DNA from: Chloroflexaceae bacterium
Lineage (GTDB): Bacteria; Chloroflexota; Chloroflexia; Chloroflexales; Chloroflexaceae
Direction of reading: 5' to 3'
Assembly: GCA_025057155.1 (NCBI GenBank)
Contig: JANWYD010000021.1
Location: 20,008-84,007 of the forward strand
DNA: 64,000 bases
Both the position numbers and the translations under genes were made by a program. Numbering within the stretch: the stretch's first letter is position 1; each line of letters opens with the position of its first letter. Below the pieces are notes generated by a model. It was not told where the DNA came from. It did no database searches and was given only the letters and a program-made list of their open reading frames with translations. Positions 1 to 64,000 of the stretch are shown piece by piece.

Positions 1-367
1 AGCCGACCTGGCGGTAGAGGGCCTGGGCCGCCGCGTAGGACCCCAGGGCCGCGTCCATCTCCTTGCGGAACTGCTGCACATCGCCGATGCCTTGCAGGAC
101 GTGGGCCTCGCCCAGACGGTCGCCGACCTGGCGGTAGAGCGTCAGGGCTCGTTCGAGGAAACGGATGGCCTCTTGATGAGCGTAGGTCCAGCTAAGGTGC
201 TCACCAACGCGAAAGCAGAGCGCTGCTGTCTGCGCGGCGTTGTGGTCAACAGCCCGCTGTGCCACATAGCGCAGGTGCGCATCGAGCGGGCGAAGGTTGA
301 GATACCGCGCGGTATTCCCCTGGATCATTTTTTGCACCAGCCCGAGAACCACCCGCTCTACCGAATT
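1..367 (-). pseudogene. TPR tail of the NB-ARC protein, displaced to another frame
   Basis: Read on the minus strand in the frame one base away from the NB-ARC gene, this stretch is open to the window edge. It encodes helical repeats with the pattern LTLYRQVGDRLGEAHVLQGI followed by a second ALYRQVG, which is the tetratricopeptide consensus usual behind NB-ARC domains in Chloroflexota. The NB-ARC frame instead runs into a low-complexity tail and stops at 246. The natural protein would therefore be NB-ARC followed by TPRs. A net loss of two bases (or gain of one) near 365-372, at the GCGCGAGAATTC run, explains the break. It may be a real mutation or an assembly error. The C-terminus lies beyond the window. 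Confidence 0.75.
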
Positions 368-1646
368 CTCGCGCCTGCGTGACATCACTCACATGCGCCG
401 CATAGGCTGCGACCAGCCGGTGCAGGCGCAGCACATTCTCACTCTCCTCATCGAGTAACCCCAACTCGATCAGTCGCTGTAGCCCATCCTCGGCGTGCAG
501 CGCAGCATCGAGTTCGTCCTGGGGAAGCTCCAGCGTCGCCAGCAGCAGCTCGCGCGGGATGGGCTCGCCCGGCGCCAGGCAGGCCGCGCGGGCCAGCAGC
601 GCCCGGGCGGTGGCGGCGACCGGATCAGTCGGCTGGAGCTGGTTATAGCTCAGGGCGAAGGTGCGGGCCACGTCCAGTTCATGCCTGGTTGGCGAGCGTT
701 CCGCGCCACGCCCTTGCAATGAGGGATGACTGATCAGCGCTGTCCGTAACTGATCCAGGTAGGCATCCACCGGGATCTGCCGGTAGCGGCGGAGGAAGCT
801 GCCGGCGAGATGCAGCGCCAGCGGCAGGTCGCCCAGGACAGCAGCCACCTTCGATGCCGCTTCCTGCTCCATCTCGGCGCGATAGCTCTGGAGCAAGCGC
901 ACGCTGGCATCGCGCGCAAGGGTGTCGAGGTCGTGCCGCACCGTCCCGGAGGTCGCGCCCCACACCGCGCGCCGGCTGGTCACCAGCACGCGGCAGCCGC
1001 CGGTGGGCGGGCGCCACTGCTGGAACAGCTCCTCGTCCTCACAGTTGTCGAAGATCAGCAGACGGGGCAGGGGCGACTGCCAGGCGGCGCAGACCAGGGC
1101 GATCTGCTCGTCGGGCCGCAGTTGCCCAAAGTCGGGCCGCCAGTCAACCAGGCCCCGCGAGCCGCAGCGGGCGATGGCAGTACCTACCGCAGCGGGCTCG
1201 GCAAAGCTGATCCAGAAGACCCCGCCGGTGAAGTAGGGGCCGTAGCGGTGGGCAACCTCGATGGCAAGCTGGGTCTTGCCCACCCCGCCGATGCCGGTGG
1301 TGACCGCCACGGCGCCCGGCTGATCGCGCAGGGCGCGGGCGAGGGCGCGCAGCTCGGCGTCGCGCCCGACGAAGAGGGGGTTGGGGGTGAGCTGGTGCAG
1401 GTAGGAGCACGGGGCGAGCCGGCCGGGGGCGGGGATCGGCTCTTTATCATCTACAGGCATGCGGGCGAGGAGCGCCTCGGCAGCGGCGAGCGCGCCGGGG
1501 TCGGCGGGGGGCGCGGAAAACGCATAGGTCGTCTGCTGGCCGATGATGTCGCGCACGCTGCCGCTGCTGACGTTGAGCGCCTGGACAACGCCGGCGTCGC
1601 CCCGGACAGCAATGGGATGGTGTGACGATTGCTGGTCACTGGTCAT
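246..1646 (-). CDS. STAND ATPase, NB-ARC type, with N-terminal shared motif (frameshifted)
   Basis: A 466-residue reading of an NB-ARC (AP-ATPase) signalling protein. Residues 16-41 hold the motif shared with the next three genes (core NVSSGSVRDIIGQQ). A linker follows, then the NTPase: Walker A GIGGVGKT at 118-125, Walker B LLIFDNCED at about 196-204, the RVLVTSRR sensor strand at about 219-226 and a LPLAL motif near 275. A winged-helix-like region ends with LRLHRLVAAYA at about 405-415. The last ~40 residues are an out-of-frame tail; the TPR region that should follow is in another frame. STAND proteins act as nucleotide-switched, oligomerising sensors. The start lies 59 bases after the preceding gene, so co-transcription is likely. 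I infer that it is the signal-integrating ATPase of the four-gene system. Confidence 0.8.
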   Translation of the reverse strand: MTSDQQSSHHPIAVRGDAGVVQALNVSSGSVRDIIGQQTTYAFSAPPADPGALAAAEALLARMPVDDKEPIPAPGRLAPCSYLHQLTPNPLFVGRDAELRALARALRDQPGAVAVTTGIGGVGKTQLAIEVAHRYGPYFTGGVFWISFAEPAAVGTAIARCGSRGLVDWRPDFGQLRPDEQIALVCAAWQSPLPRLLIFDNCEDEELFQQWRPPTGGCRVLVTSRRAVWGATSGTVRHDLDTLARDASVRLLQSYRAEMEQEAASKVAAVLGDLPLALHLAGSFLRRYRQIPVDAYLDQLRTALISHPSLQGRGAERSPTRHELDVARTFALSYNQLQPTDPVAATARALLARAACLAPGEPIPRELLLATLELPQDELDAALHAEDGLQRLIELGLLDEESENVLRLHRLVAAYAAHVSDVTQAREFGRAGGSRAGAKNDPGEYRAVSQPSPARCAPALCGTAGC

Positions 1647-1705
1647 TGTCAGCCCCTGCTCTTGTCACTGCTCGTACAGATAAACGTGCGGAAGAACGGT
1701 TTCCG

Positions 1706-2677
1706 TTACGGGACCTCTCCCGCATCGCCAGGCTCATCGGCCACGGACTGGCCCCACCTGCGCAACTGCGCCTTGAGGCGCGCAATCTCGTCGCGGGCCG
1801 CCGCAGCCTGCCGCGCGGCCTCGGTGTCGCCTCGGGCAGCGCGGCGGGCGTAGGCAGCGAGGTTCTGCCGCTGGAGGCCGAGGAGCTCCCGCGCCTCATC
1901 GACATCGTCCTGGCCGGGCACTGCGCCGCTGGTGGATGGCGCACCGTAGTACGTCACCTGCTTGCCGACGATACTGCCCACCGACCCGCCAGAGACGTCG
2001 ATCTTCTGGAAGGCGCCGACGCTGCCGCCGATGAAGATCCCGCCGGGCGCTGGCGCCGGCTTACGCGCAGCCTCCTCGGCGCGCTGGACCGCGGCGAGCA
2101 CCTCGCGGAGTTGGGCGGCGAGGGCGGCATTGCCCCGGGTATTCGCATCGAGGAGCGCCTGGGCCTGGGCGCGGACGGCGGCAACAGTGGCGGCGTGGAG
2201 CGCGGCGTTCTCGGCGCGGCCGTCCTGCGCGTCGGCGAGGAACCGCTGAAGCAGGCGCAGCTGCTGATCGCCCCGATCCGCGAGGGCCTCGATGGCGACG
2301 CTCAGCGCATCGGTCTGAAGCAACACCATCTCGACATCGGCGGCGATGGCCCGGCTCTGGGCGATCTGGGCCGTGAGGTCGGCGGCGAACTGCTCGAGCA
2401 ACGCCTGCTCGGCGGCGGGCGCGTTGTCATCAAGGCGGGCAACGTTGCGCTGCGCCCAGTCGGTGAGCCACCCGGCGAGCGCGTTGCTCCCGAGGCCGGC
2501 GAGCCACGCGGCGACAGCCGCCGGCGCCATGCCGCCGGTGAGCAGCGGCAGCGTACTGGCGACCGCAAGCAGGGCGATGACCGAAGCGCCGCCGACGCCG
2601 GCGGCGACGGCGGCGGCGTTGCGCCGGATGCCGGCGCGGGCCCGGGTGGTGATCGCGGTCTGGTCGGGCGTGCTCAT
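1706..2677 (-). CDS. Membrane coiled-coil protein with shared motif (adaptor-like)
   Basis: 323 residues, no recognised enzyme domain. A basic N-terminus precedes one or two hydrophobic segments (about 22-48 and 52-72). A long alanine-rich helical stretch (about 80-205) probably forms a coiled coil. Residues 214-244 carry the shared motif: IFIGGSVGAFQ followed by VSGGSVGSIVGKQ. Residues 257-310 form a charged helical module resembling the C-terminus of the upstream CHAT protein (QRQNLAAY then EIARLKAQLRRWG). The gene starts 3 bases after the CHAT gene, so the two are certainly in one operon. With membrane anchor, coiled coil, motif and effector-associated module in one chain, it looks like a membrane adaptor for the protease. 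That role is inferred from layout only. Confidence 0.75.
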   Translation of the reverse strand: MSTPDQTAITTRARAGIRRNAAAVAAGVGGASVIALLAVASTLPLLTGGMAPAAVAAWLAGLGSNALAGWLTDWAQRNVARLDDNAPAAEQALLEQFAADLTAQIAQSRAIAADVEMVLLQTDALSVAIEALADRGDQQLRLLQRFLADAQDGRAENAALHAATVAAVRAQAQALLDANTRGNAALAAQLREVLAAVQRAEEAARKPAPAPGGIFIGGSVGAFQKIDVSGGSVGSIVGKQVTYYGAPSTSGAVPGQDDVDEARELLGLQRQNLAAYARRAARGDTEAARQAAAARDEIARLKAQLRRWGQSVADEPGDAGEVP

Positions 2678-2680
2678 TGC

Positions 2681-4114
2681 TCACTCCTCATCATCCGGGT
2701 AGTCCTCGACCACGACGCCCATGCCTCGCAGGGCGCCCTTGAGCCGCCGGATCGCGTCGCGGGCCTCGCGGAGGCCATAGGTGACCTCGGGCCGCGCGTG
2801 GGCCGAGCCGGTGATGGCGAGCTGGCCCAGGTAGTGGCCCACGGTCGCGCGGTGCTGCTCCAGGCGCCGGCGCAGGCCGGCCGCCTGGTCGTCACCGGGC
2901 GCCGGCGGCGCGGCGGCGCTCCCCTGGCTGCCTGCCGGCTGCGGGACGCCGTAGTTTTCCTGGCTACCGATGATGGTACCGACGCTGCCGCCGGTGACCG
3001 TGACCACCTGCACCGTGCCGACGCCGCCCCCGATGTGGATGCCCGCCAGCGGAGGCTGCGGGGCCGACGCCTCCTCGCGCCAGAGGCGTCCATCGCGCAT
3101 GCGCAGCCAGAGCACGGGCAACCACCAGGGATGCCCCGCGCCGAGGGCGGCGCGGGCGGCGGCCAGGGCGCGGTCGATCTCCCCATCGCGCCGCAGTTCG
3201 GCGAAGAGCGGCGGCAGCAGCGCGGCCACGGTGGCCTGGGGGATCTGCGCGCGCATCGCCAGCACGGCCCCCACGCCCGCCCGCGCCAGGTGGGGGCCAA
3301 CGGCGCGCAGGGCCTCGTAGCTCGTGCCCCCGCCCTGGCAGGCCGCCAGGACCACGAACAGGGGCATGCGCGCGAGCTGCGCGAGCGCCTCTACGAATGC
3401 GGCGCCGCTGACGGGGCGGTACGGCCCGTCGCCGGCCTGGTCGAGCCACAGGTACGGCTCGCCCTCCACCAGCGCCCCGTGGCAGATCAGCACGAGCAGG
3501 GGTGCGCCATCGCGCAGGGCCGCGGTGAGATTGGCCAGGGTGGCCGCCGGGCGGCCCTCACGCCCATCGAGCAGCGTCGCGGGGATGTCGGCGAGGCCGG
3601 CCAGGGCCGCGGCGGTGAGCCCGGCGCGATCCACCGGCGAGGCGCCGGGGGGCGCGGCGGCGCCGGCGGCAACCACGGCGCGCAGGTCGGGCCGGGGCGG
3701 GGGCGTGAGGTCGGCGAGGCTGGCGCTCGGCAGGAGGCGCGCGAGGCGAACGGCCTCGCCGCGGGCCAGGGGCAGGCCGCTGAGCGGGTCGCGCAGCGTC
3801 TCCCAGAGCAAGGCGTGCAGGGCATCGTCACCGGGGTCGAGGGCGAGGCCCAGGCGCAGGGGGCGCTGCCGGGCCTCCCCGGCGCCGCGGGCGCGCGCCC
3901 AGGCCTCGCGCAGGGCCGGCGGGAACACCATCGCGGTGAGGGCGGCGCCATAGACATCGGGGGTGGGTTCGAGGGCGCGCAGCGCCTCGGCATTGAGCGC
4001 GATGGGCGCCTCGGCAGCGAGGCGGGCATCGGCCCCGGGGAGCCGGGCGGTCAGGGTGGCGGCGTAGGCGTCCCCTGAGCGGGTGATGGCGAGTTCGAGC
4101 GCGATGGCGGCCAT
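2681..4114 (-). CDS. CHAT-domain caspase-like protease with C-terminal shared motif
   Basis: 477 residues. The central region has the CHAT (caspase/separase-fold) signature: LLVLICHGALVEGE with the catalytic histidine at about 212, and FVVLAACQGGGTS with the catalytic cysteine at about 259, each after a hydrophobic strand. The GVGAVLAMRAQIP strand and an HPWWLPVLW segment are also typical of CHAT proteins. After a linker comes the shared motif at 358-388 (IHIGGGVGTVQ then VTGGSVGTIIGSQ). A C-terminal helical module at about 408-466 resembles that of the next gene. No signal peptide or membrane segment is seen, so it should act in the cytoplasm. CHAT proteases associated with STAND ATPases are known effectors of bacterial conflict and cell-death pathways. 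That this one is activated through the motif is inference. Confidence 0.88.
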   Translation of the reverse strand: MAAIALELAITRSGDAYAATLTARLPGADARLAAEAPIALNAEALRALEPTPDVYGAALTAMVFPPALREAWARARGAGEARQRPLRLGLALDPGDDALHALLWETLRDPLSGLPLARGEAVRLARLLPSASLADLTPPPRPDLRAVVAAGAAAPPGASPVDRAGLTAAALAGLADIPATLLDGREGRPAATLANLTAALRDGAPLLVLICHGALVEGEPYLWLDQAGDGPYRPVSGAAFVEALAQLARMPLFVVLAACQGGGTSYEALRAVGPHLARAGVGAVLAMRAQIPQATVAALLPPLFAELRRDGEIDRALAAARAALGAGHPWWLPVLWLRMRDGRLWREEASAPQPPLAGIHIGGGVGTVQVVTVTGGSVGTIIGSQENYGVPQPAGSQGSAAAPPAPGDDQAAGLRRRLEQHRATVGHYLGQLAITGSAHARPEVTYGLREARDAIRRLKGALRGMGVVVEDYPDDEE

Positions 4115-4119
4115 GGGTG

Positions 4120-4174
4120 ATTTTGGATTTTGGATTTTGGATTGCGGATTGCGGATTTTAGATTGCGGATTGGG
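4120..4174. repeat. Heptamer tandem repeat, ATTTTGG/ATTGCGG type
   Basis: About seven head-to-tail units alternating ATTTTGG and ATTGCGG lie directly upstream of the CHAT gene, occupying its ribosome-binding region. On the other strand the unit reads CCAAAAT/CCGCAAT. Three further copies of the family occur at 5.5, 14.5 and 16.4 kb, always between genes. Confidence 0.85.
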
Positions 4175-4336
4175 TGCGAGTGTGGATCGTTGCTGACGGC
4201 GCCCTATGTCAGGGCAATTGTAGCAGGCTCGGGTGACTTATGTCAAAAGCCAGGGGGATTTGGGATTGGGAGCGGTTCGAGCGATGGATCGACGGGCGGG
4301 GGCGGCGTGCTCGTGCGATTTCAGAGCGCTGAAGCG

Positions 4337-5260
4337 TCACCGTCCGCGGATTACCACTTCGTCGATACTGCCGATGAAGAACTCGTTGCGGTAGGACGTG
4401 CTCCCGATCTCCAGCCAGGCCTCGCTCGCCTGGAGCGTCCCGCGGTGCTCGTGGGACGTTTCGTGGTCATCAACGAAAAGCTGGAGCCGCTCGCCGTCGA
4501 AGCGGGCCACGAGGTGATGCCAGCGGCCAGCTTCGAGCTGGTAGGGCGACTCGACGGCGACGCCCGCTCCAGGGCCGCCGACCCAGAAGACGGGGTAGCC
4601 ATTGCGCAGATAGAGGCGAAAGGCCGACGGGGCGTTGGGCCGGAACCGGGCGACAATGTTCCGGGTGCGGTTATCGATCAGCGCCGGGCGGACCCGCACC
4701 GAGATCTCCAGTTCGCGCCTGAACTGCAGCCGGGACGCATCGGGCACGCAGACGAGCAAGGCGCCATCGAAGTAGAGCCCGGCGCCGGTGTAGCCATCAT
4801 CGCCAGCGTTGAAGCTGCCGATGAGCCAGCCATGCAGGCCATGGGGCGAGGCGTCGAGGACGCGCAGGCCCTCGATGCGCTCGAAGTCGAACGCGAGGCG
4901 CACGTCGGGGGGATAGGGAGCATCGGCGGCGGGCGGCGCGGGGGCGGCCCGCTCGGCGCCCGGGGGGAGGCAGCCGAGACCAGGATTGCCAGCGACGCCG
5001 AGGGGCGGGGCGGTCGGCGCCGATGGGGCCGCAGGCTCGCTGCGGGTCGCCCGGGCGCCGAGGGCCTGGCCGGCGATGAACGCGACGAGGAGCAGCGCGA
5101 GCACGGCCAGGCCCAGGGCCGCCGGGTCGCGGTGGACATTGATGACCTTGCCGAAGACATCGCGGACACGGCCGCCGCTGACGCTCACGGATTGCTGCGT
5201 GTCAACGTCGCCCTCGGTGTGAATATCGTGCTGTGGGGCGCGGTGCGGGTCGTTGTGCAT
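4337..5260 (-). CDS. Single-pass membrane protein: cytoplasmic shared motif, outer LamG domain
   Basis: 307 residues in three parts. The N-terminus (16-42) holds the most divergent copy of the shared motif (EGDVDTQQSVSVSGGRVRDV). One hydrophobic helix follows at about 48-66 (LAVLALLLVAFIAGQAL), then a proline/alanine linker. Residues about 118-305 form a concanavalin-A-like/LamG beta-sandwich with hallmarks such as GAGLYFDGALL, ISVRVRP, GRWHHLVARFDGERLQLFVDD and a C-terminal GSIDEVVI. LamG domains bind glycans or proteins outside the cell. The expected topology is motif inside and sensor domain outside, that is, a receptor. The gene is first in the four-gene series, 222 bases before the CHAT gene. 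The receptor role is inferred. Confidence 0.82.
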   Translation of the reverse strand: MHNDPHRAPQHDIHTEGDVDTQQSVSVSGGRVRDVFGKVINVHRDPAALGLAVLALLLVAFIAGQALGARATRSEPAAPSAPTAPPLGVAGNPGLGCLPPGAERAAPAPPAADAPYPPDVRLAFDFERIEGLRVLDASPHGLHGWLIGSFNAGDDGYTGAGLYFDGALLVCVPDASRLQFRRELEISVRVRPALIDNRTRNIVARFRPNAPSAFRLYLRNGYPVFWVGGPGAGVAVESPYQLEAGRWHHLVARFDGERLQLFVDDHETSHEHRGTLQASEAWLEIGSTSYRNEFFIGSIDEVVIRGR

Positions 5261-5308
5261 CGGTGGCCCTGGGGGTGATGGGGGCCGGGCGCGGGCGTTG
5301 GGTGACGG

Positions 5309-5347
5309 CCGCCGTAGAGACGGCCTGCTGGGCCGTCTCTACGGCGG
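5309..5347. terminator. 17-bp perfect inverted repeat
   Basis: A perfect 17-bp stem (arms 5309-5325 and 5331-5347, five-base loop) built around GTAGAGACGG/CCGTCTCTAC. It lies between the end of the regulator gene and the start of the LamG gene, both on the minus strand. It could terminate regulator transcription or be a dispersed palindromic repeat. There is a short T run only on the plus strand. Confidence 0.6.
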
Positions 5348-5484
5348 TTTCCTGTGGTTCGCGCGGCGTCGCGGGCGCCGGGGCGGCGTTATGTACCGGC
5401 ATGAACGCGCGCGGTGGACAAATCGGCGCAGGGAAAGGGGTGAGGAAACCGTGTTCAATTCAACCCGACGACACGTCGCCAACC

Positions 5485-5520
5485 CCGCCAATCCAAAATC
5501 CAAAATCTAAAATCCACAAT
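5485..5520. repeat. Heptamer tandem repeat, CCAAAAT type
   Basis: About four units of CCAAAAT, CTAAAAT and CCACAAT abut the stop codon of the regulator gene. Same family as at 4.1, 14.5 and 16.4 kb. Confidence 0.8.
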
Positions 5521-8500
5521 CAAATCGCCTCGTTCCGCTTCAGGCGCTCATACAGCGCATTGGTCTCCGGCAGGGGAGCCATGCCCAGCTCGTCCTGGAG
5601 GGCGTGGACGCAGCGGGTGTAGCTCCGCAGGGCCTGGGAGCGGCTGCCGGCGCGGGCGTGGGCGCGCATCAGGCACTGGTAGGCCTCTTCGTAGCAGCGG
5701 TCGCGGCGCAGGACCTGCTCGCAGATCTGGATGGCCTCCGCCTGGTCGCCCTCGGCGCTGAGGCGTTCGGCATAGCGCACGGCCACGTCCAGGTAACGCG
5801 CCAGCAGGCGCTCGCGTTCCTCGATCGTCCAGGGGTCGTAGAGCGACTCGGCCAGGTAATCGCCACGGTACAGTTGCACAGCGATCTGGGCATTGCGCCG
5901 GGCGAACTCGGGGTCGTCGCTGGCGGCGGCGGCGGCGGCGCGCAACTCGAACTCGTCCACGTCAATCCACACGCCGTAGGAGGGGGCGAAGCTGTAGGCG
6001 AGACCCTGCCGCCGAATGAAGAAGGGCGCGACCCGCGGCGGGCGGTTCGGCTCCAGGGCCGCGTTGAGGGCGTTGAGGGTCACCTTGAACTGCCGTTCGG
6101 CAGCGTCGAGGTCGGCGTCGGGCCACAGGGCGGCGCAGATCTGCTCGCGCTGCACCCAGTGGCCCCGCTGGGTGAGCAGAAGCTGGAAGAGCTGGCGCGC
6201 CTTTTCGCGCTGCCACTCGCGGGCCTGAATCTCCTGGGACCCGCGCCAGACGCGGAAGGTGCCGAACATCTGCACGCGCAGGGTGTAGCCGGGGTGGTAA
6301 TCCTCCACCGTGTCGTCGGCGGCGATAGTGGGAAAGCCCTGGCGCAGCAGAGCGCGGGCCAGGTCGCCGTGCCCGGGCAGGCTGCGCGCGCGCAGCAGCA
6401 GGGGCACGATCGAGGCCATATCACGCGGCCCGAATAGGCTCGGCCCCACCAGCACCCCGGTGTAGCCGTGGGTTTCCGCGGCATCGAGCAGGGCGGCAAT
6501 CGCAGCGTCGGCGGCGGCCCCGTCGTTGGCGCGCACGGCGCGGATGGCCCGCCAGAGGGTGACCATCGCCTGCCCATAGGTGTCGCCGCCGCGGGCGAAA
6601 CGCTGGCGGGCCTGCTCGAGCCAGTTCAGGGCGCGGCTGTCGCCAGCGGCCACGCCCGCCCCTCCCAGGGCCAGCAGGATCAGCGCGGCGGTCCATTCAT
6701 CACCCGCGGCGGCGGCGATCTGCAACCCCTCCTGCGCGTCAGCCTCAGCGCGGGCCAGGTCGCCAGCGTGGCCGAACAGCAGGGTCAGGCCGAGGTACGC
6801 CTCGGCGCGGGTGCGGGCCACCCCGATGGCCTGAATGAGCCGCATGCCTTCGACATAATGTTGCAGCGCGGGTCCAGGGTCATTAGTGGTGACCAGTTGG
6901 TAGGCATGGCCGACGCGCAGGGCGGCGATGGCCTCGGTCAGGCGCGAACCGGACTGCTGGGCCTCGGCGAGGCCGCGGCGAGCCATTGCCAGGGCGCGGG
7001 TGCCGCTGCCCAGCATGGCGTAGATCAGCGCCAGCAGCAGCAACGGCTCGCGATGAGCATTCACGCGCTCGACGCCCTGCCGGCCCTCCTGAGCCTCGGC
7101 CCAGAGCTGGGCCTCGAGTTGCTGGCGCGCCTCATTGAGCCGCCCGGCGCGCAGCAGCAGGCGCGGCGGCACCGGCCCGGAGCGCGCCGCCGGATCATCC
7201 GAACGGGGAGCGCTAGTCGCCGGGTGTCCGGCGGCCTCGCGTCGAGCGCCAGCCTCCTCAACAGTTTGCGCGGCCCGCTCGAGGATCAACGCCACGTCGG
7301 CGCGGCCGCGATTGGCCCAGTTTTCAGCCTGCAGGCGCAGCAGATTGGCCCGTTCGGCAAAGCGCTCGCGGGGCAACAGCTTGAGCGCCCGCTTGAGCAG
7401 GTCGGTGGCGTGAGCGGGCTGCACTGTATCCAGGTAGACCTCGGCCAGACCGCGCAGGGCGCGCACCTGGCCGTCCAGATCGCCACTGGCAGCATAGGCC
7501 CGCTCGGCGGCGCTCTCGGCCTTAATCGCGTCATCGTAGCGGCCCATCTGGCGCAAGGCGGCAGCCTGCAACTCCAGGAGGCGCGGCTGTTCGCGTACCG
7601 CGGCAGGCAGGCGCAAGATCCAGGACAGCATCCGCTCGGGGCGCCCGGCGCCGAGCATCGAGGGCGCCAGTTGCACCACCGCGGCTACCGCCTCCTCATC
7701 GGCCCCCGCGCAGAGCAGGTGGTGGAGCACGCCGTCGGGGTCGTTCTGGCCCCGGTAGTAATCGGCGGCGCGGCGGTGCAGTTGCACCCAGGCGGGCAGA
7801 TCGCGCGCGGCCCGGCGTTCGAAGAAGGCCCGAAAGATCGGCAGCAGGCGCGGGGCCTGCCCATCAATGGGGAGCAGCAGGCGCCGGCGGGCCAGCTCGG
7901 CGAGGTAGGGTTCGGGCGCCTCGCCATCGAGCAGGGCGGCGCACAGCGAGCGGTCAAGCCAGCGCAGACCGGCGACGTGTAGCAGGAAGCGTTGCAGCGA
8001 CGCAGGCAACTCGGCGAACAGTTCCTGCTCCAGGTAGCCATCGAGGGCTGAAGGGCCGTGCAGCCCCAGGGCCATGCGCCAGTCGGCGGCGCCAATGACG
8101 GCCTGCACGCCCAGGGGCCAGCCGCGCGAGACCTCAATCAGCGCGTCGAGGTCGCGAGGAGCGGCCTGGCCGGCGATAGCGAAGAGGGCGCGGGCTTCTT
8201 CAAGATCAAAGGCCAGATCGTCGGGGCCAAGGGCCAGCAATTCTCCCCGCAGGCGCGCGGTCTCGACGGCGCCGAGGGCCGGCTCGACCCGCGTGGCGAG
8301 GGTCAGGTGCAGGCGCATGGGCTGCACGCTGATCAGATGGTCAACCAGTTGGCGCAGTTCGGGTCGCTCATCGGCCAGATGATAATCATCAATTACCAGG
8401 AGCGTTTCATCGTCCAGCGCCGCAGCCAATTCATTGACCAGCGTTTCGACCGCGGCGCGGGGATCGCCGCCGCGGGCCAGGGCGGCCTCGATGCGGGCCT

Positions 8501-8819
8501 CGTCGAGAGCGGCGACGGGACGAAAGGCCGCGGCCAGATGGCGCAGGAAGAGGGCCGGATCATCGCCCCGGCGGGCGCGACACCACGCGGCGGGCCAGCC
8601 CCCCACCGCCGCCAGAGCGGCCAGGGCGGTCGTCTTACCTCCGCCCGCGGGCGCGACTACCACGCAGAGCGGATAGTCCAGAGCCGCCGCCAGGCGCGTT
8701 TCAACCCGCTGGCGGCGCAACAGGCGCGTCTGCTGGGCGGGGGGCGCGAGGCGAGTCAACAACAGGCCGCTTGGAGGTTCCCTGGCATCGAACTTGTCTG
8801 TAACCGCGGGTGGTACCAT
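5520..8819 (-). CDS. Large MalT/SARP-type transcriptional regulator with BTAD domain
   Basis: 1099 residues. The N-terminal third is a MalT-like STAND ATPase: Walker A APAGGGKT at 56-63 and Walker B TLLVIDDYH at about 139-147. The middle (about 340-830) is helical, TPR-like repeats. The C-terminus carries an OmpR-type winged helix starting at about 847 (LRVQMFGTFRVWRG, REWQREKARQLFQLLL) and a bacterial transcriptional activation domain (about 955-1095) ending in YTRCVHALQDELGMAPLPET, as in AfsR/SARP regulators. Such proteins bind DNA and integrate a signal through the ATPase and repeats. No strong Shine-Dalgarno precedes the ATG, so the start is less certain. It lies on the same strand as the conflict genes (259-base gap) and back to back with the phasin-like gene, and could regulate either. 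Confidence 0.85.
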   Translation of the reverse strand: MVPPAVTDKFDAREPPSGLLLTRLAPPAQQTRLLRRQRVETRLAAALDYPLCVVVAPAGGGKTTALAALAAVGGWPAAWCRARRGDDPALFLRHLAAAFRPVAALDEARIEAALARGGDPRAAVETLVNELAAALDDETLLVIDDYHLADERPELRQLVDHLISVQPMRLHLTLATRVEPALGAVETARLRGELLALGPDDLAFDLEEARALFAIAGQAAPRDLDALIEVSRGWPLGVQAVIGAADWRMALGLHGPSALDGYLEQELFAELPASLQRFLLHVAGLRWLDRSLCAALLDGEAPEPYLAELARRRLLLPIDGQAPRLLPIFRAFFERRAARDLPAWVQLHRRAADYYRGQNDPDGVLHHLLCAGADEEAVAAVVQLAPSMLGAGRPERMLSWILRLPAAVREQPRLLELQAAALRQMGRYDDAIKAESAAERAYAASGDLDGQVRALRGLAEVYLDTVQPAHATDLLKRALKLLPRERFAERANLLRLQAENWANRGRADVALILERAAQTVEEAGARREAAGHPATSAPRSDDPAARSGPVPPRLLLRAGRLNEARQQLEAQLWAEAQEGRQGVERVNAHREPLLLLALIYAMLGSGTRALAMARRGLAEAQQSGSRLTEAIAALRVGHAYQLVTTNDPGPALQHYVEGMRLIQAIGVARTRAEAYLGLTLLFGHAGDLARAEADAQEGLQIAAAAGDEWTAALILLALGGAGVAAGDSRALNWLEQARQRFARGGDTYGQAMVTLWRAIRAVRANDGAAADAAIAALLDAAETHGYTGVLVGPSLFGPRDMASIVPLLLRARSLPGHGDLARALLRQGFPTIAADDTVEDYHPGYTLRVQMFGTFRVWRGSQEIQAREWQREKARQLFQLLLTQRGHWVQREQICAALWPDADLDAAERQFKVTLNALNAALEPNRPPRVAPFFIRRQGLAYSFAPSYGVWIDVDEFELRAAAAAASDDPEFARRNAQIAVQLYRGDYLAESLYDPWTIEERERLLARYLDVAVRYAERLSAEGDQAEAIQICEQVLRRDRCYEEAYQCLMRAHARAGSRSQALRSYTRCVHALQDELGMAPLPETNALYERLKRNEAI

Positions 8820-8909
8820 CGTTTTGAGCTACACTCACACAAACACCACGACGTCAGGCGCACGCAACAACGCGATGCGTCATGCTAGTATACACTATGA
8901 GGGCGCAAG

Positions 8910-9212
8910 ATGGCGAATGAAGAGAATGGACACCCGCGACGGCCCCGATCCGTTACGGACCCGATGATGCGCTCGATGCGGGTCTGGAACGAATTGCTGG
9001 CCGCCAGTACCGACATGGCCTTCGACCTGGTGTTGAAAAATTGGGACTACAGCCGCAGCCTGCGCGGCTCGGCGGAACAGGCCATCGCCGATACCCTCCG
9101 CCTGCAGCGGCAGCTCAGCAAGGAGATGCTACAGGCCTGGGAGGGCTATTCGAGCGAGATTATAGACATTCTGGATCGCGGCGGCACAGTGGATGAGGAA
9201 AAGGAGCAATGA
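8910..9212 (+). CDS. Small helical protein, phasin-like
   Basis: 100 residues, no clear family match by eye. It is amphipathic and predicted mostly helical: MAFDLVLKNWDYSRSLRG, then a helix with DTLRLQRQLSKEMLQAWEGY. This is how short phasin or PhaE-like proteins look. The neighbours are phaB and phaA, which supports a role at polyhydroxyalkanoate granules, but that is inference from context. It starts 90 bases from the divergent regulator gene; the spacer holds a TATACACT stretch that could serve as a -10 element. Confidence 0.55.
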   Translation: MANEENGHPRRPRSVTDPMMRSMRVWNELLAASTDMAFDLVLKNWDYSRSLRGSAEQAIADTLRLQRQLSKEMLQAWEGYSSEIIDILDRGGTVDEEKEQ

Positions 9213-9337
9213 GATCAGACGACGTGAGCCTGATGCTCACGCCGCAGTCCGATTGCGTTTGTCCGTCCGGGCGCCAGCGTTACGCTCCGGGGGAGGCCCT
9301 TTTCCCCATCCCCCTGTTTGTTGTTTTCCCCTGACCA

Positions 9338-10087
9338 CTACATATACGCGCCGCCGTTGACGTTGATCTGGGCGCCGGTGATGTAATCGCCATCGGCGGC
9401 GAGGAACACCACCGCCTTGGCGATCTCCTCGGGCTTGCCAAAGCGGCCCATGGGGATGCGCGACTTGATCTGCTCCTGCACGTTTTCGGGCACCTTGGCG
9501 AGCATGTCGGTCATGGTAAAGCCCGGGGCGACCACATTGACAGTGATGTTATATTTGGCCAGTTCGAGAGCCGCGGTCTTCGAGAAGGCGATAATGCCGC
9601 CCTTGCTGGCGCCGTAGTTGGCCTGGCCGAAGGCGGCGGTTTGCCCGTTCATCGAACTGATATTAATGATGCGCCCGTACTTCTGCTCGATCATTGGCTG
9701 CATGGCCGCAGTGGTGCAGAAGAACACGGCGTTGAGGTTGGTCTGGATCACCTCCAGCCAGTCTTCATCGGTCATCTTGCGGATCGAGCGGTCGCGGGTG
9801 ATGCCGGCGTTGTTGACCATAATATCCAGACGGCCCCAGCGATCCAGGACCTTCTTGACCAACTCACGGGACTCGACCGGATCGCTTACATTAGCCTTGA
9901 TCGCGAACGCCCGGTCCTCTCCGCTTTCGCCGTTGATCATCGCGGCGACTTCCTCGGCCGCTGCCGCGCTGCTCAGGTAGTTCACGGCGACTTTGGCGCC
10001 CTCAGCGCCGAGCGCCAGGGCGATGGCGCGGCCAATTCCCTTTCCTGCGCCGGTCACGATGGCGATTTGCCCGTCAAGCTTGCCCAT
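9338..10087 (-). CDS. phaB: Acetoacetyl-CoA reductase (SDR family)
   Basis: 249 residues, short-chain dehydrogenase. It has the nucleotide-binding TGAGKGIG near residue 12, NNAG at about 92-95 and the catalytic Ser145, Tyr158 and Lys162 in the NISS...YGASK arrangement. The C-terminal GAQINVNGGAYM and the NGQTAAFGQANYGASKGG segment resemble PhaB more than FabG. It reduces acetoacetyl-CoA to (R)-3-hydroxybutyryl-CoA with NADPH in polyhydroxyalkanoate synthesis. The ATG at 10087 is chosen because GAGGAG lies 8 bases before it; the in-frame GTG three codons earlier abuts that site. The thiolase gene upstream on the same strand supplies the substrate. A 3-oxoacyl-ACP reductase is the alternative. 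Confidence 0.85.
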   Translation of the reverse strand: MGKLDGQIAIVTGAGKGIGRAIALALGAEGAKVAVNYLSSAAAAEEVAAMINGESGEDRAFAIKANVSDPVESRELVKKVLDRWGRLDIMVNNAGITRDRSIRKMTDEDWLEVIQTNLNAVFFCTTAAMQPMIEQKYGRIINISSMNGQTAAFGQANYGASKGGIIAFSKTAALELAKYNITVNVVAPGFTMTDMLAKVPENVQEQIKSRIPMGRFGKPEEIAKAVVFLAADGDYITGAQINVNGGAYM

Positions 10088-10357
10088 TGCGGTCACTCCT
10101 CAACACTATGCTCGACACGGGTTACTGCCCGTCCAGACCCGAAGGCTATGCGCCGGCCCGCTGCCGGCGCTCGCGGCTGATCACCGGCGACGGCGAGCGC
10201 CGATCGCCGGTGGCCGGCATGGGGAACAATGCGAAGGCGGAAGCGTGGTACGAGGGATTGTGACAACCTGGCTGTATTGAAAGAGCCGGTGCGGGGAGGG
10301 CCAGGCCCTCCCACGCTCCCCTCCTATCGCACGCACCAGGAAGATGCCGCCAGACGA

Positions 10358-11545
10358 CTAGATCCGCTCAAAGAGCGCGGCGATGCCCTGGCCGCCGCCG
10401 ATGCACATTGTCACCAGCGCGTAGCGCGCGCCGGTGCGCTGCAATTCGTGGACGGCCTTGACCGTGAGGATGCAGCCGGTCGCCCCGATCGGGTGGCCGA
10501 GCGAGATGCCGCTGCCATTGGGATTGGTCTTTTCAGGATTCAGGTCGAGGTCGCGCATCACGGCCAGGGCCTGCGCGGCGAAGGCTTCGTTCACCTCGAG
10601 AATATCAATCTCGTCCAGACGCACGCCGGTGCGCTCCAGCAGGCGGCGCACCGCCGGCACAGGGCCGATGCCCATGTACTTCGGCTCGACGCCCACATGG
10701 GAGTAGCCGACCAGGCGCGCCAGCGGCTTATAGCCGCGCCGCTCGGCCACGCTGCGCTCCATCAGCACCACCGCCGCGGCGGCGTCGTTGATGCTGGAGG
10801 CATTGCCGGCCGTCACCGTGCCGTCCTTGATGAACACCGGCTTCAGCTTGGCCAGTTTCTCCAGCGTGGTATCGCGGCGAACGCCTTCGTCGGTATCAAA
10901 CAGTTGCGTGCCGCCCTTTACCTTGATTTCGACCGGCACAATCTGGCTCTTGAAGTAGCCCGCGTCAATGGCCGCTGCTGCGCGACGGTGGCTCTCGACG
11001 GCCAGGGCGTCCTGATCTTCACGCGAAATGCCCCACTTGGCAGCGACATTCTCGGCGGTCACGCCCATATGGCAGTCATCGAAGGGGTCGTTGAGCGCGC
11101 CGACCATCATGTCCACCATCTTGGTATCGTTCATGCGCGCACCCCAGCGCATGGCCATGCTGCTGTAGGGGGAACGGCTCATCACCTCGGCGCCGCCGCC
11201 AATGGCTGCGTCAATGTCGCCCAGGAGGATGGACTGGGCCGCCGAGACAACAGCCTGCAACCCGCTGCCGCAGAGCCGGTTGAGGGTCAGCGCTGGCGTT
11301 TCCACCGGCAGGCCGCCCTTCACCGCGGCGACGCGGGCGACGTACATATCGTGGGGGTCGGTGTGAATGATATTGCCGAAAACGACGTGTTCGATTTCAC
11401 GAGGCTCAACTCCAGCGCGAGCCACTGCCTCGCGAACCACCAGCGCGCCCAGTTCCGTGGGCGGATGATCCTTCAGCGCACCTCCATACGTACCGATTGC
11501 CGTGCGAACACCGCTGAGGATGACGACCTCCCGCTGGCTGCTCAT
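10358..11545 (-). CDS. phaA: Acetyl-CoA acetyltransferase (thiolase)
   Basis: 395 residues, full-length biosynthetic-type thiolase. The acyl-accepting Cys92 sits in LNRLCGSGLQ. GHPIGATG near residue 350 and CIGGGQGIA near the C-terminus supply the catalytic histidine and second cysteine. It condenses two acetyl-CoA to acetoacetyl-CoA. It lies just upstream of phaB on the same strand, and together they give the first two steps of polyhydroxybutyrate synthesis. The synthase (phaC) is not in this window. A GC-rich hairpin (GAGGGCCAGGCCCTC, about 10298-10312) lies past its stop. Confidence 0.88.
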   Translation of the reverse strand: MSSQREVVILSGVRTAIGTYGGALKDHPPTELGALVVREAVARAGVEPREIEHVVFGNIIHTDPHDMYVARVAAVKGGLPVETPALTLNRLCGSGLQAVVSAAQSILLGDIDAAIGGGAEVMSRSPYSSMAMRWGARMNDTKMVDMMVGALNDPFDDCHMGVTAENVAAKWGISREDQDALAVESHRRAAAAIDAGYFKSQIVPVEIKVKGGTQLFDTDEGVRRDTTLEKLAKLKPVFIKDGTVTAGNASSINDAAAAVVLMERSVAERRGYKPLARLVGYSHVGVEPKYMGIGPVPAVRRLLERTGVRLDEIDILEVNEAFAAQALAVMRDLDLNPEKTNPNGSGISLGHPIGATGCILTVKAVHELQRTGARYALVTMCIGGGQGIAALFERI

Positions 11546-11876
11546 TTCGACCTCCTTGTCGTCCCGGGGCCCAGCGCTCCGGGCACGTCTAGGCTTTCAG
11601 TTCAGGCCGCTGGATATGCGCCATTATAGCAGCAAAATTGGTTGCGCGTAGACCTTTCTCGGAGATTCCGGGCCGCAAATTGCAAAAATTGCCCCTGCCG
11701 GGTTGCCGACGGTCGGCTTCTCCCGCTCCGGCTGCCTTGCATTGTTGTGACGCGATGCAGAAATTACAGCGCATTTGACCCGGAAAGTAACTCTGATGTA
11801 ACTTTCGGTGCTATAGTTCACCTAACTTCCCGACCTTGTTTGTCACCGACCTTCCAGCGTGACCAGGAGGCAAGTA
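11546..11876. other. Divergent intergenic region between thiolase and acetyltransferase genes
   Basis: 331 bases without a gene. It is less GC-rich than its surroundings and holds one clear palindrome (listed separately) plus a CTATAGT stretch at 11811-11817. No full consensus promoter was found. Confidence 0.5.
11783..11806. promoter_or_regulatory. Operator-like inverted repeat
   Basis: GAAAGTAAC and GTAACTTTC face each other across six bases (one mismatch between arms), about 70 bases before the acetyltransferase start. Size and symmetry fit a dimeric repressor site. The protein is unknown. Confidence 0.4.
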
Positions 11877-12428
11877 ATGGCCCAGCGCACCGATGCGGTA
11901 GGCAGCGTGGCGTTTTTGAAAGACGGCCGGCAGGTGCATATCCGGCCGTTGCATGAGGAGGACCGCGACGCGCTGGCGGCGTTCGGGATGAGCCTCTCGA
12001 AAAACGACCTGTTATACCTGGAGGACGATTTTACTAACCCCGAGATTATTGCCTGCCTCATTAACGCGGCCCGCTCCGAGAACTGGCGGCAGTTAGTCGC
12101 CGTCGCCGATGATGGCCAGATTGTGGCCTACGCCGCGGCGGTGCGGATGCCGGGCTGGTCGCACCATGTGGCCGATATTCGCCTGATTGTCTCTCCCTCC
12201 TGGCGGCGCAACGGTCTCGGGATGCATCTGGCCCAGGCCATCGTCGAGAGCGCTCGCGAAATGGGCGCTGCCAAAGTTTCAGTGGATATGCTCGCCGCGC
12301 AAACCGCCGGCCAGGCGATCTTCAGCCGTCTGGGCTTCGCCGTCGAAGGGCAGCTTGTGCGCCACGCCATTGATCGCGACGGCAAGCTGCAAGATATTGT
12401 GATTATGTCGGCCTTCGTGCGCGTCTAA
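11877..12428 (+). CDS. GNAT-family N-acetyltransferase
   Basis: 183 residues with the GNAT fold: an N-terminal strand VHIRPLHEEDRDAL, the central VADIRLIVSPSWRRNGLGMHL acetyl-CoA pyrophosphate-binding loop (R-x-x-G-x-G/A pattern as RRNGLG), and the C-terminal FSRLGFAVEGQL motif. The acceptor is unknown; the layout resembles YhbS/RimI-type or small-molecule acetyltransferases. ATG 11877 is chosen because AGGAGG lies six bases upstream; a GTG six codons earlier has no such site. The 3' end overlaps the convergent membrane glycosyltransferase gene by 26 bases. Confidence 0.82.
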   Translation: MAQRTDAVGSVAFLKDGRQVHIRPLHEEDRDALAAFGMSLSKNDLLYLEDDFTNPEIIACLINAARSENWRQLVAVADDGQIVAYAAAVRMPGWSHHVADIRLIVSPSWRRNGLGMHLAQAIVESAREMGAAKVSVDMLAAQTAGQAIFSRLGFAVEGQLVRHAIDRDGKLQDIVIMSAFVRV

Positions 12429-14334
12429 CCCGGCCCGCGACCAGCAGCCGTGCGCCGGCTCCCAGCAAGCCCGCCCCCAGGCCGGTCACCAGTCCGCCCA
12501 GCAGCCACGCTCTCCCGCCGGCAAGTTCAGAACGCGGCAGGTACCAGGCCCAGTGATCCATCAGGTGCTGGTTGGGTGGATCATAGTACCATGCCCAGCG
12601 CGGGCGGGGCCGTAGCGGCAATGGGCCCACGGCGGTGTCGGCCAGGGCTACCGGCGCGCCATCTGCGACCACCCCTCCCAGGCTGACCACCTGCGGCCCC
12701 AGCAGGTCGTCGCGTTCACTGAAGCCCACGGCCAGAGGGTTCCACGGACGGGCCTCGATCTCCAGGCGCGCCGCCCCCGGCGCCAGCAGCAGGGCATAGG
12801 CCCGTTGTTGACCCTCGGGCGCCCCGCCCAGAGACCGCCCGTTCAGAAATAGCCGCAGGGCGCTTGGAGGAGCGGCCGGAGGGCGCCGGTCGTCGAGAGT
12901 CATGGTTAACCGCGCTCCCCGTGGCGTCGCGCAAGCGATTACGCCGGTTGGCCCCGTGCGCCGGGGCAGCGGCGCGCCCGCCGGGTCTTCGGTGGCGTAG
13001 AGGCCGTCGCGGAGCCAGCACACCGGCGGCGCCGCGCCGTACCGCGACCAGCGCTCGCCCAGCAGGCGCCAGTGGGCGATCAGCGGCGAGCCGTTCAGGG
13101 TGTACACCCGCTCGTGCAGCGGGGCGAGCACCACGTAGGTGTTGAAGTTGAAGAGCACGCCTCCCAGGTTGCCGGCCAGTCCCGCCAGTCCCAGCAGCGC
13201 CGCCGCCAGGCGCCAGCGCGCCGCTGGCGCTGTTCCCGGCCCCGCCGCCAGCGCCAGGAGCGGGGCCACTACCGGCAACAAGAATCGCGGCCCCCACACT
13301 CCGCCGCCGTGCCACTCTCCCCAGCGAGCGTAGAGCAGCAGGTGCGAAAGAAACAGCCCGCCCGCCAGTATGACGGGCGCCCGCGTCCCGCGTCGCCAGA
13401 GGATCAGCCCGCCCGGCAGCGCCAGCAGCAGCGCCGGAGCGTACAGGAACACGCTCTTGCCAGGGCTGAGCAGCAATCCGTACAGGCCCTCCGGCAACGG
13501 TGTGGTAAACAGATTGCCCTCGCTGGCATAGCCCGAGGCGATGGGCGTGCCAAAACGGGCCATGTTGTACCACGCCAGCAGCCCCAGGCCGGGAAGCAAA
13601 CCGCCCAACCAGGCGGCGACGGGCCGCACGATGGACGGCCTCCGCGTCCCTGTTCCGGGCGCCGTGCCGGCCCACCCTTGCCAGGCCACCCAGAGGGCGT
13701 AGAGACCGATCACCGGCAGGGCCACGCCCGCGGCGATGCGCGTGGGCAGGAGCAGCCCCCCGGCCAGTCCAGAGAGCAATAAAGCGCGCTGCCGGGCGGG
13801 CGCGCCCGCGGGCAGACGTCGCGCCGCGTCCGCCCGTTCCGCGGCCAGCAGAACGAGCAGCGCCGCCAGAGGTTCAGAGAAGAACGTGCGGGCATATGGC
13901 CAGGCCGGCGTTGTCAGCCCGTAGAGCAGGGCCAGCACTGTCGCCCGCGCCCCCGTCGCCCCCAGTTGCGTGGCCCACCAGGCCAGCAGCGCCGCTGTCG
14001 CCGCGGTGAGCGGCGCGTTGAGCGCCGTGACGGCGAAGCGGGTCGCATAGTCGGCGGGCGGCCCGGCGGGCGCGACCAGGCGGCCCAGGAGGTGCAGGGG
14101 CACGGCCAGAAGCGAGGGAAGTACGCCGTAGGGGGAGTAGCGCCCGCCGTCGCGCCCCGGGCGCAACGCCGCCACCGGCGCGCCATCCTCCACCACCACT
14201 GCCACGTCGCGCCGCTCGATCAGCCCGCGGGTCACCGCGAGCATGGTTTCTTCGTCCGGCGAGTAGGTATGGCCGCTCATCGTAAGCAGATAGAAGCCGC
14301 AGAGCAGCAGAAAGATCGCGCCGGGGAGTCGCAT
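12403..14334 (-). CDS. Multi-pass membrane protein, GT-C glycosyltransferase-like
   Basis: 643 residues. The first two thirds contain about ten hydrophobic helices. An early luminal acidic motif, YSPDEETM, follows the first helix, in the place where lipid-linked-sugar GT-C enzymes (PMT/ArnT, family 39-like) keep catalytic acids. The last third (about 430-610) is a soluble domain, then a final helix and basic tail. It probably moves sugars from a polyprenyl carrier to an outer-surface acceptor; the substrate is unknown. The start at MRLPGAIFLLL puts the first helix at the N-terminus; 25 residues of open frame upstream look untranslated. It ends 26 bases inside the convergent acetyltransferase gene. 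Confidence 0.68.
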   Translation of the reverse strand: MRLPGAIFLLLCGFYLLTMSGHTYSPDEETMLAVTRGLIERRDVAVVVEDGAPVAALRPGRDGGRYSPYGVLPSLLAVPLHLLGRLVAPAGPPADYATRFAVTALNAPLTAATAALLAWWATQLGATGARATVLALLYGLTTPAWPYARTFFSEPLAALLVLLAAERADAARRLPAGAPARQRALLLSGLAGGLLLPTRIAAGVALPVIGLYALWVAWQGWAGTAPGTGTRRPSIVRPVAAWLGGLLPGLGLLAWYNMARFGTPIASGYASEGNLFTTPLPEGLYGLLLSPGKSVFLYAPALLLALPGGLILWRRGTRAPVILAGGLFLSHLLLYARWGEWHGGGVWGPRFLLPVVAPLLALAAGPGTAPAARWRLAAALLGLAGLAGNLGGVLFNFNTYVVLAPLHERVYTLNGSPLIAHWRLLGERWSRYGAAPPVCWLRDGLYATEDPAGAPLPRRTGPTGVIACATPRGARLTMTLDDRRPPAAPPSALRLFLNGRSLGGAPEGQQRAYALLLAPGAARLEIEARPWNPLAVGFSERDDLLGPQVVSLGGVVADGAPVALADTAVGPLPLRPRPRWAWYYDPPNQHLMDHWAWYLPRSELAGGRAWLLGGLVTGLGAGLLGAGARLLVAGRVRRARRPT

Positions 14335-14493
14335 GGGCGGTGGTCCGTTGGTGCCTGTCCGTGGCCCGTAGTCTAGCACAGGATCGCAAGGACGCCAGTT
14401 GGTGTACAATACTGCCCTGAAGTGTGCAGCGCGCGGTTTCAGGCGACCCGCTCGGGCATGAACGCAACATCAACATTGTGCATCTTCGCCGCT

Positions 14494-14529
14494 CCCAATC
14501 CAAAATCCAAAATCCAAAATCCAAAATCT
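14494..14529. repeat. Heptamer tandem repeat, CCAAAAT type
   Basis: Five CCAAAAT units end exactly at the ATG of the next gene, so they replace its normal ribosome-binding region. Same family as at 4.1, 5.5 and 16.4 kb. Confidence 0.85.
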
Positions 14530-15294
14530 ATGACGCCATCACCAGATCCTTCCCATGACGTTGCCGCCATTCTCGAGGCCCTGCGGGCCGAGGTGCGCGC
14601 GCAATGGGCGCAGCGCGCCAATGAGGAGGCTGATCCGGCGCTGAGCGCTATCGAGCGCGAGTTGCGGCACGCCGCCGAACAACTGGAGATCACTCGCGTG
14701 GTGAGCGCCCACTGGCCGCTGGAGGGCCGCACGCTGTACGAGCGGGCCTGGATCCTCGTGCATAAGGTGGTACGGCGCGGGCTGCGCTGGTATATTAACC
14801 CGATTGTCGAGCAGCAAAACGCCTTCAATGACAGCGCGGCGCGGGCGCTGCGCCTGCTGATCGAGTCGCACGCCGAACTGCGCGCCCGCATCGCCAACCT
14901 GGAGCGGCAGCAGGCGCCCCTCATCTCGGCTGGCGGCGCCACGCCCGCCAGCGGCTCCGAGGCATCGGCGCCAGCTCCGCCCTCCCCCGCCAATCTGAGC
15001 GGCCTGATCGAACAACTGGAACGGCGCCGCACTATCAGCGCCCACTGGCATCTGCGCGGCGCCGGTCTGCCTGGTCAGGCCCGCACGCTCGCTCAGCGGG
15101 CCATCCGCCAGTACCTGCGCTGGCTGATCAATCCCATCGTCGAGCAGCAGAACGCCTGCAACGAGGCCCTGGCCGGGGCCATGCCGCACCTGGCAGCCGC
15201 CGAGGCGACCCTGCGAGCACGCCTGGAGGCCGTAGAACGGGTGCGCGGGGCCGCGGGCGGGCGCAACGCCGTTCAACCGCAGGGTCCTATGTGA
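14530..15294 (+). CDS. Duplicated-domain protein with SAHW...INPIVEQQN repeats
   Basis: 254 residues, unknown function. It contains two copies of one ~75-residue unit (about 50-126 and 161-237). Each begins QLE, then SAHW, a variable segment, a basic helix, RW(Y/L)INPIVEQQNA, and ends in a helix with LRAR. A Pro/Ala/Ser linker joins them. No signal peptide or membrane segment is seen. The stop lies 3 bases before the GT4 glycosyltransferase gene, so they are co-transcribed. The INPIVEQQN segment is one I associate with glycan-synthesis clusters, which fits the neighbour, but no activity can be assigned. The start is the ATG directly after the heptamer repeat; upstream reading would translate the repeat. 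Confidence 0.7.
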   Translation: MTPSPDPSHDVAAILEALRAEVRAQWAQRANEEADPALSAIERELRHAAEQLEITRVVSAHWPLEGRTLYERAWILVHKVVRRGLRWYINPIVEQQNAFNDSAARALRLLIESHAELRARIANLERQQAPLISAGGATPASGSEASAPAPPSPANLSGLIEQLERRRTISAHWHLRGAGLPGQARTLAQRAIRQYLRWLINPIVEQQNACNEALAGAMPHLAAAEATLRARLEAVERVRGAAGGRNAVQPQGPM

Positions 15295-15297
15295 TGT

Positions 15298-16344
15298 ATG
15301 CCCCAAACCCTACGCATCCTCATCTGCGCCGCCCAGGTGCCATTTGTCCGCGGCGGAGCCGAATACCTGGTGGAAGGGCTGCGCGAGGCCCTGGCGACCC
15401 GCGGTCACGCGGTTGACATAGTGGCCCTGCCCTACCAGTGGCATCCCGTCGAGCGCATCCCTGAGAGCGCGCTGGCCTGGCGCATGCTCGACATCAGCCA
15501 CGCCAACGGCCAGCCGGTGGACCTGGTGATTGCCACCAAGTTCCCCTCGTACCTGGTGCGCCACCCGAACAAGGTCGTCTGGCTGGTGCACCAGCACCGT
15601 CAGGCCTACGACTGGTACGGCACCCCTCTGAGCGATTTCGCCAACACCCCCGAACACCGGCAGGTGCGCGACGCGATTATCCGTATGGACCGCGCCGGCC
15701 TTGGCGAGTGCCGGGCGCGCTACAGCATCTCGCGCAACGTCAGCGCGCGGCTGCGGCGCTTTAACGGCCTGGAGAGCACGCCGCTCTACCCGCCGAGTCG
15801 CTACGCCCACCTGTTGCGGGCCGGTCCCTATGGCGACTACATCCTCGCTGTCGCGCGCCTCGACCGCGCCAAGCGCCTGGACCTGCTGCTGGAAGCCGCG
15901 GCGCGCATGCGCCTTGCGGCGCCCCTGATCCTCGCCGGAACCGGACCCGACCGCGAGCGCCTGGAGCGGCTGGCCTCCGATCTGGATCTTGGCGCGCGGG
16001 TGAAGTTCCTGGGGTTTGTCGGCGACGCCGAACTGGTGGAGTTGTACGCCGGGGCGCGGGCGGTGTTCTACGCGCCGGTTGACGAAGACTACGGCTTCGC
16101 CACCGTCGAAGCCTTCGGTGCAGCGCGCCCTGTGGTGACCACCAGTGATGCCGGAGGGGTGCTTGAGTTCGTCGAGGACGGAGTCAACGGCCTGGTTCGC
16201 CCGCCCGACCCCGTGGCGCTGGCGGAGGCCCTGGATCGGCTGGCCGCCGATGCGGCCCTGGCCGAGCGTCTGGGCCGCGCCGGGCGCCCGAAGGTGGCCG
16301 GCATCACCTGGGAGCGGGTGGTGGCGGCCCTGGTGGGGGCATAA
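15298..16344 (+). CDS. Glycosyltransferase family 4
   Basis: 348 residues. The N-terminal Rossmann-like half starts LRILICAAQVPFVRGGAEYLVEGL, with the glycine-rich acceptor loop. The C-terminal half has the retaining GT-B signature: ILAVARLDRAKRLDLLLEA, LAGTGPDRERLE, VKFLGFV, and the EDYGFATVEAFGAARPVVTTSDAGG sugar-nucleotide site with two spaced acidic residues. It transfers a nucleotide-activated sugar to a glycan or lipid acceptor in the cytoplasm. It directly follows the duplicated-domain gene and is probably its functional partner. Confidence 0.88.
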   Translation: MPQTLRILICAAQVPFVRGGAEYLVEGLREALATRGHAVDIVALPYQWHPVERIPESALAWRMLDISHANGQPVDLVIATKFPSYLVRHPNKVVWLVHQHRQAYDWYGTPLSDFANTPEHRQVRDAIIRMDRAGLGECRARYSISRNVSARLRRFNGLESTPLYPPSRYAHLLRAGPYGDYILAVARLDRAKRLDLLLEAAARMRLAAPLILAGTGPDRERLERLASDLDLGARVKFLGFVGDAELVELYAGARAVFYAPVDEDYGFATVEAFGAARPVVTTSDAGGVLEFVEDGVNGLVRPPDPVALAEALDRLAADAALAERLGRAGRPKVAGITWERVVAALVGA

Positions 16345-16422
16345 CAGGGCCCCTTATACCAATTCCTGCTGAAGAGAGCGCCAGCGCACTATCACCAGGT
16401 CTCATTGAGACGCCATATACGG

Positions 16423-16494
16423 CAATCCAAAATCCGCAATCCAAAATCCGCAATCCAAAATCCGCAATCCAAAATCCGCAATCCAAAACCCGAA
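16423..16494. repeat. Heptamer tandem repeat, CCGCAAT/CCAAAAT type
   Basis: About ten units, strictly alternating CCAAAAT and CCGCAAT, between the convergent GT4 and ppk2 genes. This is the longest copy of the family in the window. Confidence 0.9.
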
Positions 16495-16500
16495 ATGGCA

Positions 16501-17337
16501 TCACCTTCCCCCCTCCGCCCGGTAGGCGCGCAACTCCTCCAGGCGTTGTTCGCCCAGCTTGCCCAGGTAGGCCAGCCACTCTTTCGCGTAGGGCCGCAGG
16601 GTCTCGACCACCGTGCGCGCCACGGCGTAGTTGCGGAACCACTTGCGATCCGACGGCACGATGTACCAGGGCGCGTCGCTGGTGCTGCACCGCTCCAGGG
16701 CCTCAGTGTAGGCGGCCATGTATTCGTCCCAATACTCGCGTTCGCGCCAGTCGCCCGCCGACAGCTTCCAGGCCCTGGCTACGTCCTTTTCACGCGCCAG
16801 GAGGCGCTCTTCTTGCTCCTCTTTGCTGATGTGGAGGAAGAACTTTAAGATGATCGTATTGTTGCTGGCCAGCAGATGCTCAAAGTCGTTAATCATGCGG
16901 TAGCGCGCCCGCCAGACCGGCTCGGGCGCCAGACTGCGAACGCGCACCACCAGCACATCTTCGTAGTGCGAGCGATTGAAGATGCCGATCAGTCCCCGGC
17001 GCGGGGTAAAACGGTGCACGCGCCAGAGGAAGTCGTGCGCCAGTTCCTCCTCGGTAGGCGCCTTGAAGCTGTACACGTAGCTGCCCAGGGGCGACACCTT
17101 GCTGAAGACCTTGCGCACCGTGCCGTCTTTGCCGCTGGTGTCCATGCCCTGCATGATCACCAGCAGGCTATGGGCGCCGGCGCCGTAGAGCAGTTCTTGC
17201 AGATCGTCTATCTCGGTTGTAAGCGCGTCCAGCTCCGTCTCAGCGGCTGCCCGCTCGAAGCCGCCGTTCGAACGTGTATCAATCGCCGCCAGGTTTACCT
17301 TGCTGCCTGGTTCTACGCGGTATACAAGGGGCGCCAT
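16501..17337 (-). CDS. ppk2: Polyphosphate kinase 2 family protein
   Basis: 278 residues, the usual single-domain PPK2 length. Walker A GMDTSGKDGT at 64-73, the GIFNRSHYEDVLVVRVR segment with the second basic/acidic motif, the LILKFFLHISKEEQ-like strand (here IILKFFLHIS) and a C-terminal PWYIVPSDRKWFRN are all characteristic. PPK2 enzymes use polyphosphate to phosphorylate nucleotides. The preferred nucleotide (ADP, GDP or AMP) cannot be read from sequence. It stands alone, with the MITE-like element just upstream of its start. Confidence 0.92.
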   Translation of the reverse strand: MAPLVYRVEPGSKVNLAAIDTRSNGGFERAAAETELDALTTEIDDLQELLYGAGAHSLLVIMQGMDTSGKDGTVRKVFSKVSPLGSYVYSFKAPTEEELAHDFLWRVHRFTPRRGLIGIFNRSHYEDVLVVRVRSLAPEPVWRARYRMINDFEHLLASNNTIILKFFLHISKEEQEERLLAREKDVARAWKLSAGDWREREYWDEYMAAYTEALERCSTSDAPWYIVPSDRKWFRNYAVARTVVETLRPYAKEWLAYLGKLGEQRLEELRAYRAEGGR

Positions 17338-17757
17338 CAGTTCTTCCTTCCTGTACTATTCAGTGGTCTCTAAAGCAAGTTTCCAGGCCTTTCCGCCCCC
17401 TCCCGGCCTCCCCCCGCTGGCGAGAGGGTTGGGGAAGGAGGTGGGGGTTCAGCGAAAGACTTTGTTTACGGACTATTCAGAGTGATCACCGCGTCCATAT
17501 TGAACATGGGGAAACCAGGTTTCCCCATCCCCCCTGCTCGTGAGGAAAACACGGCAGCGCCAGCCTCCGGTCTGGGCAAGCACGGCTTTCACCGCGCCTC
17601 CACCGGACAGGCAGGGGCGTGGCCCTCCGAAGAACGCTCCCTATACCTAATACTGAGGACGCAGCGAGCGGCCTTGATGTCACATTGCGCGGATTGTCTT
17701 TTAAGCGTACCATGACCGTATCTTAACCTGTAATTCATCTTCAGGCGCCATAATGGG
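17338..17757. other. Intergenic region between ppk2 and the sulfatase-like gene
   Basis: 420 bases between divergent genes, holding a MITE-like element (17364-17475) and about 280 bases in which no coding frame or clear promoter was recognised. Confidence 0.6.
17364..17475 (+). mobile_element. MITE-like element, copy A, with 5-bp target duplication
   Basis: 112 bases starting TGGTCTCTAAAGCAAG and ending CTTTGTTTACGGACTA, imperfect terminal inverted repeats. TTCAG directly flanks both ends (17359-17363 and 17476-17480), as a 5-bp target-site duplication would. It is non-coding, with a C-rich then G-rich interior. Close relatives lie at 47279-47416 and, inverted and enlarged, at 43514-44026. 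Confidence 0.72.
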
Positions 17758-19332
17758 ATGTTCCAAACAGAGAACGTGCCGATCATGGCCGGGGAGCGAT
17801 ACGTGGCGCGTCTTGATATTGTGTTGCTTGTGCTTGATACCCAGCGTGCCGATCGGCTATCGTGCTACGGGTATCCCCAGGAGATCTCACCCGCGCTCGA
17901 CGCGCTTGCGGCGCGCGCAACGCTCTTTACCCGCGCCTTCAGCGCCGCCCAGTGGACTATGCCCTCGCATGCCTCGCTCTTCACCGGTCTCTACCCCCAC
18001 GAGCACGGGCTGGTCCAGAGCCGCGGGGTGCTGCCGGAGACGCTGCCAACGCTCGCCGAGCGGCTCGCCGCCGGCGGTTACGCCACCGCGGCCTTCTGCA
18101 ACAATCCCCTGGTCGGCGTGGTAAACAACGGCCTGCGCCGCGGTTTCCAGAGCTTCCTTAACTACGCCGGTCTGCTGACCTCGCGCCCCAGCCAGGCCGG
18201 GCCGCGCCGCGGCCTGATTGCCCGCTACCGGCAGTTCTTCAAGCGTTCCCTGGCTGCCCTCCTTGGCCGCATCCAGGACGCCTTTGCCCGTTCGGACGTG
18301 CTGCTGGCCCTCTCGTTTACTCCGCTGATGGTGCCGCTGTGGCAGACGGCGCTGAGCTTCAAGGGCAACACCGGGCGCAGCCTGGCCGACGCGGCGCGCC
18401 TGCTCATCGAGCGGCGCGGATTGGCTCCTGATCAGCCGGCGTTTGTCTTCATCAACCTGATGGGCACGCACGCGCCGTACCATCCCCGGCCCGAACATCT
18501 GGCCCGCTTCGGGCCGCACATTCAGCACGATCCGGCCGCGCGCCGCTACCTGCGGCGCTTCAACACCGACATCTACGGCTGGCTCGCCCCCCTGGCCGCA
18601 CCCCTCGGCCCCGGCGACAAGGCCACGCTCGATGGGGTCTACAATGCCGAGGTGGCCGGGCAGGACGAGCAGGTAGGACGCTTCCTCGAAGGACTGCGCG
18701 CCGCCGGGCGCCTGGAACGCACCCTGCTGATCGTCTGCGCCGACCACGGCGATCACCTGGGAGAAAAACAACTCGTCGGTCACTCCTTTGGGGCCTACAA
18801 CGAAGTTGCGCGTGTGCCGCTGATCATCTACCATCCCACTGGCGATCTGCCCCTCGGCGCGGTGCGTGAAGAGCCGGTCTCTCTGCGCCGCGTGTTCCAT
18901 ACCGTCCTCGACGCCGCCGGCCTGGCCAGTCCCGAGGAACGGCGCTTCAGTCTCGCCGCCGCCAGCGACCCCGACGGGGGAGTGGTGCTGGTAGAGGCCC
19001 AACCGCCCTCGAATGTGGTTGACATGGTGCGCCGCCACCATCCCGACCTGCTACGGCGTAATGGCTACGATCAACCCTGCCAGGCCGTGATCAGCGGCGA
19101 TGAGAAGTTGATCCGCTTCGGCGACCGCCACCGCGCCCTCTACAACCACCGGCACGACCTTGAGGAACAAACCGATCTCTACGCCATTCTCCCCGAACGG
19201 GCCGAAATGCTCGAAGAGACGCTGGACGCCCTCGTCCGCCGCGAACGGCGCCCGGCATCGGTGGCCGAACGCCCGCCCGCGGACGATCCCCTCGTGCGCA
19301 GGCGCCTGCGCGACCTGGGGTACCTTGAGTAA
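17758..19332 (+). CDS. Sulfatase-like hydrolase, alkaline phosphatase superfamily
   Basis: 524 residues. The N-terminal metal-binding strand IVLLVLDTQRADRLSCYGYP, the nucleophile loop AQWTMPSHASLFTGLYPHEHG, and the second metal site CADHGDHLGEKQLVGH match the sulfatase fold. The nucleophile position (about 67) is threonine, not the cysteine/serine that is converted to formylglycine in true sulfatases. A phosphohydrolase or phospho-transferase activity is therefore as likely as sulfate ester hydrolysis. No signal peptide is seen. It stands among glycan and sulfate-activation genes; a role in surface-polymer modification is plausible but unproven. Confidence 0.78.
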   Translation: MFQTENVPIMAGERYVARLDIVLLVLDTQRADRLSCYGYPQEISPALDALAARATLFTRAFSAAQWTMPSHASLFTGLYPHEHGLVQSRGVLPETLPTLAERLAAGGYATAAFCNNPLVGVVNNGLRRGFQSFLNYAGLLTSRPSQAGPRRGLIARYRQFFKRSLAALLGRIQDAFARSDVLLALSFTPLMVPLWQTALSFKGNTGRSLADAARLLIERRGLAPDQPAFVFINLMGTHAPYHPRPEHLARFGPHIQHDPAARRYLRRFNTDIYGWLAPLAAPLGPGDKATLDGVYNAEVAGQDEQVGRFLEGLRAAGRLERTLLIVCADHGDHLGEKQLVGHSFGAYNEVARVPLIIYHPTGDLPLGAVREEPVSLRRVFHTVLDAAGLASPEERRFSLAAASDPDGGVVLVEAQPPSNVVDMVRRHHPDLLRRNGYDQPCQAVISGDEKLIRFGDRHRALYNHRHDLEEQTDLYAILPERAEMLEETLDALVRRERRPASVAERPPADDPLVRRRLRDLGYLE

Positions 19333-19395
19333 GGCAATGTTGCGGATCCGGGCATCTCAGCCTGAGCGTTGCTCCGTCGTCCTGGCTGACCGGGC

Positions 19396-19472
19396 TGTGG
19401 AGGTGTGGAGGTGTGGAGGTGTGGAGGTGTGGAGATGTGGAGATGTATTATCTCGCTTCTACACCTCCACAG
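19396..19472. repeat. Octamer tandem repeat GTGGAGGT with inverted copy
   Basis: Six GTGGAGGT/GTGGAGAT units (19396-19446) are followed after a short loop by the reverse complement CTACACCTCCACA, so the RNA can fold into an 11-bp or longer hairpin. It lies in the spacer before lgt. Confidence 0.85.
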
Positions 19473-19521
19473 GAGAAACTGTTTGCAAGACGCATGAGTT
19501 CTTAATATCGAAGCACCCCCG

Positions 19522-20379
19522 ATGTACCCGCCTGTTGATCCAATTCTGATCCAGATTGGCCCCCTGGCCATACGCTGGTACGGCGTACTGATGATCGCCG
19601 GCGTCTTTGCCGCGACCGCCGTGGCCGCGCGCTATGTGGCCTGGAAAGGCGAAAACCCCGATAATGTGTGGGACATGCTCCTCTGGGTGCTGATCCCTGG
19701 TCTGATCGGGGCGCGTCTGTACTACGTGTTCATCCAGTCCCCCCGCGGGCCGGACGGCCTTGAACGCTACCTGGCCGATCCCTGGTCGATTGTGCGAGTC
19801 TGGGAAGGGGGGCTGCACATCTTCGGCGGCTTTCTCTTCGGCGCTGCGGCGCTGCTGATCTACGCGCGGGTGCGCGGGTTGAATCTGCCGATCTACCTCG
19901 ACGGCGCCGGCCTCGGTTTGCCTCTGGGGCAGGCTATCGCCCGCAACGCCAATTTCATCAACCAGGAGTTGTATGGCCCTCCCACTACTCTGCCCTGGGG
20001 TCTGCGCATCGATCCGCAACACCGCATTCCGCCCTACAACGACCTGAACGCCTACCCGGAGAGCGTGCGCTTCCATCCCCTCTTTCTCTACGAGGTGCTC
20101 TGGAACCTGGTTGGCTTCGCCCTGTTGCTGTGGATCGCCCGGCGCTTCGCTGATCGCCTCAAGCCCGGCGATCTGGCGCTGCTGTATTTGATCTGGTATC
20201 CTCTGGGGCGCTTCTTTATCGAGTTTCTGCGCACCGACTCCTGGTTCTTCCCCGGCACACCTTTCAATGTGGTCCACGTGCTCTCCGCGCTGGCGATACT
20301 GCTGGCTGGCGGATTCCTGGTCTACCGCCATCGCGCCGCTCTCTCCGAAGAGACGCCCGGGCGCGCCAGCGCCTCGTAG
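19522..20379 (+). CDS. lgt: Prolipoprotein diacylglyceryl transferase
   Basis: 285 residues, with about seven membrane helices. The Lgt signature is clear: LPLGQAIARNANFINQELYG at about 132-151, an early PLAIRWYGVLMIAGV segment, GLIGARLYYV, and the C-terminal WYPLGRFFIEFLRTD. The enzyme moves diacylglycerol from phosphatidylglycerol to the lipobox cysteine of prolipoproteins, the first step in lipoprotein maturation. The lipoproteins encoded at 28.8 kb and 34-36 kb would be clients. Octamer repeat arrays flank it on both sides. Confidence 0.95.
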   Translation: MYPPVDPILIQIGPLAIRWYGVLMIAGVFAATAVAARYVAWKGENPDNVWDMLLWVLIPGLIGARLYYVFIQSPRGPDGLERYLADPWSIVRVWEGGLHIFGGFLFGAAALLIYARVRGLNLPIYLDGAGLGLPLGQAIARNANFINQELYGPPTTLPWGLRIDPQHRIPPYNDLNAYPESVRFHPLFLYEVLWNLVGFALLLWIARRFADRLKPGDLALLYLIWYPLGRFFIEFLRTDSWFFPGTPFNVVHVLSALAILLAGGFLVYRHRAALSEETPGRASAS

Positions 20380-20390
20380 TGCAGCGCCCT

Positions 20391-20498
20391 GTGGAGGCAT
20401 GGAGGTGTGGAGATGTGGAGATGTAAAAACGAGATCCCCGGCAACACCTCCACACCTCTACACCTCCACATCTCTACATCTCCACACCTCTACACCCC
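20391..20498. repeat. Octamer tandem repeat array with inverted copy
   Basis: Left arm GTGGAGGC/GTGGAGGT/GTGGAGAT units (20391-20424), right arm the complementary CTCCACAC/ATCTCCAC units (20443-20497). The arms can pair over more than 13 bp. The array ends just before the start of the phosphodiesterase gene. Confidence 0.85.
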
Positions 20499-20510
20499 GT
20501 GAGTTCACCT

Positions 20511-23736
<3,226 letters not shown>

Positions 23737-23760
23737 CCGGAGAAACCAGAGCTTCTCCGG
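23737..23760 (+). terminator. Hairpin after sat-cysC
   Basis: CCGGAGAA and TTCTCCGG (8 bp, 8-base loop) begin right after the stop codon. There is no T run, so it is a possible terminator or mRNA-end structure only. Confidence 0.45.
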
Positions 23761-23801
23761 CCTGTGTCCGCCACCGGAAAGGCGCAGGAGGGCGCTGCCC
23801 T

Positions 23802-23870
23802 TCTCAAGGGTAGGGTTTTCCGGCACATCCTTGCGTCGCATTCGCCATCTGGGGGCGGCGGTGAGCCGGA
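23802..23870. repeat. Partial copy of the 43.6-kb repeat element
   Basis: CTTCTCAAGGGTAGGGTTTTCCGGCACATCC-like start followed by GCGTCGCATTCGCCATCTGGGG closely matches the left half of the element at 43586-43758. The right terminal repeat is not seen here. Confidence 0.6.
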
Positions 23871-23896
23871 TGTCAACCCTATTCTGCTCGAAAGGT

Positions 23897-23925
23897 TTGC
23901 GCCTCGCCCGTTGGCGTGGTACAAT
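23897..23925 (+). promoter_or_regulatory. Likely promoter of tRNA-Ser
   Basis: TACAAT at 23920-23925 (-10, 5 of 6) with TTGCGC 17 bases upstream at 23897-23902 (-35, weak), ending 10 bases before the tRNA. Confidence 0.55.
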
Positions 23926-23935
23926 CGCCTGGAGA

Positions 23936-24027
23936 GGGCAGGTCGCATAGTCTGGTCTAGTGCGCGGCACTGGAAATGCCGTACAGCGGTAACGCTGTCG
24001 AGGGTTCGAATCCCTCCCTGCCCGCCA
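23936..24027 (+). tRNA. tRNA-Ser(GGA)
   Basis: A complete class II tRNA with encoded CCA. Acceptor arms GGGCAGG and CCTGCCC pair fully. The anticodon stem CGGCA/TGCCG carries loop CTGGAAA, anticodon GGA (reads UCC/UCU). The long variable arm ACAGCG-GTAA-CGCTGT is typical for serine. The T arm is GAGGG-TTCGAAT-CCCTC with discriminator G. It stands alone on the plus strand, with a repeat fragment before it and a palindrome after it; no integrase is near. Confidence 0.97.
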
Positions 24028-24034
24028 ACCAGTA

Positions 24035-24057
24035 GAGACAACCCGCCGGGTTGTCTC
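24035..24057 (+). terminator. Hairpin behind tRNA-Ser
   Basis: GAGACAACCC-GCC-GGGTTGTCTC, a perfect 10-bp stem, eight bases after the tRNA. Further partial copies of GGGTTGTCTC follow up to 24105. It probably ends the tRNA transcript. The GTAGAGAC start resembles the palindrome at 5309-5347. Confidence 0.6.
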
Positions 24058-24133
24058 CCGCCGGGTCGCCCTTCGGCGGGTTGTCTCTTGCCGGGTTGTC
24101 TCCCAGGAATGCAACCTGGTCTCGTCCTCTGGT

Positions 24134-25231
24134 CTACTGCCCTACAAACGCGCGCAGGCGCGCATGTTCTTCACGCAGCCGCGCGACCGCGGCATCAAGG
24201 CGGCTGACAGCGGCAGACTCACCTGTGTGCAACTCTTGCAGCGCTGTCTCCAACTCAAGGATGCTATCGGCAAGATGCCCGGCGGTTGTCATCAGGCACG
24301 TCTGAAGGTTGGCCGCCTGAATCGCCAGCGCCACGTGGCAGGCCACCAGTTCAAGCAGGTTCAGGTGGGCGGGGTTGAAGACCCGGCTGCGCGTCGTAGT
24401 CACGGTGAGCGCGCCGAGCACCCGGTCGCCCCAGAGAAGCGGCGCAGCCATAGCGCACCGGGTAGGCGTGTCGCCGCCCCCCAGTTTCAACCCCAGCCAG
24501 CGCCGGTCGGTGTCGGTTTCGTCAATAATCAGCGGCGCACGATTGCGCAGCACCAGCCCGGCGAGGCCGTGTTCGGCCACCTCGCGGGCGCGCTCAGGCG
24601 CAGCAGTCACGCCATTGCTCAGCACCAGCACGGGATGGCGCGCATCACACGGCGGCAGCAGCAGCACCGAGGCCCGCTCGCCACCCACCATCGCGGGAAT
24701 GTGCATCGCGATCTGTCGCGCCAGCGCCTGCGGATCGCTCGCTCCACTTACCACCCCGCGTCCGAAGCCCAGCAAGCGCTCCAGGGTCTTCTCGTGGGCC
24801 TGCGTGGCGTTCGTGTGTTGCTCCACCTGCCCCTGGAGCATCGCATGCTCGAGTGCTACACCGATCAACTGGCCAATTGGGAGCAGCAAGGCCCGATCCT
24901 CGGCGTTGAAGGGTCGGGTGCGCGTGGCTACGATGCGCCCGATCACGCGCCGCCCGATCAGCACTGGCCCGCCGAGCACGCCCGGCTCGTGGTGCTCGAT
25001 GACATCTGTGCCGGCCGGAATGGCGATAGTCACGTGTTCGGCGCGCAGCCAATCGCTGGCAAGGTCCTCCAACACAGGCAGCGGATTCGTATGCCGGCTC
25101 GCAGCCAGGAAAGCCCCGACGCTGCCGAGCAGGTCGCGCATTCGGTTGAGCAGTCCAGGGTCGCTCGTTGGTGGAAGAGGAGAGGGTTCTTCGATTGTTC
25201 TGGTTTGCTGGATTGCAGGGCCAGACGACAT
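24134..25231 (-). CDS. Protein with two GAF domains
   Basis: 365 residues. Two GAF-like domains: about 40-135 (LEDLASDWLRAEHVTIAIPAG ... VALEHAMLQ) and about 160-310 (QIAMHIPAMVGGERASVLLLPP ... LVLRNRAPLIIDETD ... MAAPLLWGDRVLGALTVTT ... VALAIQAANLQ). The C-terminus is a short coiled coil (about 320-360). No kinase, cyclase or DNA-binding output domain is present. GAF domains bind small ligands or support dimerisation; with no output domain it may act through a partner. It stands alone between the tRNA and the clpC region. Confidence 0.8.
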   Translation of the reverse strand: MSSGPAIQQTRTIEEPSPLPPTSDPGLLNRMRDLLGSVGAFLAASRHTNPLPVLEDLASDWLRAEHVTIAIPAGTDVIEHHEPGVLGGPVLIGRRVIGRIVATRTRPFNAEDRALLLPIGQLIGVALEHAMLQGQVEQHTNATQAHEKTLERLLGFGRGVVSGASDPQALARQIAMHIPAMVGGERASVLLLPPCDARHPVLVLSNGVTAAPERAREVAEHGLAGLVLRNRAPLIIDETDTDRRWLGLKLGGGDTPTRCAMAAPLLWGDRVLGALTVTTTRSRVFNPAHLNLLELVACHVALAIQAANLQTCLMTTAGHLADSILELETALQELHTGESAAVSRLDAAVARLREEHARLRAFVGQ

Positions 25232-25514
25232 AGTTCAGCTCCGTGGGCGCCATCGCGAAGATTGCTCGACCGTTCCAGAGCAACTTGTGCAGGTGCAACG
25301 TTGTGGCAGGGTAAAGATGAGGTTTGGATGGTCACGACAGTTTGGCACGGCGGACGAGCAACTCAAACAGTTACTTCTCTTCAGCATACATGATCCGCCG
25401 GTGAATGCAAATACCCGATACTCCTATTCCTCAATAGGAAGAGTAATAGATGAATGAAATGTTATTATTTTCCAGCGTAGCATTTCGGATTTTTCATAGT
25501 ACTATAATGACACT

Positions 25515-25699
25515 TTCCTCTTTCAATATTTTTCAGAGGCTCTAAAAAACCCTTTCCGATGTAGTGCGGCTGCGCCATGCTACATGGGGAAAGGGTGAGG
25601 TTGCGGGTTTCCGCGCCCTGCAGCACGCCTGCCGAGTGACGGAGAGCTGATCTCCCCGACACGCAACGGCCCCCGTTTCCCGCGGGAAACGGGGGCCGT
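25515..25699 (+). ncRNA. Candidate small RNA or structured 3' region
   Basis: TATAAT at 25503-25508 could start a plus-strand transcript, but no good -35 accompanies it. Downstream come a composite hairpin (ACCCTTTCC/GGAAAGGGT enclosing ATGTAG/CTACAT, 25549-25596), a small GGAGA/TCTCC stem, and the 16-bp stem at 25666-25699. Equally this may be the 3' untranslated region of clpC read on the other strand. Confidence 0.28.
25666..25699. terminator. Strong bidirectional hairpin after clpC
   Basis: A perfect 16-bp stem with a two-base loop (arms 25666-25681 and 25684-25699), 24 bases past the clpC stop. There is no T run on either side. It most likely ends or protects the clpC transcript. Confidence 0.65.
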
Positions 25700-25722
25700 G
25701 ATCTGATCCAGCGTATCGTAAT

Positions 25723-28203
<2,481 letters not shown>

Positions 28204-28576
28204 ACGACGGTATCCCTCACTCGGATGTCGGTCCCGGCGTCTGCTGGCGTTCGGAGGAAGCGTCCTTGCTTCCGGGCCGCGAATGGATGCTCGTAACCGG
28301 GACGCTGCTTTAGTATAGCATACGCGCTCCGGGCCTGCTTTGCGCCAGTGTAAGAGTTGTATATATGAGATGTGGCAGCAACCCTCCGGCTTGCTGCCAC
28401 AGGGGAAATCCGCCTCCCCCACGCCCCGGCGGATAGGGTTCACCTCCACCGAACATGGATTGGAGGGTTGAACCGGCACATGCTCTGCGGACTCCGCGGG
28501 ACATCTGAACAAGCACCTCCTGGCTGGAATTGACTGCTTGCCCCACTCGTGTTACCATCCAATGAAATACATACCA
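28204..28576. other. Intergenic region between clpC and the TPP riboswitch
   Basis: 373 bases between divergent units. On the minus strand TATACT (28312-28317) could be a -10 element for clpC, without a recognisable -35. Nothing else was recognised. Confidence 0.45.
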
Positions 28577-28675
28577 AGCTCGGGGTGCCGGGAGAGCCCG
28601 GCTGAGATTGCGGCCCCCATGAATGCCGCTGACCCGTTGAACCTGACCTGGGTCATACCAGCGTAGGGAAGCGCC
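28577..28675 (+). promoter_or_regulatory. TPP riboswitch (THI element)
   Basis: The thiamine-pyrophosphate aptamer is recognisable by its conserved strings: CGGGGTGCC at 28581, CTGAGA at 28602, ACCCGTTGAACCTGA at about 28632, and GGGTCATACCAGCGTAGGGA at 28651-28670. It precedes the thiB-thiP genes, so thiamine uptake is expected to fall when TPP is plentiful. Confidence 0.95.
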
Positions 28676-28689
28676 AGCAGCCCCCTGTG

Positions 28690-28723
28690 GCCGCCGTCCT
28701 CTACCCGGGTCGGCGGCTTTTTT
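28690..28723 (+). terminator. Rho-independent terminator controlled by the TPP riboswitch
   Basis: GCCGCCG and CGGCGGC form the stem, followed by six T. It lies between the aptamer and thiB, so the switch probably acts by premature termination. Confidence 0.88.
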
Positions 28724-28760
28724 GTTATCGCGTCGCTCGTAGATATGAAAGGATCCCTGT

Positions 28761-29882
28761 ATGCGTCGCCTGATCCTCTTCGCGGCCATCGTCCTGCTCC
28801 TCGTGGCCTGCGGCCAGCCTGGCGCCAGCCGCCCCACCCCCCCGCCGATGATCACCCCCGCCGCCAGTGTTGTCCCCGCTGGCGCAACGCCCGCCGCCGA
28901 GACCCGCCGTATCGTGGTCATGACCCACGATAGCTTTTCCGTAAGCCAGGGGGTGCTGGATGCGTTCACCGCCCGGTCGGGCGTCAGCGTTGAGTTCCTC
29001 AAGGCCGGTGATGCCGGAACGGTGCTCAACCAGGCCATTCTCAGCAAAAATGCGCCCCTCGCCGATGTTCTGTTTGGCGTGGACAACACCTTTCTGAGCC
29101 GCGCCCTCGCCGCCGATATCCTGACACCCTACGCTTCACCTGCACTTACCGATCTGCCAGAGGATCTGAAGCTCGATCCGGAAAACCGGCTCTTGCCGGT
29201 AGATTTCGGTTATGTGGTGATCAACTACGACAAAGCGGCGCTCGATGCAGCCGGTCTGACTCCGCCGGCCGATCTGCGCGATCTGACCCTGCCGGCATGG
29301 AGAGGTAAACTGGTCGTGCAGCACCCGGCCACCTCCTCGCCCGGCCTGGCCTTCCTCCTCGCCACCATCGGCCATTTCGGCGAAGCCGGCGCGTATACCT
29401 GGAAGGACTTCTGGCGCGATCTGCGCGCCAATGAGGTGCTGGTCACCCAGGGCTGGAGCGAGGCCTACTACACCCATTTTAGCGGCAGCAGCGGCGCCGG
29501 CGCCTATCCCCTGGTGGTCAGCTACACCACCAGTCCCGCCGCCGAGGTGTTCTTCAGCGAGGGCCGGCTGTCCGAACCGCCGACGGGCAACCTGCTCGTC
29601 CCCGGCGGCAGCTTTCGTCAGATCGAGTTCGTCGGCATTCTCCGCGGCGCCCGCGATGAAGCCGCCGCCCGGCAGTTCGTTGACTTCATGCTCCAGCCGG
29701 AGTTTCAGGCCGACATTCCGCTCCAGATGTTCGTCTACCCCGCCAACCCCCGGGCGCCCCTGCCCGATGTGTTTCTCCGCTTCGCCGAACTTCCCTCCCA
29801 GCCGGCTGACCTGGCGCCTGACCTGATTGATCGCTATCGCGATCAGTGGATTGCCGAATGGACCGAGATCGTGCTCCGCTGA
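28761..29882 (+). CDS. thiB: Thiamine ABC transporter substrate-binding lipoprotein
   Basis: 373 residues. A signal peptide with lipobox (LLLVACG, cysteine near 17) is followed by a Pro/Ala-rich tether. The mature domain is a family-1-type periplasmic binding fold with ThiB hallmarks: VVMTHDSFSVSQGVLDAFTARSG, DVLFGVDNTFLSRAL, PVDFGYVVINYD, LVTQGWSEAYYTHF and VVSYTTSPAAEVFF. It captures thiamine or its phosphates outside the membrane and delivers them to ThiP. It lies directly behind the TPP riboswitch, which independently supports the substrate. AAAGGA precedes the ATG. Confidence 0.95.
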   Translation: MRRLILFAAIVLLLVACGQPGASRPTPPPMITPAASVVPAGATPAAETRRIVVMTHDSFSVSQGVLDAFTARSGVSVEFLKAGDAGTVLNQAILSKNAPLADVLFGVDNTFLSRALAADILTPYASPALTDLPEDLKLDPENRLLPVDFGYVVINYDKAALDAAGLTPPADLRDLTLPAWRGKLVVQHPATSSPGLAFLLATIGHFGEAGAYTWKDFWRDLRANEVLVTQGWSEAYYTHFSGSSGAGAYPLVVSYTTSPAAEVFFSEGRLSEPPTGNLLVPGGSFRQIEFVGILRGARDEAAARQFVDFMLQPEFQADIPLQMFVYPANPRAPLPDVFLRFAELPSQPADLAPDLIDRYRDQWIAEWTEIVLR

Positions 29883-30056
29883 ACCGCTTGACCCGCGGCC
29901 CGGCCTGCCCGACGGCGCACACCTCTCGGGCCGGGAATGCAGGTCATAACCCTGAGTTCGCACAACAACCGCTTCAACAGGCGTTTCCTTCGGAGGCCCT
30001 CGCCCTCCCCAACCCGACCATCCGGCAGGGGCCGGTCACACCGCCTTTCAGACTAT

Positions 30057-30125
30057 GCACACCTCCACACCTCCACACCTCCATACCTCCATACTTCCAC
30101 CAACAGCATCCATAGAGGTATAGAG
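30057..30125. repeat. Octamer repeat (CACCTCCA form) upstream of thiP
   Basis: Degenerate CACCTCCA/TACCTCCA units (30057-30095), then a short complementary GAGGTATAGAG that ends at the thiP start and contributes its ribosome-binding sequence. Confidence 0.75.
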
Positions 30126-31862
30126 ATGTGCGCCGGATTGTCACGCCAATGTGAACCATTTCTTGCCCGGAGCGCCAGGACGGTCGTTCTGCTCCTGCCG
30201 GTGCTCTTTCTGACCCTGTTCTTTCTCTACCCGCTGTTCGCCATCGTCCGACTGAGTTTCGCCGACGGCCTGGCCGGGCTGCTCGAAACGCTGGGCGCGC
30301 CCTACTACTGGCGCGTGCTCGCCTTTACCGCTGGACAGGCGGCGCTCTCAACGGCCCTGACCCTGGCCCTGGGACTGCCAGGCGCTTACGTCTTCGCCCG
30401 CTACGCATTCCCGGGAAAAGCGTTGCTGCGGACCGTCGCCGGGATACCCTTTGTGATGCCCACGGTAGTGGTAGCTGCGGCCTTTGGCGCGCTGCTGGGG
30501 CCACAGGGCTTGATCAATCAGAGCCTCCAGACCATCTTCGGGCCGGCCACGCCGCCGATCCGGTTGGAAGGGCTGGCGGCGGTGCTGCTGGCCCACGTCT
30601 TTTACAACTACACCGTGGTGGTGCGTCTGGTGGGCGGGTTCTGGGCTAATCTCGATCCGCGGCTGGAGCAGGCCGCGATGGTGCTGGGGGCCTCGCGTCT
30701 CGACGCGCTGGCGCGCGTGACGCTGCCGCTGCTCGCGCCAGCGCTGGGCGCGGCGGCGCTGCTGATCTTTATCTTCACCTTTACCAGCTTCGGGGTGATG
30801 GTCATTCTCGGCGGGCCGCGTCTGACCACGCTGGAAGTGGAGATCTACCGCCAGACGGCCCATTTGTTGCGCCTGGATGTGGCTGCGACTCTGGCGCTGA
30901 TTCAACTGGTCTGTATGCTGGGGCTGAGTTTCGCCTATACCCGCCTGACGGCCCGGGCCACGACGCCCCTGGAGTTGCAGCCGCGCAGCTTTACGGCACG
31001 TCCTCCCCGCGCGCCCGGCGAGAAGCTGCTGGTCGGCGCGACGATGCTATTCATCGCCCTGCTGCTGGGCGCTCCACTAGCCGCCCTGGCGCTGCGCTCG
31101 GTGCTCGCGCCGGGCCCGGACACACCGCGCTTCACCCTGGCCGCCTATCTCGCCCTGGGCCAGAATCTTACCGGGTCAGCCTTCTTCACGCCCCCAACAG
31201 CGGCGGTTGCCAACTCGCTGCGCATTGCGGCGACCACCACGCTCCTCGCGCTGAGCATTGGCGTTCCGGCGGCCTACCTGCTGGCGCGCCGCCCCGCGCC
31301 GCCAGGGTCGCCACCGGAGGCCCGGCGGCGCGCGACCACCGGCGCGGCTCTGCTCGATGCGCTGTTCGTGCTGCCTCTGGGAACGTCGGCGGTCACCCTG
31401 GGACTGGGCTACCTGGTAGCCCTGAGCGTGCCGGGGCTGGGCGGGCTGCGAACCTCGCCCTGGCTCATTCCCGTGCTTCACACGCTGGTGGCCCTGCCCT
31501 TCGTCATTCGCGCCCTGGCGCCGGTGCTGCGAGCGACTAACCCGCGCCAGCGGGAGGCAGCGGCACTCCTGGGGGCCTCGCCGGTGCAGGCATGGCTGCG
31601 GGTCGAACTGCCGCAGATTGCTCCGGCTCTGGTCACCGGCGCTGTCTTTGCCTTCACCGTTTCCCTGGGCGAGTTTGGCGCCACCCTGCTGCTCGCCCGC
31701 CCGGAAGCGCCAACCCTGCCGGTGATGATCTTTCGCTTCCTCGGTCAGCCGGGGGCGCTCAACTACGGGCAGGCCCTGGCCCTGGCCACCATCCTTATGC
31801 TGGTTACCGCGCTGGGATTCCTGCTGCTCGAACGCATCCGCCCGCCGGGAGGGGAGTTTTGA
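30126..31862 (+). CDS. thiP: Thiamine ABC transporter permease, double-length
   Basis: 578 residues, about twelve membrane helices in two homologous halves, each with an EAA-type loop: LEQAAMVLGASRLDALARVTLPLLAPALG in the first and REAAALLGASPVQAWLRVELPQIAPALV in the second. This fused double permease is the ThiP/FbpB layout. It forms the membrane channel for ThiB-delivered thiamine. The ATG at 30126 is chosen: the open frame upstream would translate the octamer repeat. The ATPase gene (thiQ) that normally follows is absent; the next gene is convergent. The ATPase must come from elsewhere in the genome or be shared. Confidence 0.92.
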   Translation: MCAGLSRQCEPFLARSARTVVLLLPVLFLTLFFLYPLFAIVRLSFADGLAGLLETLGAPYYWRVLAFTAGQAALSTALTLALGLPGAYVFARYAFPGKALLRTVAGIPFVMPTVVVAAAFGALLGPQGLINQSLQTIFGPATPPIRLEGLAAVLLAHVFYNYTVVVRLVGGFWANLDPRLEQAAMVLGASRLDALARVTLPLLAPALGAAALLIFIFTFTSFGVMVILGGPRLTTLEVEIYRQTAHLLRLDVAATLALIQLVCMLGLSFAYTRLTARATTPLELQPRSFTARPPRAPGEKLLVGATMLFIALLLGAPLAALALRSVLAPGPDTPRFTLAAYLALGQNLTGSAFFTPPTAAVANSLRIAATTTLLALSIGVPAAYLLARRPAPPGSPPEARRRATTGAALLDALFVLPLGTSAVTLGLGYLVALSVPGLGGLRTSPWLIPVLHTLVALPFVIRALAPVLRATNPRQREAAALLGASPVQAWLRVELPQIAPALVTGAVFAFTVSLGEFGATLLLARPEAPTLPVMIFRFLGQPGALNYGQALALATILMLVTALGFLLLERIRPPGGEF

Positions 31863-31970
31863 GGTGTGGAGGTGTAGAGGTGTGGAGGTGTGGAGGTGTG
31901 GAGGTGTGAGGGTGGGGAAAAGTGGAGGTGTCAAGAACCCCATCCACTCCCCACCGCTCCACCCCCGGGA
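31863..31970. repeat. Octamer tandem repeat between thiP and methylmalonyl-CoA mutase genes
   Basis: Six or more GTGGAGGT/GTAGAGGT units (31863-31910), a degenerate GTGGAGGT at 31922, then a C-rich complementary stretch. It fills the space between two convergent genes and may serve as a two-way terminator. Confidence 0.8.
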
Positions 31971-31972
31971 CC

Positions 31973-33646
31973 CTACACGACAGTCGTCTCCTGATACACC
32001 CCAAACACCTCGCGCAGCACGTCGCACATCTCGCCGATAGTGCAGTAGGCGCGCACGCACTCCAGAATGGCGGGCATGGTGTTCTCATCCCCCTGGGCCG
32101 CTGCCCGCAGTTCGGCCAGGCGTCGCCGGACCAGCTCGTTGTCGCGCTCGCGGCGCACCCGGTTCAGGCGCTCCAGGTGCTTGCGTTCGCCCTCCGGGTC
32201 CATCTCCAGGATGGGGATCTCCAGCGGCGCCGAAGTCTGGTAGGCGTTCACGGCGACGATCTCGCGCTCGTGCTTATCAATCTCCTGCTGGTAGCGATAG
32301 GCCGCGTCGGCGATCTCCTTCTGGAAGTAGCCATTGCGAATGGCAGCTATCACTCCGCCCTGGTCGTAGATCGCCTTGAAGTAGGCGTTCACCTCCCGCT
32401 CCATGCGATCCGTCAGCGCCTCGACGAAGTAACTGCCGCCGAGCGGATCAACCGTATTGGTCACGCCGCTCTCGGCGGCAATCACCTGCTGCGTGCGCAG
32501 GGCGATGGTGACGGCCTTCTCCGAAGGCAGGGCCAGGGCCTCGTCCATCGAGTTAGTGTGCAGGCTCTGCGTGCCGCCCAGCACCGCCGCGAGGGCCTGG
32601 ATGGCCGTGCGCACGATGTTCACCTCGGGTTGCTGGGCCGTCAGCGAGCAGCCGGCGGTTTGCGTGTGGAAGCGCAGCCACCAGGAGCGTTCCTTCTTCG
32701 CCCCGTAAGTCTCGCGCATGAGCCGCGCCCAGATGCGCCGCGCCGCCCGATACTTGGCGATTTCCTCGAAGAAGTCGTTATGCGCGTTGAAGAAGAAGGA
32801 AATGCGCGGCGCGAAGTCATCAATGTCCAGGCCCCGCGCCAGACAGGCCTCCACATAGGCCCGCCCGTCGGCCAGGGTGAAGGCCAGTTCCTGCGCGGCC
32901 GTGCTGCCCGCCTCGCGGATATGGTAGCCGCTCACGCTGATCGGATTCCACTGCGGCACATAGCGACTGCCGAACTCAATCGTGTCCACCACCAGGCGCA
33001 TGCTCGGCTCAGGCGGGAAGATGTATTCGTTCTGCGCGATATACTCCTTGAGAATATCGTTCTGGATCGTGCCGCGCAGTTGCGTCCAGGGAACGCCGCG
33101 CTTTTCGGCCACAACCAGATACATCGCCCAGATCATCGCCGCGGGCGAGTTGATCGTCATCGAGGTCGAAACCTGGTCCAGAGGAATGCCGTCGAGCAGC
33201 ACCTCCATGTCCGCCAGCGACGAGACCGCCACGCCGCACTTGCCAAACTCCCCTTCCACCAGCGGGTGGTCGGTATCGCGGCCGTAGAGCGTGGGCATGT
33301 CGAAGGCTATGGACAGACCGGTCTGCCCCTGGCTCAGCAGGTACTTGAAGCGCTGATTCGTCTCCTCGGCCGTGCCGAAGCCGGCGAACATCCGCATCGT
33401 CCAGATCTTGCCGCGGTATCCGGTGGGATGAATGCCCCGCGTGAAGGGATACTCGCCGGGATAGCCAATGTCGCGCAGATAGTCATTGTCCGCCAGGTCC
33501 AGCGGGGTATAGAGGCGCTCCACGGGGGCGCTGCTGGTGGTCATGAAGCGGACGGGGCGCTCGGGCGCGCGTTCGAGGGTAGGCCAGAGACACTGCTGTT
33601 CCCAGCGCTCCTGTGCCGCCTGGACCTGCTCTTTTGATTCGAACAT
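31973..33646 (-). CDS. Methylmalonyl-CoA mutase, large (catalytic) subunit
   Basis: 557 residues, the TIM-barrel substrate domain of methylmalonyl-CoA mutase. Typical segments: [100 protein letters not shown] and [21 protein letters not shown]. The B12-binding domain (DxHxxG) is missing, as in the split type found in archaea and Chloroflexota; a separate small subunit must supply it. The enzyme interconverts methylmalonyl-CoA and succinyl-CoA, a step of the 3-hydroxypropionate bicycle and of propionate use. MFESKEQ is chosen as start because GGAGGA lies six bases before it. Confidence 0.93.
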
Positions 33647-34070
33647 CGTTGTTCCTCCGGGCCTCGTATGTTGTCGGGACCACGACGTGATGAGGGTTAT
33701 TGCCATTGTAACACGAAGGTTGGCATCCAGTTGGACGTGGGCGAGGGAGGGCGACCGGCCGGTCGCGTCCCAGCGGCGCGCCTCGCACGTGTTCAAATTT
33801 ACCGCAGAGCACGCGGCGGAATGTAGGGCGGAGCTTTTGAAGCCGTTTGCAGCCCTCCGCACTCTCTGGAGCACTCACTGGAACGCTTGATCCGCTGAGG
33901 ACCCTCAGCCGTGTGGCTCGCGGCGCTCGTACCGTCATCGTTGCGGATCAACCTTTTCGAGAAACGCTAGAGCGGTACGAATAGGTTCAGTAGAGCGCGC
34001 CTCTCAGCAGGTGCGAAATGCACAGCGCCTGATAGCAATCTGAGCTTGCGCCGCCTGGTGATCGCGCCGT
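33647..34070. other. Intergenic region, no gene recognised
   Basis: 424 bases upstream of the mutase gene. A minus-strand TACAAT at 33705-33710 may be its -10 element, with no matching -35. Nothing else was recognised. Confidence 0.5.
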
Positions 34071-35936
34071 CTACGGGCGAGGCCTGACGGCCTCCGCTGC
34101 GCTCACGCGCGACCAGTCGGCGCTGTTCCAGGTGATCGGCGCAGTTGGATCGGCCTTAACACCGGCGAGCGACGGGGCAACCAGGGTCACGTCAACGCGC
34201 TGGAACAGGGGGAGCACCGGCACTTCCTGAGTGAAGAGTTGCTGCTGGCGCAGGTAAGCAGCCGCGCGTTCTTCCTGCACCAGCGAGGTGGTCGCGATAC
34301 GGATGGCCCGGTCGGCCTCGAAGAAGCACCAGCCGGAGAAGTTGTTGCCCGTCCAGCCATTGTTCTCACTGGGCACCCCCGCGCAACTCCAGCGCTCCCA
34401 GCCGCGGGGATCCGGGCCGGCGATCCATGCAAACAGCGCTATCTCAAAAGTGCGCCGGAAGAGTGGCCCGTCGGCGCTGTACAGACCGGCGGTGGGCACT
34501 TCTTGCAACGATGTGCCTATGCCAACCGCGGCCAGATCGGCGCTGATCCGCCGGGCGGCGGCCAGACGCAACGGCGAGTTTTGCGTTGTCACCAGGTTGA
34601 GCACGAAGGGTTGACCGCGCACCTCGCGCAGCCCATCGCCGTTGGCGTCAACCAGTCCGGCCTCGTCCAGCAGGCGGCGGGCGGCATCAGGGTCATAGGG
34701 GTAGCGCGTGAGTTGATCCGGCGGCGCGGCGGCCCACTGCCCCGGCACGATCCAGCTATCCAGCACCGCGCCATAGCCCCCCAGCAACTCCGCCACCATC
34801 GCCTCGCGGTTGATGGCATGAGCGATTGCCCGTCGCACCCGAATGTTCTGCAACACCGGCACGTCGAGGTTCAGTGTGAGATGCTCCCACACCGGACTGG
34901 ACACAACGCTGACTTTGAGCGCTCCCTGCTCGGCGTCAGCGCGAATCAACCGCAACGTTTCGGGAAGCGGTTGCTCCAGCAGGGCCACATCCAGGCTGCC
35001 CCCCGCGACTGCGGTCCGCAGGAGATCGGGATTGTCGCGGAAAATGAAGGTGATGTTCTCGAACGGTCCCGCCCGGCCCTGGTAGTACGGATTGCGCGCG
35101 AGCCGCACACTGCCCTGGTCGCGCCGTTCCACCACGTAAGGCCCGTAGCTTAGCGGCGCGCGCGCGAAATCGCCCTCACGCAAGTCGTTCAGGTTGCGCC
35201 CCAGCAGCGCGTGGCGCGGCAGCGGCGTCCAGTACACCGCGGGATAGGCCGGATCGGTGTAGTCTGGCTTGAGCACCGCCCGTGTCGTATGCGCGTCCAC
35301 CTTCTCATAGCGGTCGAGCAAGGCCAGTTTACTCGCCGCTTCCTGCCCCATGTACACCTGCCGGGCCAGTTCATAGGCATAGAGCGAGTCATCGGCGGTC
35401 ACCGGCGTGCCATCCGACCAGGTCAGCTTCGGGTTCCAGCGGAAAGTGACGCTGATCTGCTGCACCTCGGTGATCACGGCGGTGGCCGTGGTGGTGATCA
35501 TCCCCGCGCTGTCGAGGTAGACCTCGACCGTTGACACCGTCACATCGCCGTTCTCCAGGCTGGGCACTCGTTCGAGCACGCCGGTGGTGGTGTACGCGTA
35601 GCTATGGACCAGCAGCGGCGCCGGGAAGAGCAGTTCGGTGATCGGCGCTGTAAGGCGCTCGTCGGCGGGGTCATCGTGGTAGGGCAGCAGGTCGCCGGGA
35701 TCGTCGAGCAGCCCGATGCGCACCCCACGTTCGGCGACCGGCGGCGCGACGGTGGCCGTTTCGGGCGACGGGACGCTGGTAAGCGCCGGGGCGACGGTCG
35801 CTTCCGCTGGCGGGGCAGCGGTCGCGCCAGGCGGCGCGGAGGCCACGGACGTGGGACGGGGCGCGCCGCCCTGAATCTCACAGGCGGCCAGCAACGCCGC
35901 CAGCAGGAGCAAGAGGAGTACGTGCGAGGGTTTCAT
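34071..35936 (-). CDS. ABC transporter substrate-binding lipoprotein, peptide/nickel family
   Basis: 621 residues, family 5 solute-binding protein. Signal peptide with lipobox (LLLLLAALLAAC), a long Pro/Ala/Thr tether to about residue 75, then the large two-lobed fold: VRIGLLDDPGDLLPYHDDPADE, VTFRWNPKLTWSDGTPVTADDSLYAYELAR, LARNPYYQGRAGPFENITFIF, IRVRRAIAHAINREAMVAELLGGYG, and YPYDPDAARRLLDEAGLVDANGDGLRE. It binds an oligopeptide or similar ligand outside the cell. No permease or ATPase gene accompanies it, so it is an orphan component here. The start is set at the lipoprotein signal; upstream open frame lacks a better site. Confidence 0.9.
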   Translation of the reverse strand: MKPSHVLLLLLLAALLAACEIQGGAPRPTSVASAPPGATAAPPAEATVAPALTSVPSPETATVAPPVAERGVRIGLLDDPGDLLPYHDDPADERLTAPITELLFPAPLLVHSYAYTTTGVLERVPSLENGDVTVSTVEVYLDSAGMITTTATAVITEVQQISVTFRWNPKLTWSDGTPVTADDSLYAYELARQVYMGQEAASKLALLDRYEKVDAHTTRAVLKPDYTDPAYPAVYWTPLPRHALLGRNLNDLREGDFARAPLSYGPYVVERRDQGSVRLARNPYYQGRAGPFENITFIFRDNPDLLRTAVAGGSLDVALLEQPLPETLRLIRADAEQGALKVSVVSSPVWEHLTLNLDVPVLQNIRVRRAIAHAINREAMVAELLGGYGAVLDSWIVPGQWAAAPPDQLTRYPYDPDAARRLLDEAGLVDANGDGLREVRGQPFVLNLVTTQNSPLRLAAARRISADLAAVGIGTSLQEVPTAGLYSADGPLFRRTFEIALFAWIAGPDPRGWERWSCAGVPSENNGWTGNNFSGWCFFEADRAIRIATTSLVQEERAAAYLRQQQLFTQEVPVLPLFQRVDVTLVAPSLAGVKADPTAPITWNSADWSRVSAAEAVRPRP

Positions 35937-36048
35937 AGGCGCGGCGATTGTACCCGATCGCCTCTGACTTGTCGAGTGGCGCAACCCTCCGGATTGCAGG
36001 CGGGACCGGAGGGGCGCAGCCCTCCCAGCAGCGTAACCGGTCAGGGGC

Positions 36049-37026
36049 TTACGGATTGCCGCTCCCCAGATCACTCGCCGCCGGCAACCCGCCCATCGCG
36101 GTGGCGGTCAGTGCGGCCCGCTCGACTGCCCGCGCCAGCGTATCGGCGGCGATGCTGCCAAGCACCACCAGATGGGGCGCCGGTCGGCGCCCGGTTGCCA
36201 GGACGAAGACCGTATCCCCATCAAAGGGGGTATGCACGGGGCGGATCGTGCGTGCCAGCCCGTCATGCGCCATCTGGGCCAGCCGGGTGGCCTCGGCTTT
36301 GGTCAGCCGCGCATCGGTGGCGACCACGGCAATCGTCGTATTGCGGTGCTCGCCGCGTCGGGCGCTCAGGGCCGCCTGAACCTGCCCATCGCGCAGCACC
36401 CGGGTCGCGTCAAGCATGCGCCCGTCCGGGCCGCGCACGCCCGCCAGAATGCCTCCGTGCTCGCGCCAGACATCGCCGAAGGCGTTCACCACTGCCAGCG
36501 CCCCCACCATAACGCCATCGGCCAGCATTTCGCTCCACGTGCCGACGCCGCATTTCATCGCCGCCTGCGGTCCCAGGACCTTGCCCACCGTGGCCCCCAT
36601 TCCCGCTCCGACGCAGCCTTCGGCCACGTGCGTACCAGCGGCCTTGCAGGCCGCGTAACCCATGGCCGCGTCAGGGAAACGCTCATGGCTGCCAATCTGC
36701 AAATCAAAGATTACCGCCGCAGGAACGATGGGCACGCGGGTGATGCCCACATCGAAGCCCACGCCTTGCTCGCGCAACCACTGGACCACCCCGCTCGCCG
36801 CTGCCAACCCCATGGCGCTTCCGCCGCAGAGTGCTACGGCGTGGACTTCCTGCACGCTATTTTCCGGGGCCAGCAAGTCGGTCTCGCGTGTGCCGGGAGC
36901 ACCCCCGCGCACATCCACTCCTCCGACCGCCCCTTCGAGGGCAAGCACCACGGTCACTCCCGTCAACGCCTCGGCATCGTGGGCATGGCCCACCATCACG
37001 CCAGGAACATCGGTAATTGCCGGCAT
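36049..37026 (-). CDS. P1-family (DmpA/BapA-like) self-processing peptidase
   Basis: 325 residues, Ntn-hydrolase of the P1 family. Conserved segments: DVPGVMVGHAHD, GGAPGTRETDLL, HAVALCGGSAMGLAAASGVVQWLREQGVGFD, VPAAVIFDL, and EGCVGAGMGATVGK. The autoprocessing site is EHRNTTIAVVATDA: cleavage after Asn229 would free Thr230 as nucleophile and N-terminus of the small subunit (serine in DmpA). The family has aminopeptidase, beta-aminopeptidase or D-esterase activities; the substrate is unknown. It lies downstream of the zinc-ribbon gene on the same strand, across 149 bases. Confidence 0.88.
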   Translation of the reverse strand: MPAITDVPGVMVGHAHDAEALTGVTVVLALEGAVGGVDVRGGAPGTRETDLLAPENSVQEVHAVALCGGSAMGLAAASGVVQWLREQGVGFDVGITRVPIVPAAVIFDLQIGSHERFPDAAMGYAACKAAGTHVAEGCVGAGMGATVGKVLGPQAAMKCGVGTWSEMLADGVMVGALAVVNAFGDVWREHGGILAGVRGPDGRMLDATRVLRDGQVQAALSARRGEHRNTTIAVVATDARLTKAEATRLAQMAHDGLARTIRPVHTPFDGDTVFVLATGRRPAPHLVVLGSIAADTLARAVERAALTATAMGGLPAASDLGSGNP

Positions 37027-37175
37027 GCTCCACCTCCACGAACCTCCCTAGTATGGTTCCGTCCACACTGGTCGGGCATCGGCGAATGCGACTGAATGAG
37101 CCGCGCTCTAGAAGGCCGAAGCACTGGCGGCGCCAGTGCTTCACCTCGACCTGGCAACGAAGCTCAGACGCGGTG

Positions 37176-37700
37176 CTACGAACGACTCACCTCTTCGGCG
37201 TGTTGCAAGGCAGGATAACTTGTCGCCGGAATTGTCGGCGCCTGGCGGGAACTATGGCTGCCGTCGGCGCCGCAGTAGGGGCAGATGCTCCAGGTCAGGT
37301 CAATCACGCGATGGCATACGTCACAATGACGGCGCAGAGCCGTCTGGCAGTGCGGGCAGAGGATAAAGTCAGGCTCAATAGGCCGCTGGCACTCCGGGCA
37401 AACATACTTCTCCTCGATGTCGCGCCGCAGGTACTCCTGCTCCAGTTCCCGCTCGTAACGTTCGGCGAGCGTCTGCGGCGGGCGCAGGATCAGGTGCAGG
37501 GGGATGCCCGCGAAGGGCAGCAGGAGCACCAGGCTCACGGCCAGCACCTGCACCGAGACATCCTCGCTGCGCTGGCGAATGTCACGGTAGGCCCAGAGCA
37601 CCGATGCGGCCCAGATCAGCACCAGGTAGGCCCCGAGCAGGATGCCCACAAGCTGCAAAATCGGAACCAGGTTCGTCAACAGGTCCTGCAAGGCGTCCAT
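37176..37700 (-). CDS. Membrane protein with double zinc ribbon
   Basis: 174 residues. Two hydrophobic helices (about 12-38 and 48-70) are followed by a charged helix (PQTLAERYERELEQEYLRRDIEEKY) and two zinc-ribbon knuckle pairs: CPECQRPIEPDFILCPHC at about 101-118 and CDVCHRVIDLTWSICPYCG at about 126-144. The tail is disordered. Function is unknown; small membrane proteins of this layout are common in Chloroflexota. It lies 31 bases after darA in what looks like a tmk-darA-zinc-ribbon operon. Confidence 0.75.
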   Translation of the reverse strand: MDALQDLLTNLVPILQLVGILLGAYLVLIWAASVLWAYRDIRQRSEDVSVQVLAVSLVLLLPFAGIPLHLILRPPQTLAERYERELEQEYLRRDIEEKYVCPECQRPIEPDFILCPHCQTALRRHCDVCHRVIDLTWSICPYCGADGSHSSRQAPTIPATSYPALQHAEEVSRS

Positions 37701-37731
37701 CGAGGTGTCCGTCTACGCCAGCATTGGCGGG

Positions 37732-38058
37732 CTACAATCGCTTCGTCTCCGCCTTCAGCACAAACACCGTTGCGCCTCCCACCTGCACCTCGAGCGGCGC
37801 GGGGGGGTAAAACTCGCCCGACTCCGCGATCGGCGGCATCGGTGAGACAAAGCGAGCGCGCGTAGAGCAGTGTTCGCGCACCACACGGATGACGTCGTTT
37901 ATCTGCTCATCCTCAACGCTGAGCATCAGAGTCACATTTCCTTCGCGCAGGAAGCCGCCCTGGCTGCTCAGACGCGTCACTCGGTAGCCGTGCTCCATCA
38001 GCGCGTCCACAAGCATGGTCGCATCCTGCGGCTGCACGATCGCGAGCACCAGTTTCAT
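37732..38058 (-). CDS. darA: Cyclic-di-AMP receptor, PII-like (DarA/PstA family)
   Basis: 108 residues, the usual length. The PII-like fold is visible: KLVLAIVQPQDATMLVDALMEHGYRVTRLSSQGGFLREGNVTLMLSVEDEQINDVI, then a C-terminal EVQVGGATVFVLKAE strand. The GGFLREGN segment is the ligand-binding loop of the c-di-AMP receptor family. It overlaps the end of tmk by four bases (ATGA), the same pairing seen in Firmicutes. It should sense cyclic-di-AMP in the cytoplasm; its target is unknown. Confidence 0.9.
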   Translation of the reverse strand: MKLVLAIVQPQDATMLVDALMEHGYRVTRLSSQGGFLREGNVTLMLSVEDEQINDVIRVVREHCSTRARFVSPMPPIAESGEFYPPAPLEVQVGGATVFVLKAETKRL

Positions 38059-38738
38059 ACCGTAGGACCTAACCGCGCGACCGGAGCCAGCAGCGGTTCA
38101 ACTTCGACGTAGATCTGGGCCGCCAGCGCTTCAACAGGCTGGTTGGCGGAGAGACGCCGCCAGCGCGCCGGCTCTCGTCGCATCAACTCGAAGAACCCCG
38201 CCACCACGCGCTGGTGGTAGGCCAGATCGCGAGCATCGAGCCGGTTCCATTCCGCCTGCACGCCGGAAGCTCCCGGCGCGGCGGTGCGTTCCCGCTGGGC
38301 GCGCTTGCGCCGCAGCCCCTCTTCCACATCAATGTCCAGGTAAAATGTCAGATCAGGCATCAGTCCGCCGGTGGCTACGGCAGTGATCGCCTGCAACTCG
38401 TCGAGATCGCGTCCCAGACCGTACCCCTGATAGGCGAAAGTGGAGTCGGCGTAGCGATCGCAAAGCACAATTCCCCCTGTGCTCAGGTACGGCCGGATCA
38501 GTTCACTGACCAGTTGGGCCCGCGCTGCTGAGAACAGCAGCGTTTCCGTCGTCGGAGCCATCTCGGTATGGCGCAGATCGATCAGGATGCGACGGATCAT
38601 CTCGCCGATGCGCGTCCCCCCCGGCTCGCGGGTCAGAATAACCGGATAGCCCTCAGCCTGTAACCGCTCGTAGAGCAACCGCGCCTGCGTGCTCTTCCCG
38701 CTGCCCTCCGGTCCCTCGAAGGTAATGAAGACGCCCAT
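38055..38738 (-). CDS. tmk: Thymidylate kinase
   Basis: 227 residues. P-loop GPEGSGKSTQ at about 8-17, TREPGGTRIGEMIR (DR-type substrate loop) at about 35-48, LCDRYADSTFAYQGYGLGRD and FYLDIDVEEGLRRKRAQR (lid with arginines) are diagnostic. It phosphorylates dTMP to dTDP. MGVFITFEGPEG is the standard start. The insertion ERTAAPGASGVQAEWNRLD after the lid is slightly longer than usual. Confidence 0.95.
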   Translation of the reverse strand: MGVFITFEGPEGSGKSTQARLLYERLQAEGYPVILTREPGGTRIGEMIRRILIDLRHTEMAPTTETLLFSAARAQLVSELIRPYLSTGGIVLCDRYADSTFAYQGYGLGRDLDELQAITAVATGGLMPDLTFYLDIDVEEGLRRKRAQRERTAAPGASGVQAEWNRLDARDLAYHQRVVAGFFELMRREPARWRRLSANQPVEALAAQIYVEVEPLLAPVARLGPTV

Positions 38739-39018
38739 CGTTGTTGATGATCCACTCCTGAGCGGTGCGGTCCTTCGCAGTTCCCTCGCACGGTGACATA
38801 AAAGGCCGCGTGGCAATTGCTAACTGTCAGCCCGTATTATACAATCTTTGACGATAGACCAGATGCGCGGGCCTGCTGCGGGTCGCCACCCGCCTTCCGC
38901 CAGGACTCGCCGGATGTACTGTGTAGCGCCTGCCCAACTCCTCCAGAAGACCCCGAGAAGGCAACGCCCTCCCGCGAACTCCCTGAATAACCGGCTTTCT
39001 GATCAGGCTCGCACTACC

Positions 39019-40681
<1,663 letters not shown>

Positions 40682-40710
<29 letters not shown>

Positions 40711-41707
40711 ATGATTGTGGGTCCTCTCTCGGCGCGGAGATGCGGGGCGCAGGCACCCGGGGCTCCAGGCCGGGCTCGAGCGCGGGCACGAGCAACGGGC
40801 GGCGCGCCGGCACGACAGTGTTTTTCACCAGCAACGCCTGTTCGCCAATAGGTTGAAAGCCGAGATCTTGCGCGGGGGCCAGAAGCTCTCCTTGATACTC
40901 GCGCAGCATCAGGTATGCCGGACGCGCGTCACTAAGCTGCGCCAATCCGAAGCGCAGCACATCCACCGCGCCATCGCGCGCGTCGGGGCGAATCAAGAGA
41001 TTGAAGACATGGCCAGACGGACCGCTCGAACAGTGCAAATAGGCTATCAGGTCATCATCAGGGCCCAGCACCCATGCCATGCGCCGCAGACCCATCCAGT
41101 GCCGCGTAAGTGGCAGGGCCCAGTAGCGCGCGTTTCGCACCTCGGCCATTTGCACAGGATGCGGGGTCGTCGCCCCATAGAGCTTGTGCACCGCCCAGTG
41201 GTCGCCGCGAGACTGCATGCGCATCGGCGCCAGCGTGGTGCCCTGATCCCAGTCAGGACCGGAAAGGTGGAGAATGGTGTTGTGGCTGTAGGTCTGGAAG
41301 CCCAGTTGCCGGAAGATCTCCCGCACCTCGTTGTGCCCCTCCGGCACCGCTGCGTACAGTCGCTGCACGTGGTGATAGCCCGCGTTCTCCACCAGCCGCG
41401 CCAGCAACTGGAACCAGACCTCGCGATCGCTGGGATGCTGGATGGCCTGGCCGCCGAGCGAGGCGATATACACAATGTCCTGCTCAGGACGACCGCTACG
41501 CCCCTGGGCCTGAACCACCGCGGCGCCGCCCGGATCCTGATAGATCAGGGTGGACATATCGCGTCCATTGCCCCGCAGCAGGCAGCGCAATGCAAACCAG
41601 GCGGGCCGATGGGCCTGCGCCAGCAGACCGTCAGTGTAGAGCAGCACCTGGTTGCGCGGCTTGCGTCGCAGCGACCAGAGATCGCCGGGCGCGACTGAGC
41701 GAATCAT
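40682..41707 (-). CDS. GNAT-like acetyltransferase, probably tandem
   Basis: 341 residues. Two weakly conserved GNAT-type halves: the first with [71 protein letters not shown], the second with [26 protein letters not shown] and [21 protein letters not shown]. The acetyl-CoA loop is degenerate in both. The tail from about 305 is proline-rich and disordered. Acceptor unknown; one half may be structural. It sits between pdxT and the R3H ATPase, overlapping the latter by 29 bases, so the four genes are one transcription unit. Confidence 0.65.
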
Positions 41708-41750
41708 AGATGGCTATGTTCCATTGCGGCGGTGCGCGGTTCCCTCGGTC

Positions 41751-42323
41751 CTACAACTCCAGAAAATACCGATGCATCCGATCATCGTCGGTCAGTTCCG
41801 GATGAAACGTGGTCGCCAGCAGCCGCCCCTGGCGCGCGGCGACAATCGCCCCATCGGCCAGCCTGGCAAACGCCTCCACCTCACGGCCAACTGCTTCAAT
41901 GCGCGGCGCGCGGATGAACACCCCCGGCAGGGGAGACGCTCCAAGCGCCGGCGCCGTCACAGGGGCTTCAAAGCTCTCCAACTGGCTGCCATACGCATTG
42001 CGACGCACGGTGATCTCCATGACCCCGATGGTCGGCTGCCCGCCCTGTTTGGCGTCCAGCACTTCACGAGCGAGCAGAATCGCCCCCGCGCACGTGCCCC
42101 ACACTGCCAGATCCCGGCCCGCCCGGGCGCGGATCGGCTCAAGCAACTGGTAGCGATACAAGAGCCGCCCGATCGTCGTGCTCTCCCCTCCGGGAATAAT
42201 CAGACGATCAACGGCGGCCAGATGTTGCGGCAAACGCACCTCAACCGGTGCGACGCCAATGCGCTTGAGCACTTCCAGGTGCTCGCGAACATCGCCCTGC
42301 AGGGCCAGTACGCCGACTGTCAT
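41751..42323 (-). CDS. pdxT: Pyridoxal 5'-phosphate synthase glutaminase subunit
   Basis: 190 residues, class I glutamine amidotransferase fold. It begins [14 protein letters not shown], has [14 protein letters not shown], the nucleophile cysteine in [11 protein letters not shown] (about 78), VFIRAPRI, and the His-Glu pair in [10 protein letters not shown] near the C-terminus. It releases ammonia from glutamine and feeds it to PdxS. It follows pdxS by 65 bases. Confidence 0.95.
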
Positions 42324-42388
42324 AGAACGCTCAGGGAGCGGCGCGCGTCATCGGCGACCGGCGCCGGTGCGCCCCGTCCGTCCCGCTG

Positions 42389-43270
42389 TTACCAACCCCG
42401 CCGGGCCATCCGCTGCTCGGCGGACAGTTGTTCCAGAGAAATCCCCACCATCGCCTCGCCCAACCCCTTGCTCACCTCGGCGATGATTTCGGGATCGTTG
42501 TAGTGCGTGGTTGCCTCAACAATCGCCCGCGCCCGCTTCACCGGATCGCCGCTCTTGAAGATTCCCGACCCGACGAAGACGCCATCAACTCCGAGCTGCA
42601 TCAGCAGCGCCGCGTCGGCAGGCGTGGCGATGCCTCCGGCGGCGAAGTTCACCACCGGCAACCGCCCCGTTTCGGCCACCTGTTTGACCAGTTCGTAGGG
42701 CGCCTGGATATTCTTGGCGTAGACGAACAACTCATCTTCGTTCATGCTTTGCAGGCGGCGCACCTCGCTATAGACGGCCCGGGCGTGGCGTACCGCCTCC
42801 ACAACGTTGCCCGTGCCCGCTTCACCCTTGGTGCGCAGCATCGCCGCCCCTTCGGCCACCCGGCGCAGACCTTCGCCAAGGTCGCGGCAGCCGCAAACGA
42901 AGGGGATCTTGAAGCGATGCTTGTTGATATGATGCTCTTCATCCGCCGGGGTCAGCACCTCGCTCTCGTCAATGTAGTCGATACCCAGCGCTTCGAGCAC
43001 CTGGGCCTCGACGAAATGACCGATCCGCGCCTTGGCCATGACCGGGATTGTCACCGCCTGCTTGATCGCCAGGATCAACTCGGGATCGCTCATGCGCGCC
43101 ACGCCGCCCTGAGCGCGAATATCCGCCGGGACGCGCTCCAGCGCCATCACGGCCACCGCGCCCGCTTCTTCGGCAATGCGCGCCTGTTCGGGCGTGACCA
43201 CGTCCATGATCACGCCTCCCTTGAGCATCTGCGCCAGGCCTACCTTGGTCGTCCAGGTAGACTTCTCCAT
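42389..43270 (-). CDS. pdxS: Pyridoxal 5'-phosphate synthase lyase subunit
   Basis: 293 residues, the standard length. Highly conserved: [69 protein letters not shown] with a catalytic lysine near 81, [37 protein letters not shown] with the second catalytic lysine near 149, and [20 protein letters not shown]. With PdxT it makes pyridoxal phosphate from ribose 5-phosphate, glyceraldehyde 3-phosphate and glutamine. AAGGTGG lies shortly before ATG 43270; a GTG three codons earlier overlaps that site. Confidence 0.96.
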
Positions 43271-43513
43271 CGTAACCACCTTGCTACTGCGCGATCATTG
43301 AGAATAACGATCACCGGGTACAACCGGATCGCGCAAGAATGTACAGCGCGTAACCATATTCTACCATAGGATGCTGGCCGTTGAAACCGCGTCGGTGGCA
43401 GCCGGGGGCGGCCCCCGCCGGTCTGCACGGCGACGCCCGACGCTCCACCGGCGCCCGAGGAGGCGCGCGGGCGAGGGCGACATGCAAAGACACTAAACGC
43501 CCCGACTACTCAC

Positions 43514-44026
43514 TGGTCTGTAAACGGAGTCTTTCGCTCAACCTCCACCCCCTTCGCAACCCTCCTCCACCGAGGGAGGGCATCTTCTCAGGTGTAGGGT
43601 TTTCCGGCCCATCCTCGCGTCGCATGCGCCATCCGGGGCATTGGGACGCCCAACTCCCCCCTCTCCCGCGCGCGGGAGAGGGGGGGCGGGGGGTGAGGAT
43701 CGTAAGCGCATGGGAATGCCAAAAACCCCTTCTCGCTTGAAAAACCCTACACCTGAGAGGGGAGGGCATCCGGCGCCTCCCCCAACAGGTTCAAGGGCGG
43801 ACAAAACACCCGAGCGAACACCGCCGCTACCGCATTGGGACGGCCCCGAGCGCGGCTCCGGCCTCCCCTCTCCCGCACGCGGGAGAGGGGCAGGGGGTGA
43901 GGGTGAACCGGCGCATCCCAACGCCATGGATCACAGCTACGCTTATGCGTTCTGTCCGCCCCTAAACCCCAACGGGGGGAGGCTGGGAGAGGGGCGAATA
44001 TGCCAGGAAACTTCCTTCACAGACCA
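43514..44026 (-). mobile_element. MITE-like element, copy C, enlarged, with 5-bp target duplication
   Basis: Left end TGGTCTGTAAACGGAGTCTTTCGCT, right end AGGAAACTTCCTTCACAGACCA: the same termini as copies A and B in reverse orientation. CTCAC flanks both ends (43509-43513 and 44027-44031). At 513 bases it is four times longer than the other copies because its interior holds other repeats, including the element at 43586-43758. No transposase frame is present. Confidence 0.7.
43586..43758. mobile_element. Nested element with 18-bp perfect terminal inverted repeats
   Basis: Starts TCTCAGGTGTAGGGTTTT and ends with its exact reverse complement. GGGAGGGCATC occurs one base outside each end (43574-43584 and 43760-43770), which could be an 11-bp target duplication. 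The interior holds CTCTCCCGCGCGCGGGAGAG and GCGTCGCATGCGCCATC. A partial relative lies at 23802-23870. Confidence 0.65.
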
Positions 44027-44178
44027 CTCACGGCGCCGACGGTAACCCCGGCCTCTCCCGCCGTAGCCGTAGGCGCCCCCACGTTTATGGTATACTGCAA
44101 ACGAATTATACAGAGTGGCTCTGGCTGCACAGACGGCAGCGTCGAACCACGTCCGCGCGCTCAACGTAAGGAGGAGCG

Positions 44179-44802
44179 ATGAGTGACTATGAGCAACCCA
44201 CCGAGCTTGACTTCGCCGTCGGCTCGTTGATTACGGTGCGCCCCGATGAGGATCGCGCCGCATATGAAGAAGAGTATGAGTCAGTCTCCGCAGTGCAGGA
44301 CCAGTTGCGCGACGAGGGCATTGATATTGACCTGCTCACCCAGCCCGGCACGCAGGTCTGGGAGGGCGGTCTCGAGAACATGGGCGCCCTCTACCAGTTG
44401 TCTCGGCTCGCCGCACACCTCGAACGCGGCGATGATGTCGCCGAGGTGCTCGAGGACGGCCCGGTGATCTACGAGGAGCTAGATCGCGCCGTGACCGACG
44501 TCTGGGACGATCTGGCCCCGACGCGCTTTAGCCATTTGATCAATCTGCAAGGCATTAACAGCTACTATCTCCCTGTAGATTTTGAGCGCCCTGTCTGGCT
44601 CAATTTCGAAAACGAAGATGGCGAGGAAGACAGCGCCTTCTTTGGCTCGTCCTACCGCTTGCAGGCCGAACTGGCCGAACTGGCGCCTATGCTCGTCAAA
44701 GCTGGCGTCAAACCCAACACCGAAGCCTTTCGCTGCCTGGAACTGTTGCGCACCGCCGCCGAAACCAGCATTCGACACGGCCTGCCGGTAATTGTCTGGT
44801 AG
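44179..44802 (+). CDS. Conserved-type hypothetical protein, acidic
   Basis: 207 residues, strongly acidic, no recognised domain. Features: LDFAVGSLITVRPDEDRAAYEEEYESVSAVQDQLRDEGIDIDLL, a leucine-rich middle (GALYQLSRLAAHLERG), SHLINLQGINSYYLPVDFERPVWL, and a C-terminal ECLELLRTAAETS-like helix (here CLELLRTAAETS) ending HGLPVIVW. No signal peptide or membrane helix. AAGGAGGAGCG precedes the ATG. It lies 12 bases before miaB and is surely co-transcribed. The function is unknown. Confidence 0.75.
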   Translation: MSDYEQPTELDFAVGSLITVRPDEDRAAYEEEYESVSAVQDQLRDEGIDIDLLTQPGTQVWEGGLENMGALYQLSRLAAHLERGDDVAEVLEDGPVIYEELDRAVTDVWDDLAPTRFSHLINLQGINSYYLPVDFERPVWLNFENEDGEEDSAFFGSSYRLQAELAELAPMLVKAGVKPNTEAFRCLELLRTAAETSIRHGLPVIVW

Positions 44803-44814
44803 TGTTGAGAAACG

Positions 44815-46179
44815 ATGCAGGATATTCTTTTTGTAGACGCTTTTGCGCCCCCTGCCCGCCCCGACCGCGACGCGACGCCCCGCTCGCGTCGCTATTATGT
44901 GTGGACGGTGGGCTGCCAGATGAATGTCTCCGACTCTGAGCGCCTTGAGGCCGCGCTGCAGGCTGTTGGCTACAGCCCTGCCGCGCGCCCGGAAGACGCC
45001 AGTTTTATCGTGCTCAATTCGTGCAGCGTGCGCGAGAGCGCCGAGGAACGCATCCTGGGCAAGCTCGGCGAACTGGTGCGCGTCAAGCGCGCATGGCCCG
45101 ACACCCGCGTGGTGCTCTGGGGTTGCATGGTTGGCCCCAATAATCGCTCGATCTTCGAGGAACGCCTGCCCATGGTTGATCACTTCGTCTCGCCCTCGGC
45201 GGTGGACGAGGTGGTCGCCCTGGCCCCCAATCCGATCTATACCCTCGATGAACCGGCCCTGCCAGTGGCCTCCTGGGCTCACCCCCCCGTCTCGGTGCAC
45301 GTGCCCATCCAGTACGGCTGCAACATGACCTGCGCCTACTGCGTCATTCCCCTGCGCCGGGGCCGCGAACGCTCCCGCCCCCTCGCTGAAATCGTTGAAG
45401 AATGCACGCGCATCATCGCCCGCGGGGCCCGGGAGATTACCCTCCTCGGCCAGATCGTTGACTCCTGGGGCCACGATCTCCCTGGCCGTCCCCAACTGGC
45501 TGATCTGCTCGAAGCCGTGCACGCCATCCCTGGCCTCCAGCGCCTCCGCTTCCTCACTTCCCACCCGGCCTGGATGACCGACCGGCTGATTGACACAGTC
45601 GCCCGCCTGCCCCGCTGCATGCCCGACATCAACCTGCCGGTGCAGGCCGGCTCCGACCGGGTGCTGAAGCTGATGCGCCGCGGCTATACTGTGGAACGTT
45701 ACCGCGCCCTCATCGGCAAGATCCGCGCGGCGATCCCCAATGTCTCGCTGACCACCGATGTCATCGTCGGCCATCCCGGCGAAACGCGCGCCGATTTCGA
45801 GGCCACCCTCGCCCTCTGTGACGAGATTCGCTTCGATAAGGTCCATATCGCCGCCTTCTCGGCCCGTCCCGGCACCCTTGCCGCTGAACAGGAGCAAGAT
45901 CCCGCCCTGGCCGTGCCCGAAGAGGAAAAAGAGGCCCGCCGCCGCGAACTGGAGCGCCTCCAGGAACGCATCGCCACTGAACGCAACGCCCGCTTTCTCG
46001 GCCAGACGGTCGAAGTGCTCGTAGAAGGCGAGAGCAAAGGCAAGTGGCGCGGCCGCAGCCCGAACAATAAACTGGTATTCTTCAGCCACCCGGAGGATCT
46101 GACCGGACGCCTCGTGCCCGTGCGCGTGACCCGCACCAGCCCCTGGGCCCTCCAGGGCGAGGCCGCCAGCGTGCTGTGA
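44815..46179 (+). CDS. miaB: tRNA-2-methylthio-N6-dimethylallyladenosine synthase
   Basis: 454 residues, radical-SAM methylthiotransferase. The N-terminal UPF0004 domain has Cys34 (TVGCQMNVSDSE), Cys70 (NSCSVRE) and Cys104 (WGCMV) for one iron-sulfur cluster. The radical-SAM CNMTCAYC places Cys169, Cys173 and Cys176. TDVIVGHPGETRADFEATL and a C-terminal TRAM domain (LGQTVEVLVEGESKGKWRGRS ... VPVRVTRTSPWALQGE) follow. It adds the 2-methylthio group to i6A37 of tRNAs reading UNN codons, which include the tRNA-Ser family. MiaB is preferred to RimO by the CSVRE and NxxQ-type context. Confidence 0.93.
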   Translation: MQDILFVDAFAPPARPDRDATPRSRRYYVWTVGCQMNVSDSERLEAALQAVGYSPAARPEDASFIVLNSCSVRESAEERILGKLGELVRVKRAWPDTRVVLWGCMVGPNNRSIFEERLPMVDHFVSPSAVDEVVALAPNPIYTLDEPALPVASWAHPPVSVHVPIQYGCNMTCAYCVIPLRRGRERSRPLAEIVEECTRIIARGAREITLLGQIVDSWGHDLPGRPQLADLLEAVHAIPGLQRLRFLTSHPAWMTDRLIDTVARLPRCMPDINLPVQAGSDRVLKLMRRGYTVERYRALIGKIRAAIPNVSLTTDVIVGHPGETRADFEATLALCDEIRFDKVHIAAFSARPGTLAAEQEQDPALAVPEEEKEARRRELERLQERIATERNARFLGQTVEVLVEGESKGKWRGRSPNNKLVFFSHPEDLTGRLVPVRVTRTSPWALQGEAASVL

Positions 46180-46298
46180 CGTTATGGGTGCGGCTCCCGG
46201 CGACCTGGACGGGCATCAATCACGACACATCGCCACGTTCAGGCGCGCCGCGCCCGGTTCGTAATCTGCACATTGCAACTGCATGAGGAGCATTGACC

Positions 46299-47141
46299 TT
46301 GGCAAAGCAAGATGAAAAGCAACGCATTCGCCGCAAGCTTCAGGAGAAGGCCATCGAACTTGCGGCCATGAACCGGTGGGAGGAGGCAGTCGAGATCAAT
46401 CGCCAGATCCTGACCCTGAGCGAAGAGCCCGAAACCTACAACCGCCTCGGCAAGGCCCTTATGGAACTTGGCCGCTACGCCGAGGCCCACGATGCGTATC
46501 AGCATACCCTGCGCCTCAATCCTACCAATAGCATCGCGCGCAAGAACCTCGCCCGCCTCGACGCGCTGATCGCCCGCGGGATCGAGACGGGCCAGGCCAA
46601 TCGCCAACCGCGCCAGCAGGTGGATATGCGCATGTTTATCACCGAGACCGGTCGCACCGCGATCACTTCCTTGATCGACGTGCCCCGCAGCCCCGCGGTT
46701 GAGGCCCTGGTCACCGGCGAAAAGATGGACTTCCGCGTCGAAGGGAAGATCGTCTATGTCATTGATGCCGACGGCAACGTGATTGGCCGCCTTGAGCCGA
46801 AACTCGGCCAGCGCCTCGCCGAACTGATCCAGGGCGGCAACCGCTACCTCGCTGCCATTGCCCAGAGCGACCCGCGCAACGTGCGCCTGCTCATCCGCGA
46901 GATCTACCAGGATCCCAGCCAGCGCAACCGCATTTCCTTCCCCGGCAAGCTCGGCGAAGGCGCGGCTTACGTCTCCAGCCTGCGCTACGAGGAGTATGAG
47001 GATCTGCTCGAAGAGGAAGAGCCGGTCGAGGAGACCGAAGCCCTCGAAGAGGAATTCGTGGGCGGCGAGGAGGAGGAAGAACTAGGCCTCGAAGAGATCG
47101 ATCAAGAAATCAGCGACGAGGACGAGAATATGGACGAGTGA
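46299..47141 (+). CDS. TPR protein with acidic tail
   Basis: 280 residues. N-terminal basic helix (KQDEKQRIRRKLQEKAIELA), then about two to three TPR units (RWEEAVEINRQILTLSEEPETYNRLGKALMELGRYAEAHDAYQHTLRLNPTN). A globular middle (about 108-225) includes GKIVYVIDADGNVIGRLEPKLGQRLAELIQGGNRYLAAI. The last 55 residues are almost all Glu/Asp. The TTG at 46299 is preferred, with GAGGAG eight bases upstream; the TTG two codons earlier is too close to that site. Function is unknown; it may be a chaperone-like or nucleic-acid-related factor. Confidence 0.78.
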   Translation: MAKQDEKQRIRRKLQEKAIELAAMNRWEEAVEINRQILTLSEEPETYNRLGKALMELGRYAEAHDAYQHTLRLNPTNSIARKNLARLDALIARGIETGQANRQPRQQVDMRMFITETGRTAITSLIDVPRSPAVEALVTGEKMDFRVEGKIVYVIDADGNVIGRLEPKLGQRLAELIQGGNRYLAAIAQSDPRNVRLLIREIYQDPSQRNRISFPGKLGEGAAYVSSLRYEEYEDLLEEEEPVEETEALEEEFVGGEEEEELGLEEIDQEISDEDENMDE

Positions 47142-47278
47142 TGCCCCGGCAATATCGCGACGCCGTCCCATCCCGGAGAGGTACGGCTTTTATGGGCAAG
47201 TCCCCGATGCAGCCGGCTCGCGTCGGCGCAGACCGGCTTCGGAGCAGGCATGCTTCGCATCGGCAGCCCGCGGCTTAT

Positions 47279-47416
47279 TAGTCTGTAAAGCAAGTTTCCT
47301 GGCCTTTCCGCCCCCCTCCCAGCCTCCCCCTCCGGGGAGGCGGCAGGCGCCCTCCCCTAGCGGAGGAGGGTTGGGGAGGGGGCGGGGGTAGAGCGAAAAA
47401 CTTTGTTTACAAATTA
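47279..47416 (+). mobile_element. MITE-like element, copy B
   Basis: 138 bases, from TAGTCTGTAAAGCAAGTTTCCTGGCC to AAACTTTGTTTACAAATTA, with imperfect terminal inverted repeats and a C-rich/G-rich interior that could fold into a long hairpin. The 5-bp flanks do not match, so the insertion is old or was altered. Confidence 0.65.
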
Positions 47417-47523
47417 ATCAGCCCGCAGCGCTCTTTGTTTCTCAGCCGCCAGGCGAGGAGCGCCCGCAAAACGTTTCGTGGCAACCGTCATTGCGCCGGC
47501 CCCGAAATAGCCCCGGCGTACTA

Positions 47524-47552
47524 TTGAAGCCCGCGACACGGCGGGCTATACT
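47524..47552 (+). promoter_or_regulatory. Sigma-70-type promoter with palindromic spacer
   Basis: TTGAAG (-35, 4 of 6) and TATACT (-10, 5 of 6) are exactly 17 bases apart. The spacer and its edge hold a perfect GCCCGC-N6-GCGGGC inverted repeat (47529-47546), which could be an operator. It lies 49 bases before the AAA ATPase gene. Confidence 0.65.
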
Positions 47553-47600
47553 TATCAGGAGTGCGCCGTTGCATGCATGAACTGCTTGTAAGGAGGTTCG

Positions 47601-48980
47601 ATGTCGTTCCGGCTGCACGAAGTTTCTACCGCCTCATCAACTGCATCCGTCCCTTCCCGCACCGAACAGATGCCCGCCATTCCCCCCCAGCCCTCCTCGA
47701 TCGCCGAGACCGGGCTGTCTATGGGCTTTCTTACCGATCTGGTGCTGAAGGTCATCTATTTTACCGGCGCGATTACCGGCCAGCGCCTCGAAGAAACCAT
47801 CAAGCTCCCCTTTCTCGGCGTGATTGACAAGGTGCTCGAGTTCCTGAAACTGGAAGAGTATGTTGACATCATCGGCGCCGAGGGCGGCTTCAGCGAGCGT
47901 TCCTTCCAGTACATCATCACCAACAAGGGGCGCGTCAAGGTGCACGAGGTGCTCGACCGCAATCAGTACGCCGGTCCGGCGCCCGTGCCCCTCGCGCAGT
48001 ATGTTGAGATGGTCAATCGCCAGCAGATCGGCGATATGGTGATTGACCAGGCCACCATTCGCAAAGCCTTTGAGCATCTGGTCGTCAGCGAGCGCATGCT
48101 GGATCGGCTTGGCCCTGCCGCTAACTCGGCCCGCTCCCTCTTCCTCTATGGCCCCCCGGGGAATGGGAAAACCACCTTTGCCGAAGGCATTGCCAACATG
48201 CTCGGCGGTTACGTCCTCATCCCCTACAGCGTGGAGATTGACGGCCAGATCATCAAAGTGTTCGATCCCCTGAACCATCAGGTCGTCCAGCAAAACGAGG
48301 TCGGCCACGCCGAGCCTGTCGCACCCTTCGGCGCGCCGCTGGCCCAGGCTGCGCCCGCCTACTTCCCCGATGCCCGCTGGCTCGTCTGCAAGCGCCCGCG
48401 GGTGATGGTCGGCGGCGAGTTGATCCTCGAACAGCTCGAACTGATCTACGACCCTATAAGCAAGGTCTACGAGGCGCCGTACCAGATGAAAGCCAACGGC
48501 GGCCTGTTCCTGATTGATGACTTTGGACGCCAGAAGTGTCGGCCCCAGGATTTGCTCAATCGCTGGATCGTGCCCCTTGAGAAACGAGTGGATTTCCTGG
48601 CCCTGCAAACCGGCAAAAAGCTGCAAATCCCCTTCGATGTGCTGATCGTCTTCTCGACCAATCTCAATCCCAGAGATCTGGTGGACGACGCTTTCCTCCG
48701 GCGCATTCGCCACAAGATCGAGGTAGGAAATCCGACGCCAGCCGAGTTTCGCGCTATCTTTCAACTCGTCTGCAAGGCTAAAAAGATCCCCTACAGCGAT
48801 GAAGGTCTGCGTCATCTGCTGCAAGAACATTACATGAAGGTTGGCCGCGAGTTGCGCGCCTGTCATCCGCGGGACATCTGCGACCAGATCCTTGATGAGG
48901 CCAAGTATCGCAACATCCCCCCCTCGATGAGCCGGGAGTTGATCGATCGCGCCTGCGAAGCCTATTTCGTGAAGCTCTGA
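47601..48980 (+). CDS. AAA-family ATPase linked to CpaF
   Basis: 459 residues. A disordered N-terminus (1-40) precedes a helical region (LEETIKLPFLGVIDKVLEFLKLEEYVDIIG) and the AAA core: Walker A GPPGNGKT at 184-191 and Walker B GGLFLIDDFGR at about 300-310. An unusually long stretch of about 110 residues between them includes CKRPRVMVGGELILEQLELIYDP. VFSTNLNPRDLVDDAFLRRIRHKIEV supplies sensor and arginine-finger positions. AAGGAGG precedes the ATG. The gene directly precedes cpaF (92 bases), which suggests a role with the secretion/pilus machinery; this is inference. Confidence 0.78.
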   Translation: MSFRLHEVSTASSTASVPSRTEQMPAIPPQPSSIAETGLSMGFLTDLVLKVIYFTGAITGQRLEETIKLPFLGVIDKVLEFLKLEEYVDIIGAEGGFSERSFQYIITNKGRVKVHEVLDRNQYAGPAPVPLAQYVEMVNRQQIGDMVIDQATIRKAFEHLVVSERMLDRLGPAANSARSLFLYGPPGNGKTTFAEGIANMLGGYVLIPYSVEIDGQIIKVFDPLNHQVVQQNEVGHAEPVAPFGAPLAQAAPAYFPDARWLVCKRPRVMVGGELILEQLELIYDPISKVYEAPYQMKANGGLFLIDDFGRQKCRPQDLLNRWIVPLEKRVDFLALQTGKKLQIPFDVLIVFSTNLNPRDLVDDAFLRRIRHKIEVGNPTPAEFRAIFQLVCKAKKIPYSDEGLRHLLQEHYMKVGRELRACHPRDICDQILDEAKYRNIPPSMSRELIDRACEAYFVKL

Positions 48981-49072
48981 TACCCCGGACACCGTTTCGT
49001 AATGCGTTGCGCGTATCCTGGAGCCAGGACACGTAACGCCCCGGCGCCGTCCGGGATCATCGGAGGAATGGT

Positions 49073-50545
49073 ATGTCGTTGCTCAAACGCCTTGGGAGCA
49101 CTCCGCCGTCGTCCGAGCCTGCCACAGGGCCGGCGGTGACCGCTGTCACCCCCCTGCCCCCCGCCGAGAGCGCCATCTCCTCGGCGCCCGGCGATCCGCG
49201 TTCCAGCCACGAGAGCCAGCCGCTTAACGGCCCCGTGGTGGAAAGCGCCGTCGAGCCCGCCGATGAGCAGCGTATGCTCGAACTGTCACTCTGGATCGTG
49301 GACCGCATCCAGGCCTCCCTGGGAAGCCAGACTGAACTCAAGCGCACCCCCGAAACCGAGCGCATGTTGCAGGAACGCTTCGCCCGCGTCTATCAGCAGG
49401 CCGGGGTCAACCTGCCGCCGGAACAGATCAAGCGCCTGTTCACCATGGTCTGCGACGAACTGATGGGCTTCGGGCCGATCCAGCCGCTGCTCAACGACGA
49501 TACGATCTCCGAAGTGATGGTCAACGGACCCTACCGGGTCTACATCGAGCAGAAGGGCAAGTTGAAGCTCTCGCCGGTGCGTTTTGCCAACGATGAGCAC
49601 GTGCTCAAGGTGATTGACCGGATCATTCGCCCCCTGGGCCGGCGCATCGACCGCAAGTGGCCCATGGTTGACGCGCGCCTCCCCGATGGTTCCCGCGTGA
49701 ATGCCATCATCCCTCCCTGCGCCATTGACGGCTCGACCATCACCATTCGCAAGTTCTCGAAGAACAAACTCAAAGTAGATGATCTGATCCGCTTCGGATC
49801 GTTGACGCCCGAGATGGCTGAGTTCCTGCGCGCCTGCGTCGTCTCGCGCCTCAACATCGTGGTCGCGGGCGGTACCGGCTCCGGCAAGACCACCCTGCTC
49901 AATGTGCTCTCGAACTTCATTCCCGACGACGAGCGCATCGTCACCATTGAAGACAGCGCCGAGCTGCAACTGGCCCAGGAGCACGTGGTGCGCCTGGAGT
50001 CGCGCCCGCCCGAAGTGGACGGGACCGGTCGCGTCACCATTCGCGACCTGGTGATCAACTCGCTGCGCATGCGTCCCGAACGCATCGTCATCGGCGAGTG
50101 TCGCGGCGGCGAAACCCTCGATATGCTCCAGGCCATGAACACCGGCCACGACGGCTCGCTCACCACCCTCCACGCCAATTCGCCCCGCGACGCCCTGGCG
50201 CGTATGGAGACCATGGCCCTCATGGCCGGTATGGAGATGCCCCTCAAGGTCATCCGCGAACAGATCGCCTCGGCCATCGACCTGATCGTCCAGCAGACCC
50301 GCCTTGAAGACGGACAGCGCAAGGTGGCCTTCATCACCGAGGTGCAGGGGATGGAGGGCGACACGGTCGTGCTGCAGGACATTTTCAAGCTCGAGATCCT
50401 TGGCAAGACCCCTGAGGGCAAGATTCAGGCCGAACTGCGCCCAACCGGCGTGCGCCCGCGTTTCACCCCCCGTCTGGAGGCCCACGGCTTCAAGCTTCCG
50501 CCAAGCATTTTCGGCGCGCAGATACCCGGCAAGAAGGCCTGGTAA
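49073..50545 (+). CDS. cpaF: CpaF/TadA-type secretion ATPase
   Basis: 490 residues. A disordered Pro/Ser N-terminus (to about 60) precedes the N-terminal domain of type II/IV secretion ATPases (DELMGFGPIQPLLNDDTISEVMVNGPYRVYIEQKGKL). The RecA-like core has Walker A GGTGSGKT at 266-273, ERIVTIEDSAELQL, the VRLESRPPEVDGTGRVTIRDLVINSLRMRPERIVIGECRGGE Walker B region, and TGHDGSLTTLHANSPRDALARMETM. It powers assembly of Tad/Flp pili or a related machine at the inner membrane. Other tad genes (cpaB, tadB/C) are not adjacent in this window. Confidence 0.93.
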   Translation: MSLLKRLGSTPPSSEPATGPAVTAVTPLPPAESAISSAPGDPRSSHESQPLNGPVVESAVEPADEQRMLELSLWIVDRIQASLGSQTELKRTPETERMLQERFARVYQQAGVNLPPEQIKRLFTMVCDELMGFGPIQPLLNDDTISEVMVNGPYRVYIEQKGKLKLSPVRFANDEHVLKVIDRIIRPLGRRIDRKWPMVDARLPDGSRVNAIIPPCAIDGSTITIRKFSKNKLKVDDLIRFGSLTPEMAEFLRACVVSRLNIVVAGGTGSGKTTLLNVLSNFIPDDERIVTIEDSAELQLAQEHVVRLESRPPEVDGTGRVTIRDLVINSLRMRPERIVIGECRGGETLDMLQAMNTGHDGSLTTLHANSPRDALARMETMALMAGMEMPLKVIREQIASAIDLIVQQTRLEDGQRKVAFITEVQGMEGDTVVLQDIFKLEILGKTPEGKIQAELRPTGVRPRFTPRLEAHGFKLPPSIFGAQIPGKKAW

Positions 50546-50576
50546 GCGCCGGAGCAGGTTACTGGCCGGCGCGGCG

Positions 50577-50608
50577 GGCGCGGAGATCGACCGGTCGATC
50601 TCCGCGCC
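50577..50608 (+). terminator. Perfect 32-bp palindrome after cpaF
   Basis: A 16-bp arm (GGCGCGGAGATCGACC) and its exact reverse complement adjoin with no spacer, 32 bases past the cpaF stop, followed by TCTTCT. It is probably a terminator separating cpaF from the CrtI-family gene. Confidence 0.65.
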
Positions 50609-50635
50609 TCTTCTGCGTGTTGAGTACCGAAACGT

Positions 50636-52141
50636 ATGCGATCCCCCCCCAATCGCGTCATTGTGGTCGGCGCCGGTCTCGGCGGAATGGCCGCCGCCAT
50701 CCGCCTGGCCGCCGCCGGTCACCAGGTCATTGTGCTGGAGAAGAACGACCGCGCGGGCGGCAAACTCAACCTCCTGCGCGAGGCCGGCTATACCTTCGAC
50801 ACCGGCCCGTCTCTCTTGACCATGCCCTGGGTGATAGAAGAGTTGTTTGCCGCCGCCGGCCGTCGCGCCGCCGATTACCTCACTCTTGAGCAGATCGAGC
50901 CAACCTGCCGCTACCGCTGGCCCGATGGCACGACCTTTAACGCCTGGCAACGCCTGCCCCAACTGATCCAGGAGATCGAACGTCTCAGCCCGCCCGACGT
51001 GCCGGCATTCTTCCGCTTTCTGGCTCACACTGCGCGCATCTACGACGCTGTTGCCGACGCCTTTCTGCTCAAACCCTTCGACGGCCCGCACGAACTGCTC
51101 ACGCCCCGCCTCCTCCGCGACGGTCCGCACATTGACGCCCTGCGCAGCGTTGACGCCGCCGTGCGCTCGTTCTTTCGCAGCCCCTATCTGCGGCAGGTCT
51201 TTAACCGCTACGCCACTTACAACGGCTCGTCACCCTACCTCTCGCCAGCGACCTTCAATGTGATCGCCTACATCGAGTTTGCCGAGGGCGGCTGGTACGT
51301 GCGCGGCGGGATGTACGCCCTGGCCCTGGCCCTGTTGCGCCTGGCCGCCGAACTTGGCGTAGAGGTGCGCACGCGCACCCCTGTCGCTGCAGTTGCGCTT
51401 AACGGCCGCCGCGTGCGGGGCGTGCGTCTGCTCAACGGCGAGGAACTGGCCGCGGATCAGGTGCTGATCAACGCTGACCCGAGTTACGCCTACCGCGCCC
51501 TCATTCCCGGACAGGAGGCCATAGCCGCGCGTTTGGCCCGCCAGGAGATCTCCTGCAGCGGCTTCGTGCTCTTCCTTGGCGTGAACCGGCGCTACCCCCA
51601 ATTGGCGCACCACAATATTTTCTTCAGCCATGATTATCCCGGCGAGTTTGCGGCCATCTTTCAGAAGGGCGTCCCCGCCGCCGATCCGACGATCTACGTC
51701 GCCGCCACTGCGCTGACCGACCCCGAACACGCACCGCCCGGCCATCTCAATCTCTTTGTCCTGGTGAACGCTCCTGCGCTCAACCCGCGCGTATGCTGGC
51801 AACGCGAGGCGCGCCCCTACCGGGATAGCATCATTGCCAAACTGGAACGCATGGGCCTGACCGACCTCAACCGCCATATCGTCTACGAACAGATCTGGAC
51901 CCCGGCTGACATCGCCGAACGGTACAATGCGCCGGGCGGCGCGATCTACGGCTGGGCCTCCCACTCGCCCTTCAGCGCCTTCTTCCGCCCGCCACTGCGC
52001 GCCCGCAACCTCCAGGGGCTCTACTTCGTTGGCGGCGGCACCCACCCCGGAGGTGGCATTCCGCTGGTGCTCCTCTCGGGGCGCGCCGCCGCCGAGCGCA
52101 TCATCACCGACAGCCGGCGCCTGCGCCCTGTGGCTGGATAA
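50636..52141 (+). CDS. Phytoene desaturase (CrtI) family oxidoreductase
   Basis: 501 residues. N-terminal FAD-binding VIVVGAGLGGMAAAIRLAAAGHQVIVLEKNDRAGGK; the CrtI-type YTFDTGPSLLTMPWVIEELF; FNRYATYNGSSPYLSPATFNVIAYIEFAEGGWYVRGGMYALALALLRLAAELGVEVRT; and the C-terminal NLQGLYFVGGGTHPGGGIPLVLLSGRAAAERI. These mark the bacterial phytoene desaturase/carotenoid oxygenase family. It may desaturate phytoene or act on a terminal end (CrtO/CrtP-like); sequence alone does not separate them. The RWY-less, GGWYVRGGM motif is as in CrtI. No crtB is adjacent. Confidence 0.88.
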   Translation: MRSPPNRVIVVGAGLGGMAAAIRLAAAGHQVIVLEKNDRAGGKLNLLREAGYTFDTGPSLLTMPWVIEELFAAAGRRAADYLTLEQIEPTCRYRWPDGTTFNAWQRLPQLIQEIERLSPPDVPAFFRFLAHTARIYDAVADAFLLKPFDGPHELLTPRLLRDGPHIDALRSVDAAVRSFFRSPYLRQVFNRYATYNGSSPYLSPATFNVIAYIEFAEGGWYVRGGMYALALALLRLAAELGVEVRTRTPVAAVALNGRRVRGVRLLNGEELAADQVLINADPSYAYRALIPGQEAIAARLARQEISCSGFVLFLGVNRRYPQLAHHNIFFSHDYPGEFAAIFQKGVPAADPTIYVAATALTDPEHAPPGHLNLFVLVNAPALNPRVCWQREARPYRDSIIAKLERMGLTDLNRHIVYEQIWTPADIAERYNAPGGAIYGWASHSPFSAFFRPPLRARNLQGLYFVGGGTHPGGGIPLVLLSGRAAAERIITDSRRLRPVAG

Positions 52142-52281
52142 CGCTCGCTGCGCCTGCCAGGGCGAAAAACTCTTTACACCTCGCCGAACTGTTCTTCGTA
52201 TCAAAAGGTGCAAGCTCCCGCACCTCAAGCCCATGAAACGCCAGGAGGAGCCTCTATTATCGTTAAGATACGATTAACCTC

Positions 52282-52310
52282 TTGATTCTTGGGCCTCAAA
52301 ATGCTATGAT
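52282..52310 (+). promoter_or_regulatory. Sigma-70-type promoter with no downstream gene
   Basis: TTGATT at 52282-52287 (-35, 4 of 6) and TATGAT at 52305-52310 (-10, 5 of 6), 17 bases apart. Transcription would start near 52317 and run into a gene-free region. Confidence 0.7.
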
Positions 52311-52316
52311 AGCGCC

Positions 52317-52872
52317 GAAGCCTCAAGGGAACAGCAACATACCAGAGCACCTGAACAGTCGAAAACGCGCCGTCGCAAGACAAGCGCTGTCCTCTCACTG
52401 TAAAGAAAAAAGAGCGCACTTGGAGAGGATATGTGTACGTTAGGGGAAATGGAATGCTACCGTGTGGCGTTCCAGGGAGACTAACAGACAAGCGCCGGAT
52501 CGCTGACTGAGCGATCGGATGCTCTGCGAGTTGCGGGATGGCCTCTCCACGCAAAGCTCAACGCGTGTGGACAGGAGGAGCTTGTTACCCACGCAAAGCA
52601 GGAGCCATACCCAAAGGCAAAAGCTGGCACGGCAAAGCGCCACACATGCGTGCGCCGAAGGCAGAGCAGCCCAGGGTCTGCGTGGAGATGAGTAGACTGT
52701 ATCAGATGCTCAACGGGGTCGCTGGACCCTTGAGGCTCAAAAGTGGGAATAAGGTACATGTCGGTAAACTGGCGGTAACTGTACGCACGTCGGTAAGCTG
52801 GCAAGAACACACGTTACTGGGTCATGGTTCATGCAGGGCCGGAGGGCTTGCCTTCCGGCCGTTGCGTTGTTT
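52317..52872 (+). ncRNA. Candidate structured non-coding RNA, about 550 nt
   Basis: No believable coding frame. The predicted RNA starts behind a good promoter and ends at a strong hairpin. A closed multi-branch domain is visible: GGAGAGG (52422-52428) pairs with CCTCTCC (52542-52548) and encloses GTTAG/CTAAC (52439/52481), TGGAATGC/GCGTTCCA (52450/52467, 8 bp) and GATCGCT/AGCGATC (52498/52510, 7 bp). Further on are AAGCTC/GAGCTT (52554/52578), the composite stem CTCAA-GGGTC/GACCC-TTGAG (52709-52734, 10 bp) and GTACA/TGTAC (52754/52780). It lacks the conserved strings of RNase P RNA, tmRNA, SRP RNA or a group II intron domain V. Its identity is unknown. Confidence 0.6.
52837..52860 (+). terminator. 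Terminator of the candidate ncRNA
   Basis: GGCCGGAGGG pairs with CCTTCCGGCC (10 bp, one G-T pair) across loop CTTG, followed by GTTGCGTTGTTT, moderately T-rich. Confidence 0.6.
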
Positions 52873-52921
52873 AGCGCCTTTACCCCTGTCGGGGCGAATG
52901 CCGCTCCGCCCCGACGTCGCG

Positions 52922-52955
52922 CCCCGGCGTTGCACAGCGTTGTGTAGCGCCGGGG
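52922..52955. terminator. Long hairpin between the ncRNA and fabD
   Basis: CCCCGGCG/CGCCGGGG continues inward through TTGCACA/TGTGTAG to a four-base loop, giving about 15-16 pairs. It lies about 100 bases past the fabD stop (minus strand) and may end that operon. Confidence 0.55.
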
Positions 52956-53055
52956 TGTACTGTTGGGCCACCCTGAAACGATTGACCTGCAACGACGGGG
53001 CGCAAGTACCGCGAGCCGCACAGCTTAGCGTCCTCAAACGATTCTGGTCAGCGCG

Positions 53056-54006
53056 CTAATTTATTCTCACCTCGCGCACCTCGTCGGCATTGCCGACGTT
53101 CAACAATCGCGCATCCGGCACGATGCGTCTGATCAGACCGCTCAGAACCTTGCCGGGGCCGATTTCCAGAAAGGTCGTCACTCCATCACGCGCCATCCGC
53201 TGCACCGAGGCGATCCAGCGCACCGGCGCAGTTACCTGCGTCACCAGCTCGCGCTGCACGTCCCCGGGGGCCAGCAGCGGCTCGGCGGTCACATTGGCAA
53301 TCAGCGGGGTATGCAGGGGCCGGATGCTCACACCTTCAAGCGCCCTCGCCATACCTTCGGCCGCATGCCGCATCAGGGGCGAGTGGAAGGCTGCGCTCAC
53401 CTTGAGCGGAACGATCCGCCTGGCACCCCGCTGTTTCGCCAGCCCCCCCGCGTGTTCAACCGCGCGCGTGCTTCCGCTGATCACCAGTTGATCAGGCGCG
53501 TTGTAATTCGCCACCACCACCGTGCTGACACTCTCTGGCTCATCCGCCAGCGCCGCCTCCGTCTCCTGGCAGATCTGCTCCAGGGTTGCGGCGTCAAGCC
53601 CCAGCACCGCCGCCATCCCCCCGGCGCGCGCCTCGGCCATCAGTTCGCCCCGCCGCCGCACCAGCCGCAGGGCTTCGGCAAAACCCAGGCCCCCCCCGGC
53701 AACCAGCGCCGCATACTCGCCAAGACTGTGCCCGGCGACGGCACGGGGCGGCGGTAGCGGCCCGCCCGCGGCGCTCTCCATGGCCCGCAACAGCGCCACG
53801 CTGACAGTCAACAGCGCCGGCTGGACGTTCTCGGTTGCCGTCAACTCCTTCTCAGGCCCTTCAAAGCACAGCCGCGTCAGCGGCAGATTCAGCGTTGCAT
53901 CGGCCTCTTCAAACACCTCGCGCGCCGCCGGATACCGGACGTACAGATCGCGCCCCATCCCTACCACTTGCGATCCCTGACCTGGAAATACCCACGCAAT
54001 GGTCAC
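53056..54006 (-). CDS. fabD: Malonyl-CoA:ACP transacylase
   Basis: 316 residues. VFPGQGSQVVGMG near the N-terminus, nucleophile Ser94 in GHSLGEYAAL, His208 in VSAAFHSPLM and the LEIGPGKVLSGL segment near the C-terminus are diagnostic. It loads malonyl groups onto acyl carrier protein for fatty-acid synthesis. It follows fabH by 7 bases in a yceD-rpmF-fabH-fabD operon; fabG and acpP are not in this window. Confidence 0.96.
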   Translation of the reverse strand: MTIAWVFPGQGSQVVGMGRDLYVRYPAAREVFEEADATLNLPLTRLCFEGPEKELTATENVQPALLTVSVALLRAMESAAGGPLPPPRAVAGHSLGEYAALVAGGGLGFAEALRLVRRRGELMAEARAGGMAAVLGLDAATLEQICQETEAALADEPESVSTVVVANYNAPDQLVISGSTRAVEHAGGLAKQRGARRIVPLKVSAAFHSPLMRHAAEGMARALEGVSIRPLHTPLIANVTAEPLLAPGDVQRELVTQVTAPVRWIASVQRMARDGVTTFLEIGPGKVLSGLIRRIVPDARLLNVGNADEVREVRIN

Positions 54007-54013
54007 GCGCCCC

Positions 54014-55006
54014 TCACCTCCAGCGTATCACCGCCGAACCCCACGTCAGCCCGCCGCCGAAGGCGGTCAGCAACACATAATCTCCGCCCCGCACCCGGCG
54101 CTGCTCAATGGCCTCGCAGAGCGCGATGGGCACCGAGGCCGCCGAGGTGTTGCCGTAGCGGTCGAGATTGACGAAGAAGCGTTCCACTGGCATCCCCAGA
54201 CGCCGGGCGACCGCTTCGATGATCCGCAGGTTGGCCTGGTGCGGAATCACCAGCGCCACATCCTCGAAGCGTAGCCCTGCCGCGCCCAGGGCGCGCTCCG
54301 CCGACTCGGCCATACCGCGTACTGCGTGGCGGAACATCTCGCGCCCGTTCATCTGCACATATTGCCGCTCTGACCGGAGCAGTTCAGACGTAAGCGGCAG
54401 CCGCGTGCCGCCCGCCTCCACGGCCATTAATGCTTCACCCTCGCCCCAGGCCCCCAGGTTGGCAGCGATCAAACCCGCCGGTTCGGACGTGGCCTGGAGC
54501 ACCACCGCGCCAGCGCCATCGCCAAATAGCACGCAGGTGCTGCGATCCTGCCAGTTGATCAGATGGGTGAAGACATCGGCGGCCACCAGCAACAGGCAGG
54601 AACTCATCCCACCTCGGATCAGCGCCGTCGCCACGCTAAGCCCGTAGACAAACCCGCTGCACGCCGCGGCCAGATCAAATGCTCCGGCGCGCGGGATGCC
54701 CAGATTGGCCTGCACCGTGCAGGCGGTGGCCGGAAAGGGCCGGTCCGGAGTACAGGTGGCGACGATGACCATATCCACCGCTTCCGCGGGCAGTCCGGCC
54801 CGTTCGAGAGCCGCGCGACCGGCGCGGCTCGCCAGAACTGAGGTATACTCGTCAGGGCCGGCCACATAGCGCTGGCTTATACCGGTTCGGCTGCGGATCC
54901 ACTCATCGGACGTGTCGAGACTGCGGGCCAGTTCCTCATTGGTCACCGCCCGCTCAGGCAAGGCCATGCCCCAGCCGGTAATCGCGGCATAGCGTGGGCT
55001 GATCAC
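54014..55006 (-). CDS. fabH: Beta-ketoacyl-ACP synthase III
   Basis: 330 residues. Catalytic Cys116 in DLAAACSGFVYGL, the histidine in VIPHQANLRIIEAVARRLG and the asparagine in DRYGNTSAASVPIAL complete the KAS III triad. It starts fatty-acid chains from acetyl-CoA (or branched primers) and malonyl-ACP. GTG 55006 is chosen because GAGAGAGG lies five bases before it; a TTG seven codons earlier has no ribosome-binding site. It is 94 bases after rpmF. Confidence 0.95.
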   Translation of the reverse strand: MISPRYAAITGWGMALPERAVTNEELARSLDTSDEWIRSRTGISQRYVAGPDEYTSVLASRAGRAALERAGLPAEAVDMVIVATCTPDRPFPATACTVQANLGIPRAGAFDLAAACSGFVYGLSVATALIRGGMSSCLLLVAADVFTHLINWQDRSTCVLFGDGAGAVVLQATSEPAGLIAANLGAWGEGEALMAVEAGGTRLPLTSELLRSERQYVQMNGREMFRHAVRGMAESAERALGAAGLRFEDVALVIPHQANLRIIEAVARRLGMPVERFFVNLDRYGNTSAASVPIALCEAIEQRRVRGGDYVLLTAFGGGLTWGSAVIRWR

Positions 55007-55100
55007 TTCTGCCTCTCTCCACAGCAAAAGGAGCGGCGGCAGATACGATGGTCAGCCGACCGCTCCGCGCTCTGCAATCCGCCCCGACGCCCGCGAGTGC

Positions 55101-55289
55101 TTACTCAGCCTCGGTGACCTTGATCACCTGGCGCCCCCGGTAGTCGCCGCACTTCTTGCACGGATAATGATTGCGCACCAGCGCCCCGCAACGTTGGCAC
55201 CTCACCAGCACAGGGGCGGTGAGCGCTAGATGCTGCCGGCGGTTGCCGCGGCGATGGCGCGAGACTTTGCGCTTTGGCACTGCACCCAT
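55101..55289 (-). CDS. rpmF: Ribosomal protein L32
   Basis: 62 residues. The N-terminal MGAVPKRKVSRHRRGNRR and four cysteines (31, 34, 44, 47) of a zinc ribbon, C-x2-C-x9-C-x2-C, identify the zinc-binding L32. It starts 6 bases after yceD, the pairing usual across bacteria. Confidence 0.96.
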   Translation of the reverse strand: MGAVPKRKVSRHRRGNRRQHLALTAPVLVRCQRCGALVRNHYPCKKCGDYRGRQVIKVTEAE

Positions 55290-55295
55290 GGTTCC

Positions 55296-55853
55296 TCAAC
55301 TCCTCCCGTTACCGCGCTTATGGCGTTCCGCCCAGGCTTTCAGCGCATCGAGGGGGTTCTTGTCCGGCCCGAGCGCTGTCTCTTCTTCTTCGCCCTCGAT
55401 CCCTTCCGACTGCACCGTGTAACTGACCGGTCGATCGCGATAGGCCGGGCTTACCGGATTGAGCGGCAACTCCAGAAGGGTATACTCTCGAATTGCCTCC
55501 CCAATATCGGCCATATGCGCGTCGTCGAGGAGAAACGGATCCTCTTCGGTCGGCTTCGGCAGAGCGCCGCCAGTGTACACATCAATCACCGAGTGAAACT
55601 GGTCGCTAAAGTCCAGCGTCACGGGGTAGTCAAACTCTTCCAGCGATCGCACACATATCAACCGAACGGTGCCCTGGGCTTTGACATTGGCCCATACCCC
55701 GCTGGCTGTGCGGGTAAAACGCACCGTACCACTGATATCGCGCAGTCTCAACGTTTCATCGAGGGGCAACTCATCTTCCGCGAACGTTAGCTCGCGGCGA
55801 GCGCCGATTTCTTCCCGCAGCAACTGCGCGACGTTAAACTTGAGAGTCGTCAT
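55296..55853 (-). CDS. yceD: YceD/DUF177 family protein
   Basis: 185 residues. The family pattern is seen: an N-terminal strand LKFNVAQLLREEIGARREL, a central GTVRLICVRSLEEFDYPVTLDFSDQF, DIGEAIREYTLLELPLNPV, and a C-terminal GPDKNPLDALKAW. YceD proteins always precede rpmF and are linked to 23S rRNA maturation or assembly in other organisms; the exact role is not established. It is the first gene of the operon driven by the promoter at 55997-56026. Only one cysteine remains of the pairs seen in some homologues. Confidence 0.9.
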   Translation of the reverse strand: MTTLKFNVAQLLREEIGARRELTFAEDELPLDETLRLRDISGTVRFTRTASGVWANVKAQGTVRLICVRSLEEFDYPVTLDFSDQFHSVIDVYTGGALPKPTEEDPFLLDDAHMADIGEAIREYTLLELPLNPVSPAYRDRPVSYTVQSEGIEGEEEETALGPDKNPLDALKAWAERHKRGNGRS

Positions 55854-55865
55854 GGACGTAGATGT

Positions 55866-55968
55866 GAGAAACTATCTCAAAACCCGCGCACTGCTCTGGC
55901 AAGGGCGAAGCCAGACCATACACCCCCGCCCTTAGAACCGACAGAGAGCGCTTCGAGATAGTCTTCTC
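55866..55968 (-). promoter_or_regulatory. Structured leader of the yceD-rpmF operon, potential pseudoknot
   Basis: The transcribed leader is closed by a near-perfect 13-bp pair (GAGAAACTATCTC at 55866-55878 with GAGATAGTCTTCTC at 55955-55968). Inside, TCTGGC/GCCAGA (55895-55900/55910-55915) and AAGGGCG/CGCCCTT (55901-55907/55927-55933) interlock: the loop of the first stem is an arm of the second. That is an H-type pseudoknot or two exclusive folds. It ends 13 bases before the yceD ATG. Confidence 0.5.
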
Positions 55969-55996
55969 GTGTCGCAGCTCATGCTGCAAATGCTTT

Positions 55997-56026
55997 ATTA
56001 TAGCCAGGAGGGGCACACACTGTCAA
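55997..56026 (-). promoter_or_regulatory. Consensus sigma-70 promoter of the yceD-rpmF-fabH-fabD operon
   Basis: On the minus strand, TTGACA (56026-56021) and TATAAT (56002-55997), both perfect matches, are 18 bases apart. Transcription would start near 55990, leaving a leader of about 137 bases before yceD. Confidence 0.9.
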
Positions 56027-56089
56027 GATAATAGAGCAATAAAAAGATCATCGCCAGCGTACTATGGCGGCATCACGGGCGGTTCAGCC

Positions 56090-56539
56090 CTACGCTGTTT
56101 CTTCCCTCTTTCCCGACGGAGGGCGGGCGCCGAGTTCGTGCAACCCGTTGCGCACACTGGTGACCAGTTTAGACAGACGGGCATCGAGTTCTTCGAGCAC
56201 CTGGCGGGCGTAGTCATCGGCGCCGGCGCGCACCATGGCAGCTTCCTGCTCGGCCTGTTGGAGCAGGCGAGCACGTTCCGCCTCGACCGCCTCCAGCAAC
56301 CCGCGTTCTTCGAGCACCTGCTGCACGCGGGCCTGAGCCTCGGCGATCAGCCGTTCCTGCTCCTGCACGATGCGCCGCGCCCGTTTGTGCTCTTCAGGGA
56401 TGGCGACCCGCATCCGATCGATAATATCGAGGATCCGCTCTTCATCTACCAGGAGCCGGCCGCTGAACGGCACGCGCCGCCCTTCCGCAAGCACGTCTTC
56501 CAGTTCGTCAATCAAATCATCAAGCTCGATGGCGCTCAC
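56090..56539 (-). CDS. Coiled-coil protein, unknown function
   Basis: 149 residues, mainly one long charged helix: [72 protein letters not shown], then [27 protein letters not shown]. The N-terminal [17 protein letters not shown] and the coiled coil resemble the small DivIVA-like or ATP-synthase-b-like proteins found beside coaD. A cell-envelope or division scaffold is possible but unproven. The GTG start overlaps the coaD stop (GTGA), so translation is coupled. Confidence 0.72.
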
Positions 56540-57027
56540 CCCCTTTGCGCGAACTTTTGCCGCAACGCCGCCACGATGTGCGGCGGTACAAATTCTACCG
56601 GATCGCGGCCCATCCCGGCGATTTCGCGCACGGCGCTCGAACTGATATGGGCGTAACGCCGGCTGGCCATCAACACCACCACCTCGATCTCGGGATCGAG
56701 GGTCTGGTTCAACTGAGCCATGTTATATTCAACCTCAAAGTCGCTTACGGTGCGTAAGCCGCGAATGAGGGCCACCGCGCCCATAGAGCGGGCGAAATCA
56801 ACGGTGAGGGCGTCATAACTGACCGCCTCGACGCGTGGCACATCAGCGATGGCCGTGCGGAGGAGGGCCAGTCGCTCCTCGGTGCTAAACAACAACTTCT
56901 TCTGCGGCCGCTCGAAGACCCCCATCACCACCCTGTCGAACAGGCGCGTCGCACGGGTCGCAACGTCCAGATGGGCATAGGTAACCGGGTCAAAACTTCC
57001 CGGATAGACGGCAATGCGCGTAGTCAT
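56536..57027 (-). CDS. coaD: Phosphopantetheine adenylyltransferase
   Basis: 163 residues, the usual size. [19 protein letters not shown] holds the nucleotidyl-transferase H-x-x-H-like site (the second His at about 18; Ala replaces the usual Gly before it). [23 protein letters not shown] and [17 protein letters not shown] (ISSS motif) are characteristic. It makes dephospho-CoA from 4'-phosphopantetheine and ATP. It follows rsmD by 24 bases, a common pairing. Confidence 0.95.
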
Positions 57028-57051
57028 CAGCGACGGCCCCTCGCGTGCTCC

Positions 57052-57633
57052 TCAGGCGTCAGGCTGCTCACCCGTCGTATCGGAACCGAGACGGTAGATC
57101 GAAAAGCAAGAGTCACCCAGACGGCGATGCTTGATCCGCACCGCGCCTGGATAGGAGTCGGCCAGACTCACCCGGGGCGAATGGCCAACGATCAACAGGC
57201 TTCCCTCATGACCGAGGCCGTTCTCCAGAATGGTCATAATTGTCTGCTCGATTTTTGGATCGGCATAGGGCGGGTCCATCATAATATAATCGTAATTGCC
57301 CGTCCCACGCTGGTGGTGCAGGAAACGCTCCACCGACATCTGATGGACCCGGCCATACGCCGCGAGCCTGGTGTGGGCCAGATTATCCCGGATGATGGCG
57401 CAGACGTGGGATTGTTGCTCGACAAAATCGGCATACTCCGCCCCGCGCGAGAGAAACTCAATCCCCAGCGCGCCCGTTCCCGCATACAGGTCCAGCACTC
57501 GCCCGTGGATCGGGCCGTATCCCTCCAGCACCGAGAACAGCGACTCTTTCACCCGGTCGAGCATCGGGCGCGTGCCGAGGCCCTTCGGCGCTTTGAGTTT
57601 ATGCCCCTTGGCTCTCCCGGTAATCACGCGCAT
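57052..57633 (-). CDS. rsmD: 16S rRNA (guanine966-N2)-methyltransferase
   Basis: 193 residues. MRVITGRAKGHKLKAPKG is the family start (13 upstream residues of open frame are ignored). RPMLDRVKESLFSVL, the SAM-binding VLDLYAGTGALGIEFLSRGA and the catalytic MMDPPYADP follow. It methylates G966 in the decoding-site region of 16S rRNA. Confidence 0.94.
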   Translation of the reverse strand: MRVITGRAKGHKLKAPKGLGTRPMLDRVKESLFSVLEGYGPIHGRVLDLYAGTGALGIEFLSRGAEYADFVEQQSHVCAIIRDNLAHTRLAAYGRVHQMSVERFLHHQRGTGNYDYIMMDPPYADPKIEQTIMTILENGLGHEGSLLIVGHSPRVSLADSYPGAVRIKHRRLGDSCFSIYRLGSDTTGEQPDA

Positions 57634-57731
57634 AGCAGACCCTGCCGGCTTCTTGTCGGACCATTGTAGCATGGCCTTTTTTGCGCTTCAACCAGGGTTT
57701 CTCGCAGCGGTTTTCTTGCGTGAAGGCGCCT

Positions 57732-58130
57732 TTACCGCTTGGTGTACTGCGGCGCCTTGCGCGCCCGCTTGAGGCCCGCCTTCTTGCGCTCTTTCGCCCG
57801 CGGATCACGGGTGAGCAACCCCGCCTTCTTCAGGGTTGGGCGGAGGTCAGGATCGAGATCCAGCAAGGCCCGTGCCAGACCGTGACGCACCGCCCCGGCC
57901 TGACCGTGAACCCCGCCGCCGCGCACCTTTACCAGCACGTTAAAGTTGGTCGTGTTACCGGTCAACTGCAGCGGCGTCCAGATCTCGCGTTGCAGCAGTT
58001 CACGCGGGCCAAAATACTCCACGGGCTTCTTGCCGTTGACGATAAACTCCCCGTTGCCGGGGAACAGGCGCACGCGCGCAACCGCCGTCTTGCGGCGCCC
58101 GGTGCCCTGGTAGTAGCGTTTAGCTTGCAT
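57732..58130 (-). CDS. rpsI: Ribosomal protein S9
   Basis: 132 residues. [51 protein letters not shown] and the basic C-terminus [23 protein letters not shown], which reaches the P site, identify S9. The start could also be the GTG two codons earlier (58136), which has a better spaced GGAGAG. It follows rplM by about 100 bases. Confidence 0.96.
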
Positions 58131-58235
58131 GGTCACCTGTCTCTCCTATCGGCCCTGTACGGCTTCGCCGTGAAAAAAGGCGTTTTCAGAAAGGCTGCGC
58201 CCTCCCGCGGCCCCTCCGCTGTGGCTTTGTTCGCC

Positions 58236-58667
58236 TCAGCGCGGCGACCAGACCTTCGGCTGCTGCGCGGCGTGAGGATGGCGCGGCCCGGCGTAGATGC
58301 GCAGCTTGGTCAACAGATGGCGGCCCATCCGGTTCTTCGGCAACATGCCTTTGACCGCATTGCGCAGAATGCGGTCGGGATGTTTAGCCAGCATCATTTT
58401 GTAGGGCGTGGCTTTGAGACCGCCCGGATAGCCGGTATGTCGGTAGTAAATCTTCTGATCGGCTTTCTTGCCCATGATCTTGATTTTCTCGCAGTTGACC
58501 ACGATTACAAAATCACCACCGTCAATTGAGGGAGTGTAGGTCGGCTTATGCTTCCCACGGAGCAGGGTGGCGATCTGGGTAGCCAGGCGACCCAGCACCT
58601 GGTCGGTGGCGTCAATCACGTACCAGTCACGCTGGACTTCAGCAGGTCTTTGATGATACGTTTTCAC
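58236..58667 (-). CDS. rplM: Ribosomal protein L13
   Basis: 143 residues. WYVIDATDQVLGRLATQIATLLRGKHKPTYTPSIDGGDFVIVVNCEKI and YRHTGYPGGLKATPYKMMLAKHPDRILRNAVKGMLPKNRMGRHLLTKLRIYAGPRHPH are diagnostic. It precedes rpsI, as in most bacteria. Confidence 0.97.
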   Translation of the reverse strand: MKTYHQRPAEVQRDWYVIDATDQVLGRLATQIATLLRGKHKPTYTPSIDGGDFVIVVNCEKIKIMGKKADQKIYYRHTGYPGGLKATPYKMMLAKHPDRILRNAVKGMLPKNRMGRHLLTKLRIYAGPRHPHAAQQPKVWSPR

Positions 58668-58810
58668 GGTGTTTTATCCTCATCGTATTGCCCCGGATGG
58701 CACAGCGTGCAATCAGGATTCCTCTATGGGAGCTTGGCCCTTGTCTATGCCCCCCTCAGCAGGCCGGGGATGCGCGGGCGAGGCTCGCTCGTGCGACCCC
58801 TTGCGTCCGG

Positions 58811-59635
58811 CTAACCCCTTCCGCCTGGCAGGCCCGGAGGGGCGGCGCCCGGCCGGTCGGGATCGTCGTCCCAGCGCAGCAGGGTTGGCGGATAGCTTAC
58901 CGACATCAGGGTCAACCCATGGGGGGCCGCGGTCGGCCCTGCCGCTTTCCGCTCACCCCCCTCGAGCACCTGCCGGAAGCGGGTCACATCCATCCGGCCT
59001 CGTCCCACCTGGAGCACCGTCCCGACGATCACGCGCACCATATGCTGCAGAAAGGCATTTGCCGCCAGATCCACAGCGATAAGCGCGCGCCCGAAGAGTT
59101 CCGCCTTTTCCAGGCGCGCACGATAGACCGTGCGCACAGTGCTCTTCTGTTCCGCCGACGGCACGGTAAAGGCGGCGAAGTCGTAAGTACCTTCGAGCAA
59201 CGGCAGCGCCTCGGCCATGGCCGCCACATCGAGCGGCTGTTCGACATGGAGGGCCAGGTGGCGCAGGGTCGGCAGCGGCGCCGGATGGTTGTCGATCAGG
59301 TACCGATAGTCGCGCCGCACGGCGCTCCGCCGGGCATGGAACTCGGCGCTCACCTCGCGCGCCGCCAGCACACGCACATCATCGGGCAACAGGGCGTTCA
59401 AGCCGCGCGTAAGCGTTGCGAGGGCGTGGCCCGTCTCGCTGCGCACATTCGCCACCTGCCCATGGGCATGCACGCCCGCGTCGGTACGACCTGCCAGCGT
59501 GAAGCGCCGCCGTTCCTGGGTCAGTTCCTCCCAGGCCCCTTCAAGTGCGCCCTGCACTGAACGGCCCTGGTTCTGATACTGCGAGCCGACGAAATCGGAC
59601 CCGTCATAAGCCAGCAGCAGTGCAATGTTCCGCAC
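58811..59635 (-). CDS. truA: tRNA pseudouridine synthase A
   Basis: 274 residues. The catalytic Asp52 lies in [59 protein letters not shown] and [22 protein letters not shown] are typical. It converts U38-U40 of the tRNA anticodon arm. The GTG start shares one base with the rplQ stop (TAGTG), showing translational coupling. The C-terminal ~20 residues ([19 protein letters not shown]) are disordered and extra. Confidence 0.95.
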
Positions 59636-59985
59636 TAGACCAGTTCAATAATCGCCATCTCCGCGCCATCGCCCCGGCGCGGACCGATCTTCGTGATGCG
59701 GGTATAGCCGCCATTGCGACCGCCGTAATCCTGCGGCGCGAAGCTGAAGAGTTTGCGCATGGCATCCTTACTGGCCAGTTTCGAGAGGGCCATACGCCGG
59801 GCGTGCGGCGTATCCTCGCGGGCGATCGTAATGAGCCGCTCCATCTCCGGCTGTACGGCCCTGGCTTTGGCAACCGTCGTCGTAATCTTGCGATGTTCAA
59901 TCAGCGCAATCATCAAATTGCGGTACAGCGCCTTACGGTGCTCATAGGAGCGCCCCAGCAGCTTACCTGCATGTCGGTGTCGCAT
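59635..59985 (-). CDS. rplQ: Ribosomal protein L17
   Basis: 116 residues. [56 protein letters not shown] is the L17 signature. It follows rpoA by 12 bases, as in the alpha operon. Confidence 0.97.
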
Positions 59986-59997
59986 CGCGCGTCCTCG

Positions 59998-60948
59998 CTA
60001 CTCACTCGCGACAATCGTCGGGCGCGGGATAAAGCCGCGCTCGGTCAGCTTCTCGCGGATCTCTTCCATTGACTTCTGGCCCAGATTGCGCACCGAGAGC
60101 AGGGCCTTCTCGTCCATCTGCAACACCTGTCCCACGCGGGTAATATCGGCGCGTTTGAGACAGTTGTAGGTGCGTGTTGAGAGATCAAGCTCTTCAATCG
60201 GCGTATCGTACACCTCCGCCGGGATGGTCAGCCCATTCGGCGCGGGAGGCGCCTCGGGCTCAACCGCCAGCCGGTTGAAGTCGGCAATGGTCTGGCTGTA
60301 TTGTACCAACACCTGAGCGGCCTGGCTCAGGGCATCCCCCGGCTTCAAGGTCCCATCGGTCCAGACCTCGATCAGCAGGCGGTCGAAGTCCGTAGCCTGA
60401 CCGATACGGGTATTCTCAACCAGATAGTTCACCCGTGGCACGGGGGTAAACATCGCGTCCACGGGGATTTCGCCCAGCGGCAACATCGGGCGCTCGTCGG
60501 CGGCGAGGTACCCGCGTCCGCGTTCGATGGTCAATTCAAGTTCGAGCCGGGCATCCTCGCTCTCAAGGGTGCAGAGGTAATGATGCGGATTCACCACCTC
60601 ACATTCCGCGGGCAGATCAATGTCTTCGGCGAGCACCTGGCCGGCGCCGCGTTTACGGAGCAGGGCCGTAACCGGCCCGGTCGCGGAGGAACGCACCCGC
60701 ACGCCCTTGATGTTTAGCACCAGATCGGTAATATCTTCACGCATGCCCTGGATGGCGGCAAAATTGTGCAATTCCCCGTCAATTCTGATCTTGGTGATTG
60801 CCCCTCCCGGAATAGCCGAAAGCAGCACACGCCGCAGGGCATTGCCCAGCGTATGCCCATAGCCCGGGTCGAGCGGCTCAATCTTGAAGCGCCCATAGTT
60901 GTCTGCGGACTCCACCACCTCTATCTTGGGCATGGCGATGTCCAGCAT
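59998..60948 (-). CDS. rpoA: RNA polymerase alpha subunit
   Basis: 316 residues. N-terminal dimerisation domain with GYGHTLGNALRRVLLSAIPGGAITKIRI, ITDLVLNIKGVRV and ETWTDGTLKPGDALSQAA-like (here VWTDGTLKPGDALSQAAQVL); a linker; then the C-terminal domain ELDLSTRTYNCLKRADITRVGQVLQMDEKALLSVRNLGQKSMEEIREKL, which contacts UP elements and activators. AAGGAGG lies six bases before ATG 60948. Located between rpsD and rplQ. Confidence 0.97.
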   Translation of the reverse strand: MLDIAMPKIEVVESADNYGRFKIEPLDPGYGHTLGNALRRVLLSAIPGGAITKIRIDGELHNFAAIQGMREDITDLVLNIKGVRVRSSATGPVTALLRKRGAGQVLAEDIDLPAECEVVNPHHYLCTLESEDARLELELTIERGRGYLAADERPMLPLGEIPVDAMFTPVPRVNYLVENTRIGQATDFDRLLIEVWTDGTLKPGDALSQAAQVLVQYSQTIADFNRLAVEPEAPPAPNGLTIPAEVYDTPIEELDLSTRTYNCLKRADITRVGQVLQMDEKALLSVRNLGQKSMEEIREKLTERGFIPRPTIVASE

Positions 60949-61055
60949 GGCACGCCTCCTTACCTGTATCCAGCACAGCCGCCAGCCAGGAATGGGAACG
61001 ACGCGGCATGGGCGCGCCGTGCCGTCCCCTGCCTGTGCTGGCGCGCATCCGAATC

Positions 61056-61676
61056 TTAACGGCTGTAGAACTCAACAATCAACTGCTCATTAATGCCTGG
61101 CTCGGCATCTTCGCGGCGGGGCAGGGCCACCACCGTGCCGGAGAGATTCGCCGCGTCGAGGCGCAGCCAGTCGGGTGCGCGATGTTTGTTCAACACGCCG
61201 CTATCCACCAGGTTCTTGAAGTAGGTGCGGCGGCGGCTCTCCGGTCGCACGGCGATAACCTGGCCAACCTTGACGGTAAAGGAGGGAATATTCGTCTTCC
61301 GGCCATCAACCACAATATGGCCGTGGTTCACCAGTTGCCGGGCCTGGGCGCGGGTAGTGGCAAAACCCAGCCGGTAGACCACATTGTCGAGGCGTCGCTC
61401 CAGAAGGCTCAGCAGATACTCGCCGGTCACTCCGCTGCGGCGCGCAGCCTGCTCGAAGGTCCGGCGAAACTGCCGTTCGAGCACCCCGTAGATGTACTTC
61501 GCTTTCTGCTTTTCCTGCAATTGCAGGCCATAATCGGACATCTGGCGCCGCTTTGCCGCCGGACCGTGCTGTCCGGGCGGAAAGGGGCGCTTGGTCAGAA
61601 TGCGTTGCCCCTTCTCAGTGATGCCAATGCCAAGGCGGCGGCTCACTTTGCCAACGGGGCCGATATAACGCGCCAT
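61056..61676 (-). CDS. rpsD: Ribosomal protein S4
   Basis: 206 residues. [19 protein letters not shown] start, [31 protein letters not shown], and the S4 RNA-binding domain [46 protein letters not shown]. The N-terminus lacks the zinc cysteines, so this is the zinc-free form. The 246-base spacer to rpsK is long for this operon and contains GC-rich inverted repeats where S4 feedback control could act; no specific site was recognised. Confidence 0.97.
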
Positions 61677-61922
61677 ATCCTCTCTATCCTCCTCAGGAGC
61701 GGAGCACTCCGGTATGAATGCCGGAGGCCCGCACGAACACATCGCGATAAGATGGGCGCTGTGCTACCATAGAGGGCGCCAGGGCGCCGGGGCGAGGCGG
61801 GGCCGGGCAGCGCAAGATATGCTGCCGATGGCGCCGCATCTGGACTTGCGCCCGCGTCCCGCGGTACCGTCTACGGTCATCGTATCACGCCAGCGGGGCC
61901 GCCAGGGGCCTCACCGCCCCGG

Positions 61923-62342
61923 TCAGACGCGTCGGCGCTTGGGCGGGCGGCACCCATTGTGAGGGATGGGGGTCACGTCCGTGATCGCCGTCACCTGCAG
62001 GCCAGCGGCTTGCAGGGAGCGGATGGCCGCCTCGCGGCCCGATCCCGGACCCTTGACAAAGACCTCGAGCGAGCGCATTCCATTTTCCATCGCCTTGCGC
62101 GCCGCCGCCTCGGCGGTGACCTGCGCGGCATAGGGCGTGCTCTTCCGCGAACCTTTGAAGCCGCTCTGGCCGGCGCTGGCCCAGCAGATCACCGCGCCCT
62201 GCGGGTCGGTAATCGTCACGATGGTATTATTAAAGGTGCTCAAGATATGAGCCTGACCGCGCGGCACATTCTTGCGCTCGCGGCGCTTGCCGCGCTGCCG
62301 GCTGGCGGCCGCAGGGGCTGTTTTTTGTCCCTTCGGGGGCAT
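61923..62342 (-). CDS. rpsK: Ribosomal protein S11
   Basis: 139 residues, with an N-terminal basic extension of about ten residues. [50 protein letters not shown] and the C-terminal [23 protein letters not shown] are diagnostic. The MPPKGQ start is chosen; upstream open frame is cysteine-rich and not conserved in the family. Confidence 0.96.
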
Positions 62343-62476
62343 GCAATGCTCCTTGACACACAGTTGGCACAGGCAGGCCACTCCTCGCCGCCTGTGCGCG
62401 TAATTTCTTCCGGCTATTGCGCGAGCACGTCGGGACGTGCCCGGCGGCCAGGGGCGTTCAGGCCCCTGACCCTGCC

Positions 62477-62857
62477 CTACTTCCTGGTCTTCTTCTTGAT
62501 CCCGATCGCCTGGCCGCGCCGGCCGCGCCGGGTCCGGGCATTCGTGCGGGTGCGCTGCCCGCGCACGGGCATGCCGCGCCGGTGGCGCAGGCCACGGTAG
62601 CAGCCAATATCCATCAGCCGCTTGATGTTCAACTGCACCTCGCGGCGCAGATCACCCTCGACGCGGTACTCCCGGTCAACCACCTCGCGAATGCGCGCGA
62701 CCTCCTCTTCCGTCAGATCGCGCACCCGAGCATCGGGATTGACCTGGGCCTTGCGCAACACCTCGGCGCCATTAGAACGACCGATCCCGTAAATGTAGGT
62801 GATGGCGATCCCGACCTTTTTGTTGCGGGGAATATCAACCCCGGCGATACGTGCCAT
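62477..62857 (-). CDS. rpsM: Ribosomal protein S13
   Basis: 126 residues. [81 protein letters not shown] and the KKK tail are diagnostic. Lies between rpmJ and rpsK. Confidence 0.97.
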
Positions 62858-62926
62858 GCACTTCCTCGTAACACTAACCTGCTCGCGGCCTCTGCCGCCA
62901 GACGGTTCGAACTTCAGCAACGTCCC

Positions 62927-63043
62927 TTACCCCTGGCGCTGCTTATGCTTCGGTGTACGCGAGCAGATCACCCGGATCACACCCTTGCGTTTAATCACCT
63001 TGCAATATTCACAGCGGGGCTTGACTGATGCGCGCACTTTCAC
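62927..63043 (-). CDS. rpmJ: Ribosomal protein L36
   Basis: 38 residues from a GTG start: [20 protein letters not shown], then [17 protein letters not shown]. Cys11, Cys14, Cys27 and His33 form the zinc site. GGGGAGG precedes the GTG. The gene is short and easily missed, but its place between infA and rpmM-type rpsM is the standard one. Confidence 0.96.
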
Positions 63044-63245
63044 GACAACCTCCCCGCGGCAACATGTCTGCCGCCGACACTGTTTCCCCTTCGTCTACCT
63101 TCCCTGGCCAGTTTACGGCGGCCTCTCCGCAAGCCGGAGGCGACGAGTACGTGCCCAGAGACGACTTCAAATGGGCAAAGACCAGACTGCTCCCCTGAGA
63201 GGGGACATGACAAACTAGAACTGCCAGTCTTTGCAACAGCGATGC

Positions 63246-63467
63246 TTATTTGTACCGATACGTAATGCGCCCACGGGTTAGATCGTAAGGTGAAAGCTCG
63301 ACCAGCACCCGATCACCCTTCAAAATACGAATATAGTTCATGCGCATCTTGCCTGAGATGTGGGCCAGCACCTCGTGACCATTCTCCAGTTCAACCCGGA
63401 ACATCGCGTTGGGCAATGGCTCGGTGATGGTGCCCTCCATCTCGATCACGTCCTTCTTTTTCGACAT
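63246..63467 (-). CDS. infA: Translation initiation factor IF-1
   Basis: 73 residues, an OB fold: [70 protein letters not shown]. It matches IF-1 along its whole length. One base separates it from the adk stop. The methionine aminopeptidase gene often found between adk and infA is absent. Confidence 0.97.
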
Positions 63468-63468
63468 A

Positions 63469-64000
63469 TCACTCCTTTGGCTGCGCCGAAGGCTCCAGGA
63501 AGGGACCCAGCGCCTTCAGCATCGCATCGGTCACCCAGGCAATATCCTGCTGTCCGTCTATCTCGTGCAGCAGCCCCTGCCGCTGGTAGTGCTCGATTAA
63601 CGGCATGGTCTGCGCGAAGTACACATCCAGGCGATGCTGGGCGGTCTCCAGGGTGTCATCGCTCCGCTGGTAGAGTTTACCGCCGCATGCATCACAAATT
63701 CCAGGCCGGTGGGACGGGAAATAGTATATATTATACGTAGCCCCGCAAACTTTGCAAGTTTGCCGTCCGGCGATCCGGCGCAGCAGCACATCATTGGGTA
63801 CGTGCAGATAGAGCACAGCGTCAATTTTGCTGTTTTGCGCCGCCAGCGATTCCTGGAGGGCCACGGCCTGCTCCGTTGTGCGCGGGAAGCCGTCGAAGAT
63901 CACCCCCGCGGCGCAATCGGGCCGGGCTATGCGTTCGAGAATCATGCGAATGACCACCTCGTCCGGCACCAGTGCGCCCCGATCCATATACGACTTGGCA
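63469..64000 (-). CDS. adk: Adenylate kinase (5' part outside window)
   Basis: The last ~176 residues. From the edge: [21 protein letters not shown], the [17 protein letters not shown] segment, [11 protein letters not shown], and a zinc-type lid with CKVCG and CDACGG (four cysteines), then [29 protein letters not shown]. It balances AMP, ADP and ATP. The P-loop and start codon lie beyond base 64000; the frame is still open at the edge. Confidence 0.95.

Follow-up and report, generated by a model that had tools for sequence, protein, structure and literature searches.

We found that a gene-free interval of a Chloroflexaceae bacterium genome (positions 52142-53055, between the stop codon of a crtI-like gene and the end of fabD according to the ORF and gene calls) carries a new family of large structured RNA, which is unrelated to anything in Rfam 15 and whose fold has been maintained by evolution across four families of the order Chloroflexales. 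All positions are those of the window, that is, the whole stretch of 64,000 nucleotides that was analysed, and the features are collected in Table 1. A first-pass annotation, made without database searches, had proposed for this gene-free 0.9-kb stretch a novel structured RNA of about 550 nt with its own promoter and terminator. This proposal is supported, including the absence of genes, and the length holds for the genus of the window; in Roseiflexus-like genomes the core ends near the terminator, so that the RNA is about 420 nt there. A discrete transcript remains inferred, the promoter and terminators being circumstantial evidence for it.

Table 1. Coordinates of the RNA gene, its parts and its flanking genes in the window.
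Feature	Position	Strand	Basis and remarks
crtI-like desaturase gene	50636-52141	+	TIGR02734, 446.7 bits
Operator-like palindrome ATCGTTAAGATACGAT, 5' of the -35 box	52259-52274	+	Present in 47/47 primary copies
Promoter: TTGATT, 17 bp, TATGAT, extended -10 (TG)	52282-52310	+	Consensus scan; aligned and conserved in relatives
Structured RNA gene	52312-52872	+	Homology, folding, covariation; ends approximate (start approximate, end just past the terminator hairpin)
P1, 5' strand GCCTCAAGGG	52320-52329	+	Pairs with 52727-52736; 96.7% of cells paired
5' domain	52367-52543	+	Closing helices 52367-52375/52536-52543 and 52379-52385/52526-52532
Stem and apical stem	52435-52489	+	52435-52443/52481-52489; apical 52450-52456/52468-52474
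13-pair hairpin AGCGCC-GATCGCT/AGCGATCGG-TGCT	52491-52523	+	Strands 52491-52504/52510-52523; most conserved element
3' domain	52544-52688	+	52544-52553/52679-52688, 52556-52559/52602-52605, 52563-52570/52588-52594, 52616-52632/52655-52671; helices 14-20
P1, 3' strand CCCTTGAGGC	52727-52736	+	Pairs with 52320-52329
Variable 3' tail, ~30-nt repeats (GTACGCACGTCGGTAA...)	52737-52830	+	Divergent repeat copies in the window
Terminator-like hairpin GGGCCGGAGGGCTTGCCTTCCGGCC, then GTTGCGTTGTTT	52831-52867	+	-26.9 kcal/mol, z -3.1
fabD	53056-54006	-	TIGR00128

The evidence for a maintained fold comes from folding energy and, above all, from covariation. The plus strand (556 nt) folds at -229.7 kcal/mol, compared with -194.1±6.4 kcal/mol for shuffled sequences (z -5.55). 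In an alignment of 31 sequences from the window's own family, fitted with a model of 105 pairs, 87.8% of the cells are paired and 63 pairs show changes on both sides; cells in which both letters changed and pairing was kept number 382, against 135.8±12.8 after shuffling and 71-108 with slid structures. For the central domain, aligned across the four families and the paralogues, there are 191 such double-change cells (56.7±6.9 when shuffled, 7-21 when slid), with the caveat that this wide alignment, having been fitted to the model, is biased toward it. The plus strand is favoured as the RNA strand, since G-U cells (229) exceed A-C cells (123) when it is read. Many unpaired positions of the core are invariant. 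Conservation and covariation in relatives, the absence of which the first-pass annotation had named as refuting its proposal, are thus both strong, and because the folded shape is maintained across four families, the RNA almost certainly has a function.

The architecture is set by the 10-bp helix P1, which encloses about 420 nt of multibranched core. The letters of this helix differ wholly among lineages, yet its pairing is maintained: the window has GCCUCAAGGG/CCCUUGAGGC, a second clade (the Chloroflexus-like group) has GCCUCGAGAG/CUCUCGAGGC, family f2 has AGCCCUG/CAGGGCU, family f3 has AGCCCUA/UAGGGCU, and Roseiflexus-like genomes (family f4) have CCCCAGGG/CCCUGGGG. Folded separately, the paralogues and the copies of f4 and f2 each yielded the same P1-closed layout.

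Within the core, helices 6-8 of the 5' domain are paired in 83-94% of cells and show both-side changes in 10 of 13 pairs. The stem at 52435-52489 contains a purine-rich symmetric internal loop, with GGGAAA opposite GGGAGA; its lower part is paired in 99.1% of cells and its apical part in 77.9%, 9 of the 14 pairs covary in the window's own family, and both stems also covary in the wide set of four families and paralogues. The adjoining 13-pair hairpin is paired in 99.0% of cells in the own family and in 97.3% in the wide set, where 10 of 13 pairs covary, and the strongest support in the 3' domain falls on 52563-52570/52588-52594 (92.6%) and 52616-52632/52655-52671 (91-94%). Two stems proposed from sequence alone fared less well. 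Of a closed three-stem domain at 52422-52548, the two inner stems are conserved and covarying, whereas the closing stem (GGAGAGG/CCTCTCC) is not conserved, and relatives form 52392-52395/52425-52428 and 52367-52372/52539-52543 in its place. A 10-bp composite stem at 52709-52734, whose 3' strand is part of P1, is likewise not conserved: it is an alternative local pairing, unavailable to most relatives, and for that reason a conserved switch between it and P1 was rejected.

The promoter is sigma-70-like, and a scan of the region found 2 promoter-like sites where 0.3±0.7 were expected. The previously claimed 17-bp spacing held in the consensus scan, and the promoter architecture is kept in 47/47 primary copies. 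Directly upstream of the -35 box lies a palindrome, ATCGTNAA-N4-CGAT, found in all of these 47 copies from four families and in 0/7 paralogues. No second site occurs in the source genome with one mismatch allowed, and most of 10 genomes searched at the same tolerance (up to one mismatch) carry the site at the RNA promoter only. Because the palindrome occurs there and almost nowhere else, it is probably the binding site of a regulator that controls the RNA gene and few others, which is an inference. The same 10 genomes held no other consistent sites, so neither the target genes of such a regulon nor its regulator can be named.

Downstream of P1, the RNA varies by lineage. In the window's genus a repeat-bearing tail precedes the terminator (3.8 copies with a period of 30 in genome G002) and neighbouring genera have related repeats; Chloroflexus copies have a short repeat tail or none and Roseiflexus-like copies have none, with the core kept in both. 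Intrinsic terminators lie 3' of the core in most lineages. The 10-bp terminator hairpin claimed earlier held as a strong hairpin, with a weak T-tract in the window's genus, and the consensus scan did not flag it. Counterparts with good T-tracts are present in Chloroflexus copies and other genera; the distance from P1 to the strong T-tract terminator is at most about 75 nt in Chloroflexus copies, and at most about 30-50 nt in Roseiflexus-like copies. Two further elements lie between the RNA and fabD. The first is a very strong inverted repeat at 52919-52958 (18-pair stem, -39 kcal/mol with flanks, z -6.7), which has a counterpart of different sequence in genome G004 and could be a two-way terminator. 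The second, at 52975-53037, is a dispersed repeat of about 62 bp without a stable RNA fold, with about 14 more copies in the source genome (E<=0.0012) and further copies in two sister genomes.

Against the 4227 families of Rfam 15, the region 52120-53080 gave no match even at E up to 10, and scans of the window, Roseiflexus-like and f3 copies and of a paralogue gave chance matches only (at the gathering thresholds and at E up to 5-10), far below gathering scores. We consider the family new because no known family matches it by sequence and structure. A match to a known family model, which would have refuted the first-pass proposal, was therefore sought and not found, and its statement that the RNA is not RNase P RNA, tmRNA, SRP RNA, 6S RNA or a group II intron held in Rfam. 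OLE, GOLLD, ROOL, raiA, 6S, SRP, group I and II introns and Chloroflexi-1 were all rejected for lack of a covariance-model match. The class A RNase P model had no match in 52120-53080, and the RNase P RNA of the genome lies elsewhere (G000:C20:6961-7064 and flanks). That RNA (L076 1296-1604, minus strand) itself scores just 47 bits against a gathering score of 100, in two pieces, and on this ground appears diverged or insertion-bearing. ARAGORN found no tmRNA in the window, there is no tRNA-like domain, and the genome's tmRNA is at G000:C8 (175.9 bits). Elsewhere in the window, the Rfam scan reported a TPP riboswitch at 28571-28686 (68.3 bits), and ARAGORN called a tRNA-Ala (ggc) at 59321-59396 on the minus strand that is absent from the Rfam report at gathering score. 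A riboswitch or other cis-regulatory leader does not fit, as the next gene (fabD or another) is convergent in the window, in Chloroflexus and at other loci, the exception being genus g12, where a same-strand gene follows. A phage-borne RNA of the ROOL or GOLLD type was rejected since no match occurs in phage or plasmid records; IMG/VR gave one pattern match, without a covariance-model match, and no crtI relatives were found on viral contigs. No frame is open across relatives, so there is no conserved ORF.

The general kind of the RNA, that of large orphan RNAs, has precedents, and the description of a large structured noncoding RNA is met: more than 350 nt, a complex structure backed by covariation and no ORF. 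OLE, GOLLD and ROOL (PMC12286853) are likewise large, elaborately folded bacterial RNAs, several of them of unresolved function, but they belong to a different host group, and GOLLD and ROOL are largely borne by phages or prophages, whereas the present RNA is chromosomal and syntenic. The raiA-motif RNA, or ModT (RF03072; PMC11706538), is also conserved, free-standing and structured, with no obvious riboswitch, yet it is reported mostly from Bacillota and Actinomycetota. The smtA motif, or 'Soda Lake RNA' (PMC11109978), shares a length above 350 nt, a complex covarying structure, a narrow taxonomic range and an unknown function; it differs in being confined to Thioalkalivibrio, upstream of smtA, a comparison made without direct alignment of the sequences. 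The Chloroflexi-1 motif (RF01698; PMC2864571) is a structured RNA candidate of Chloroflexus aggregans, to which the present RNA showed no similarity in the Rfam scan (E up to 10). RNase P RNA and tmRNA resemble it in being single-copy, structured, of 350-400 nt and closed by a long-range helix. We found no report of the present RNA in the literature, with incomplete coverage that did not include PMC5737381. Rfam covers many motifs of the sort that survey presents (224 candidate RNAs).

By DNA similarity, 33 of the 41 genomes of the window's own family contain a homologue, in each case at a single place save for split matches; Chloroflexus islandicus, Candidatus Chloroploca and Oscillochloris are among them, and the RNA is single-copy within this family. 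The search with R1, a covariance model built on the central domain, reached a second family, several genomes of which have two copies, and a wider model (R2) found the RNA in 50 of 82 Chloroflexales genomes and in all four families sampled (35/41 in f1, 4/6 in f2, 1/9 in f3, 10/26 in f4). Outside the order, a sample of 400 genomes of the phylum gave just three weak matches (20-25 bits), and the two that were compared with gene positions sit within an MFS transporter gene and dapA. Since several complete genomes lack the RNA, phototrophs included, it is not essential everywhere. Nor is it specific to phototrophy, as its presence does not track the reaction-centre genes (PF00124): among the 82 genomes, 42 have both, 8 the RNA alone, 21 PF00124 alone and 11 neither. 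The second, diverged copy of Roseiflexus-like genomes (L108 7380-7820, with counterparts at L110, L112, L114, L115, L117 and L119) has its own promoter, lacks the palindrome, carries a conserved upstream element TGCACAGCAAACTGCATNNAATTGCAT and is flanked by a fabG-like/purL pair on one side and, on the other, by a large gene that encodes a cyclic-nucleotide-binding domain.

A crtI orthologue lies 5' of the RNA on the same strand at 16/17 own-family loci, 9/9 Roseiflexus-like primary loci and the f2 loci, an adjacency maintained in three families though other neighbours changed. The two are nevertheless separable, because each occurs without the other: the RNA stands away from crtI, with its own promoter retained, in genus g12 and in genome G059, and a crtI orthologue is present without the RNA in G013, G018, G019 and G028. 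In g12 the RNA (L054 8009-8134, minus strand) adjoins a Mg-chelatase-like gene and an ABC permease, and its promoter is intact.

The locus is likely a free-standing chromosomal gene for a structured noncoding RNA that acts in trans, with both transcription and action in trans being inferences. In this reading, the RNA would be transcribed from its own extended -10 promoter, below a palindrome bound by a dedicated regulator; the 5' and 3' ends of the core would pair in P1 to give a compact multibranched particle of about 420 nt, behind which come a tail that varies by lineage and then an intrinsic terminator; and the particle would act in trans, most likely with protein partners, in some cellular process that predates the divergence of the Chloroflexales families and is not confined to photosynthesis. 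Control by a DNA-binding protein, the partners and any targets are all inferred. Action in trans fits the loci of g12 and G059, where the RNA left crtI and kept its own promoter, but the adjacency to crtI in three families may possibly mean a local role. The more specific idea that the RNA is part of a ribonucleoprotein, as scaffold or regulator, we hold with about half the weight of the trans-acting reading, as its most likely form; it is inferred, with no partner known.

Among the alternatives, the one that survives best is that of a ribozyme or RNA-only assembly, in which the core would catalyse a reaction or form homo-oligomers, as has been described for OLE, ROOL and GOLLD. It is compatible with the size, the closed architecture and the many invariant unpaired positions, and large bacterial RNAs that assemble into RNA-only complexes are on record (PMC12286853). 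Against it, no known catalytic core is found by Rfam, and the RNA is inherited with the chromosome and is not in phage records, unlike ROOL and GOLLD. We regard it as unlikely, and as a different reading of the same gene its weight overlaps with that of the trans-acting gene. A cis-acting 3' element of crtI, a structured 3' UTR which would either stabilise the crtI mRNA or be processed from it, with its role tied to carotenoid synthesis, is favoured by the conserved same-strand position described above. It has little left in its support, since the RNA has its own conserved promoter and occurs without crtI in g12 and G059, the paralogues stand elsewhere, and crtI orthologues persist where the RNA is absent. 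A decoy or sponge, whose repeat tail would bind many copies of a protein or RNA while the core serves as a stable anchor, could draw on the roughly 30-nt unit, variable in copy number within the own genus, and on the related repeats in neighbouring genera; it is most improbable, as Chloroflexus and Roseiflexus-like copies keep the core with a short tail or none, so that the tail is not the main function. Harder still to sustain is the idea of a structured mRNA encoding a small protein, or of an RNA with two functions: the window transcript has open frames of 35-120 codons, but stops or frameshifts interrupt them in relatives, whereas the base pairs covary. Chance folding of GC-rich intergenic DNA, for which strong intergenic inverted repeats such as that at 52919-52958 might speak, is practically excluded by the fold z-score, by covariation far above shuffled and slid controls and by homologues in four families.

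Beyond the trans-acting reading, we consider it possible that this large RNA represents a new class of its own with an active core and serves the Chloroflexales as a ribozyme or as a machine built of RNA alone or of RNA and protein; it would have its own dedicated regulator and, in the Roseiflexus line, a duplicated and differently controlled second version. Few large structured RNAs are known from bacteria, and the majority have proved to do unusual things. This one occurs in an order that includes much-studied hot-spring phototrophs and in cultured organisms (Chloroflexus, Candidatus Chloroploca, Oscillochloris and, by inference, Roseiflexus), and with its clear promoter, borders, structure and duplicated form the gene can be annotated now in existing genomes.
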